Source: Desulfobacteraceae bacterium
GTDB taxonomy: Bacteria; Desulfobacterota; Desulfobacteria; Desulfobacterales; SKZT01
Assembly (NCBI GenBank): GCA_007127235.1
Contig: SKZT01000294.1
Span: 1-42,232 of the forward strand
Direction: 5' to 3'
DNA: 42,232 bases
Positions 1 through 42,232 of the stretch are shown here, piece by piece. The position numbers were made by a program, and so were the translations under genes. The notes under the pieces are model-generated. The model was not told the origin of the DNA. It did not search any database and was given only the letters and a program-made list of their open reading frames with translations. Within the stretch, counting starts at the first letter, position 1. Each line of letters begins with the position of its first letter.

Positions 1-93
1 AACCGCCTGACAACCGATGTCGGAATACAACTTGCCAAGGCTATTTTGGACCGGCAACAGGATTCATGGTGGCTCCGGGACTACCATGAATAA
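1..93 (+). CDS. 3' end of an unidentified protein (partial)
   Basis: Frame 1 is open from the first base to a TAA at 91-93 and gives 30 residues ending WWLRDYHE. The amphipathic and Trp-rich composition looks like a genuine protein C-terminus rather than random translation. The remainder lies outside the window and I do not recognise the family. It is on the same strand as the frd operon, but a promoter-like sequence lies between them, so it is probably a separate transcription unit. Confidence 0.45.
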   Translation, partial: NRLTTDVGIQLAKAILDRQQDSWWLRDYHE

Positions 94-142
94 AACCAAA
101 ACGACCCGTCGGAATACTAAGTATATCCACATAAAAAAAATC

Positions 143-172
143 TTGACAAATTTCTAAACAAAGAGGTATCTT
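143..172 (+). promoter_or_regulatory. Sigma70-type promoter of the frdCAB-fum operon
   Basis: A perfect -35 hexamer TTGACA (143-148) is followed after 18 bases by TATCTT (167-172). This predicts a transcript starting near base 179 with a leader of about 115 bases before frdC. A very similar TTGACA/TATCTT pair is found upstream of fmdB in this window. Confidence 0.55.
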
Positions 173-179
173 TAATTTC

Positions 180-197
180 TGACTGAGCGCTCGTTCA
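180..197. promoter_or_regulatory. Operator-like palindrome over the frd transcription start
   Basis: TGACTGAGCGCTCGTTCA is an 18-base inverted repeat (TGAnnGAGC/GCTCnnTCA, 14 of 18 positions symmetric). It begins 8 bases after the predicted -10 and so covers the expected start of transcription, the usual place for a repressor. The style resembles TetR-family operators; that assignment is inference. Confidence 0.45.
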
Positions 198-259
198 AAA
201 TTTTGACGGCCATTTTCAAACCCTGTCATTTCAAAACGCTTTTAAAGTTTGAAACTCTT

Positions 260-281
260 CGACTTAAGGTGTGTTAAGTCG
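260..281 (+). promoter_or_regulatory. Hairpin next to the frdC ribosome binding site
   Basis: CGACTTAA (260-267) and TTAAGTCG (274-281) form a perfect 8-bp stem with a 6-base loop. It ends two bases before the strong Shine-Dalgarno AAGGAGG (284-290). There is no T-tract, so it is not a terminator. It may protect the mRNA end or modulate translation of frdC. Confidence 0.4.
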
Positions 282-294
282 TCAAGGAGGTTAA

Positions 295-1071
295 ATGGAA
301 AGTTTGATTGTTGACGAAAAGATAAAAAAGAGCAGAATTCCTGCCAGGCTGGATCTGATCCAGAGCGGGACCGGTTTGATTCTGGGATTGTTCATGTGGG
401 TACACATGATGTTGGTGGGCAGTATCATTCTGGGAAAGGATGCATTCTATTTTGTGGCCAAATTCATGGAGCTTTCTTTTCTTCATCCTACGGGCGAGGG
501 CTATCCTGCTGTGGTATTTTTTGCCGTACTGGGCGTCTTCACCCTGTTTATCATCCATGCGGCGTTGGGTGTAAGAAAGTTTCCCATATCCTGGAAACAG
601 CATGCGATTTTAAGGCAGCAGATGGGCATGATGAAGCATAGCGATACCAACCTGTGGTATGTTCAGGTGGTTACCGGATTCATCATGTTTTTTCTGGGGT
701 CGGTGCATCTGTATGTGATGCTGACCCACCCGGGACAGATTGACCCTTATCTTTCGGCAAACCGGGTGATCAATCATAACATGTGGCCTCTTTATCTGGT
801 ACTTCTGTTTGCTGTGGAGTTTCATGGAACCATAGGTCTTTACCGTCTTTGCATGAAGTGGGGATGGTTTGCCGGCAAGAACCCGGTAGAATCCAGAAAG
901 AAACTGAAGCGGATCAAAAACCGGCTGGCAGTATTTTTTCTTGCGGTGGGACTTGTGGCGCTGCTTGTCTTTTCGGTCATCGGCATCAGGCATAAGGACC
1001 GTGTGGGGGAACCTTACAAACCCCAGGCGGCAGTGGAAAAGACCCTTCTTGTATCAAATTCAAGCAGTTAA
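295..1071 (+). CDS. frdC: Fumarate reductase/succinate dehydrogenase di-heme cytochrome b subunit
   Basis: This membrane anchor of a type-B quinol:fumarate reductase/succinate dehydrogenase passes electrons between the menaquinone pool and the FrdAB catalytic head. The 258-residue protein shows five hydrophobic segments (about 25-47, 73-92, 122-145, 163-184, 210-231). The four histidines expected to hold two b hemes are at 37, 88, 138 and 177, spaced as in the Wolinella succinogenes subunit. E175, two residues before H177, matches the position of the Wolinella E-pathway glutamate (family knowledge). The gene has a strong AAGGAGG site 4 bases before ATG, is first in the operon, and is followed by frdA after 39 bases. 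The direction of catalysis cannot be read from sequence. Confidence 0.93.
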   Translation: MESLIVDEKIKKSRIPARLDLIQSGTGLILGLFMWVHMMLVGSIILGKDAFYFVAKFMELSFLHPTGEGYPAVVFFAVLGVFTLFIIHAALGVRKFPISWKQHAILRQQMGMMKHSDTNLWYVQVVTGFIMFFLGSVHLYVMLTHPGQIDPYLSANRVINHNMWPLYLVLLFAVEFHGTIGLYRLCMKWGWFAGKNPVESRKKLKRIKNRLAVFFLAVGLVALLVFSVIGIRHKDRVGEPYKPQAAVEKTLLVSNSSS

Positions 1072-1110
1072 TGAAACGGCACATGGATCAATAACCACGA
1101 GGAGTTACAG

Positions 1111-3081
1111 ATGAAAGTTGTATATACGGATTCACTTATCATTGGCGGGGGCCTGGCTGGATTGAGAGTTGCCATCGCGGCCCGTCAGCGAGGTTATGAC
1201 AGCATTGTTCTTTCCCTTATGCCGGCTAAAAGATCCCATTCTTCAGCAGCCCAGGGCGGCATGCAGGCCAGCCTGGGTGCCAGCGTCAAAGGAGAAGGCG
1301 ATGATGAAGATGTTCACTTTGAAGATACGGTAAAGGGAAGTGATTGGGGATGTGATCAGGATGTGGCTAGGATGTTCGTTAACACGGCACCTAAGGCAAT
1401 TCGTCAGCTTGCAGCATGGGGTGTCCCCTGGAGTCGGGTGAGGCGCGGAAACCGCGAGGTGGTCATCAATGGTGAAAAGGTAACGATTACAGAAAAAAAC
1501 GAGGCTCATGGTCTGATTACAGCCCGGGATTTTGGTGGAACCAAAAAGTGGCGAACCTGTTTTACCTCGGACGGTACCGGTCATACTATGCTCTACGCCA
1601 TGGACAACAAGGCCATAGAGCTGGGTATCCCTGTTCATGAGCGAAAAGAGGCCATTGCTCTAATCCATGAGGACGGGGTGTGCTATGGCGCAATTGTCAG
1701 GGATATGATAACAGGTGAGCTGATTGCCTATGTCGCCCGTACCACCACCGTTGCCACCGGCGGCTATGGCCGGCTTTACTCGGTGACAACCAACGCCGTC
1801 ATCTCCGAAGGTATCGGATGTGCAATTGCTCTTGAGACCGGTGTGGCGAGCCTGGGCAACATGGAGGCAGTTCAGTTTCACCCCACAGCCATTGTTCCCG
1901 TGGGAATTCTTACCACAGAAGGGTGCCGCGGTGATGGCGGCCTTTTGTTGGACAAGGACGGTAAACGTTTCATGCCCGATTATGAACCGGAAAAAAAGGA
2001 ACTGGCCTCACGGGATGTGGTCTCCAGGCGCATGACCGAACATATCAGAAAGGGAAAGGGAGTTCCATCACGATACGGCGATCACCTCTGGTTGGACATT
2101 ACCCTTTTGGGCAGAGCGCATATTGAAAAAAATCTCAGGGAGGTAAAGGAAATATGTGAGTATTTCCTTGGAATTGATCCGGTTAAAGAATACATTCCGG
2201 TCAGACCCACCCAGCACTATTCCATGGGCGGTATCCGTACCGGGGCTACCGGTGAGAGCCCTACTTTGAAGGGACTATTTGCCGCCGGTGAATGCGCCTG
2301 CTGGGATATGCACGGCTTCAATCGTCTGGGGGGCAACTCCGTGGCTGAAACCGTTGTGGCAGGAATGATTGTGGGTGAGTATGTGGCAGATTACTGTCAG
2401 ACCAATCCTCTGAGAATTGATACCAAGCTCATCGAACATTTCATGGATAAGGAAAAAAATAAAATCCGTGCAGTTCTGAAACGCAGTAAGGGGGAAAGTC
2501 CAATTGCCTTGAAAAAAGAGATGCAGCAGATCATGATGGACAAAGTAGGCATTTTCAGGAATGAAGCAGATCTGACCCAGGCTGTGGAAGAACTGAAGGA
2601 TTTGCACCAGAGATCCCGAAATATTTTTTTGAGAAACAAAATCAGCTCTTCCAATCCGGAGTTAGTGGAAGCCATCCGGGTTCCCAAAATGATCCGCCTG
2701 GCTCAGTGTGTGGCCTATGGTGCCCTTCTTCGGAAAGAAAGCCGCGGGGCCCATGCCCGCGAAGATTATCCCGAAAGAAACGACCGCGACTGGCTCAAGC
2801 GCACCCTCGCATACTGGAAAGATGAAAATGAAGACCTGCCTCAGTTGGAATACGAAGATCTGGATGTTATGAAAATGGAGATGCCGCCAGGTTCACGCGG
2901 CTATGGGGCGGACAATACCATACATCATCCGGATACCGAAAAACGTATGGCTGAGATAGAAGATATCCGAAAAGCCAATCCGAAGGCAGACCGTTTTGAG
3001 ATGCAACAGCTTCTCAATCCCATTGAGTTACCGGAAAAATTCAGAGGAAAGAACGAACGAATCGGCAGGGGGTTTAACTAA
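1111..3081 (+). CDS. frdA: Fumarate reductase/succinate dehydrogenase flavoprotein subunit
   Basis: This is the catalytic subunit that interconverts succinate and fumarate at a covalently bound FAD. The N-terminus has the dinucleotide-binding GGGLAGL motif (12-18). The flavinylation signature [10 protein letters not shown] puts the FAD-linked histidine at residue 43. [24 protein letters not shown] and [10 protein letters not shown] are the dicarboxylate-binding and active-site motifs in the normal order. At 656 residues it has the length of epsilon-proteobacterial and Desulfobacterota type-B enzymes. GAGG lies upstream of the ATG. Its final A is shared with the frdB start (ATGA-type overlap), which implies translational coupling. 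Confidence 0.95.
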
Positions 3082-3815
3082 TGAGTGAAAAGGAAAGAAT
3101 ACTTAAATTTCATATTTTGAGATACAATCCCCAAATCAAGGGGGATACTCCCACCATGAAGATCTATGAGGTGCAGGAAGCACCGGGGATGACCATATTT
3201 ATTGCACTCAACGATATTCGTGAGAAGCAGGACCCATCTTTGCAGTTTGATTTTATCTGCAGGGCGGGCATCTGCGGCTCCTGTGCCATGATTATCAACG
3301 GACAGCCTGATCTTGCCTGCCGAACCCTCACATCCAAATTTCCGGAAGGCGAAATTAAATTGCTTCCTCTGCCCGGCTTTGAACTCATCGGAGATCTTTC
3401 CGTCAATACCGGCAAATTCATGCGGGCCATGAGCGAAAGGGTGGAAAGCTGGATCCATGATCAGGATGCCGACAATGTGGATCTGGATCGTCTGGAAGAG
3501 CGGATGGATCCGGATGTGGCAGATGAAATCTATGAGCTGGAGCGATGCGTTGAATGCGGATGCTGCATCTCTGCCTGCGCCACCAAAAGGATGCGGGAAG
3601 GTTTTTTGGGTGCCGTGGGCCTCATGCGTCTTGCCAGGTATGCCACTGATCCGCGGGATAAACGCTCCAATGAGGATTTCTATGAAATCATTGGCGATGA
3701 TGACGGTGTGTTCGGCTGCATGACTCTGCTGGGGTGCCAGGATTATTGTCCCAAAGATCTGCCGCTTCAGATCCAGATTGCCTACCTGAGGCGCAAGATG
3801 GCCATGGTGAGGTAG
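3081..3815 (+). CDS. frdB: Fumarate reductase/succinate dehydrogenase iron-sulfur subunit
   Basis: This subunit carries electrons between FrdA and the heme subunit through three clusters. The [2Fe-2S] ligands are C60, C65, C68 and C80. The [4Fe-4S] site is the CVECGCC...C region (C156, C159, C162, C166). The [3Fe-4S] site uses C213, C219 and C223. The 244-residue length is typical. The start codon overlaps the frdA stop. Downstream, 68 bases separate it from the fumarase start, so frdCAB-fum probably forms one operon that runs two successive reactions. Confidence 0.94.
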
Positions 3816-3883
3816 CGTATCCTGCATTAAACCATTGCATTGATATAAAGGCACCCTGTTTTACCGCCTGGGAGATCAGAACA

Positions 3884-5494
3884 ATGAATGATTTTAATTA
3901 TAAACCGATTTTCCCACTTTGGGATGATACCACGGCTTATCGCAAAATTTCAGATGACCATGTCACGTTGTCTCAGTTTCAGGGCAGGGAAATGCTGGTG
4001 GTGGCTCCGGAAGCCCTGAGCATTCTTGCGAAAGCTGCCTTCAAGGATGTCGCCCATCTATACAGATCCGAACATCTTGAGAAGCTCAGAAAGATCATGG
4101 AAGATCCTGAAAGTTCGGATAATGACCGCTATATTGCCCTGGAACTGCTCAAAAATGCGGTCATTGCCTCAAAAAAGGTATATCCCATGTGCCAGGACAC
4201 GGGAACAGCCATTGTCATGGGAAAAAAGGGGCAACAGGTCTGGACAGATGAAGATGACCAGGAAGCCCTCTCAAGAGGCATTTTTGAAACCTACCGGGAC
4301 AATTACCTGAGATATTCCCAGAATGCCCCTTTGACCATGTATAAAGAGCAAAATACCCGGTCGAACCTTCCCGCACAAATTGATATTTATGCCACCACCG
4401 GAAATGAGTACCACTTTCTGTTCATTGCCAAAGGCGGCGGTTCTTCCAACAAGACCTTTCTATACCAGATGACCAAGGCGGTGCTCAATTCCGAAGAGAT
4501 TCTTCTTGATTTCATGACTGAAAAGATGAAATCCCTCGGTACTGCGGCATGTCCTCCATATTACATTGCATTTGCTATTGGCGGAACCTCTCCTGAAGCC
4601 AACCTTAAAACTGTCAAACTGGCATCCGCCAGATACCTGGATACACTGCCGACAGAAGGGGACATTACAGGACATGCATTCCGTGATACGGATCTGGAAG
4701 CCAAATTGAGGTCACGGGCAGAAAAACTGGGACTGGGAGCCCAGTTTGGCGGCAAACATTTTGCGCTGGATGTCCGGATAGTGAGACTGCCCCGGCATGG
4801 TGCATCCTGCCCAATAGGAATCGGGGTCAGTTGCAGTGCGGATCGTCAGATCAAGGGCAAAATTACCAAAGAAGGTCTTTTCCTGGAGCAGCTTGAAGAA
4901 AATCCATCACGATATCTTCCTGCAAAGGAACCCAAAATGGCAGACCCTGTCCGAGTCAATCTCGAACAGCCCATGGAAGCAATACGTGCACAACTCAGCC
5001 AATACCCGGTTGCCACCAGGCTGCTGCTCTCAGGAAAAATCATTGTGGCCAGAGATATTGCCCATGCCAAATTTATGGAAAGATTGGACAAGGGGCAAGG
5101 CCTTCCCGATTATATCAAAAACCATATTATCTACTACGCAGGTCCGGCCAAAACCCCCGAAGGAGAAGCAGCAGGATCCTTTGGGCCTACAACAGCCGGA
5201 AGAATGGATCCTTACGTTCCCATATTTCAAAAGGAAGGGGCTTCCCTGATTATGCTGGCCAAAGGTAACCGCTCTCAACAGGTTACCGATGCCTGTAAAA
5301 AGTTCGGAGGATTTTATCTGGGTTCCCCCGGAGGTCCCGCAGCCCGGCTTGGGAAAGATTTCATTAAAAAGGTCGAACTGGTGGAATATGAAGAGCTTGG
5401 AATGGAAGCGGTTTTTATGATCACCGTTGAAAACTTCCCCGCCTTCATCATTGTAGATGACAAAGGCAATGATTTTTTCAGCAACCTGTTGTAA
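3884..5494 (+). CDS. fumA: Fumarate hydratase class I, fused alpha and beta domains
   Basis: This oxygen-sensitive [4Fe-4S] enzyme hydrates fumarate to malate. The 536-residue product contains both the alpha part (about 1-330) and the beta part (about 345-536) in one chain, as in E. coli FumA/FumB. Likely cluster cysteines are C103 (MCQDTGTA), C223 (AACPPYY) and C309 (GASCPIG). The open frame extends back to 3734 inside frdB, but I chose ATG 3884: it has GGAG at 3870-3873, and the preceding residues look like frdB translated out of frame. It is the last gene of the frd cluster. The symbol fumA versus fumB is arbitrary here. Confidence 0.93.
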
Positions 5495-5838
5495 AGGACG
5501 GGGCAAGAAATTTTTATACCTTAGTTCCCACGCAAAGTATGGCAACGAGAAAAAAATGCAAAAGCACAGCTTTTGCACTCCTTCGACAAGTCACCCCCAC
5601 AGATTTCATATATTCAACATCCTGCATACCCCAGGCGTCAGAAGAAATTTGAGGCTTTTTTAAATCCCCCTAAATCCCCCTTTTGAAAAGGGAAACTTGC
5701 TGCACTCAACAACCCTTAGGTTGACGCTGGAGAAATTTCCTTTCCCGCTTCCCCCGATTATCATCAGAAAATTCCTTGATTATCCAAGCTCTTAAAGGTA
5801 AACTTATAAATTTTAATCACAAAAACCGATTTTTATGG
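5495..5838. other. Repeat-rich spacer after fumarase
   Basis: No convincing coding sequence is visible. The spacer contains a perfect 9-bp stem TGCAAAAGC/GCTTTTGCA (5557-5577) with a 3-base loop but no T-tract. A degraded inverted repeat of the GTTCCCACGC...GGCAACGAG type lies at 5524-5549. A C-rich direct repeat TAAATCCCCC twice (5661-5680) runs into CCCTTTT-G-AAAAGGG (5678-5692). These look like dispersed intergenic elements. A weak termination role for the first stem is possible. Confidence 0.5.
5557..5577 (+). terminator. Possible transcription end of frd-fum (stem without T-tract)
   Basis: A perfect 9-bp inverted repeat with a three-base loop lies 60 bases after the fumarase stop. It lacks a run of T, so intrinsic termination is uncertain. 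It could instead be a repeat element or an mRNA 3'-end stabiliser. Confidence 0.25.
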
Positions 5839-6522
5839 ATGAGCAGGCCTATGAAGCTAACGATTGATGAAGTTGCAGAATGTTTGGACGTTCCTTCAAG
5901 TACAGTAGAACGCTGGATTCGCCAGGGGCGGATTCCTGTAAGCAAATCCAGCGGTGCATGTTTTTTTCAAAAATCAATACTGTATGTCTGGGCTAAAAAG
6001 CATAATCTTCCATTCACTCTGCCCGAGGAAAAAATCACTCAAATTGATGAAAAAAAATCGGACAGCCTTTGTAATGTCATGTCTTTCGGCGGCGTTTATC
6101 ATAATATCCGGGGCAATAATGTTGACGAAGTATTGGCATCGTCGGTTAAAAACATTGCCTTTTTGGATGAAGACGGACAACAAATGCTTCTGACAAAATT
6201 ACTTGAGCGAGAGGAAATGGCCTCCACCGGGATCGGCAAGGGGATCGCCATTCCGCATCCTCGCATGCCCATGGATGAAACCATGGAAGAGCCCGTGATT
6301 ACCACCTGTTTTCTTGAGCATCCGGTCGATTTCAATGCGGTGGATGGTTTAGCCGTTTTTGTTTTGTTTATACTCCTGAGTCCATCGGTGAAAATTCATC
6401 TTTATCTGCTTTCAAAGCTGGCTTTTTGCGCCAGAGATGCGTCCTTTGTTGAATTTCTAAAACAGGGCCCGGATGAAAAAGCCTTATTGGAAAGAGTTGA
6501 GCGTTTGGAAAAGTCCTTGTAA
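5839..6522 (+). CDS. Helix-turn-helix protein fused to a PTS EIIA (PtsN-like) domain
   Basis: The 227-residue chain has two parts. Residues about 5-55 are an excisionase/MerR-like DNA-binding helix-turn-helix (LTIDEVAECLDVPSSTVERW, then IRQGRIP). Residues about 85-225 match the EIIA domain of the fructose/nitrogen PTS, with GIGKGIAIPHPR around the phosphorylatable histidine H140. No PTS permease lies nearby. The start is either ATG 5839 or ATG 5851; an AGCAGG-like site favours 5851, so the first four residues are uncertain. It lies 36 bases upstream of a ClC channel gene and probably shares its transcript. A phosphorylation-sensing regulator of the channel cassette is an inference. Confidence 0.8.
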   Translation: MSRPMKLTIDEVAECLDVPSSTVERWIRQGRIPVSKSSGACFFQKSILYVWAKKHNLPFTLPEEKITQIDEKKSDSLCNVMSFGGVYHNIRGNNVDEVLASSVKNIAFLDEDGQQMLLTKLLEREEMASTGIGKGIAIPHPRMPMDETMEEPVITTCFLEHPVDFNAVDGLAVFVLFILLSPSVKIHLYLLSKLAFCARDASFVEFLKQGPDEKALLERVERLEKSL

Positions 6523-6558
6523 AGCGATCGTCAAGAAAATCATCAAAAAGAGCTGCTT

Positions 6559-8274
6559 ATGAAACCATGGAGATACCCTGCCCGATGGGCATTGTTTAAG
6601 ATGGATGACCGGCTTTTGCTGATGTTTATCGGGGCCATAGTGGGCACTTGCAGCGGAATTGCAGCGTTGGCTTTAAATCACTCCCTGCATTTTCTGCTTG
6701 AAGCGCTTTCTCACTGGCGGCAACACTGGTGGGCCTTTGTTTTACCGGCCGCCGGTGCTGCGCTCTCCTCATTATTTCTGGAAAAAATTGTTAAAGAAGG
6801 TGCAGGACATGGGGTGCCTGAAGTAATCTACAGTGTTTCCCGTTATGGCGGCCTTATTCGTCTTCGTTCTGCTTTTTCGAGACTTATTTCCAGTTGTCTG
6901 ACCATCGGAAGCGGCGGAAGTGCGGGTCCTGAAGCCCCGGTTGTTATGAGCGGGTCAGCCATTGGATCCAATATCGCCCGTTTTTTTTCCTTAAACGACC
7001 GCCAGAGAGTCACTCTGGTTGGATGCGGAGCCGCCGGCGCCATCTCATCGATTTTCAATGCCCCCATCTCAGGTATCGTGTTTACCATCGAAGTTATTTT
7101 GGGTGAGTGGACCGCTTTGAATATCATACCCATTGCCATCGCTGCGGTGGCAGGAACTGAAATCAGCCGGGCCCTTCAGGGAGACCAGATTGTATTCAGT
7201 CCCCAGGTGTTTGATATCGGCATGGGGGATATTTTTGCATCTATCGGACTGGCTGTTTTTACTGCAATAGCCTCCATTGCATTAACCCATGGGTTGCGCT
7301 CCATGCACCAAATATCCGGTAAAGTTAAAGCGCCCCTGTGGATACGAGCGGGAATCGGAGGCTCTTGTGTCGGTATTATCGGTCTTTTTCTTCCGGTGGT
7401 ACTTGGAGAAGGATACCATTTCGTACATACCATGATTGAGGGCAACTTTACACCTGGCCTTGCCTTTGTGGCTGTGGCTTGTATGGCCAAAATCTTGGCC
7501 ACTTCCCTCACTCTGGGATGGGGGGGCTCCGGAGGAATCTTTGCACCGTGTCTGGTGATCGGCAGTCTCACGGGATTGACTTATCATCGCATGCTTTCAG
7601 CAATCTGGCCGTCCGTGAATTGGGTCAATGAGGGATGCTATGCTCTTTTGGGTATGGCAGGGTTGATCAGCGGTATGCTTCAAGCACCCCTCACCGGCAT
7701 TTTCCTGATCGTTGAAATCACAGGTGGTTATGCCGTTATTCTTCCCCTGATCATTGTATCGGCTATTTCGGCCACATTGTGCCACTATATCGAACCATCC
7801 TCTTTTTACCTGAAAGAACTGGTGGATCGGGGCCATCTGCTCAGGCCAGGCACGGATGCCAGGGTATTATCGGATTTAAGCATCAAGGAACTTTTAGAAA
7901 CCGACTGCGTTTGTGTAAATCAAAATATGCCGATACGAGAATTTATTAAAATTGTGGAAAATTCCCGCCGCAATTATTTTCCGGTGGAAGACGACGCAAC
8001 AGGAGAATTCGTGGGCATGTTGCATTTAGATGATATTCGGCCATATTTGTTCAACCGAATGCTATATGACGCCGTTCTGGTGGGTCAAATCATGAATCCG
8101 AATGTGGAAACAGTGCTTCCCGATGATGACCTCACAGAGATTCTTCATAAAATGGATTCGCAAAGGCTTTTCAGTATACCAGTTGTGGTAAACAACCGCT
8201 TTGTGGGGATGATATCCAAAGCAACGCTTTTGGATAAATACCGAAAAGAATTGATGGTTCAAACCACTTCTTGA
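6559..8274 (+). CDS. ClC-family chloride channel/antiporter with CBS domain pair
   Basis: This is an integral membrane anion transporter of 571 residues. The ClC core (about 15-425) shows many hydrophobic helices, the first selectivity motif as GHGVP (83-87), the second as GSAGPE (120-125) and the third as GGIFAP (about 325). The C-terminal 130 residues form two CBS repeats that usually sense adenine nucleotides. In E. coli ClC the second motif is GREGP with gating glutamate E148; here that position is A122, with a glutamate three residues later (E125). This pattern is known in other prokaryotic ClCs and may alter proton coupling. It sits between the HTH-EIIA and USP genes. Confidence 0.9.
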   Translation: MKPWRYPARWALFKMDDRLLLMFIGAIVGTCSGIAALALNHSLHFLLEALSHWRQHWWAFVLPAAGAALSSLFLEKIVKEGAGHGVPEVIYSVSRYGGLIRLRSAFSRLISSCLTIGSGGSAGPEAPVVMSGSAIGSNIARFFSLNDRQRVTLVGCGAAGAISSIFNAPISGIVFTIEVILGEWTALNIIPIAIAAVAGTEISRALQGDQIVFSPQVFDIGMGDIFASIGLAVFTAIASIALTHGLRSMHQISGKVKAPLWIRAGIGGSCVGIIGLFLPVVLGEGYHFVHTMIEGNFTPGLAFVAVACMAKILATSLTLGWGGSGGIFAPCLVIGSLTGLTYHRMLSAIWPSVNWVNEGCYALLGMAGLISGMLQAPLTGIFLIVEITGGYAVILPLIIVSAISATLCHYIEPSSFYLKELVDRGHLLRPGTDARVLSDLSIKELLETDCVCVNQNMPIREFIKIVENSRRNYFPVEDDATGEFVGMLHLDDIRPYLFNRMLYDAVLVGQIMNPNVETVLPDDDLTEILHKMDSQRLFSIPVVVNNRFVGMISKATLLDKYRKELMVQTTS

Positions 8275-8308
8275 GGTTACAGTAAAAACTGAGGCAAGGA
8301 ACTAATTC

Positions 8309-9133
8309 ATGATTCCCAGAATCTTACACATTTTTCAAAACACACCTCTTGGTCGTGAAAGCCTTCTTCAGGCCGCTTATTTTTCAAAACAATTGGAAGC
8401 ATCATTAATCGTCTATATACCACAACATATCAAGTTTCTTATGTATTTTGACAATGATGTGGTCCAGATTGATCTGGACCCCTCTTATCTGTATTCTCCG
8501 GATACCGCCAAGGATCATGCTGCTGAAATTATAAAAGAAGCCGGAGTCGAACCTTTATTTTTAGAGCCAAAACATTTTACTGCATCATCCCTACCCGATA
8601 TACCCGCAGATTTCGATTATATGGTCTGCCCTAGAAGTATCAGCGACCTGTCTGCCAAAATCGGCTTCGGATATGTGGGGGCCAAAGTTCGAAACATCTT
8701 CAATGCTGCCAGATTTCCCGTGCTGATCCCCAGTTATGTATATAAACCATGGAAAAATATCGTGGTGTTTTATGGGGGATCGGCCAATGCCAGCAACGCA
8801 TTAAAACTTGGGTTTCAAATCCGGAAAGAAACACGTTTCCCTCTAAATTTGTTTACTTATGCAGAAAAAGCCCCCGGTGATTATCGCAAAGAAATTATCA
8901 ATATGGGCCTCGAAGATGACCTCAACCGCCAAGTCGATAACTGGCGAATTTTTGAATCCGGAAATCTGGTCGACAACCTGTACCATGTACCCCATGACGC
9001 CCTGGTGATTTTAGGTGCTTTTGCCCATGGCCTGCTACGGAACATAATGTTCGGAAGCAAGCTTGAAAAAATTCAGGCTGCCCTTGCCAATAATCTGCTG
9101 GTTGTTGGCCCCAAATATTCAGCCCCTATCTGA
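8309..9133 (+). CDS. Universal stress protein, two tandem USP-like domains
   Basis: The 274-residue protein appears to consist of two alpha/beta USP-like halves. The second half ends with the ATP-binding-type pattern GAFAHG...FGSKLEK...LLVVGP. The first half (RILHIFQN...GYVGAKVRNIF...PVLIPS) is more diverged. No membrane segment or signal peptide is visible. AAGGA precedes the ATG. It lies 34 bases after the ClC gene, in what looks like a three-gene cassette HTH-EIIA/ClC/USP. Its role is inferred to be energy or stress sensing. Confidence 0.75.
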   Translation: MIPRILHIFQNTPLGRESLLQAAYFSKQLEASLIVYIPQHIKFLMYFDNDVVQIDLDPSYLYSPDTAKDHAAEIIKEAGVEPLFLEPKHFTASSLPDIPADFDYMVCPRSISDLSAKIGFGYVGAKVRNIFNAARFPVLIPSYVYKPWKNIVVFYGGSANASNALKLGFQIRKETRFPLNLFTYAEKAPGDYRKEIINMGLEDDLNRQVDNWRIFESGNLVDNLYHVPHDALVILGAFAHGLLRNIMFGSKLEKIQAALANNLLVVGPKYSAPI

Positions 9134-9134
9134 C

Positions 9135-10094
9135 ATGCCATTTAAAAAGCTATTGACAATTCATCAGGGGGCTCTGGGCGATGTGATAACAAGTTTCACT
9201 GCACTTTTGCTCCTGAAGCAAACATACAATCAAATTCATCTCCTGTGCCCTCAGGCCATTGCACGTGTGTCAGAATATCTGGGGGTTGTGGATAGCGGCT
9301 TCGGCCTGGAATCGGCGGCTTTCTCATACCTTTTTTCGGAAAGGCCGGATAATACGAATACCGCTTTCAATAATTTTTTACGGTCCCATGACGATATTGT
9401 GCTGTTTTCATATTCGAAAATCCTGTCGGAAAATTTAGAGAAAATAACCGGCAAGAGGGTTTTTCAAATTCCACCCCGCCCTTTACCTTCCGAACCCGTT
9501 CACGTGGCGCAGTCTCTGATATCACATCTGGTGAACTTAAAACTTCTGAAAAAAGGGGATGAAAAAAATTTTTTGCGTGTACATCGAGACTTTCGAATTA
9601 AATTCAGAAAACAAAGAGTTTTTATTCATCCGGGCTCCGGAAGCTCTACAAAAAATTGGCCTCTGACATATTTTGGGGAATTGAAAAAACTGCTGTCTGA
9701 AAACGGTTTTGAGCCGGTGTTTCTCCTGGGCCCTGCAGAAAAAGATATTTCAGAAATCCTCCATAGAAAATCTGATTGTCTTCAAGGGCATCCCCTGCAT
9801 CTGTCCGACCTTGTTGAATTGGTAAACACCTTAAAAACAGGAGGCGGCTTTATCGGAAACGATTCGGGAGTGTCTCATCTGGCAGCATTTCTGGGTCTGC
9901 CGGCGCTGGTCATATTTGGCCCGACAGATACGGCTCGATGGTCGCCTTTGGGTTGTCGGGTAGAAACTATTTGTAGTCCAACATTGTGCCCCCCCTGTTT
10001 TGAAACCGCCCAAAAAGGATGTGACGCCATGAAGTGCCTTACGGAGATATCGCCCAGGCAGGTTCAAAACAAATTTAATATGTTGATACGTTAA
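9135..10094 (+). CDS. Glycosyltransferase family 9 (ADP-heptose:LPS heptosyltransferase-like)
   Basis: GT9 enzymes add heptose from ADP-heptose to the lipopolysaccharide core on the inner face of the cytoplasmic membrane. The 319-residue product has the N-terminal glycine loop GALGDVI, the donor-domain motif FIHPGSGSSTKNWP and the late motif GNDSGVSHLAA...LVIFGPTD. I chose ATG 9135, one base after the preceding stop, because the longer frame from 9063 only re-reads the USP gene. The 3' end overlaps the convergent racemase-like gene by 20 bases. The exact acceptor cannot be told from sequence. Confidence 0.85.
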   Translation: MPFKKLLTIHQGALGDVITSFTALLLLKQTYNQIHLLCPQAIARVSEYLGVVDSGFGLESAAFSYLFSERPDNTNTAFNNFLRSHDDIVLFSYSKILSENLEKITGKRVFQIPPRPLPSEPVHVAQSLISHLVNLKLLKKGDEKNFLRVHRDFRIKFRKQRVFIHPGSGSSTKNWPLTYFGELKKLLSENGFEPVFLLGPAEKDISEILHRKSDCLQGHPLHLSDLVELVNTLKTGGGFIGNDSGVSHLAAFLGLPALVIFGPTDTARWSPLGCRVETICSPTLCPPCFETAQKGCDAMKCLTEISPRQVQNKFNMLIR

Positions 10095-10869
10095 CTTGTT
10101 CCAGATGCAGATTTTTTTTGAAAAGTCTTTTGGCCGTTTTCTCTGTATGATGGGTCAGGTCTGAAACAAAAAATCGAATATTTCTTTCCTTAGCCGATTT
10201 CAGTTCCAAGTGAGGATAATTTTTTAAAAAACTCACAAGATAATTGACAAGCGCCAGAGAAGAATCGACGACTTTTATCCGTTTTCCTGCTTTGCGCACC
10301 AAAATGTCATTTAAAGAAGGATAATACGAATTCGCAGCTATGATGGTATCCACCTGCCGGACTTTTAAGGGTTGAATATATTTTTTCACAATCATGTGGG
10401 TTTCAGGCTTTTTAAACCATCCTTCTTCCACAATCGGTGTCAGTAAGGGGGTGGAGTTCGAATACACTTTTGCCCACAATCTGCTTTCCTTTATTTTTTG
10501 ATCATAGATGCCGCTGTCAATGGTGGTTTTTGTGCCTATAATACCAATTCTCGAGTATCTCGATACGTCCAAAGCTTCCTTTACCGATGGTGTCACAGCA
10601 TCCATGATATCAACCGGATATTTTGAAGCTGCTGCCAAAACAGAAGAACTTGAAATATCATGGCAGGCAACCACGATGAGTCGGGCACCTTTTTCAAGCA
10701 GAAACCGGAGCCCTTTCATTGCATATTTTTCAATCATTTCCACGCTCTTATTGCCATAAGGACCTCTTGCGGTGTCACCAAAAAAAACCATATCATATCC
10801 ATCGGATAAATCATATACCATCCTTGCTACACCTAAACCTCCGAGACCAGAGTCCAAAATTCCAATCAT
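10075..10869 (-). CDS. Glutamate racemase homologue lacking the second catalytic cysteine
   Basis: The 264-residue chain has the Asp/Glu racemase fold: DSGLGG with catalytic-type D6, GDTARGPYG, and VVAC with the first cysteine C69. The usual ACNTA becomes ACHDI. The second-half motif GCTHYP is replaced by ANSYYP (179-184), so the second catalytic cysteine is asparagine and its histidine partner is tyrosine. A normal two-base MurI mechanism therefore looks unlikely. GGGAGG lies four bases before the ATG, and the frame is intact, so this is probably a functional paralogue with another role rather than a pseudogene. It is convergent with the GT9 gene. Confidence 0.75.
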   Translation of the reverse strand: MIGILDSGLGGLGVARMVYDLSDGYDMVFFGDTARGPYGNKSVEMIEKYAMKGLRFLLEKGARLIVVACHDISSSSVLAAASKYPVDIMDAVTPSVKEALDVSRYSRIGIIGTKTTIDSGIYDQKIKESRLWAKVYSNSTPLLTPIVEEGWFKKPETHMIVKKYIQPLKVRQVDTIIAANSYYPSLNDILVRKAGKRIKVVDSSLALVNYLVSFLKNYPHLELKSAKERNIRFFVSDLTHHTEKTAKRLFKKNLHLEQVNVSTY

Positions 10870-10979
10870 TATGCCTCCCGATTTTTTGCACTGCTCCAGT
10901 TGAATATACCGCCTGAATGATTTAGTTTAGTAAATGTTTATTATGAATTTTAATTTTTGGAAATTTAAGGAGGGCCAAT

Positions 10980-11255
10980 ATGGAACATAATAACCAGGGA
11001 CCAACAAGAGAACAAAAAATCTTTAACCTGGGACTTCCCACAGAAACCATATCTTTATATCTTTTGTGCTGTGGAATCAAAGATGCCGGGATGACATTGA
11101 CCACCAAAAACATTTTGGAGCGATGGCACGGATCAGAATCGGATTTTCACAAAGCAATGAAAGAACTTGAAGACAGAAACATCATGTCGAAAATATTATC
11201 CGATGGGGAAAACAAGGACGTATTTCAAATCAAGGATGTTCATGGTTGGCGATAG
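10980..11255 (+). CDS. Conserved-looking 91-residue protein, possible winged-helix fold
   Basis: I do not recognise the family. It has a strong AAGGAGGG site 4 bases before ATG and charged, helical composition. The middle (LTTKNILERWHGSESDFHKA, then MKELEDRNI) reads like a winged-helix module: a helix, a turn, and a recognition helix followed by a short basic wing. No membrane segment or metal motif is visible, although two adjacent cysteines occur near residue 31. It is divergent from the racemase-like gene, with 110 bases between the two starts. Confidence 0.6.
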   Translation: MEHNNQGPTREQKIFNLGLPTETISLYLLCCGIKDAGMTLTTKNILERWHGSESDFHKAMKELEDRNIMSKILSDGENKDVFQIKDVHGWR

Positions 11256-11287
11256 CATGATCCGCTCCTGCTTATTCGAAAACGATA

Positions 11288-11701
11288 CTATTTTTTTCTG
11301 TTATCGATAACCTTTTGAACACATGAGGCAACTAATCCGTCAGGAAAATCGGTTCGAATACCCGGGCACATGACAGCCATAATACGCCAGTTGGAAATGT
11401 CTTTAACCACTGCCTCAATAAAGGGCCAGGCGTTACACATGTGGGGTTTGACCGGATGGATTGTGCATTTCGTATCCCAGAAAATACAATATCCGTCATC
11501 TTTTTGAGATAAAACCATTCCGGTACGGTTTTTCTGACAATACTTCTCAGTAAATAATGCCGACTCGATATTTAAAAACCTGGAAATTGCCGTAATTTCG
11601 TCTTCATTGACATAAGTTCCGCCAAACCCCTTACAACAATCCCCGCACATATTACATTGAAAAACATCCTCAGGAAAAATCTCCTCTTTTTTAGAATACA
11701 T
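11288..11701 (-). CDS. YkgJ-family zinc/iron-chelating cysteine-cluster protein
   Basis: The 137-residue product has the N-terminal signature CNMCGDCCKG and later cysteines in CIFWDTKC and HMCNAWPF, as in the YkgJ/UPF0153 family. These proteins are thought to bind a metal or Fe-S cluster; their function is undefined. I chose ATG 11701, preceded by GGAG, because upstream residues in the longer frame re-read the end of recR. Its start overlaps the recR stop by 11 bases, so it is probably translated from the dnaX-ybaB-recR transcript. Confidence 0.75.
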   Translation of the reverse strand: MYSKKEEIFPEDVFQCNMCGDCCKGFGGTYVNEDEITAISRFLNIESALFTEKYCQKNRTGMVLSQKDDGYCIFWDTKCTIHPVKPHMCNAWPFIEAVVKDISNWRIMAVMCPGIRTDFPDGLVASCVQKVIDNRKK

Positions 11702-12293
11702 GGCGGGTCTCCATGGCTTTACGAAGGGTAACCTGATCCACATACTTAAGATCGCCCCCAATGGGAACCCCTGATGCAATTCTGGTAACCTTAACAGGTA
11801 ATATGCCCAAAACTTCAGCTATGTAACAAGCGGTAGCCTCTCCTTCCACATTGGTACCGGTAGCAATAACCACCTCCTTGATTCGCTCTTCTGATATCCT
11901 TTTTTCAAGTTCCCTGATTCGTATATCATCCGGACCAACACCCTCCATGGGGGATAACACCCCTTGAAGAACATGATACAACCCTTTAAAAGCTCCGGAT
12001 TTTTCAAGAGCTACCAAATCCCCAGGCTGCTCAACCACACACAATACATTTTGCTCCCGGTTTACATCGCTGCAAATTTTGCAAACTTCACTATCACTTA
12101 ATCCAAAGCATTTGTTACACAACCGAACCTTTTCTTTGACTTTTAAAATACTTTCGGCCAGACCGGATGCCTCCTTTAAAGGCACTTTGAGTATATGCAT
12201 AGCAAGGCGCTCGGCAGTTTTCTCTCCAATTCCGGGAAGTCTGGAAAGGTTTTTTATCAATGCGATAATGGTTGAAGGATAATGGGTTGTCAT
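11691..12293 (-). CDS. recR: Recombination mediator RecR
   Basis: RecR loads RecA on gapped DNA together with RecF/RecO. The protein has an N-terminal helix-hairpin-helix (LSRLPGIGEKTAERLA), a four-cysteine zinc finger (CNKC...CKIC) and a Toprim domain (CVVEQPGDLVALE). It is about 200 residues, the family norm. A TTG six bases upstream could also start it, but ATG 12293 has AAGG at a proper distance. It lies third in dnaX-ybaB-recR, a widely conserved arrangement. Confidence 0.95.
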   Translation of the reverse strand: MTTHYPSTIIALIKNLSRLPGIGEKTAERLAMHILKVPLKEASGLAESILKVKEKVRLCNKCFGLSDSEVCKICSDVNREQNVLCVVEQPGDLVALEKSGAFKGLYHVLQGVLSPMEGVGPDDIRIRELEKRISEERIKEVVIATGTNVEGEATACYIAEVLGILPVKVTRIASGVPIGGDLKYVDQVTLRKAMETRHVF

Positions 12294-12329
12294 CGGCAAT
12301 CCTTAGAAAGGTTTCAGGGAACTATAGGC

Positions 12330-12641
12330 TTACATCAAACCCGGGATTTTCATGCCTCCTGTCAATTTTCCCATCTCACCGGAAACCATCTCCTGGGACT
12401 TGGTCAAAGCATCATTGATAGCCGCCATAATTAAATCCTGAAGCATGTCCACATCCTCGGGATCAACCACTTCCTTTTCGATCCGAATAGAGACAATTTG
12501 CTGTCGTCCGTTGGCGACAACTTTTACCATCCCCCCACCGGCGCTTGATTCAATTGTCTTTTCAGCCAATTCCTCTTGAAGTTTTATCATTTTTTCCTGA
12601 AGCTTCTGGGCTTGCTTCATCATGTTACCCATGCCTTTCAT
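12330..12641 (-). CDS. ybaB: YbaB/EbfC nucleoid-associated protein
   Basis: This 103-residue DNA-binding dimer family is encoded between dnaX and recR in many bacteria. The sequence shows the family pattern: a Met/Gln/Lys-rich N-terminal helix ([11 protein letters not shown]), the central [14 protein letters not shown] strand region and a C-terminal helix ending in a Gly/Met-rich tail. AAGGAGG precedes the start. The start overlaps the dnaX stop by four bases, indicating coupling. Confidence 0.93.
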
Positions 12642-14377
12642 AAATGATCCTCCTTAAGTATTATAACGTCTACGACTTTACCATCAAATATTTCCATAGC
12701 CTCGGCCACTGCAGGATGGCTCAGGGCTTCTCGCTTTAAACGGTCTTCGTTGTCCATTCTGCTGCGATTATCTGTTTGACTATTTTCATTTGCTTTAAGG
12801 ACAATTTCGGGAATCTTACCAATCAAATCTCTAAAAGCATCTCTGATTTTATCCAAATTTTTATTGATACGGTTAAATTGAAGTCCATTATCAATGCTTT
12901 CAATTTCTATACGATCTGTTGAAACACTCAGCAGCTTTGCCTGGGTAAGCATCGCTCCAAGAAAGCCGTTATTTTCGGAAACTTTTTTCACAATTTTTTC
13001 CCAGATAAGCTCCCGGGGCTGCTCAAGGTCAAAGCGCTTTTCATCAGCCGTTTCTTGACCAAAATCCTTTGCACCGCTATTGTAATTATCCTTTAGGACA
13101 CTGTCTTCCCCACCATTGGTATTATTGATTAAAATGGAGTTTTCGGCCATTTCAACCTTATGATCTTTGGCCATGTCTTCATAATTCTTGATGTCTTTTG
13201 CCTCAGATACCACATGGGTTACTCTTTGTGAATCAATAGCATTTTTAAGATCATCGATTTTTTCAATGAGTTCATCAATTGACAAAACGGGTTTTATTCG
13301 GCACATGCGGATCAATGCCATCTCCAGGGCCATTTTGGGCTGAGCGGAAAATCTGACGGTTGGTTCTTCCCGAAAAAGGATATCAAAAAGCTGCGAAAGA
13401 TGTGAAGCCGGAATCTCAGCAACCTGATGAGACATCTCTTTCAATTCATGCATGGGTACATCCACCAGCTTATCCAGATTTTTTCCCAGCCTGACAACCA
13501 TCAAATTTCTGAAATGTTCCAAAAGATCGGCGTACAATTTTTTCATATCCTGTCCACGATCATATATTTGATCCAGGATCTTCAAAATTTCAGGTACATC
13601 AGCAGAAAGAATACCGGTGGTCATATCAAAGACCATCTTTCTGTCAATAACCCCCATGATGTCAATGACCTGATCGTAGGACAACCCCCCCCGGGAACAG
13701 GTCATCACCTGATCCAGCAGACTCAGAGCATCACGCATACACCCGCCGGCTTCCCTGGCCATGAGATGAAGACTTTGGGCATCGATATCAAAATTTTCCT
13801 TTTGGCAAATGGTTGCTAAGTGCTTTGTAATTGCTTCTGTGGGAATTCGGCGGAAATCGTGACGGCGGCAGCGGGACAGTATCGTCAAAGGAATCTTATG
13901 AGGTTCCGTAGTGGCAAAGATGAACAATACATGGGCCGGAGGTTCTTCAAGGGTTTTGAGCAGGGCATTGAAAGCCGCCGTGCTGAGCATATGAACCTCA
14001 TCGATTATGTATATCTTATAACGGCCGTGAGCAGGCATGTACTTGCTGTTGTCCCTCAATTCCCGAACCTGCTCCACACCATTGTTAGAAGCCCCGTCAA
14101 TTTCATAAACATCCACTGATCCCGAAGATGTAATGTCATGGCAGGATTTACAGGCGTTACACGGCGTGGGGGAAGGACCCTTTTCACAGTTCATGGCCTT
14201 CGCCAGTATTCGAGCCACTGTGGTTTTGCCGGTCCCCCGGGGTCCTGAAAACAAAACCGCATGAGCCATGCGATCGGATGCAATGGCATTTTTCAGGGTC
14301 AATGTCACATGATCCTGCCGGATAACATCCTCAAAGGTCTGAGGACGATATTTTCGAGCTAATACGAGATAGGCCAT
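12638..14377 (-). CDS. dnaX: DNA polymerase III subunit gamma/tau
   Basis: This is the clamp-loader ATPase of the replicase. It has Walker A ([10 protein letters not shown], about 44-53), a four-cysteine zinc module (C...CNACKSC, about 68-83), Walker B DEVHML, sensor 1 ATTEPHK and an SRC arginine finger. The 579-residue length includes a short tau-like C-terminal region rich in acidic and Asn residues (about 390-470) and a final folded segment. I did not see an obvious A-rich slippery heptamer with a downstream stem, so production of a separate gamma form is not predicted. It is the first gene of dnaX-ybaB-recR-ykgJ. Confidence 0.95.
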
Positions 14378-14541
14378 CTTTTAAAGCAATTCTTTTCTGT
14401 AAAATTTTCCTCATGATCCGCATGATAAGGCAGACATTTTAAAATCACAATTGAAAAATATTTTTTAAAGCAAAAAGCTTTTTTTCCGCTACTTAATCTT
14501 AAGGGAAGGATTTAAACAAAAATGATTTTCATGAGGAAAAG

Positions 14542-14635
14542 TGGCGGAGAGAGAGGGATTCGAACCCTCGGTACCGCTTTTGGCAGTACACACGATTTCC
14601 AGTCGTGCTCCTTCAACCAGCTCGGACATCTCTCC
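14542..14635 (-). tRNA. tRNA-Ser (anticodon GGA)
   Basis: The minus strand reads GGAGAGA at the 5' end and TCTCTCC-G-CCA at the 3' end, a complete 7-bp acceptor stem with encoded CCA. The anticodon stem-loop is CACGACTGGAAATCGTG with GGA in the loop. There is a long variable arm, as in serine tRNAs, and a standard T arm with GGTTCGAATCC. It is 94 nt long and reads UCC/UCU codons. Confidence 0.95.
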
Positions 14636-14693
14636 ATTATTGATCAGTTTATTAAAAGTTCATGTTTGAAAATTTTTCCGCTAAAGTACCTGC

Positions 14694-14786
14694 TGGCGGA
14701 GAGGGTGGGATTCGAACCCACGATCCCGTTATTCACAGGATACCGCTTTTCGAGAGCGGGGCCTTCAGCCGCTCGGCCACCTCTCC
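14694..14786 (-). tRNA. tRNA-Ser (anticodon CGA)
   Basis: The minus strand has acceptor stem GGAGAGG/CCTCTCC, discriminator G and encoded CCA. The anticodon loop CTCGAAA presents CGA for UCG codons. A long variable arm (GTATCCTG...CGGGATC region) is typical of serine tRNA. It lies 58 bases upstream of the tRNA-Ser(GGA) on the same strand and probably shares its promoter. Confidence 0.95.
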
Positions 14787-14818
14787 GACTCTCTTCCAAA
14801 CGGATACAAATGGTAATT

Positions 14819-14845
14819 ATTATATCAACCATATTCTCATGTCAA
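14819..14845 (-). promoter_or_regulatory. Promoter of the tRNA-Ser pair
   Basis: On the minus strand TTGACA (14845-14840) and TATAAT (14824-14819) are both perfect consensus hexamers, separated by 15 bases. They lie 33 bases upstream of the first tRNA-Ser. The spacer is short of the optimal 17, but near-consensus strength fits a stable-RNA promoter. Confidence 0.65.
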
Positions 14846-14950
14846 GTCTTTGATCACTTTTTCATCAATTAATACTTGAACATCTTATGAAATTTTTGTA
14901 TCAACAATGCTTTGTTGAAACTTTAAATCATATAAATTGAGGAATCTGCT

Positions 14951-16288
14951 ATGGCCGACATCATTCCCTTTAAGGGAATACATTATAATCCTGAAAAAAT
15001 TGATGACTTTTCAGATGTGGTTGCTCCACCATACGACGTAATTTCTCCCCGGGAACAAGAGCAATTTTATCGCCGGCACCCTAATAATGTAATCCGTTTA
15101 ATCCTGGGTAAGATTAAAAAAACGGACACCCCACAGGATAACAGTTATACCCGAGCTGCAAATTTTTTAAAAACCTGGATGAAAGAACAAATTCTTGTGC
15201 GAGATCCGGTTCCGGCCCTTTATCTCTCATCGGTAGATTTTCATATCGAAGATCGCCCTATCACCCGTTTCGGCTTGGTGGCTCTGGTACGCGTGGAACC
15301 CTTTGAAAAAGGAATAATACTACCCCATGAAAAAACCTTTTCAAAAGTCAAGTCCGAGCAATTGGAACTTATGAAGTCCTGCCATGCCAATTTCAGTCCC
15401 ATTTTTTCCCTTTACTCCAACCATAACGACATATTGAACACCCTTAAGCAGAGCGCCACCAAAAGGGCTCCGGACCTGCGAATGTATGACAGCAACGGTT
15501 TTTTGCAGCAAATATGGAAAATCACGGATGAAGCGGTTCATCAAAGGGTTTTGGAAACGATGGCCCCAAAGACCATCTTTATTGCCGATGGCCATCACCG
15601 GTATGAAACCGCCCTTAATTACCGGAACTGGGTTGCTTCCAATACTCCCGATTTTTCCGATAACCATCCGGCCAATTTTATCCTAATGTCTTTAAGCAGT
15701 ATGGAAGACCCCGGACTTGTTATTCTTCCGGCCCATCGTATTCTAAGAGAAGTTGACGCCGAAACATTAGCAACCTTTGAAAAAAGGGCCGATCCCTATT
15801 TTGAAATCACCCCTTTTGCTTTCCAGCCCCATGAAATAGATACAGTCCGAGACCGGTTCATCACCCAGCTTCATTTAAAAAAAGAACAAAACTGTATCGG
15901 AATGTTTTTAAAAAACCGGGACGCTTTTATCCTGCTGACCTTAAAACCGGGAGTCATGGATGCTTTGTTTTCCAATGAAATACCGGAATCATTAAGAAAT
16001 TTGGACGTAACTGTTCTAACGCGCCTCATATTTATGGAAATTCTGGGCTTTGACCAGAACCGCTTGGACAATGAAAAACTTATCACTTATTCCAGCAAGG
16101 TTAAAGAGGCCATAGAAATTGTCCGCTCTGAAAATTACGATGTCACCTTTATTCTGAACCCTACAAAAATGGAGCAGGTGAGGCAGGTGGCCGAGGAAGG
16201 CCTGATTATGCCAAGAAAATCCACCTACTTTTACCCCAAGGTCATCTCAGGACATATTCTCAGGGACATGAAGCAAAATAATTCCTGA
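14951..16288 (+). CDS. DUF1015 family protein
   Basis: The 445-residue protein begins MADIIPFKGIHYNPEKI and contains VAPPYDVISP and, near the middle, ADGHHRYETAL, all hallmarks of the DUF1015 (HipA-unrelated) family. Members are often annotated only as conserved hypothetical or as SerC-neighbour proteins, and the reaction is not established. The HH-R-E motif suggests an enzymatic site, which is inference. GAGGA lies before the ATG. It is divergent from the tRNA-Ser pair and ends one base from the convergent methyltransferase gene. Confidence 0.85.
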   Translation: MADIIPFKGIHYNPEKIDDFSDVVAPPYDVISPREQEQFYRRHPNNVIRLILGKIKKTDTPQDNSYTRAANFLKTWMKEQILVRDPVPALYLSSVDFHIEDRPITRFGLVALVRVEPFEKGIILPHEKTFSKVKSEQLELMKSCHANFSPIFSLYSNHNDILNTLKQSATKRAPDLRMYDSNGFLQQIWKITDEAVHQRVLETMAPKTIFIADGHHRYETALNYRNWVASNTPDFSDNHPANFILMSLSSMEDPGLVILPAHRILREVDAETLATFEKRADPYFEITPFAFQPHEIDTVRDRFITQLHLKKEQNCIGMFLKNRDAFILLTLKPGVMDALFSNEIPESLRNLDVTVLTRLIFMEILGFDQNRLDNEKLITYSSKVKEAIEIVRSENYDVTFILNPTKMEQVRQVAEEGLIMPRKSTYFYPKVISGHILRDMKQNNS

Positions 16289-16289
16289 C

Positions 16290-17060
16290 TCAAAGACGAA
16301 ACATTGCTTCAACTTCGGTTGTATATGCTCCGTTTGCCTGATGCACATATAGGGGAGGTTCGATAACAAGCTCTTGGCGGCCGTGCTTTACGGCTCTTAC
16401 AATTACCCGGTTTGCATCTGCAAAGACATGTGGATGAACCGTCCGAAGCCGCTTAGGTTCCAATCCTGCCTTGCGAAGTGTGTGGAAAAGCTCCACCAAT
16501 CTTTGGGCGGGATATATCATCATGAGGGTCCCCGATATATTCAGCAGACGAGCTGAACATTCAATCACATCGGATAGTGTTGCAAAAATTTCGTGTGTTG
16601 CTCCACATTTTGATTTATCGGATCCGAGTCTTGTGCATCCTGCTTTCCCAAAAGGTGGATTGGCAACAACCATATCTACGGGTCCTCCGATATCCTTTGT
16701 ATAAAGGTTTTTCAGATCATCACATATGATTTGGACCTGCTTGGTCATCTGGTTTTTCAAAACATTGCATTGTGCCAGATAAGCCAGGGATTTTTGTATT
16801 TCAATCCCCATTATATGGATATGGGGAAAGCGACGGGCAAGTATCAAAGCGATAATACCGCAGCCCGTTCCCAAATCCACCACCCGTTTATGTCCCAATA
16901 CATTGACGTGCCACGCCAGTATTACCGCATCAATCGAATACCGGTATCCTTTTTCCGGCTGCTTGATCAGCAGAGAATCGGTGAGCAAAGATTTTGAAAA
17001 TATCCGGTTTTCTTCTACAGAATCTTTTTGCAATCCACATCTTTGTTTTACATTTTTCAT
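16290..17060 (-). CDS. TrmN6-like tRNA1(Val) (adenine-37)-N6-methyltransferase
   Basis: The 256-residue protein has the class I SAM-dependent fold: motif I VDLGTGCGIIALILARR, an acidic residue following (MGIEIQ), and motif IV VANPPFGK, the NPPF signature of N6-adenine or glutamine methyltransferases. The overall pattern matches YfiC/TrmN6, which methylates A37 of tRNA-Val, but substrate specificity cannot be read. The start lacks a clear ribosome site; the gene follows the DUF721 stop by 7 bases, so translation is probably coupled. Confidence 0.8.
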   Translation of the reverse strand: MKNVKQRCGLQKDSVEENRIFSKSLLTDSLLIKQPEKGYRYSIDAVILAWHVNVLGHKRVVDLGTGCGIIALILARRFPHIHIMGIEIQKSLAYLAQCNVLKNQMTKQVQIICDDLKNLYTKDIGGPVDMVVANPPFGKAGCTRLGSDKSKCGATHEIFATLSDVIECSARLLNISGTLMMIYPAQRLVELFHTLRKAGLEPKRLRTVHPHVFADANRVIVRAVKHGRQELVIEPPLYVHQANGAYTTEVEAMFRL

Positions 17061-17067
17061 AAAAGAT

Positions 17068-17382
17068 TCAGACGCCTATTTTGAACTTGATATCATTGAT
17101 CACCTGTTTTCCAACAACCTGGTTGAGCCTGCCGATGATGTCCTTTTTGAGGAACTGCAGCTGATGTATCCACGGCGAACTGGTTACTTCTACATACAAA
17201 AGCCGCCCTTTGAATGCCGAAGGCCTCGCATTCTGTGCAATGGTTTCCCCGACGGTTTCATCCCAGTACCGCCATACAAGAACCAAGTCTCCATTGGCTT
17301 TTTCATGAAAAGATCTCAGCAAGTTGTTCAATATGTTTCCAATATGAATTGGTTCTGCACTTTTTTTTCTTTGATCTTCCAT
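17068..17382 (-). CDS. DUF721 (DciA-like) protein
   Basis: The 104-residue product carries the DUF721 pattern: an N-terminal helix with ILNNLL, WDETVGETIAQNARP in the middle and LLYVEVTSSPWIHQLQFLK. DciA proteins of this family help load the DnaB replicative helicase in bacteria without DnaC. That role is family knowledge, not shown here. I chose ATG 17382, preceded by GGGAG at 5 bases, over ATG 17394, which has no ribosome site. It is first in a two-gene unit with the TrmN6-like gene. Confidence 0.75.
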   Translation of the reverse strand: MEDQRKKSAEPIHIGNILNNLLRSFHEKANGDLVLVWRYWDETVGETIAQNARPSAFKGRLLYVEVTSSPWIHQLQFLKKDIIGRLNQVVGKQVINDIKFKIGV

Positions 17383-17446
17383 ATGCTCTCCCATCTAGAC
17401 GCTTTTGATCGAAAACAAACTACCCAATCAAACCATTGCTTTTTGC

Positions 17447-17475
17447 TTGACTTGATAATCCGGGTTGTTTATTTT
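17447..17475 (+). promoter_or_regulatory. Promoter upstream of hflKC
   Basis: TTGACT (17447-17452) is followed after 17 bases by TATTTT (17470-17475). This gives a leader of about 150 A/T-rich bases before hflK. No operator-like repeat was noticed. Confidence 0.45.
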
Positions 17476-17635
17476 AGTAAGAATTTTGATTTGAATAGCA
17501 TGAAAAAAAATTCGTACTTTAAAATAAAACTTTTAAAACACTTATCAATTAATTTTCATTCTATCAACCACGAGTTATCAAATCAAACGGCAAAGTCAGC
17601 AGTTACTATAAATTTTAATCAGGATAGATCAAAAA

Positions 17636-18682
17636 ATGAGCTGGGATTGGGAAAAACTAAAAGAACAACAAAGGAAAATGGGCGGAATGGGCGGCGGGCC
17701 GCGTCCGCCTCAAATGGATGACATTATAAAAAAATTCAAAAACTTCAAAATACCAGGCGGTCCTATTGTCATAGTTATCATTGTTCTTGCCATATTGGCC
17801 TCAACAGCATTTTACACGGTAAATATCGATGAAGTTGGAATTGTTCAGCGATTCGGAAAATATGTGAGAACAACACAGCCTGGGTTAAACTTCAAGTTGC
17901 CCATAGGTATTGAAAAAGTAACCAAAGTCCGGGTACGCCATGTTTTTATGGAAGAATTCGGGGCTCCCACTATCCCCGGAGTCGCCCGGGCCAGATTTGC
18001 ATCCGACTCTGATGAAACCACCGAGACACTCATGCTTACAGGTGACTTAAACGTTGCGGTCGTGCCCTGGATTGTGCAGTATCGAATCGATGAACCATTT
18101 GATTTTCTATTTAAAGTGAAAGATGTCCGAAGGCTTTTGACGGATATGTCTGAAGCCACCATGAGACTTGTGATCGGTGACAGGAGCATCAGTGAAGTCA
18201 TCAGCAAGCGTAGTGAAATTGCCTCACAAGCCCAAAGATTGCTGCAAAGAGAACTGGATAATGCGGAATCCGGCATTTTTATCGTAACCATCGAAATGAA
18301 AAGAACAAACGTTCCCAGGGCAGTCCAACCGTCTTTTAACGAAGTCAACCAGGCTACCCAGGAAAAAGAAAGACTTATTTACGAGGCCAGAGAGGAATAC
18401 AACAAAGCCATACCATCAGCCAGAGGTGAAGCCGAAAGAGTTGTCAGAGGCGCCGAAGGTTATGCTTTGGATCGAATTAACAGAGCACAGGGTGATGCGG
18501 CAAGGTTTAAAGCTGTATACGAAGAATATGTCAAAGCTCAGGATGTCACCATGCGGCGAATTTATCTGGAAACGTTAGGAGATTTGCTTCCCAAACTTGG
18601 ACCCAAATATATTATCGATGCCGACCAGACTAATTTGCTACCCCTCTTAAACCTCGGAAAGGAAAACGTGTTTTCAAAATGA
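17636..18682 (+). CDS. hflK: HflK, membrane protease modulator
   Basis: HflK and HflC form a large SPFH/prohibitin-type membrane complex that encloses FtsH and tunes its proteolysis. The 348-residue protein has a Gly/Pro/Met-rich cytoplasmic N-terminus (MGGMGGGPRPP), one transmembrane helix (about 41-61), the SPFH domain with VDEVGIVQRFGKY-type strands (here NIDEVGIVQRFGKYV) and a long Ala/Glu/Arg-rich coiled coil (about 240-310). Bases AGGA precede the ATG at a long spacing. Its stop overlaps the hflC start. Confidence 0.93.
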   Translation: MSWDWEKLKEQQRKMGGMGGGPRPPQMDDIIKKFKNFKIPGGPIVIVIIVLAILASTAFYTVNIDEVGIVQRFGKYVRTTQPGLNFKLPIGIEKVTKVRVRHVFMEEFGAPTIPGVARARFASDSDETTETLMLTGDLNVAVVPWIVQYRIDEPFDFLFKVKDVRRLLTDMSEATMRLVIGDRSISEVISKRSEIASQAQRLLQRELDNAESGIFIVTIEMKRTNVPRAVQPSFNEVNQATQEKERLIYEAREEYNKAIPSARGEAERVVRGAEGYALDRINRAQGDAARFKAVYEEYVKAQDVTMRRIYLETLGDLLPKLGPKYIIDADQTNLLPLLNLGKENVFSK

Positions 18683-19638
18683 ACTCTAAAATGTTAACAA
18701 TAATCATTCTAGGTGCAGTCGGCATTTTTCTGATATTTTCCGCTGCCTTTATCGTGGATGAAACCCAGCAGGTGGTGGTGACCCAGTTCGGCCGCGTCGT
18801 AGGAGAACCTATCACAGAACCGGGTTTAAAGTTCAGAATACCTTTTATTCAGATCCCCAATTTTTTCCCAAAAAACCTTCTGCAATGGGATGGCAGCCCC
18901 GGTCAAATACCCACCCGTGATAAAACCTTTATCTGGGTAGAGGCTTTTGCACGCTGGAAAATTGTCGAGCCGGTTAAATTTTTCCAGACTGTCCACAATC
19001 TTCCCGGCGCTATTTCAAGGCTTGAAGACATCATCGATCCATCGGTCCGAAATTTTATCACATCTTATCCTTTGATAGAGGCGGTTCGTATGACCGACCG
19101 CGAACTCGACCTTTTAGAAGAAGGCATTGGAGAAGAAGACATTCAACATGACCCGCAAGTCTTTTCAAATATCGTCAAAGGAAGACAAAAAATAACCGAA
19201 GGTATTCTTGAAGAGTCACAACCCAAGGTGGATCAATTCGGTATTGAGCTGGTGGATGTTAAAATCAGACGGATCAACTATGTCGAAGAGGTGCAAAGAA
19301 CGGTTTTCGATCGTATGATCGCTGAAAGAAAGCAAATCGCAGAAAAGTTCCGTTCGGAAGGACGGGGGGAAGCTCAGAAAATCCTGGGTGACATGGAAAG
19401 GGATCTGCAGCAAATTATTTCAGATGCTTATAAAAGGAGTGAACAAATCAAAGGTAACGCAGATGCAGAAGCCACCGTTATTTATGCGGAGGCTCACGGT
19501 CTCGACCCCGAATTTTACTCCTTTTTGAAAACACTTGAGATATACACCAAGTCCCTTGACGATAAAAACACATTAATCTTATCGACCGATTCCGAACTTT
19601 TCAAATACTTGAAAGGTTTTGAAGAGATTCGACCATAA
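18679..19638 (+). CDS. hflC: HflC, membrane protease modulator
   Basis: The 319-residue partner of HflK has an N-terminal transmembrane helix (about 6-26), then the SPFH domain beginning VDETQQVVVTQFGRVVGEP, with IPTRDKTFIWVEAFARWKI. The RRINYVEEVQRTVFDRMIAER segment leads into the coiled coil. The start overlaps the hflK stop by four bases (ATGA), indicating coupled translation. A strong bidirectional terminator follows 6 bases after the stop. Confidence 0.94.
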   Translation: MNSKMLTIIILGAVGIFLIFSAAFIVDETQQVVVTQFGRVVGEPITEPGLKFRIPFIQIPNFFPKNLLQWDGSPGQIPTRDKTFIWVEAFARWKIVEPVKFFQTVHNLPGAISRLEDIIDPSVRNFITSYPLIEAVRMTDRELDLLEEGIGEEDIQHDPQVFSNIVKGRQKITEGILEESQPKVDQFGIELVDVKIRRINYVEEVQRTVFDRMIAERKQIAEKFRSEGRGEAQKILGDMERDLQQIISDAYKRSEQIKGNADAEATVIYAEAHGLDPEFYSFLKTLEIYTKSLDDKNTLILSTDSELFKYLKGFEEIRP

Positions 19639-19644
19639 AATCCC

Positions 19645-19679
19645 AAAAAAAAGCACCGGATTTTTCCGGTGCTTTTTTT
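19645..19679. terminator. Bidirectional intrinsic terminator between hflC and the COX24-type gene
   Basis: AAGCACCGGA (19651-19660) pairs perfectly with TCCGGTGCTT (19665-19674) around a TTTT loop. An A-run on the left and a T-run on the right flank it, so it should work on both strands, ending hflC and the minus-strand small gene. Confidence 0.9.
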
Positions 19680-19729
19680 CTTTTTACGGCCCCAAAAAGG
19701 TGATAATAATTTCCAAGACAGCCTTTTAA

Positions 19730-19828
19730 TTATTTACCTTTTCGTCTTTGATGGCGGGTTCTGGCCAGCAACTTTCTGTGTTTATGCCTTCTCATTTTCT
19801 TTCTTCTTTTCTTAACGACGCTTCCCAA
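19730..19828 (-). CDS. AURKAIP1/COX24-domain small basic protein (32 residues)
   Basis: On the minus strand a perfect GGAGGTGA ribosome site (19840-19833) precedes a TTG start at 19828. The 32-residue product is almost entirely Lys, Arg and His: MGSVVKKRRKKMRRHKHRKL, then LARTRHQRRKGK. This matches the short bacterial proteins with the AURKAIP1/COX24 (DUF1713) domain, which are considered ribosome-associated or ribosomal-protein-like; the related mitochondrial domain is in mS38. It is too short for common gene finders. A shared terminator follows at 19645-19679. Confidence 0.85.
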   Translation of the reverse strand: MGSVVKKRRKKMRRHKHRKLLARTRHQRRKGK

Positions 19829-19982
19829 TTAATCACCTCCCCGTTTATAAAAGTCTTATATTTCAATTATAAAAGGATATTTCCTTTTTTTCAACCTTTA
19901 AACCTGTTGATCATGGCCCATTGATATGTTAGTTATTCAGGGTGTCAGGCATTAATATTCTCAAGACCCAAGGTAATCAGCG

Positions 19983-20516
19983 ATGGTATCCGGGAAACTG
20001 GAAAAATTCAGTGATAGTCAGATTGAAACCGTTAACAATGCCGTGGCATTGGCTGAAGAGCTTGTCAGCGAGCACTACAAAATGTCGGCCGGCCAGTGGC
20101 TCCGGGGGCGATACGATGTCAAAACTGTCAAAGATCTGACACAAGATGAAATTATCCATGGGCCTTTTGCGCAAATTATCCGTTATGAGGCTCAAAAAAT
20201 CAACACGTTACTTGGATCTTCGACATACGATTATTACAAAATATGCCTTCAGGACCATACAATTCTTGAAACATTGGCAAAGACATGCATCCCGCTTTTT
20301 GCCTTCTCTCTTTATATCCTCACTCATGAACTGATCCACGTTGTCCGTTTTGGACAGTTTCTTCAAAATTTCAATGCTACCGAAAATGAAAAGCTCGAGG
20401 AGGAAACCCGGGTTCATGAGAAAACCTATCAGATTTTAAAACCGTTTCGGGCACCGGGCCTCAGTGACGTTTTCAAATTTTACGATAAGTGGAGAAGCTG
20501 TAGAGACCATCTTTAG
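19983..20516 (+). CDS. Unknown 177-residue protein with HExxH metalloprotease-like motif
   Basis: I do not recognise a named family. A hydrophobic stretch (PLFAFSLYILTHELIHVV, about 104-121) contains HELIH at 115-119, the zinc-binding and catalytic motif of many metallopeptidases. An acidic segment EEETRVHE (139-146) could supply the third zinc ligand. No signal peptide is visible, and the protein is short for a peptidase. AAGG lies nine bases before the ATG. It is flanked by the COX24-type gene (divergent) and fmdB (same strand, 160 bases later). Confidence 0.7.
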   Translation: MVSGKLEKFSDSQIETVNNAVALAEELVSEHYKMSAGQWLRGRYDVKTVKDLTQDEIIHGPFAQIIRYEAQKINTLLGSSTYDYYKICLQDHTILETLAKTCIPLFAFSLYILTHELIHVVRFGQFLQNFNATENEKLEEETRVHEKTYQILKPFRAPGLSDVFKFYDKWRSCRDHL

Positions 20517-20576
20517 ACGCTGGAAACAAATCTTTTTTCTTTAAAAATTTTCATTAAAAAACCTTTTCACAAGTTC

Positions 20577-20604
20577 TTGACAACAAAAGATCATGAACTA
20601 TCTT
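20577..20604 (+). promoter_or_regulatory. Promoter of the fmdB-type gene
   Basis: A perfect TTGACA (20577-20582) is followed after 16 bases by TATCTT (20599-20604). The expected leader is about 65 bases and contains the attenuator-like stem described separately. Confidence 0.5.
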
Positions 20605-20627
20605 TGTTAAAATATATAGAAACAGTA

Positions 20628-20655
20628 AAATGGTTGGTAACCATTTAATTTTTTT
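20628..20655 (+). promoter_or_regulatory. Terminator-like stem in the fmdB leader
   Basis: AAATGGTT (20628-20635) and AACCATTT (20639-20646) form a perfect 8-bp stem with a 3-base loop, followed by AATTTTTTT. It lies between the promoter and the AAGGAGG site (20661-20667). It has the shape of an intrinsic terminator, so it could be an attenuator, but only three G/C pairs support the stem. Confidence 0.4.
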
Positions 20656-20676
20656 ACAATAAGGAGGATTTACCTT

Positions 20677-20970
20677 ATGCCGATTTATGAGTACGAGTGC
20701 GACAACTGCGGTAAAATTGAAGAAGCTTTTCAGAAAATTTCCGATGATCCCCTTTATACCTGCAAACAGTGCTCCGGCACATTACATAAGCTTGTCTCCC
20801 ACAGCAGCTTCCATCTGAAGGGTTCCGGCTGGTACGTTACAGACTATGCCAGAAAAACCACCCAAAAAACAGAGGAGCCGTCCTCATCCGAAACCAAAAC
20901 AACCGGCGAACCCAAGGGGTCTACAGAGAGCAGCGCGCCTGCTGCCGAAAAAAAATCGACCCCGGAATAA
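20677..20970 (+). CDS. FmdB-family zinc ribbon protein
   Basis: The 97-residue protein begins [12 protein letters not shown] and has a second CKQC pair, together forming the four-cysteine zinc ribbon of the FmdB/CxxC_CxxC_SSSS family. Residues 40-65 contain [12 protein letters not shown], also typical. The last 35 residues are a low-complexity Ser/Thr/Glu/Lys/Pro tail. The family was first seen with formamidase and methylamine genes as a regulator, but its function is unproven. AAGGAGG lies 9 bases before the ATG. Confidence 0.88.
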
Positions 20971-21262
20971 CCTTCGAAACACTTTTCACAGGAATTCCTG
21001 AAATTAAAAAAACTATTTATAATTTCATAAATCAGCCTTTACAATTAAAAGGGAATGATTAATGTCAGGGGTTGAACATCAGATGTATATCCACGTATGC
21101 ATTCTTGATTTTCAAATTGAAATTCAACAGGTTATTATGACCCCAACAAGTAAGATTTAACCGAATCAAAGGCAGAACAGATATGACTTTGAGATCGAAA
21201 ACTAAATTTTGGTGACAATCTAACTTTAACACTAATTTTTGTAACAAAAGGAGAATTGCAAG
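20971..21262. other. groES upstream region without a CIRCE element
   Basis: The 292-base A/T-rich gap contains no TTAGCACTC/GAGTGCTAA (CIRCE, HrcA operator). A GTTGAAC (21071-21077) followed by CCACGTAT 14 bases on weakly resembles a heat-shock sigma promoter. A symmetrical stretch TTGATTTTCAAATTGAAATT (21107-21126) is also present. A 32-codon reading frame at 21062-21160 is possible but unsupported. Confidence 0.35.
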
Positions 21263-21550
21263 ATGAATTTGAGACCACTTCAGGATCGAATTTTGGTTAA
21301 ACGTGTAGAGCAGGAAAGCACTACCAAGGGAGGCATTATTATTCCCGACTCTGCAAAGGAAAAACCGGCGGAGGGTAAGGTGGTTGCGGTGGGTAACGGC
21401 AAAATGGGCGATGACGGCAAAAGGATCACGCCTGACATCAAAGCAGGAGATCGAATTCTTTTCGGGAAATATGCAGGCACCGAGGTTAAAATTGAAGGTG
21501 AAGAATACCTGATCATGCGTGAGGATGATGTTCTTGGCATCATCGAATAG
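21263..21550 (+). CDS. groES: Co-chaperonin GroES
   Basis: The 95-residue GroES caps the GroEL folding chamber. The sequence begins [19 protein letters not shown] and includes the mobile-loop segment [16 protein letters not shown] and the end [17 protein letters not shown], all textbook family positions. AAAGGAG precedes the ATG. groEL follows after 60 bases with its own strong ribosome site. Confidence 0.97.
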
Positions 21551-21586
21551 CCAGAGACAATAAGATTATAAATAAGTTTAATTTAA

Positions 21587-23263
<1,677 letters not shown>

Positions 23264-23307
23264 ACCGGTAACCCATTTCTAAAAATAAAAATATTTAAAA
23301 GTATAAC

Positions 23308-23343
23308 AAAAAACCCTCCTGAATCGAAGCAGGAGGGTTTTTT
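23308..23343. terminator. Bidirectional terminator after groEL
   Basis: AAAAAACCCTCCT (23308-23320) pairs with AGGAGGGTTTTTT (23331-23343) around a 10-base loop, with A and T runs on the two sides. It can end both groEL and the convergent cysteine-rich gene. Confidence 0.92.
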
Positions 23344-23377
23344 GTTTGAAAAACACAATTTTTTCAGCCCCTCTTGA

Positions 23378-23584
23378 TTACTGGTTTCCAAAACCGTTTT
23401 GATCGCCGCAGTCAGGACATTGCCAGGTGATATTATTGCAGGACATACCCCACAAATTTTCAAGCATGCACTCCTGACAAATTGAAAAATCGCACCGGCA
23501 GTGCCAGCAGAATCGAAATTCTCCACGGCAGCAATGGCAATCAAAACTTTTTATCCTTTTACGTCGAATTCGTTTGGTTGTCAT
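23378..23584 (-). CDS. Small cysteine-rich protein (68 residues), probable zinc-binding
   Basis: The protein has 11 cysteines: CHCC at 16-19, CWHC at 26-29, C31, CQEC at 36-39, C49 and CPDC at 56-59. The N-terminus is very basic (MTTKRIRRKRIK). This is typical of a double zinc-binding or treble-clef-like module. I do not recognise a named family. The start at ATG 23584 is supported by AGGGAGGTGA directly upstream; a longer frame to 23659 runs through a REP-like repeat and is rejected. It is convergent with groEL. Confidence 0.65.
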   Translation of the reverse strand: MTTKRIRRKRIKSFDCHCCRGEFRFCWHCRCDFSICQECMLENLWGMSCNNITWQCPDCGDQNGFGNQ

Positions 23585-23607
23585 GTCACCTCCCTTGGAA
23601 TTAACCT

Positions 23608-23629
23608 GTAGGTGCGAATTCATTCGCAC
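23608..23629 (+). repeat. REP-like palindrome, copy 1
   Basis: GTAG followed by an 18-base core, GTGCGAAT-TC-ATTCGCAC, with perfect 8-bp arms. Identical in sequence to copies 2, 4 and 5. It lies just upstream of the cysteine-rich gene. Confidence 0.85.
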
Positions 23630-23690
23630 TGCTGAGCATCGCATACCCATGAGGTTCATTTTTTACCCATTTGATTTCACTCACGCCTTT

Positions 23691-23712
23691 GTGCGAATGA
23701 ATTCGCACCTAC
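23691..23712 (-). repeat. REP-like palindrome, copy 2 (inverted)
   Basis: An exact reverse complement of copy 1, 61 bases after it. With copy 1 it forms a head-to-head pair like a bacterial interspersed mosaic element. Confidence 0.85.
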
Positions 23713-23746
23713 ATTTTACAAAACCCCCTCGGTTGAAATCAAGCTT

Positions 23747-23767
23747 CAGGTGCGAATTCATTAGCAC
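23747..23767 (+). repeat. REP-like palindrome, copy 3 (diverged)
   Basis: CAGGTGCGAATTCATTAGCAC differs from copy 1 at the flank and at one arm position (CGCAC to AGCAC). It is in the same orientation as copy 1, 34 bases after copy 2. Confidence 0.75.
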
Positions 23768-23998
23768 CTTGTGAAGTTAGCCTTGTTGTTTCAATTATTT
23801 AATGGTACCGTAATTTGATCATTTTTGTTAAAAGCACACGTCATTCCGGGACAAAGCCGGAATTATCTGTCCCCAAACTTTTTTAAAAGCCAAATGGGCA
23901 AAGCTTAACCTATTGAATTTTCTTGATATTATATAATCCTTCAGAATATCGTTGTCAAGAAACAAGGGAAATGAAAAAATAAGCGGAGCAGGAAACCA

Positions 23999-26686
23999 TT
24001 GTCTGAGACCAACCATAAAAAAACCATTTATTTAGTGGACGCCAGCAGTTATATTTATCGTGCCTACCATGCCATCCGGGGGCTTTCCAACTCCCTGGGG
24101 CTTCCCACCAATGCCACGTTCGGTTTCACACGAATGTTGATTAAACTTCTTGAAGACCGTGCTCCTGAATATTTGGCCATGCTTTTTGATTCCAAGGCCC
24201 CTACTTTCCGCCACAGGCTCTATGAAGCATACAAGGCCAACCGGCCTCCAGTACCAGAGGATTTGAGGGTCCAGATACCCTACATTAAAGAATTAACAGA
24301 GGGATTCAATCTTCCAGTATTGGAAATGGAGGGTTATGAAGCCGATGATCTGATTGGTACCCTGGCGTCACAAGCCCAGTCAGCCGGGTTTTCAGTTGTT
24401 ATGGTAACCGGTGATAAGGATTTCATACAGTTGGTCACCCGGGATGCAATCATTTGGGATCCCATGAAGGACAAAACCATAAACCTTCAGGTCATCAAGG
24501 AATCTTTTGGTGTTGACCCTGTTCAGATGGTTGATGTTATGAGTCTTTCAGGTGACAGCTCAGACAATATTCCGGGTGTACCCGGCATTGGACAAAAAAC
24601 GGCTCTTTCACTGATTGGAACCTATGGAAGCCTTGATTCCCTTTATCAGCAAGTGGATAAAATCTCCCGCAAAAAACTGAAGGAAAATCTGATCAAATTC
24701 AATGATCAGGCTTACTTAAGCCGTAAGCTGGTCAAAATTGACAAGGAGGCTCCTGTCGAATTTGATCCTGAGAAATACAAGTTCAGGTCACCGGATAATA
24801 AAAAACTGTCAAGACTTTTTAAAGTACTGGAATTCAGGCAGTTGCAACAGCAGTATCCGGTGGCATCGGATCTTGATGTCAAAAATTACCAGGGTATATT
24901 TGATTTAAAGACATTGAAAGATTTTGTATCACGCCTGGAAAGATCGGAACGATTTTCCATCGATACCGAAACCACCTCCAGAAATCCCATGGAGGCACGA
25001 CTGGTGGGATTATCTTTCTCGCTTATGGCGGACGAAGCTTTTTATATTCCATGCGGGCACAAAGGTGAAGATGCCTCTTTGCAGCTTACATCCGAAGTGG
25101 TTTTAGAACAGCTTCGGCCGGTGCTGGAAAACCCGGATATCAAAAAAGTAGGGCAGAATATAAAATACGACTGGTTAATTTTGAACCGCCACGGAATTTT
25201 TCTTCGGGGAGTTTGTTTTGACACCATGGTGGCATCTTACCTGATAAACCCATCCAAAAGGGCCCACAACCTGGATCAGATTGCTTTGGATTTTTTAGAC
25301 CACAAGACCATTTCATACGAAGACGTCACCGGTAAAGGAAAAAATGCGGTGGGATTCGATTATGTACCTGTGAAAAAAGCAATTCCCTATGCTTGCGAAG
25401 ATGCCGATATAACGCTCATGGCTGCGGATGTTCTCAAACCACGCCTTGAGGATATGGGGGTAATGGAACTTTTCAAAAATGTTGAGCTTCCACTGATTCC
25501 TGTCTTGATGCGGATGGAACAAGCCGGCATTTGTGTTGACACCCAACAGCTTCAAACACTGTCGAAATCTTTCGGAATGCAACTTGAACAGCTTGAGCAA
25601 ATGGTTTTTTCCCTTGCCGGAGAACCATTCAACATCAATTCTTCTCAACAGTTAGGCGGGATCCTGTTTGAAAAATTAAAACTTCCGGTTCAGAAAAAAA
25701 CCAAAAAAAAGACCGGCTACTCTACCGATGTAAGTGTCCTGGAAACCCTTGCCAAAAGCCATGAACTTCCGGCTCACATTTTAAGACACAGAACTCTGAG
25801 CAAATTAAAAACCACCTATGCAGATGCGCTGATTGATTTGGTAAACCCTGAAACCGGACGCATTCACACCTCCTACAATCAAACCGTTACCTCAACCGGA
25901 CGATTGAGCAGCTCTGATCCCAATCTCCAAAACATTCCTATCCGTACCCCTGAAGGACGGCAAATCCGTAGTGCTTTTATTCCCCAAAAAGGATGGCTGC
26001 TGTTGGCTGCCGACTATTCTCAAATAGAACTTCGCATCCTGGCCCATTATTCCGAGGATGAAATTCTTCTTGAAGCTTTTCATAACGATGAAGATATTCA
26101 TGCCCGAACAGCCTCTGAAATATTCAATATTTTCCCGGAAATGATGAGTTCGGAACTAAGAAGGCAGGCCAAGGTTATTAATTTCGGGATCATTTACGGC
26201 ATGAGTTCTTACAGGCTGTCAAATGAATTGGGAATCAGCCGAAAAATGGCCGAAACATATATCAAAAATTATTTTGCCCGCTATGAGGGAGTCAAAAAAT
26301 TTATTGACCAGACCATTGCATCTGCAAAAAAAACAGGGCAAACCAGCACACTTTTTGGCCGAATCAGACTGCTTCCGGAAATAAACAGCCCCAACAAAAT
26401 TATCAGGCAAGCAGCCGAACGTACTGCCATTAATACTCCGATTCAAGGAACCGCAGCAGATCTACTCAAGGTAGCCATGATTAACGTGGATAAAGTCTTA
26501 CGGAAAAAAAGGCTTGGAACAACAATGCTATTGACAGTTCACGATGAATTGGTTTTTGAAGTACCTCCCGGAGAAATCCATGAAGCCACCCAAATTGTGA
26601 GCGAAACCATGGAAAACGTGTGGAATATGAAAGTTCCCTTAAAAGTCAATATTCAAAGAGGAAAAAACTGGGCTGAAACACATTAG
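23999..26686 (+). CDS. polA: DNA polymerase I
   Basis: The 895-residue repair and Okazaki-fragment polymerase has three domains. The 5'-3' exonuclease (about 8-290) has YLVDASSYIYRAYHA and VTGDKDFIQLV, and its H3TH is at GVPGIGQKTA. The 3'-5' exonuclease (about 310-490) keeps DTE, GQNIKYDW and YACEDAD, so proofreading residues appear intact. The polymerase domain has DYSQIELRILAHYS, RRQAKVINFGIIYGMS and LTVHDELVFE. It starts with TTG at 23999, with GGAG upstream. The 3' end overlaps the convergent truncated DUF4197 gene by 41 bases. Confidence 0.96.
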   Translation: MSETNHKKTIYLVDASSYIYRAYHAIRGLSNSLGLPTNATFGFTRMLIKLLEDRAPEYLAMLFDSKAPTFRHRLYEAYKANRPPVPEDLRVQIPYIKELTEGFNLPVLEMEGYEADDLIGTLASQAQSAGFSVVMVTGDKDFIQLVTRDAIIWDPMKDKTINLQVIKESFGVDPVQMVDVMSLSGDSSDNIPGVPGIGQKTALSLIGTYGSLDSLYQQVDKISRKKLKENLIKFNDQAYLSRKLVKIDKEAPVEFDPEKYKFRSPDNKKLSRLFKVLEFRQLQQQYPVASDLDVKNYQGIFDLKTLKDFVSRLERSERFSIDTETTSRNPMEARLVGLSFSLMADEAFYIPCGHKGEDASLQLTSEVVLEQLRPVLENPDIKKVGQNIKYDWLILNRHGIFLRGVCFDTMVASYLINPSKRAHNLDQIALDFLDHKTISYEDVTGKGKNAVGFDYVPVKKAIPYACEDADITLMAADVLKPRLEDMGVMELFKNVELPLIPVLMRMEQAGICVDTQQLQTLSKSFGMQLEQLEQMVFSLAGEPFNINSSQQLGGILFEKLKLPVQKKTKKKTGYSTDVSVLETLAKSHELPAHILRHRTLSKLKTTYADALIDLVNPETGRIHTSYNQTVTSTGRLSSSDPNLQNIPIRTPEGRQIRSAFIPQKGWLLLAADYSQIELRILAHYSEDEILLEAFHNDEDIHARTASEIFNIFPEMMSSELRRQAKVINFGIIYGMSSYRLSNELGISRKMAETYIKNYFARYEGVKKFIDQTIASAKKTGQTSTLFGRIRLLPEINSPNKIIRQAAERTAINTPIQGTAADLLKVAMINVDKVLRKKRLGTTMLLTVHDELVFEVPPGEIHEATQIVSETMENVWNMKVPLKVNIQRGKNWAETH

Positions 26687-27032
26687 TAAATGTGAGAGCC
26701 ATTATTAATTCAAATTCATCGATCTGCGGTCCAAAACCAATACCCCGCAAAACACTTTCCATGTTTTTTATTTTTTCCGGTAAAAGTATTTTAATGTCAG
26801 GGTTTTTGTAGTATCCAGCAATAACCGAAACACTGGCAATGGCATTTTGGATGCCGATTTCGAGGGCATCTTTCAAAGCATTGGCCACCCGCTTATCGGT
26901 ACCAGGAGAAAATGCCATGCTTTGTTGGGCATCTTTTAATAAATCCGATGCCTGACATGTGCTGCTGCCATTCGTTAAAAACAACAGGAGGCATATCATT
27001 ATGGGGATATTTAAAACAGGATGTCTTATCAT
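26646..27032 (-). pseudogene. DUF4197 protein, truncated at the 3' end
   Basis: The 128-residue frame has a signal peptide (PIMICLLLFLTNGSSTCQAS), then the DUF4197 N-terminal half: RVANALKDALEIGIQNAIASV, GYYKNPDIKILLPEKIKNM and GPQIDEFELIMA. Family members normally continue for about another 100 residues. Here the match stops at about base 26697, and the remaining 16 codons are antisense to the end of polA. Start ATG 27032 has GGAG six bases upstream. It is probably a decayed or shortened exported protein. The wHTH-like gene lies upstream on the same strand. Confidence 0.65.
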
Positions 27033-27089
27033 TTTGTTCTCCATAACCATAAACATTAAAGAGAAGCTCTTACAGAAACAATTTCTAAA

Positions 27090-27476
27090 TCAGGCGGCCA
27101 CGTAAATACCCCGGTCTTTGCGTTTAATCTTTTCAAGCTTATTTAAACGGAATACAATATTTCGAATTTTTTTTTCATTAAAACCTGTTTTATTTTGGAT
27201 TTCCGCAAATCCAGCACCCTTATCACCCGCTTCCCTGAAAATTTCCAAAACCATATCCGATGCAGTCATCCCGGGTCTTCCGGAGTAGGATTTCCCCCTC
27301 GAAGTCCGAACTCCCCCTCCCGTTGTCTTAGCTTTTATTCCCGATTCTCTAACCATAGTTTCCAAGCGATCAAGCTTGGTCATCAGTTTTTCCACATCTT
27401 TTTTGGTCGGGATTTTATATTGTTTCATAAAAAACTTAACCATGGCATCAAAACTAACCGATTTTTTTTTTGGCAT
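27090..27476 (-). CDS. Unknown protein with coiled-coil N-terminus and winged-helix-like C-terminus
   Basis: The 128-residue product has two parts. Residues about 1-50 form an amphipathic helix region, KKDVEKLMTKLDRLETMV, like phasin or PHA-synthase-associated sequences. Residues about 75-128 read as a winged helix (MVLEIFREAGDKGAGFAEIQ, KTGFNEKKIRNIVFRL). They are joined by a Gly/Arg/Ser linker. It could be a small DNA-binding regulator. Start ATG 27476 follows AGGAGG at 8 bases. Confidence 0.6.
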   Translation of the reverse strand: MPKKKSVSFDAMVKFFMKQYKIPTKKDVEKLMTKLDRLETMVRESGIKAKTTGGGVRTSRGKSYSGRPGMTASDMVLEIFREAGDKGAGFAEIQNKTGFNEKKIRNIVFRLNKLEKIKRKDRGIYVAA

Positions 27477-27714
27477 AACCTCTTCCTCCTTGAAAATCTG
27501 GCACATATAATCCAAAAACTTCTTCGGAATTCAGCAAAAAAGTTTGATTTAAAGTGTAATAAGGAAATTAAACTTCCTTGTACTTATAATTTTTAATGGA
27601 GGGCTTTATAACCTAGTGTTTCTTACTACGATAAAAACTACCATAAATAGTAAACTAATAAAAGTCAAGACAGGTTACCACTTTTATCTTATTTTGAGTT
27701 AAATTCATCAATGT

Positions 27715-27743
27715 TTGCATTATACAATGTTTTTTTATATCAT
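27715..27743 (+). promoter_or_regulatory. Promoter of the cNMP-fold/NuoEF-HoxU operon
   Basis: TTGCAT (27715-27720) and TATCAT (27738-27743) are spaced by 17 bases, a good sigma70-like match. The predicted start lies inside or next to the palindrome at 27742-27756. Confidence 0.45.
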
Positions 27744-27785
27744 AACAGTATGTTATCATTATCCAAAAAGAATATTTGAAATATT
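27742..27785. promoter_or_regulatory. Two operator-like palindromes downstream of the promoter
   Basis: ATAACAGTATGTTAT (27742-27756) and AATATTTGAAATATT (27771-27785) are each perfect inverted repeats centred 29 bases apart. Their position over and after the likely transcription start suggests repression. The regulator is not identified; the downstream cNMP-fold protein has no DNA-binding domain. Confidence 0.4.
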
Positions 27786-27875
27786 GTTATGAAAGTGTTA
27801 TTTAAAGATCGCCATGAGGTATGAACATCACAATAATTATTTATATGTCTAGTCCTTCTTCGCCAGAGGTCTTCC

Positions 27876-28343
27876 ATGAATCAGTCAGAAATTGAAATTA
27901 TTCTTAAGGAGTGTGAATTTTTCAGATATCTCAAAAAGGAGGCCATTGAAAAAATCACAGCGCTTTGCAAAATCAAAAGTTACGATGCAGGAAATTATGT
28001 GTTTCAGCAGGGGGATTTCGGGGATTGTCTTTACATTATCGCGGATGGACACATTTTTCTTGAAAGATTATTGGATATGGGAGCCAGAAAAGCCAATGTC
28101 GTCATTGAAAAGCTTGGTAAAGGAAGAGTTTTCGGGTGCTGGTCGACTTTGATTGGCGACCCTCATTTTCTGATGTCATCCGCCTGCTGTCAGAAACCGA
28201 CCGAGATTATCTGCTTAAAGGGAACCGATCTAAGAGACATAATGAAACAGGACAAAGAGATTGGTTTTCATATATTGGAACGACTCTGCTTTCTTCTCAG
28301 AGATAGAATTCAGGCGGCATATGGCGCTTTGGAAAAAATTTAA
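27876..28343 (+). CDS. Stand-alone cyclic-nucleotide-binding-fold protein
   Basis: The 155-residue protein is a single cNMP-binding beta-barrel (about 15-135), with the start FFRYLKKEAIEKI, AGNYVFQQGDFGDCLYII and a C-terminal helix. The phosphate-binding cassette reads FGCWSTLIGDPHFLMSSACC. The glutamate and arginine that contact cyclic nucleotide in CRP are replaced (E to C88, R to F98), so cAMP binding is doubtful. There is no helix-turn-helix. It is first in an operon with the NuoE-like gene (11 bases later) and may sense a redox or metabolite signal for the complex, as an inference. Confidence 0.8.
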   Translation: MNQSEIEIILKECEFFRYLKKEAIEKITALCKIKSYDAGNYVFQQGDFGDCLYIIADGHIFLERLLDMGARKANVVIEKLGKGRVFGCWSTLIGDPHFLMSSACCQKPTEIICLKGTDLRDIMKQDKEIGFHILERLCFLLRDRIQAAYGALEKI

Positions 28344-28354
28344 AGGAGAGTCGA

Positions 28355-28894
28355 ATGGATGATGTGGTTTTGACATCTGAGGACAAAGCTGCTCTTGAGG
28401 AGCTGCGTTCTCAGCTGGACCGATACGAAAAATCCACCGCAAACCTTATTCCCATTTTGCAAATGATTCAGGAAAAAGTAAAATTTCTGCCTCCCGCTGC
28501 AATTAAGATGGTGGCCGGTTTTCTGGAAATACCCAGCAGCCAGGTTTACGGCGTTGCGACTTTTTATAATCAGTTCAAATTTAATCCGCCGGGAAAAAAT
28601 CCCATAAAAGTATGCCTTGGAACCGCCTGTCATGTAAGGGCCGGCGATATCATTTTGGAAAATTTTGAAAGAAAACTGGGTATTCGTGAGGGAGAAACCA
28701 CCGAGGACCGAGAGTTCAGCATCGACCGTGTCGCCTGCGTAGGGTGTTGTGCATTGGCACCTGTCGCCATTATGGGAAAAACTGTCCACGGACACATGGC
28801 ACCCAGTAAAGTTGAAGGCCTGGTCATGAGAGTCCAAATAGAACGTGAAAAAGCAGAAAGAGAAAGGCAAAAAAATGAGTCAGGGCAAAATTAA
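28355..28894 (+). CDS. NuoE-like [2Fe-2S] subunit of an NADH-oxidising module
   Basis: The 179-residue protein belongs to the thioredoxin-like ferredoxin family (24-kDa subunit of complex I, HoxE, HndA). VYGVATFYNQFKF and cluster motifs CLGTAC and CVGCC give the C-x4-C and C-x3-C ligands of one [2Fe-2S]. The strong GGAGAG site precedes ATG. The 3' end overlaps the NuoF-like start by 20 bases. It is predicted to pass electrons in a soluble NADH-dependent complex. Confidence 0.88.
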   Translation: MDDVVLTSEDKAALEELRSQLDRYEKSTANLIPILQMIQEKVKFLPPAAIKMVAGFLEIPSSQVYGVATFYNQFKFNPPGKNPIKVCLGTACHVRAGDIILENFERKLGIREGETTEDREFSIDRVACVGCCALAPVAIMGKTVHGHMAPSKVEGLVMRVQIEREKAERERQKNESGQN

Positions 28895-30821
28895 GACCAT
28901 TGATGAAAAATTTGGGGCTATTTTTGCCGAAGCTCAGCGACGTAAGAATGAAAGAGAAGCAAAGCCGGTTCCCAAAATTCATATTGGCCTGGCCACCTGC
29001 GGTATTGCTGCCGGGGCCATGGAAACCAAAGCATCCTTTGAGGAATCATTGGCGCAGCGTGGAATCGACGCTCAGATTCATCCAGTAGGATGTATCGGCC
29101 ACTGTTATGCAGAACCATGGGTGATTATCGAAAATACTGAAATGGGATTTCCACCGATCTTTTACCCGAAAGTCACCGCCGGCAAGGCCAAAATGCTCAC
29201 CAAGCTCTATCTCGAAGAGGGTGATCCCAGACTTGAACATATCCTGGGGGCCATGGAAGAAAATGAGATGATCCCAACGGTATGGGAATTTTCGCGCTTT
29301 AGTGAAGAAAAACGGATCGTAATGAATCTTTGCGGCAAAATCGACCCTGACGATATTTACGAATATATTGCTGAAGAGGGGTATGTTTCCTGGGCTAAGG
29401 CCCTGAAAGGCACCCCTGAAGAATTGTTAAACCTGGTTAAGGATTCCGGGCTGAGAGGAAGAGGCGGTGCTGGTTTTCCCACCGGCACAAAATGGGAAAT
29501 AGCCGCAAAACATGACAGTTCAAAGAAAATAGTGATCTGTAATGCTGATGAAGGTGATCCCGGTGCGTATATGGACCGGACTATCCTTGAAAGCAACCCG
29601 CATCAGGTTCTTGAAGGGCTTGCATTAAGTGCTTACGCAATAGGCGCAGACACCGCTTTTATTTATGTTCGGTCCGAATATCCTCTGGCGGTAAAAACAA
29701 TCCAGAAAGCGATCTCACAGGCCGAAGAAGCCGGTCTGATAGGAAAGGATATTCTCGGAAGCGGTTTTGATTTGGAAATAAAGATATTCCAAGGTTCCGG
29801 AGCCTTTGTTTGCGGTGAAGAAACGGCATTGATTCTTTCCATGGAAGGATTTCGGGGCATGCCATATCCCCGCCCCCCATATCCGGCCGAAACAGGCCTG
29901 CAGGGCGTTCCCACAGTCATCAACAATGTTAAAACCCTGGCATTGGTGCCGCCTATTGTCAAAAACGGGGTTTCATGGTTCCGGCAAATCGGAACGGAAA
30001 ACAGTCCCGGCACCGCCATTTTTTCCGTTGTAGGAAATGTGACGCACCCGGGACTGGTGGAAATTCCCATGGGAATTTCCCTCAGGTCCCTGATTTTTAA
30101 AATTTGCGGGGGTATTCCGGATAAAAAGAAATTCAAAGCAGCGCAGATCGGAGGCCCCTCAGGGGGATGCCTTCCGGAAGAATTTCTGGATATACCCATC
30201 GACTTTGACTCACTCATAGAAGCCGGGGCCATGATAGGCTCGGGAGGTATGGTGGTACTCGACGAAGATACCTGCATGGTGGATGTCTCCAGGTATTTTC
30301 TGGATTTCACGCAAAAGGAATCCTGCGGGAAATGCACATTTTGCCGAATAGGCACATGGCACTTGCTATCCATTTTACAGCGCCTGACCATTGGGGAAGG
30401 AAAGGAAGGCGATCTTGAGAAGCTGGAACAACTGAGCCGGGACATTAAAGAAGGCTCCTTGTGCGGCCTTGGAAAAACAGCTCCCAACCCTGTATTGACA
30501 TCATTGAAATATTTTCGGGAAGAATATGAGGCTCATATTAAGGAAGGCCGCTGTCCTGCAGCTTCATGTCGTCCCCTGACAGCCTTTTATATCGACTTGG
30601 ACAAGTGTGCAAGGGGTTGCGACGCATGTGTGGGGTGCTGCCCGGTAGATGCCGTATTTACCACATCAAACCGCAAAAAAGGCATTGATCAAGATCTTTG
30701 CATCAAATGCGGCGAGTGCAAGGTTCACTGCCCTCCGGATTACAATGCCATATTTAAAATCTCCCCACCCCATCTTGCACCGGTTATCGAACGTCCAAAG
30801 GAAGAAAAAGAAACGTCTTAA
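28875..30821 (+). CDS. NuoF-like NADH-binding flavoprotein with extra ferredoxin domains
   Basis: This 648-residue FMN/[4Fe-4S] subunit oxidises or reduces NAD(P). The N-terminal thioredoxin-like part (about 25-120) has only three cysteines (CGIAAGA, CIGHC), so its cluster may be absent. The core has GLRGRGGAGFPTGTKW (FMN/NADH), CNADEGDPGAYMDR and the N3-cluster motif ESCGKCTFCRIG. The C-terminus adds two [4Fe-4S] sites, CARGCDACVGCCP and CIKCGECKVHCP, as in HydB/HndC. I chose ATG 28875; the longer frame re-reads NuoE. The next gene is 22 bases downstream. Confidence 0.9.
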   Translation: MSQGKIKTIDEKFGAIFAEAQRRKNEREAKPVPKIHIGLATCGIAAGAMETKASFEESLAQRGIDAQIHPVGCIGHCYAEPWVIIENTEMGFPPIFYPKVTAGKAKMLTKLYLEEGDPRLEHILGAMEENEMIPTVWEFSRFSEEKRIVMNLCGKIDPDDIYEYIAEEGYVSWAKALKGTPEELLNLVKDSGLRGRGGAGFPTGTKWEIAAKHDSSKKIVICNADEGDPGAYMDRTILESNPHQVLEGLALSAYAIGADTAFIYVRSEYPLAVKTIQKAISQAEEAGLIGKDILGSGFDLEIKIFQGSGAFVCGEETALILSMEGFRGMPYPRPPYPAETGLQGVPTVINNVKTLALVPPIVKNGVSWFRQIGTENSPGTAIFSVVGNVTHPGLVEIPMGISLRSLIFKICGGIPDKKKFKAAQIGGPSGGCLPEEFLDIPIDFDSLIEAGAMIGSGGMVVLDEDTCMVDVSRYFLDFTQKESCGKCTFCRIGTWHLLSILQRLTIGEGKEGDLEKLEQLSRDIKEGSLCGLGKTAPNPVLTSLKYFREEYEAHIKEGRCPAASCRPLTAFYIDLDKCARGCDACVGCCPVDAVFTTSNRKKGIDQDLCIKCGECKVHCPPDYNAIFKISPPHLAPVIERPKEEKETS

Positions 30822-30843
30822 GCAAAATTAAGGATACCAAACC

Positions 30844-31476
30844 ATGGTGAAAATCCTGGTAGACAATAAACATATCGAGGCTGAAGATGGTGCCAATCTT
30901 CTTCAGACTTGCCTTGACAACGATATCTACATACCCAATCTTTGCTATCTGAATGATGGGCAAATCCCATTTGCCGGATGCCGTCTTTGTTATGTCCAAA
31001 TTAACGGGAAACCTGTCGCCTCCTGCACACAAAAAGTGGCCGAAGGACTCGAAGTGCAAACCGACACACCCGAAGTACGAAGCCTTCAAAAAGCCGCTTT
31101 TCGACTGTTGCTTTCGGTTCATGACATCAAGTGCAAAGAATGCCCTGCAAATAAACGATGCGAACTGCAGCGAATAGGCAAGTTTCTGAAGGTGGGATTA
31201 AAAGTGAAAGGACTGGAGGTTCGTCTTAAAGATCCGGGCTTGGATTCGGGGCATCCTTATTTGTTGATTGATCAAAACCGTTGTGTATTGTGTGGGAAAT
31301 GTGTTCGGGTCTGCCAAAAGAAACATGGCCATAGTTACCTGACTTTTGCCAAAAGAGGATTTGAAACGGTAATCAGTGCATATAGACAGCCGGAGGAATC
31401 CCCCCTCAACTTTTCCGAATGCACTGCATGCATTGATATTTGCCCTGTGCGAGCCCTTTTGCTTAAAGACGTTTAA
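30844..31476 (+). CDS. HoxU/NuoG N-terminal-type iron-sulfur subunit
   Basis: The 210-residue subunit matches the first quarter of NuoG and the diaphorase subunit HoxU. It has a plant-type [2Fe-2S] (CYLNDGQIPFAGCRLC...C), the H-x3-C-x2-C-x5-C [4Fe-4S] (HDIKCKECPANKRC), and two further clusters from CVLCGKCVRVC and CTACIDICP. There is no molybdopterin or hydrogenase H-cluster domain. AAGGA precedes the ATG. It is the last gene of the operon and ends 15 bases from the convergent dsrN stop. Confidence 0.87.
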   Translation: MVKILVDNKHIEAEDGANLLQTCLDNDIYIPNLCYLNDGQIPFAGCRLCYVQINGKPVASCTQKVAEGLEVQTDTPEVRSLQKAAFRLLLSVHDIKCKECPANKRCELQRIGKFLKVGLKVKGLEVRLKDPGLDSGHPYLLIDQNRCVLCGKCVRVCQKKHGHSYLTFAKRGFETVISAYRQPEESPLNFSECTACIDICPVRALLLKDV

Positions 31477-31491
31477 GCATTAACCGGGCGA

Positions 31492-32901
31492 TCATTTTGT
31501 TTTTTTATATTCACGGGCACGCTGAACCATGGCTTCTGCCCATACGGGTGTGCCAAGCGCATGAATATGGGTGTAAGTCGCCAGAACGTTCTTATAGATA
31601 AAACCATCCCTGTTATCCTTGATTCCCAAACCCCGCTGCATGGCAAACACCATATCCCCTTTTTCGTTGGGACATTCTATAACATTTGAATAGTGAAACT
31701 CATGGCCTCTGAATTCGGTTCCCACCTCGAAAAAAGGATTTTTGCCTTCCACTTTGATAACCGTATACCCGTGTCCCTGAGGCTTTTTGCAAAGACCGAA
31801 CACCAGGGGAAGCACCCCGGCCATCGGGTAGGATTTGTCTTTTAAAACAAGCTTTTCTCCTAAATATATGAGCCCGCCGCACTCTGCATATATGGGAAGG
31901 CCCTTTTCCGCCATAATTTTCAGGTTCTTTCTGAAATTTTCTTTTTCAGCCAGCAACTCTGCATGGGTTTCCGGAAACCCCCCGCCAATATATAGCGCAT
32001 CCACATCAGGAGAAATATCATCCTCAAAAGGGCTGATAAAGGTCACAGAAGCGCCCGCAGCCTGAAGGGCTTCAATGTTGTCCGGATAATAAAACTGAAA
32101 CGCCGAATCTTTAAGAATACCGATTACCGGGGAATCTGCAACAGCTTCCTTGACCGCACCCTGTGTATCTTGTTCAAAAACAGTATCCAGGGCCTTCAAA
32201 GCACCGCTACTGCAGGCCACTTGTTCAACGGCCTCCAAATCCACATGTTTTTCCACAATATCGGCAATGTCAAAAACAGAATCAAAACCGCTGCTGTGTT
32301 CGGGAGTCGGGATCAGCCCCATGTGTCTTTCGGGAAAATTTTGTTTTTTAAGCTTTGGTAAGGCTCCCAAAACCGGAATTCCACAATGAAATTCGATATT
32401 TTTTCGGATATTTTCCTGGTGTCGTGTACCCGCCACGTGATTTAAGATTACACCTTTAATTTGGACTTCCGGATCGAACTTCAGACATCCTAGAACAATC
32501 GCCGCCATGGATCGGGTGGACTTGGTGCAATCCAAACACAAGATGACCGGCAGATGAAGAAGTTTTGCCAGTTCAGCCGTACTTGTTTTTCCGGCAATAT
32601 CGATCCCATCAAATAACCCCCGGTTTCCTTCGATGACTGCGATGTCGCAACCTCGGGAATGCCGGAAAAAGGACTTCATAATTTTTGATTCAGGGATAAG
32701 AAAGTTGTCCAGATTATAGCAAGGCCGGCCTGCGGAAAGAGCAAGCCAGCCCGCATCTATGTAATCCGGACCTTTTTTGAAAGGCGCAATGGTCTTTCCC
32801 AGTCTTGCCAGAGCTGCAATAATCCCGACAGATATTACCGTCTTGCCGGATCCTCCGCGCATGGCAGCAATTATTATTCTTGGAAGATCCGTTGGAAACA
32901 T
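31492..32901 (-). CDS. dsrN: DsrN-type siroheme amidase (cobyrinate a,c-diamide synthase family)
   Basis: The 469-residue protein has the CobB/CbiA architecture. The N-terminal ATP-binding part has GGSGKT (16-21). The C-terminal glutamine amidotransferase part has the nucleophile C341 in IYAECGGLIYLG and a histidine region FRGHEFHYS. Family members amidate cobyrinate; in the dsr clusters of sulfur oxidisers and sulfate reducers the homologue DsrN is held to amidate siroheme for DsrAB. Position 66 bases after dsrD on the same strand supports the dsrN reading over corrin synthesis. The start has no good ribosome site. Confidence 0.85.
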   Translation of the reverse strand: MFPTDLPRIIIAAMRGGSGKTVISVGIIAALARLGKTIAPFKKGPDYIDAGWLALSAGRPCYNLDNFLIPESKIMKSFFRHSRGCDIAVIEGNRGLFDGIDIAGKTSTAELAKLLHLPVILCLDCTKSTRSMAAIVLGCLKFDPEVQIKGVILNHVAGTRHQENIRKNIEFHCGIPVLGALPKLKKQNFPERHMGLIPTPEHSSGFDSVFDIADIVEKHVDLEAVEQVACSSGALKALDTVFEQDTQGAVKEAVADSPVIGILKDSAFQFYYPDNIEALQAAGASVTFISPFEDDISPDVDALYIGGGFPETHAELLAEKENFRKNLKIMAEKGLPIYAECGGLIYLGEKLVLKDKSYPMAGVLPLVFGLCKKPQGHGYTVIKVEGKNPFFEVGTEFRGHEFHYSNVIECPNEKGDMVFAMQRGLGIKDNRDGFIYKNVLATYTHIHALGTPVWAEAMVQRAREYKKTK

Positions 32902-32967
32902 CCGCGTAAGAGAAAAAGATCTGATTTAAAAATTGGAAAGAAAATATCGGTAACTGAGAACGACCGA

Positions 32968-33207
32968 TTAGTCTTCATGTTCCGCATGGGCCTGTTTTCC
33001 GGCACCTTTCAGGCCATACAAGGAGGTACTTCCACTTGACCAGTACTCAAGCGTGCCGTCCTGAATCATTTGATTGATCAGTTTTTTGGCTTCCCTGGGC
33101 TTTAAATCGATAATTTTAGCTAAATCGTTGAAATAAAATTTGGTCTTTGTTTTCATCTTTTTGGTAAGGCCATCAACGATCATTTTTTTTGCTTCTTCGT
33201 ATTCCAT
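32968..33207 (-). CDS. dsrD: DsrD, activator of dissimilatory sulfite reductase
   Basis: The 79-residue winged-helix protein starts MEYEEAKKMIVDGLTKK and includes LKPREAKKLINQMIQDGTLEYW and SGSTSLYGLKG, the conserved DsrD core. DsrD is found almost only in sulfate reducers of this type and has been reported to raise sulfite reduction by DsrAB. A GGGGTGA-like site precedes ATG. It is separated from dsrB by 107 bases with a strong inverted repeat, and from dsrN by 66 bases. Confidence 0.95.
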   Translation of the reverse strand: MEYEEAKKMIVDGLTKKMKTKTKFYFNDLAKIIDLKPREAKKLINQMIQDGTLEYWSSGSTSLYGLKGAGKQAHAEHED

Positions 33208-33236
33208 ACTTCTTTCACCCCTTTTCCTTTAAATGT

Positions 33237-33298
33237 CGGGGGGCACTTTTTGTAATGAGCCATTTATTCAACTCATGTAATACAACTCAGGCCCCCCG
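33237..33298 (-). promoter_or_regulatory. Stem-loop between dsrB and dsrD
   Basis: CGGGGGGC (33237-33244) pairs perfectly with GCCCCCCG (33291-33298). The loop contains an inner ATGAG/CTCAT pair (33255-33259 and 33272-33276). No T-tract follows on the dsr strand, so it is more likely an RNA processing or stability element than a terminator. Confidence 0.55.
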
Positions 33299-33314
33299 CA
33301 TTGGGTTCGTTTTT

Positions 33315-34463
33315 TTAGAACTTAAATTGTGTCGTCTGGCGCCAGGTAAAATAAGCCGGATCACGGAAATCATCAATCAAATGATGCGTAAATTCAAGCT
33401 CGCATTTCTCAAAGAATCTTTCCCATCCAATTCTTTCAGCCCATTCACCAAGACGTTCATATTTCCTGGCGTTTGCAGCATAGACATCAACCATTTTTTT
33501 GATAACATCACATGTTGTGGGCCAACGCGGTTCTTCGTTGGGAATAAAAGCCACAACCACTTTAGAAAACTTGGGAGCGCTGATACGGTTGGACACTTTT
33601 CCACCCGCCATCAAAACAATACCATCACCTTCTTTGTCAACCAGAGGCAGGGAAGGACACATGGTGTAACAGTTGCCGCAGAACATGCAACGCTCATTTT
33701 TTATAGCCACGCTGTTGACTTTTTTGCCGTCAGGCAGTTCCACCTTTGACGGCTTAATGGCGGCTGTAGGACAGGAAGCGATCGCCAATGGAATTTCACA
33801 CATTTTGTCCAAATATTCATGGTCAATGATCGGCGGTTTGCGGTGATAACCCAAAATGGCGATATCTGAACAGTGAACAGCACCGCACATATTCAGACAG
33901 CATGCCAGAGACACGCGCAAGTGGGCCGGCATTCTGTGATTCTTGAATTCATCAAAAAGAACATCCATGACCGCTTTCACCGGGCCTGAAGCGTCGGTTG
34001 CCGGTGTATGGCAGTGAAGCCATCCCTGGGTATGAACAGGGTTGCTGATACCGGCACCAGTACCACCTACCGGGAATTTGAAACTTCCGGCATCAAACTT
34101 ACGGCTTTCCAGATCATCGATCAACGGTTGTACTTTGTCTTTGCTGTCCACCATGAACTCGATGTTGTTTCGGGTGGTAAAACGAAGATAGCCGCCACAA
34201 TGTTTATCGGCAATCTCACAAATTTCACGAATGAGAGTCACGGACATGAGGCGAGCCCCGCCGCAACGAACGGTATAGACCTCATCGCCGGACTCGGCTA
34301 CGTGCACCAGTACGCCCGGTTTCAAATATTCATGATAGAGCCACTTACCCTTGTTTTTTGCGATAAACGGAGGGTAGAACTCATCGTATTTACGAGGACC
34401 AATATCGGTGATCCTGTTTTCCATCGGTTTATCCGGATTGTATCCTGAAGAAATAAATGCCAT
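33315..34463 (-). CDS. dsrB: Dissimilatory sulfite reductase beta subunit
   Basis: DsrB pairs with DsrA in the alpha2beta2 enzyme that reduces sulfite with DsrC. The 382-residue chain has C151 (HCHTPATD) and CCLNMCG (C188, C189, C193) near the siroheme-[4Fe-4S] site. A ferredoxin domain has C231 and [12 protein letters not shown] (C259, C262, C265, C269). R/K-rich siroheme-contact segments such as LRFTTRNN are present. GGGAGG lies before ATG, and the start is 12 bases after the dsrA stop. All expected motifs are intact. Confidence 0.97.
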
Positions 34464-34475
34464 GATTCCTCCCTT

Positions 34476-35789
34476 TTATCTCTGATGGTATTTTCTGAAT
34501 TCATTGATGTCACGATCCCAACCACCTTCGACTTCTTCTTCTTTCCAGAAAATGTACGGGTTGGTTCGGGGTTCCTGGACCATTCTCACATCGGGTTCCA
34601 GGCCTGTCACTTCGAGCAGCTTCTGCATACCCTGACGTTTCATCAATTCTCCAAGACGCTCACGGTTTTTACCTTCTTCCATCCACCAATCCCAGATAGG
34701 TTCGATGATGTTTTCCTTGATTTCGGTGTATGGTGATTCGGCTTTAACGAACGGTACGATCAGTGTGCAGAGCTGGGCACCATCAAGAATGGGCGCTTTT
34801 CCACCCACCAGGACCGATAAACCACGGTCATCACCGATACGAAGGGCCCTGGGCATTACATTGATACAATGCATGCAGCGGTTACATTCTTTGTTGTCAA
34901 TTTTCAGCTCTTTGCCATCCATCCACATACATTCGGTGGGACATAATCCAATGACTTCTTTTTGAATATCAAATGCACCCCAGTCACGTCCACTGTGGGC
35001 ACCGGCATTGGGAACAAACTCGCCACCAATATACGCCTGAACCGCTTCCTGATCGATCTTGATATCGTCTCTCCAGGTACCAATAAAAGCCATGTCCGAA
35101 CGTGCAATGGAAGCCACACATCCGTTGGGGCAACCATCCATCTTAAACTTGAACTTATATGGAAATGCCGGTCTATGAAGCTCATCCTGATATTCCATCG
35201 TCAGATCATAACACAGATCCTGAGTGTCATAACAGGCATATTCACAACGGGCCTGACCGATACAATCGGCAGGTGTTCTAAGGTTGGATCCGGAACCGCC
35301 CAAATCCTGACCAATGTTATGGGTCAATTCGAAAAAGATTTCTTCGATCTGTTTGGTAGTGGTTCCAAGAAAAATAATGTCACCGGTTGAACCGTGCATA
35401 TTGGTGAGTCCGCTTCCACGCCTATCCCACAAATCACAGAGATTTCTCAGATGTTCCGTGGTATAGAATTTAGCACCGGGCTGTGCAATGCGCATGGTGT
35501 GAAAATGTGCAACACCGGGGAACATTTCGGGCTGGTCACAATAGCGGCCGATAACGCCACCGCCGTAACCAAAGACACCAACAATTCCACCATGTTTCCA
35601 ATGGGTTCGACCATGCACATAAGAAAGCTCGAGCAGACCCATAATATCCTCAACGACATCCACAGGAATCTGATACTCGATATTGTCAGGATTTTTAGCC
35701 CGTCTTTCAGCCTCTTGCTTCATATCAGATACGAAGCTGGGCCAAGGTCCAGACTCTAACTGGTCCAACAGGGGGGTTTCATGTTTCAT
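34476..35789 (-). CDS. dsrA: Dissimilatory sulfite reductase alpha subunit
   Basis: The catalytic alpha subunit of dissimilatory sulfite reductase is 437 residues. The siroheme-[4Fe-4S] ligands are C176 and C182 (CIGQARC, C-x5-C) and C220 and C224 (CPNGC, C-x3-C). The inserted ferredoxin domain has C283, C302, C305 and C308 (CNRCMHC). The N-terminus [21 protein letters not shown] and [17 protein letters not shown] match DsrA of sulfate reducers of the reductive type. GGAGG lies before ATG. First gene of dsrA-dsrB-dsrD-dsrN. Confidence 0.98.
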
Positions 35790-35852
35790 CGTGTTACCTC
35801 CATTAATGTTAATAATTCGCTACTCTAAAATCGATTTTTCCCGATATGGCTT

Positions 35853-35874
35853 CTGAGTCACCTCCTCTCAGTCA
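35853..35874 (-). promoter_or_regulatory. Hairpin with SD-like loop in the dsrA leader
   Basis: On the minus strand TGACTGAG-AGGAGG-TGACTCAG places a perfect AGGAGGTGA in a loop closed by CTGAG/CTCAG, about 65 bases before the dsrA start. No start codon follows at a usable distance. It may be a decoy or a regulatory RNA fold. Confidence 0.35.
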
Positions 35875-35943
35875 GGGCTATTTTTAAACTGTTTTTTCTA
35901 ATCTCTTTTTTATTTTCCAATCTCCCTTTTTAAAGGGGCAGAT

Positions 35944-35972
35944 ATATTATCATTGAAACGCTTTTTCAATAA
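35944..35972 (-). promoter_or_regulatory. Probable dsr operon promoter with overlapping palindrome
   Basis: On the minus strand an extended -10 TGATAATAT (hexamer 35949-35944) lies 17 bases after a poor -35 TTATTG (35972-35967). Between and over them is TTGAAA-AAGCG-TTTCAA (35969-35953), an inverted repeat that could be an activator or repressor site. The leader is about 150 bases. Confidence 0.4.
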
Positions 35973-35999
35973 AAAATAACGAGGTTACCAAGCTCAATG

Positions 36000-37181
36000 T
36001 TAATTAGCAAAATGTTTTGCCAGAAATTGTTTGGTGAAAAATTCGAAAAAAAAAGCATGTGCTCCTATTCTATCCTTAATTATCGGCAATTCCGGTGCTT
36101 GCTGGGGCCATGCCGAAATAATATTTCCAAAAAATGCATCCGTCTGGGATGGAGTCATGCCATTTAAATGGTTAACAAAATCGTCAACCAACTGTTGGGA
36201 AATAATATTTCTTTGAATTTTTTGCTGCAACCCTTTAAAAAAACCGTCGATAGTTGCCAACAGATAAATGTCATCCGCCCATGCAATATCCCCGACACCC
36301 CTAAAGCGGTCGAGCCGGTTTTTAATGCTCAGATCCATCAAAAAAAATGTCAGCGCATCCAGCTTGGAATCCAAATCGTTTGCATTATTGCAAATGAGCG
36401 CATGATAGCCCCTGACGGTTATAAGTTTGACCTGCATGCGGCCGTTTTCGATCTTTACCACAAAATCACCTGCTGCATGATGCCATGGATGAATCTGTTC
36501 AAAAGTCCCGGTATTGTGATAACATGTTTGAATAAGGGCTGTCTGGCGATACAGTTCATAGCCCTGTTTTTCCGAAAGAAAGCAGTTGCCCTGCTTTTGA
36601 TCCCAGACTTCAATGCAGTAGGCTTCTTCGCAACCGGCGGAATGAATATGGAACTCGTTGAATCCGGAAAACCATTGTCCCAAAAACATTCTAAAATTCG
36701 CTTTCCCACCCGCAGGTTTCACATCCCCTTTTTCATATACTGCAGGAATAAATTGCCACGGCAGTTCCTTTCTTAATTTTCTGAGCAGTTCAAACTCGCT
36801 TGAAATACAATTCAAACCCGCTTTGCTGACTGCAACATTTAAAACAAATTCCCAGTGGTGATTTTGAGTTAACACCCGGATTTTTGAAGGATGATAAAAT
36901 TCGCCATGTTTTTCCAGAAAAATCGAAACATTTTCGATGTTTTCCTGAAAAATCGGCATCCGGGATTGCTCATCAATGGATGAGATAAGCCTTTGAAAAT
37001 GATTTTCCGATAAAAAAAATTCTGCTGCCGTAAAATAATCACCATAAGTAACAGGTGATTTGTCGGGATTTACCCCGTCATGGCGGCTAACTGGAAGCGG
37101 GTTGCTCCAGGCAGAATGTTTTTCCGTGACAGGTTCGTCAAGGCCGGAAAGAAAAAATATAAACTTATTCAATGGGAACAA
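36000..37181 (-). CDS. Unknown 393-residue protein, possibly a degenerate kinase-like fold
   Basis: I do not recognise a named family. The protein is soluble and unusually rich in Trp, His and Phe. Residues about 100-175 (KIRVLTQNHHWEFVLNVAVS, then SSEFELLRKLRKELPW) read like the N-lobe of aminoglycoside-phosphotransferase-type kinases. HPWHHAAGDFVVKI (about 240-253) occupies a place where a catalytic loop could lie. The canonical HxDxxxxN and DxE motifs are not convincing, so activity is doubtful. Start is TTG 37181 or TTG 37172, with AGGA upstream. It lies 24 bases after the TPR gene. Confidence 0.55.
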   Translation of the reverse strand: MFPLNKFIFFLSGLDEPVTEKHSAWSNPLPVSRHDGVNPDKSPVTYGDYFTAAEFFLSENHFQRLISSIDEQSRMPIFQENIENVSIFLEKHGEFYHPSKIRVLTQNHHWEFVLNVAVSKAGLNCISSEFELLRKLRKELPWQFIPAVYEKGDVKPAGGKANFRMFLGQWFSGFNEFHIHSAGCEEAYCIEVWDQKQGNCFLSEKQGYELYRQTALIQTCYHNTGTFEQIHPWHHAAGDFVVKIENGRMQVKLITVRGYHALICNNANDLDSKLDALTFFLMDLSIKNRLDRFRGVGDIAWADDIYLLATIDGFFKGLQQKIQRNIISQQLVDDFVNHLNGMTPSQTDAFFGNIISAWPQQAPELPIIKDRIGAHAFFFEFFTKQFLAKHFAN

Positions 37182-37205
37182 TATCCTGTTGCGCTCTTGC
37201 TCAAG

Positions 37206-37832
37206 TTATCCTTGCCGATACCTCTCTATTTCCTTCACAATATTTTCAGCGACCTCGTAGCCTAACTCCCGGGCTTTGTCACAGTGTCTTGCGGCCATGT
37301 CATGCAACCCCTTTTCAAGATAAGCAATGGCTAAATTATTGTGAGCCACCGGAAAATTCGGCTCGAGTTCGAGAACTTTTAAATTTGTCTCAATACTTTC
37401 ATCCACCTGATCGTTCATCAGGTAAGCGTTTGCAAGATTGGCATAGGCCTGCAAAAATTTCTGGTTCCATCGAATCGCCTTTTCCAGATGATAAATCGCA
37501 TCTTCGATTTTTCCCTGCTGAAGATACACAAAACCAATATTTCCGTGACCTTCCGCGAAACCGGCCCGGGAGTTTATGGCATCCTTGTTGTATTTCAGGC
37601 AGCCCTCCAGGTCCCCCCGGTTTAAACACAGCCCTCCCAAAAGCACATAAGCTTCTGCCAGATTGGGACTGCAATGAATCGCATCTTTGAGCGATTGCTC
37701 CGCTTCTTCATAGCGCTTCTGGCCGATAAGGGCAACAGCGAGGTTATAATGAGAAGCCCCGCAATCCGGGTTGGAAGCAATGGCTTTTCGGGCTAGGGCA
37801 ATAAATTCCTCTGCATTTTTAGCTTGAACCAT
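37206..37832 (-). CDS. Tetratricopeptide repeat protein
   Basis: The 208-residue protein is built of about five consecutive 34-residue TPRs from residue 20 to 190, with the A-x2-N/Y-x-LA and AI/P motifs: ASHYNLAVALIGQKRYEEAE, AYVLLGGLCLNRGDLEGCLK, GNIGFVYLQQGKIEDAIYHL, ANLANAYLMNDQVDESIETN and HNNLAIAYLEKGLHDMAARH. There is no signal peptide, so it is a cytoplasmic scaffold for protein contacts. It is encoded with the unknown gene downstream and lies upstream of the dsr operon. A 16-base palindrome precedes it. Confidence 0.8.
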   Translation of the reverse strand: MVQAKNAEEFIALARKAIASNPDCGASHYNLAVALIGQKRYEEAEQSLKDAIHCSPNLAEAYVLLGGLCLNRGDLEGCLKYNKDAINSRAGFAEGHGNIGFVYLQQGKIEDAIYHLEKAIRWNQKFLQAYANLANAYLMNDQVDESIETNLKVLELEPNFPVAHNNLAIAYLEKGLHDMAARHCDKARELGYEVAENIVKEIERYRQG

Positions 37833-37862
37833 AATAATATCCTTTTTTTTAAATGAATTTTC

Positions 37863-37878
37863 ATATTTTCGAAAATAT
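37863..37878. promoter_or_regulatory. Perfect 16-bp palindrome upstream of the TPR gene
   Basis: ATATTTTCGAAAATAT is perfectly symmetric and lies 30 bases before the TPR start on the minus strand. It could be an operator; the regulator is unknown. Confidence 0.4.
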
Positions 37879-37964
37879 ACTCTAAATCATTTTAAAATAA
37901 AACCTTTAATTTTAAGTGCGCCAACCAAACAAAAGCCATGTCCTGAAAAGTTAACCTTTTTTTC

Positions 37965-37993
37965 TTGACATGATACTTCCATTTATTTACTTA
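37965..37993 (+). promoter_or_regulatory. Possible promoter of the DapA-like gene
   Basis: A perfect TTGACA (37965-37970) is followed after 17 bases by TACTTA (37988-37993), a weak -10. The leader would be about 110 bases. Confidence 0.3.
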
Positions 37994-38105
37994 TCTTTTT
38001 CAAGTCAATGCTTTGTTTTTACAGATTTCTGGAAAGCTTTATCACCACGATTAATCACCGGATGCCTAAATCCTAATATAAGGTCGAATGAGTAAGGGGG
38101 AAATT

Positions 38106-39143
38106 ATGCTGACAGGATGTTTCACCGCGCTGGTCACGCCCTTTTCGGGTAATGTTGTCGATTATGAAGGTTTGCAAAAGCTTGCTCAGTTTCAGATAAA
38201 AAATGGCATTTCCGGCATTCTGGCTGTGGGAACCACAGGAGAAAGCCCGGCTCTGACATGGGAAGAACATCTCAATGTGGTGGAAAAAATTGCGGAGCAA
38301 ACCCGGGGAAAGTGCCTTTGTATTGCCGGCACAGGCAGCAACAATACAACAGAGTCCATGCAGGGCACCGAGCATGCAGCAAAAATCAATGTGGATGCGG
38401 TTTTACTTGTTGACCCTTATTATAACGGCCCCAGTTCAATCGAGATCCGAAAAGAATATGTCGGTCCCATAGCCGGCGCTTTTCCTGATTTGGAAATTAT
38501 CCCCTATGTCATTCCGGGGAGAACCGGCACGCAACTTCTTCCTGAAGACCTGGCCCTGTTGAATAAAACATTCAAAAATGTCAACACGGTCAAAGAGGCC
38601 ACGGGAAATATCGAAAACATGCGACGAACCCGCACCTGTTGCGGCCCCGATTTCACTATCCTGTCCGGTGACGATGGCATGACCTTTGAGATGATGACTG
38701 ATCCCCTGGTCAAAGGCGCCGGGGTGATATCCGTAGTATCTAATGTCGCTCCGGAAGCGGTCGGGAAAATGGTGTCATTTCTCCATGAAAATAAGGAATC
38801 CGAGGCCCGAATTCTCATGGAAGCTTTATCCCCCCTGTTTGGACTTGTGATGATCAAAACCCGGGAACAAACCCCCTATGGAGAAGTGGAATGTAAAGCC
38901 AGAAACCCCATCGGCATCAAACTTTTGATGACCATTTTAGGCATGCCATCGGGCGGTTGCCGCCAGCCCCTGGGCAAAGCAACCCAAAACGGATTGAAAA
39001 AGGTGCTTGATGCTGCCCAAAGCGTCTGGAAAAACAATCCTGAAATCTTAAAACCCATTGAAGAATTTTTCAATGTGAATATCGACGATCGCCTTAATGA
39101 CCCAAAAATCCTGGAGGGCCTGGCCTACGAAGGATACGAATAG
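38106..39143 (+). CDS. DapA-like dihydrodipicolinate synthase family aldolase, extended
   Basis: DapA condenses pyruvate with aspartate semialdehyde in lysine synthesis; the wider family includes other pyruvate aldolases. The 345-residue protein keeps the GTTGES loop, VDPYYNGPS, YVIPGRTG (Tyr and Arg of the catalytic site) and the Schiff-base lysine in VNTVKEATGN. It is about 50 residues longer than usual, mainly at the C-terminus (IEEFFNVNIDDRLNDPKILE). I chose ATG 38106, with GGGGG five bases before it, over ATG 38088. DapA itself is plausible but a related aldolase cannot be excluded. Confidence 0.8.
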   Translation: MLTGCFTALVTPFSGNVVDYEGLQKLAQFQIKNGISGILAVGTTGESPALTWEEHLNVVEKIAEQTRGKCLCIAGTGSNNTTESMQGTEHAAKINVDAVLLVDPYYNGPSSIEIRKEYVGPIAGAFPDLEIIPYVIPGRTGTQLLPEDLALLNKTFKNVNTVKEATGNIENMRRTRTCCGPDFTILSGDDGMTFEMMTDPLVKGAGVISVVSNVAPEAVGKMVSFLHENKESEARILMEALSPLFGLVMIKTREQTPYGEVECKARNPIGIKLLMTILGMPSGGCRQPLGKATQNGLKKVLDAAQSVWKNNPEILKPIEEFFNVNIDDRLNDPKILEGLAYEGYE

Positions 39144-39194
39144 CCTTTGCCGGGACCAAAAAAAACTAAGGCGGCAAGGTCTGAAATTTCATAA

Positions 39195-39268
39195 AAAATG
39201 GACATAATGGACACAGTGGACTTAGTGGCCAGTCCACCATGTCCAATTTCGTCCATTATGTCCATTTT
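39195..39268. repeat. Nested inverted repeat after the DapA-like gene
   Basis: AAAATGGACATAATGGAC (39195-39212) and its exact reverse complement (39251-39268) form an 18-bp stem. Inside it GTGGACT (39216-39222) and AGTCCAC (39231-39237) form a second stem. The left arm consists of three 9-base units beginning TGGAC (39199, 39208, 39217). No T-tract follows, so it is a large fold or cruciform rather than a normal terminator. Confidence 0.75.
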
Positions 39269-39395
39269 GGTAGCTTTCCGAAAACCCAACGTACAATTTC
39301 AATGATCACAGGGGCTCAAAACTTTTCGTACTTCCAACCCACAATTTTTTCAAAAGTTTTTGAGTGTAACCTGTTTTCGTGAAATCCGATATTCT

Positions 39396-39417
39396 GTAGG
39401 TGCGAATTCATTCGCAC
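39396..39417 (+). repeat. REP-like palindrome, copy 4
   Basis: Identical over 22 bases to copy 1 at 23608-23629 (GTAG plus the 8-2-8 palindrome). Confidence 0.85.
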
Positions 39418-39523
39418 TTAAGGTGACTGGCACGGATTTACAGAAGATTCTTTAAAACCTTCCAGCAACGTTATTTCCGGTAAAAAGGTTTTAGAGCCTA
39501 TAGTTAACTTCAGGGTTCATATT

Positions 39524-39545
39524 GTGCGAATGAATTCGCACCTAC
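39524..39545 (-). repeat. REP-like palindrome, copy 5 (inverted)
   Basis: The exact reverse complement of copy 4, 106 bases further on. The pair has the same head-to-head layout as copies 1 and 2. Confidence 0.85.
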
Positions 39546-39576
39546 AATTGGGCACAAGTCTTTTTGCACTAACAGT

Positions 39577-40377
39577 TTACACTCCAAGGTTTTCCCCACC
39601 ATCTTTGATTTTTATTCCGGAATTTTCGTCGCTTCGAAAGAAAATACCTTTCAACCATTTTACTGCAAACTTCAATAACTCGATTTCATCCTCCCGGATT
39701 TTTTGAACAGTGGCGACATCCACCTGGTAGCGCTGAAGAAAAGTACTATTAAACACGAAATCCCGAAACTTGTCGATGTTGTAGCTGGCCATGAAAAACA
39801 TGTCTTTGGCCTTTTGGTTTAAATTAATGTTTTTCGGAAAGGACCGTTTTCGAACCACCAGGTCTGTCCACCCGGCGTTGATCTCGTCATGAGCATCCAC
39901 CCCCTGGTCTTCCCGCCACTGACGAACTGTCCACTGCATATCTTCTTCAAAGCCTTTGCAATGAGGTTCATGAACAAAGAAATAGAATTCTTCCCCGTCA
40001 GAACCTTCCTTGTGGGAAAGGGATGCAACACCGATAGGATAATAACGGCATGTAGTCGGTCTGTCCGTATAAACCAGACATCCATCATCACGCACAAAAG
40101 GGCACGATTGTTGCTCATCATCCAAAAGTTTCAGTGTTACGATCGGAAGATCAGTTTTTTCCAGAATTTCCGGTTTGGTATAAATGGCCAGAAATTCTTC
40201 GGAATTTAGATTCAGGCGATTTTTCAACCGGATGATATCGTAGGGAGTCAAGGTAATATTGATCCCCCGGCAGCATTGCGTGAAACATTTAACCCCTGGA
40301 TGGCATTTGAACTTAAATTGGGAATTGGAAGATAACCTTACCGGATCTATACTCGCCATGGACTCGGCTGTACTCAT
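39577..40377 (-). CDS. YkgJ-family cysteine-cluster protein, long form
   Basis: The 266-residue protein contains the YkgJ zinc/iron-chelating cysteine cluster: CHPGVKCFTQCCRG near residue 25, CPFVRDDGCLVYTDRPTTCR near residue 90. After it, HEPHCKGFEE adds another Cys. The C-terminal 120 residues are helical, with no recognised domain. Biochemical role is unknown. Start ATG 40377 follows AAGGA at 8 bases; the longer frame to 40455 has no ribosome site. It is unrelated by position to the shorter YkgJ-like gene at 11288. Confidence 0.78.
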   Translation of the reverse strand: MSTAESMASIDPVRLSSNSQFKFKCHPGVKCFTQCCRGINITLTPYDIIRLKNRLNLNSEEFLAIYTKPEILEKTDLPIVTLKLLDDEQQSCPFVRDDGCLVYTDRPTTCRYYPIGVASLSHKEGSDGEEFYFFVHEPHCKGFEEDMQWTVRQWREDQGVDAHDEINAGWTDLVVRKRSFPKNINLNQKAKDMFFMASYNIDKFRDFVFNSTFLQRYQVDVATVQKIREDEIELLKFAVKWLKGIFFRSDENSGIKIKDGGENLGV

Positions 40378-40537
40378 ATTTGGATTCCTTTCATCATAAT
40401 TTCTGCAAAATTGAATAAACCACAAGATAATAAGGGACCCTGGCCCAAATGTCAAACATTGGGAAATTGGAACAAGAATTTGAATAAATGAATTTATATC
40501 TTGATTTATAACGCTTTTATGCTATTTCATTTTTCAA

Positions 40538-40990
40538 ATGCAAAATTATAATTTTTTACAATATACGCTCGGCCGCATATTTATAGGACGTATGCCCGCC
40601 GGAGAAGACATCATCCATACGGTCTCGGATTTTTGTCAGCACCATGGTATCAAAACCGCAACTTTTCAGGTAAGCGGAGCCGTATCTTTATTTACCATCG
40701 GCACCTTTGACCAGAATCAGCAGGTTTATGTAACTTCCCGGAACGAAAATCCCATGGAAATTGCCGGATGCTCGGGCAATATTTTGTATGATGAAAAATG
40801 GCATGTGCACGCTCAGATTATTCTGGCAGACCAAACGGGCAAAACATCAGGAGGGCGTCTTTTTTCAGATACTTTTATGTTTGCCGGAGAATTTCAGATT
40901 ATGGAGCTGCTGGGTACCGGTTCAATCAGGGAATATGACCATGATACGGGCCAGATGCTATGGGGTACAAATCATCTGAAAAAAGCATGA
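40538..40990 (+). CDS. PPC/DUF296 domain protein
   Basis: The 150-residue protein spans one PPC (plants and prokaryotes conserved, DUF296) domain: YTLGRIFIGRMPAGEDIIHT, ATFQVSGAVSLFTIGTF, KWHVHAQIILAD and GGRLFSDTFMFAGEFQIMEL. The HVHA and later residues resemble the metal site of prokaryotic PPC proteins. In plants the domain accompanies AT-hook DNA-binding motifs, but none is seen here. The function is unclear. The ATG lacks a ribosome site, so an internal ATG at 40592 is an alternative, although it would remove the conserved N-terminal strand. Confidence 0.8.
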   Translation: MQNYNFLQYTLGRIFIGRMPAGEDIIHTVSDFCQHHGIKTATFQVSGAVSLFTIGTFDQNQQVYVTSRNENPMEIAGCSGNILYDEKWHVHAQIILADQTGKTSGGRLFSDTFMFAGEFQIMELLGTGSIREYDHDTGQMLWGTNHLKKA

Positions 40991-41041
40991 ATTCTGAGGC
41001 AGGGATTCTACAGTTTATCTAATCACACTGAGGAGGTTGTC

Positions 41042-42103
41042 ATGGATCTGACCATCACAATGACAAAACATTTAAAACCAAAACCGGATGACTCCGAATT
41101 AAACTTCGGCACCATCTTTACAGACCACATGTTCAACCTGGATTATCATCCGGATCAAAGGTGGCATAATGCCCGCATTGAACCTTACCATTGCATCGAA
41201 ATGGATCCGGCCACCATGGTACTTCATTATGGCCAGGCGATTTTTGAGGGTCTGAAAGCTTTCAAAACATCCTCGGGAGGCATCCAACTTTTCAGACCTA
41301 TGGAAAATATCCGGCGAATGAACCGGTCAGCTCATGCTCTTTGCATGAAACAAATGGATGAAAATCTTTTTCTTGAATCCCTAAAAGCCTTAATTCGCAT
41401 TGAAAAAGACTGGGTACCGGGGGCTCCCGGGACATCCCTGTATATTCGTCCCACCTGTATTGCAATGGATCCTTTCCTGGGTGTGAGATCATCATATACA
41501 TTCCGGTTTTTTATTATACTCTCGCCTGTCGGGGCCTATTACAGTGAAGGTTTCAACCCGATTAAAATATGGGTCACCAAAGATCATGTGAGAGCTGTGC
41601 GTGGAGGACTGGGTGAAGCCAAAACACCGGGAAATTACGCTGCCAGCCTGTATGCGGCGCAAAAAGCCCATGAGGCGGGTTACACCCAGGTGTTGTGGCT
41701 GGATGGTGTGGAACTGAAATATGTGGAAGAAGTCGGGTCCATGAACATCTTTTTTGTCATTAACGATGAAATTATCACCCCCATATTAAACGGGAGTATT
41801 CTTCCGGGAATTACCCGGGATTCTGTCATTGAACTGGGCAAAAAGTGGGGTATGAAAGTTACGGAAAGAAAAATCAGCATCGATGAAATAATCGAAGCCC
41901 ATAGCAGCAGAAAACTTCAGGAAATTTTTGGCACCGGCACGGCAGCGGTGGTGTCTCCTGTGGGAGAACTCAAATATGATGACAAAATCATCACCGTGGG
42001 TGATGGGCAAGCCGGGCCTGTCGCCCATAAATTTTTCGATGCCATTACCGATATTCAATACGGCAGAAGCAAAGATCCATTTGGTTGGATCGTTCCCGTG
42101 TAG
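41042..42103 (+). CDS. ilvE: Branched-chain amino acid aminotransferase
   Basis: This PLP enzyme performs the last step of valine, leucine and isoleucine synthesis and the first step of their degradation. The 353-residue chain has GQAIFEGLKAF, the IRPTCIA stretch, the PLP-binding lysine K194 in GEAKTPGNYAASL, the YVEEVGSMNIFFV segment and FGTGTAAVVSPVG. Length and motifs match the class IV aminotransferases of the longer (BCAT/IlvE II) type. GAGGAGG lies before ATG. It lies 51 bases after the PPC gene, on the same strand. Confidence 0.93.
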   Translation: MDLTITMTKHLKPKPDDSELNFGTIFTDHMFNLDYHPDQRWHNARIEPYHCIEMDPATMVLHYGQAIFEGLKAFKTSSGGIQLFRPMENIRRMNRSAHALCMKQMDENLFLESLKALIRIEKDWVPGAPGTSLYIRPTCIAMDPFLGVRSSYTFRFFIILSPVGAYYSEGFNPIKIWVTKDHVRAVRGGLGEAKTPGNYAASLYAAQKAHEAGYTQVLWLDGVELKYVEEVGSMNIFFVINDEIITPILNGSILPGITRDSVIELGKKWGMKVTERKISIDEIIEAHSSRKLQEIFGTGTAAVVSPVGELKYDDKIITVGDGQAGPVAHKFFDAITDIQYGRSKDPFGWIVPV

Positions 42104-42232
42104 CTTCTCAAAAAGTTCGGTAGTTGATTTAAGTTGGGTTTAACCTGGGGTGATGAAAATTGTCTCAGGCTTGGCATGAAAAATCCTCTGAGCTTCGTTC
42201 TGCTGCAGAGTCATTAGGTGTCAGGTTTCAGG

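Follow-up and report, generated by a model that had tools for sequence, protein, structure and literature searches.

In the PTS-Ntr system, the EIIA protein PtsN acts on TrkA, KdpD and YcgO, i.e., its output is on ion transport and not on sugar uptake. According to PMC11808508, it is the unphosphorylated PtsN that inhibits the K+/H+ antiporter YcgO. A transporter-linked protein of another kind is TeaD, a universal stress protein (USP) that is encoded together with the ectoine transporter TeaABC (PMC8280820). TeaD has a single USP domain, and TeaABC is a TRAP transporter. Related folds are also found fused to transporters, namely an EIIA-like fold in the cytosolic domains of SLC4 anion exchangers (AE1, AE2, AE3) and a tandem-USP-like fold in those of SLC12 cation-chloride cotransporters (KCC/NKCC, and 3g40 of a prokaryotic cotransporter).

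Here, we studied a locus in which such folds are encoded as separate genes. Within the window, i.e., the whole analysed stretch of 42,232 nucleotides, three genes follow each other on the same strand (+) at 5839-9133: a helix-turn-helix regulator with an EIIA domain (HTH-EIIA), a ClC transporter and a tandem USP. The respective features are as follows.

5775..5804, +, candidate cassette promoter, sigma-70-like: CTTGATT and TAAACT, 17 bases apart (from the 7-mer count)
5839..6522, +, HTH-EIIA regulator, a MerR/excisionase-type helix-turn-helix fused to PTS EIIA (Pfam, NCBIfam, structure model)
5857..5982, +, predicted HTH_17 DNA-binding domain (Pfam E 3e-9)
6103..6498, +, PTS_EIIA_2 domain (Pfam E 6e-22)
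6256..6258, +, phospho-acceptor His codon, residue 140 counted from start 5839 (alignment to the GIAIPH motif of PtsN, 1a6j)
6397..6399, +, second conserved active-site His codon, residue 187 (His in 107/107 aligned)
6559..8274, +, ClC transporter, C-terminally extended by a pair of CBS domains (Pfam: Voltage_CLC E 3e-78 and two CBS stretches)
6931..6933, +, external gating glutamate codon, E125 (ClC alignment)
8309..9133, +, tandem universal-stress-type protein (AlphaFold2 model and structure searches)
9014..9058, +, USP ATP-binding-type motif of the C-terminal repeat, residues 236-250 (G-2x-G-9x-G(S/T); the window copy has Ala instead of the second Gly)

For the first gene, ATG 5839 and ATG 5851 are both possible start codons.

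With PtsN, the cassette has in common the EIIA_2 domain, the same active-site histidines, EI and HPr encoded in the genome and a presumed output on ion transport. In contrast to PtsN, it joins the EIIA to a DNA-binding domain and encodes it together with the presumed target, which is a ClC. TeaD and the cassette USP are both transporter-linked USPs and match in structure (3hgm, Z 9.1), but TeaD carries a single USP domain, whereas the cassette encodes a tandem USP beside ClC in 76/95 cases, and its modulation of the transporter is a putative one. The SLC4 and SLC12 folds are fused to the transporter, while the cassette provides separate proteins beside an unrelated transporter fold; the likeness is one of fold, and a likeness of function would be putative. 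Among the literature matches listed, all openly licensed, we found no description of the HTH-EIIA/ClC/USP arrangement.

The HTH-EIIA protein of the window scores 79 bits for PTS_EIIA_2 and 37 bits for HTH_17 in Pfam (cut-off 27 each). In its predicted structure (pLDDT 89.9), the EIIA part best matches PtsN structures (best E 1.4e-10). For the PtsN equivalog TIGR01419 of NCBIfam, it reaches 59.4 bits compared to a cut-off of 138.7, and a better PtsN candidate is found elsewhere in the genome within an rpoN-hpf-ptsN-EIIAman cluster (rpoN and hpf assigned by eye). Both active-site histidines are kept in 107/107 aligned HTH-EIIA proteins, which are not all independent since the named and unnamed sets share members (L123 is identical to L085); L145 is left out of this alignment. 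Among the 70 ClC-type copies, R25, W26, Q29, G30 and W51 never vary, and P33 is kept in 69. Thus, the fusion of a DNA-binding domain to an EIIA with intact phosphorylatable histidine, as read by a first-pass annotation, is borne out.

The same holds for the annotated anion-channel gene with CBS domains (putatively nucleotide-sensing), given Voltage_CLC with 264 bits (cut-off 24.8) and the two CBS stretches. The protein aligns to the ClC structure 1kpl with E 2e-38; a fluoride-type CLC was rejected, since the sequence similarity to CLC-F structures is much lower (E 2.5e-9). The gating position E125, which corresponds to E148 of ClC-ec1 in the alignment, is Glu in 61/61 aligned cassette ClCs. 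Where ClC-ec1 has its internal proton glutamate (E203), the window encodes Val, and the 61 ClCs show 46 Val, 12 Ile, 3 Ala and no Glu. That is, the internal glutamate of ClC-ec1-type H+/Cl- exchangers is absent from the cassette ClCs. They share Voltage_CLC and the gating Glu with ClC-ec1 but differ at this position as well as at that of Ser107, which is His in 59/61. Furthermore, Y417 is Tyr in 61/61; since the alignment to ClC-ec1 ends at residue 410, we only presume its equivalence to the pore tyrosine Y445. ClcB-like ClCs with CBS domains (NCBIfam PRK01862) have Voltage_CLC, the gating Glu and the CBS pair in common with the cassette ClC, which nevertheless scores 257.9 bits versus a cut-off of 482.

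For the third gene, searches of Pfam and NCBIfam with a threshold of 1e-3 gave no family. Its AlphaFold2 model (pLDDT 77.9, pTM 0.81) best matches tandem universal stress proteins (3ab7, Foldseek E 5e-11; superposition with Z 17.0 and rmsd 3.6 over 219 residues), such that the earlier assignment as a double USP is right by fold. Other matches are the prokaryotic cation-chloride cotransporter domain 3g40 (Z 11.6), KCC, NKCC and the above-mentioned TeaD. A profile of the USP family found nothing significant among the sequences of solved structures (best 3hgm, E 0.3); it was the fold search that settled the identity. Within the family, the ATP-binding motif of USPs, G-2x-G-9x-G(S/T), is mostly retained, with G236 in 43/43, G239 in 41/43, G249 in 42/43 and S/T250 in 40/43 copies. 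The window copy carries Ala at 239, and its motif stretch is modelled with low confidence.

Next, we consider the conservation of the gene order. The sample comprises 147 genomes of the host's class with 95 ClC orthologues among the matches listed (3 of these partial). Not counted were ClC paralogues of at most 34% identity, the N-terminal half of a ClC gene that is split in two (G125:C145), two short USP fragments (G081:C8, G095:C155) and a 93-residue HTH-EIIA fragment (G074:C143). Among these matches, HTH-EIIA is the next gene upstream of ClC in 93/95 orthologues, with a median of 69 bases between match ends, the USP is directly downstream in 76/95, and all three genes are present in 75/95. 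The genes keep their order, orientation and tight spacing. The HTH-EIIA/ClC adjacency is far beyond chance; among the named genomes, it is found, e.g., in Desulfospira joergensenii DSM 10085. In the rest of the phylum sample, HTH-EIIA accompanies ClC in 5/5 orthologues found, and the loci listed include the pair in one Acidobacteria and one Calditrichota record. The genes thus travel together, and the first-pass annotation had named the opposite outcome as refuting. Inheritance of this ClC gene nearly always includes a regulator gene of its own, and usually the USP gene too.

Since 18 of the 93 pairs lack a USP beside ClC, the USP is not obligatory; these include G029, where the contig ends, and G126, with the USP on another contig. 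In the 18 downstream regions, inspected by eye, no other USP was seen to replace it (L061 ends at the contig edge). A second USP copy stands alone in G109, and in G145 the ClC has no HTH-EIIA beside it. For the neighbourhood, 60 of the 92 cassette regions beyond the window's were fetched and aligned (61 with the window, of which 43 have the USP). A MscS-type gene is next upstream in 10/60 cassettes (Pfam on one), and trkA-trkH in Desulfospira. A general precedence of trkAH was rejected given no TrkA/TrkH match in the 60 others within the about 900 bases covered upstream, a range in which a more distant trkA could be missed. In the window and several genomes, murI, recR and ebfC/dnaX-region genes form a shared neighbourhood (by eye).

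The genome encodes EI, a GAF-EI and HPr, i.e., the PTS phosphotransfer proteins whose absence would have refuted the annotation, as well as several EIIA proteins. Its claim that a PTS permease is missing also stands, as far as the search for PTS_EIIC (PF02378) goes, which found none in the genome. Within the class, the EI N-domain is found in 143/147 genomes, while G068 (98% complete) and G088 (88%) encode the HTH-EIIA/ClC pair with no EI match.

We also searched for an operator in 61 regions of 200 bases, each directly preceding an HTH-EIIA gene, where no gapped direct or inverted repeat exceeds the shuffles. The most common 7-mer, CTTGATT, is found in 17/61 of these regions; when the regions were shuffled 20 times, the top 7-mer of a set reached 15, 15 and 17 in the three highest cases, such that CTTGATT is weak evidence on its own.

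To place the regulator within its family, at least 567 loci were confirmed, of which 80 were taken; neighbours were read for 29 loci in one round and for 28 in another, while the remaining 51 cover the query incompletely. Other HTH-EIIA genes adjoin membrane modules of the Hyf/Nuo-like type (27 loci) or MotAB (2 loci, G145 and G037). Given these neighbours, which the first-pass annotation could not see, the family seems to serve ion-translocating machines specifically. The partner type mostly follows clades, with 7 changes compared to a shuffled mean of 31.3 on a tree that was built with a quick method from every second of the 60 cassettes and has 39/73 inner branches with support below 80.

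Since the genes travel together and the genome encodes EI, GAF-EI and HPr but no PTS_EIIC, the control-unit reading is the best one. The annotation's putative phosphorylation- and energy-linked control of anion flux is thus partly supported, namely with regard to gene linkage and phospho-donors, while the upstream regions show no conserved operator and 2/93 pair genomes have no EI match. The trio suggests an undescribed coupling of anion flow to the energy state. In the most likely reading, to which we give about even chances, the cassette would form a ClC unit that is self-contained and responds to energy, with the operon under a local transcription factor phosphorylated by the PTS and the ClC under an ATP-sensing USP. 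At high PEP, the EI/HPr or GAF-EI branch would phosphorylate His140 of HTH-EIIA, which may alter its oligomeric state or how tightly it binds the promoter of the operon it belongs to, and ClC and USP levels would thereby follow the PEP/energy state. In addition, the tandem USP would bind ATP and act in trans on ClC as a regulatory subunit, as has been proposed for TeaD on TeaABC. When K+ is taken up or solutes are released mechanosensitively, the ions moved might compensate charge or volume; the MscS-type and trkA-trkH neighbours point to ion/volume control.

Control could instead be exerted by protein contact, i.e., the EIIA domain binds the CBS domains or cytosolic face of ClC and inhibits or activates it depending on phosphorylation, as known for PtsN and YcgO, while the HTH only autoregulates. 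Such contact is in line with PtsN controlling K+ transporters by contact (PMC11808508, PMC13104625), with the structural match of the SLC4 cytosolic domain to the EIIA fold (PMC4664831) and with an amino-acid permease with fused EIIA and TrkA_C in the same genome. We nevertheless consider it rather unlikely, because the HTH residues tested are as invariant within the ClC group as the EIIA histidines. In addition, the Hyf/Nuo-like and MotAB partners are unrelated to ClC, and contact control would thus need a new interface each time, whereas control via DNA would transfer more easily.

The two pair genomes lacking an EI match, together with the MscS or Trk neighbours in some genomes, would also fit a salt/stress operon with an ordinary stress protein as USP, in which the regulator senses a ligand at the EIIA site and not a PTS phosphate. 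This is unlikely given EI in 143/147 genomes and both catalytic histidines in 107/107 proteins, which is hard to explain without phosphotransfer. Very unlikely, in our view, is that HTH-EIIA regulates a distant regulon and merely inherited its place beside ClC with no functional link. Its place beside motAB in G145 and G037 and the vertical inheritance to which the shared murI, recR and ebfC/dnaX-region neighbourhood points would agree with this, but the adjacency is kept in many families although the genes upstream differ, extends to the Acidobacteria and Calditrichota records and comes with a partner type that is mostly clade-bound.

Extending the control-unit reading to the family, we tentatively propose that HTH-EIIA proteins might be widespread PTS-phosphorylated local regulators, each of one ion-translocating machine (ClC, Hyf/Nuo-like proton pump or MotAB stator), with PEP setting ion and proton traffic. 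EIIA and tandem USP, both acting in trans on ClC, would then form a bacterial 'loose-parts' version of nucleotide- and phosphate-controlled chloride transport, as animal SLC4 and SLC12 transporters carry these two folds fused. With regulator and target conserved as a pair of adjoining genes, EIIA control outside K+ homeostasis can be tested directly on chloride-type transport, and a general principle is suggested by the Hyf-like and MotAB relatives. If true, the cassette would provide a genetically simple system for EIIA-like and USP-like action on anion transporters, which bears on the fused SLC4 and SLC12 counterparts in animals.

Finally, chlamydial HTH-EIIA proteins show the same domain order and both histidines as those of the cassette. 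In contrast, their genes, named ptsN_2, adjoin not a ClC but another EIIA gene (ptsN), and they form a separate clade (SH-aLRT 100).

The three genes of the cassette share one strand, are separated by 36 and 34 bases, and lie where the first-pass annotation had placed them:

5839-6522, + strand: HTH-EIIA, an HTH_17 domain fused to PTS_EIIA_2
6559-8274, + strand: ClC with two CBS stretches
8309-9133, + strand: tandem universal stress protein (USP)

No Pfam or NCBIfam family is found for the third gene at 1e-3. The best structural matches of its AlphaFold2 model (built from seven sequences; pLDDT 77.9, pTM 0.81) are tandem universal stress proteins, with 3ab7 reaching E 5e-11 in Foldseek and Z 17.0 with an rmsd of 3.6 across 219 residues. 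Its designation as a double USP is thus valid by fold, not by sequence profile. Model residues 110-126 and 239-251, which hold part of the ATP motif, have a confidence below 50. The motif itself, G-2x-G-9x-G(S/T), is mostly conserved in the family (second Gly in 41/43), with Ala at this Gly in the window. A second, solitary tandem-USP copy is found in genome G109 (L209:4259-5098), with no ClC nearby. The gene after USP in the window (9063-10094) is a GT9 (heptosyltransferase-like) gene by Pfam, and the same is seen in G089 (L207:1530-2519; read by eye). The intergenic stretch before the cassette holds two tandem copies of AAATCCCCCT (5662-5681), which we take to be possibly a dispersed intergenic repeat.

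Next, we studied whether the genes travel together across Desulfobacterota, and they do. A search of 147 class genomes with ClC identified 95 orthologues with at least 54% identity, followed by a sharp fall to paralogues at or below 34% among the matches listed. HTH-EIIA is the next gene upstream on the same strand in 93/95 (distance between match ends: median 69 bases, largest 726), USP is next downstream in 76, both neighbours are present in 75 and only HTH-EIIA in 18. Of the two orthologues without HTH-EIIA, one has a contig starting inside ClC (G052) and one is a true exception (G145). Among the 18 pairs without USP, one contig stops after ClC (G029) and one genome carries USP on a different contig (G126). 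In a further genome (G144) the trio is apparently split, i.e., HTH-EIIA ends one contig while the ClC end and USP are on another. In the phylum sample, 11/247 genomes match ClC with E at most 1e-110, 6 within the class and 5 outside. All 5 outside loci have HTH-EIIA directly upstream; USP is present in 3 (in G215 with the genes on two contigs) and absent in 1, and 1 contig ends within ClC. For named genomes, 9 of the 28 full-length HTH-EIIA genes among the matches listed precede this ClC. By title, these are seven Desulfobacterota or Deltaproteobacteria, one Calditrichota and one Acidobacteria. The titles may be in error for metagenome bins, and part of the named set is also in the unnamed one.

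The genes around the cassette differ between genomes. The position next upstream is taken by an MscS-type gene in 10/60 cassettes (Pfam on the L119 copy) and by trkA and trkH in Desulfospira joergensenii DSM 10085, and murI, recR and dnaX-region genes adjoin the cassette in the window and several other genomes (read by eye). MscS, Trk and the other neighbours agree with ion and volume control, short of proof.

We also compared the key ClC positions of 61 aligned cassettes, assigned by alignment to ClC-ec1. The external gating Glu is present in 61/61, the internal proton Glu is missing in 61/61 (Val 46, Ile 12, Ala 3) and the Ser107 position is His in 59/61. Y417, Tyr in 61/61, is taken for the pore Tyr; the ClC-ec1 alignment stops short of it. 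ClC may act either as an exchanger or as a channel, for chloride or another anion.

The first-pass annotation had left open whether the genome encodes EI and HPr/NPr. The genome (95% complete) encodes EI adjoining HPr, a second EI with a GAF domain, and a PtsN-like EIIA adjoining EIIA-man, with rpoN and hpf (the last two read by eye). Further EIIA carriers are another EIIA_2 gene, the HTH-EIIA and an amino-acid permease fused to EIIA_2 and TrkA_C (contig C193, L004:1270-3390), which makes it a transporter carrying its own PTS domain. A search for PTS_EIIC permeases (PF02378) found none in this genome. The EI N-domain is present in 143/147 class genomes, while HPr was searched in the window's genome only. 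G068 and G088 have the pair and no EI match, which counts against PTS control.

The trio is a real, conserved regulatory cassette, and we read it as PTS control of ion transport in a new variant form. Gene order, residues, folds and phospho-donor genes are direct observations. His140 of HTH-EIIA would be phosphorylated, which would alter its binding to DNA at the operon promoter, and USP may act on ClC. A shared operator was looked for in 61 upstream regions and none was found, which may reflect divergence between families. That an EIIA can act on ion transport has a precedent in unphosphorylated PtsN, which binds and inhibits YcgO (PMC11808508), and a 2026 review names K+ homeostasis as a principal function, with 'chloride', 'DNA-binding' and 'fused' absent from its main text (PMC13104625). 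Likewise, TeaD and the KCC cotransporters with a TeaD-like ATP site provide a precedent for a USP subunit (PMC8280820), and an EIIA-like fold is already known for SLC4 cytosolic domains (PMC4664831). No description of HTH-EIIA and USP combined around a ClC was found among the openly licensed papers listed; as far as searched, the cassette is undescribed.

The foremost novelty is that HTH-EIIA pairs with ion-translocating machines across its family. The class sample holds 113 HTH-EIIA matches, 20 of which do not adjoin this ClC. Directly before a Hyf/Nuo-like membrane module are 16 of these (Proton_antipo_M, NADHdh and Oxidored_q2 in the one tested by Pfam), and tblastn places a HyfB-like gene downstream of all 16, at a distance of 20 to 336 bases. 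Those of G145 and G037 directly follow motA-motB (Pfam for one of the two), and the last 2 lie at contig ends (G079:C75, G144:C386). The named 28, among the matches listed, add 11 that precede Hyf-like modules, from records spread over several phyla; the rest are 4 Chlamydiae beside another EIIA, 2 cut and 2 with other neighbours. Respective loci are:

Directly upstream of Hyf/Nuo-like modules (27 loci, both sets): L043-L058, L126, L128-L131, L133, L134, L137-L140
Directly downstream of motA-motB: L040 (1491-2186), L042 (4065-4781)

The Hyf/Nuo-like neighbours suggest that membrane energy conversion may be tied to the PTS, of which we have seen no description. Both active-site histidines of EIIA are kept in 107/107 aligned HTH-EIIA proteins, in every context. 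The residue after the phospho-His follows the partner type, being Pro in 66/70 ClC-type, Val in 24/27 Hyf-type and Thr in 4/4 chlamydial proteins. In a tree of 77 proteins (quick method), partner type also mostly follows the clades (7 changes vs. a shuffled mean of 31.3). One Hyf-type copy is outside the Hyf clade and the two MotAB copies are nested within the ClC group; the MotAB-linked genes thus seem to derive from this group, with a probable switch of partner by this regulator. A YfbR-like HD-domain gene is found upstream of 9/60 cassettes (L121:4741-5289 and relatives); the two HTH-EIIA genes linked to MotAB each have one nearby as well.
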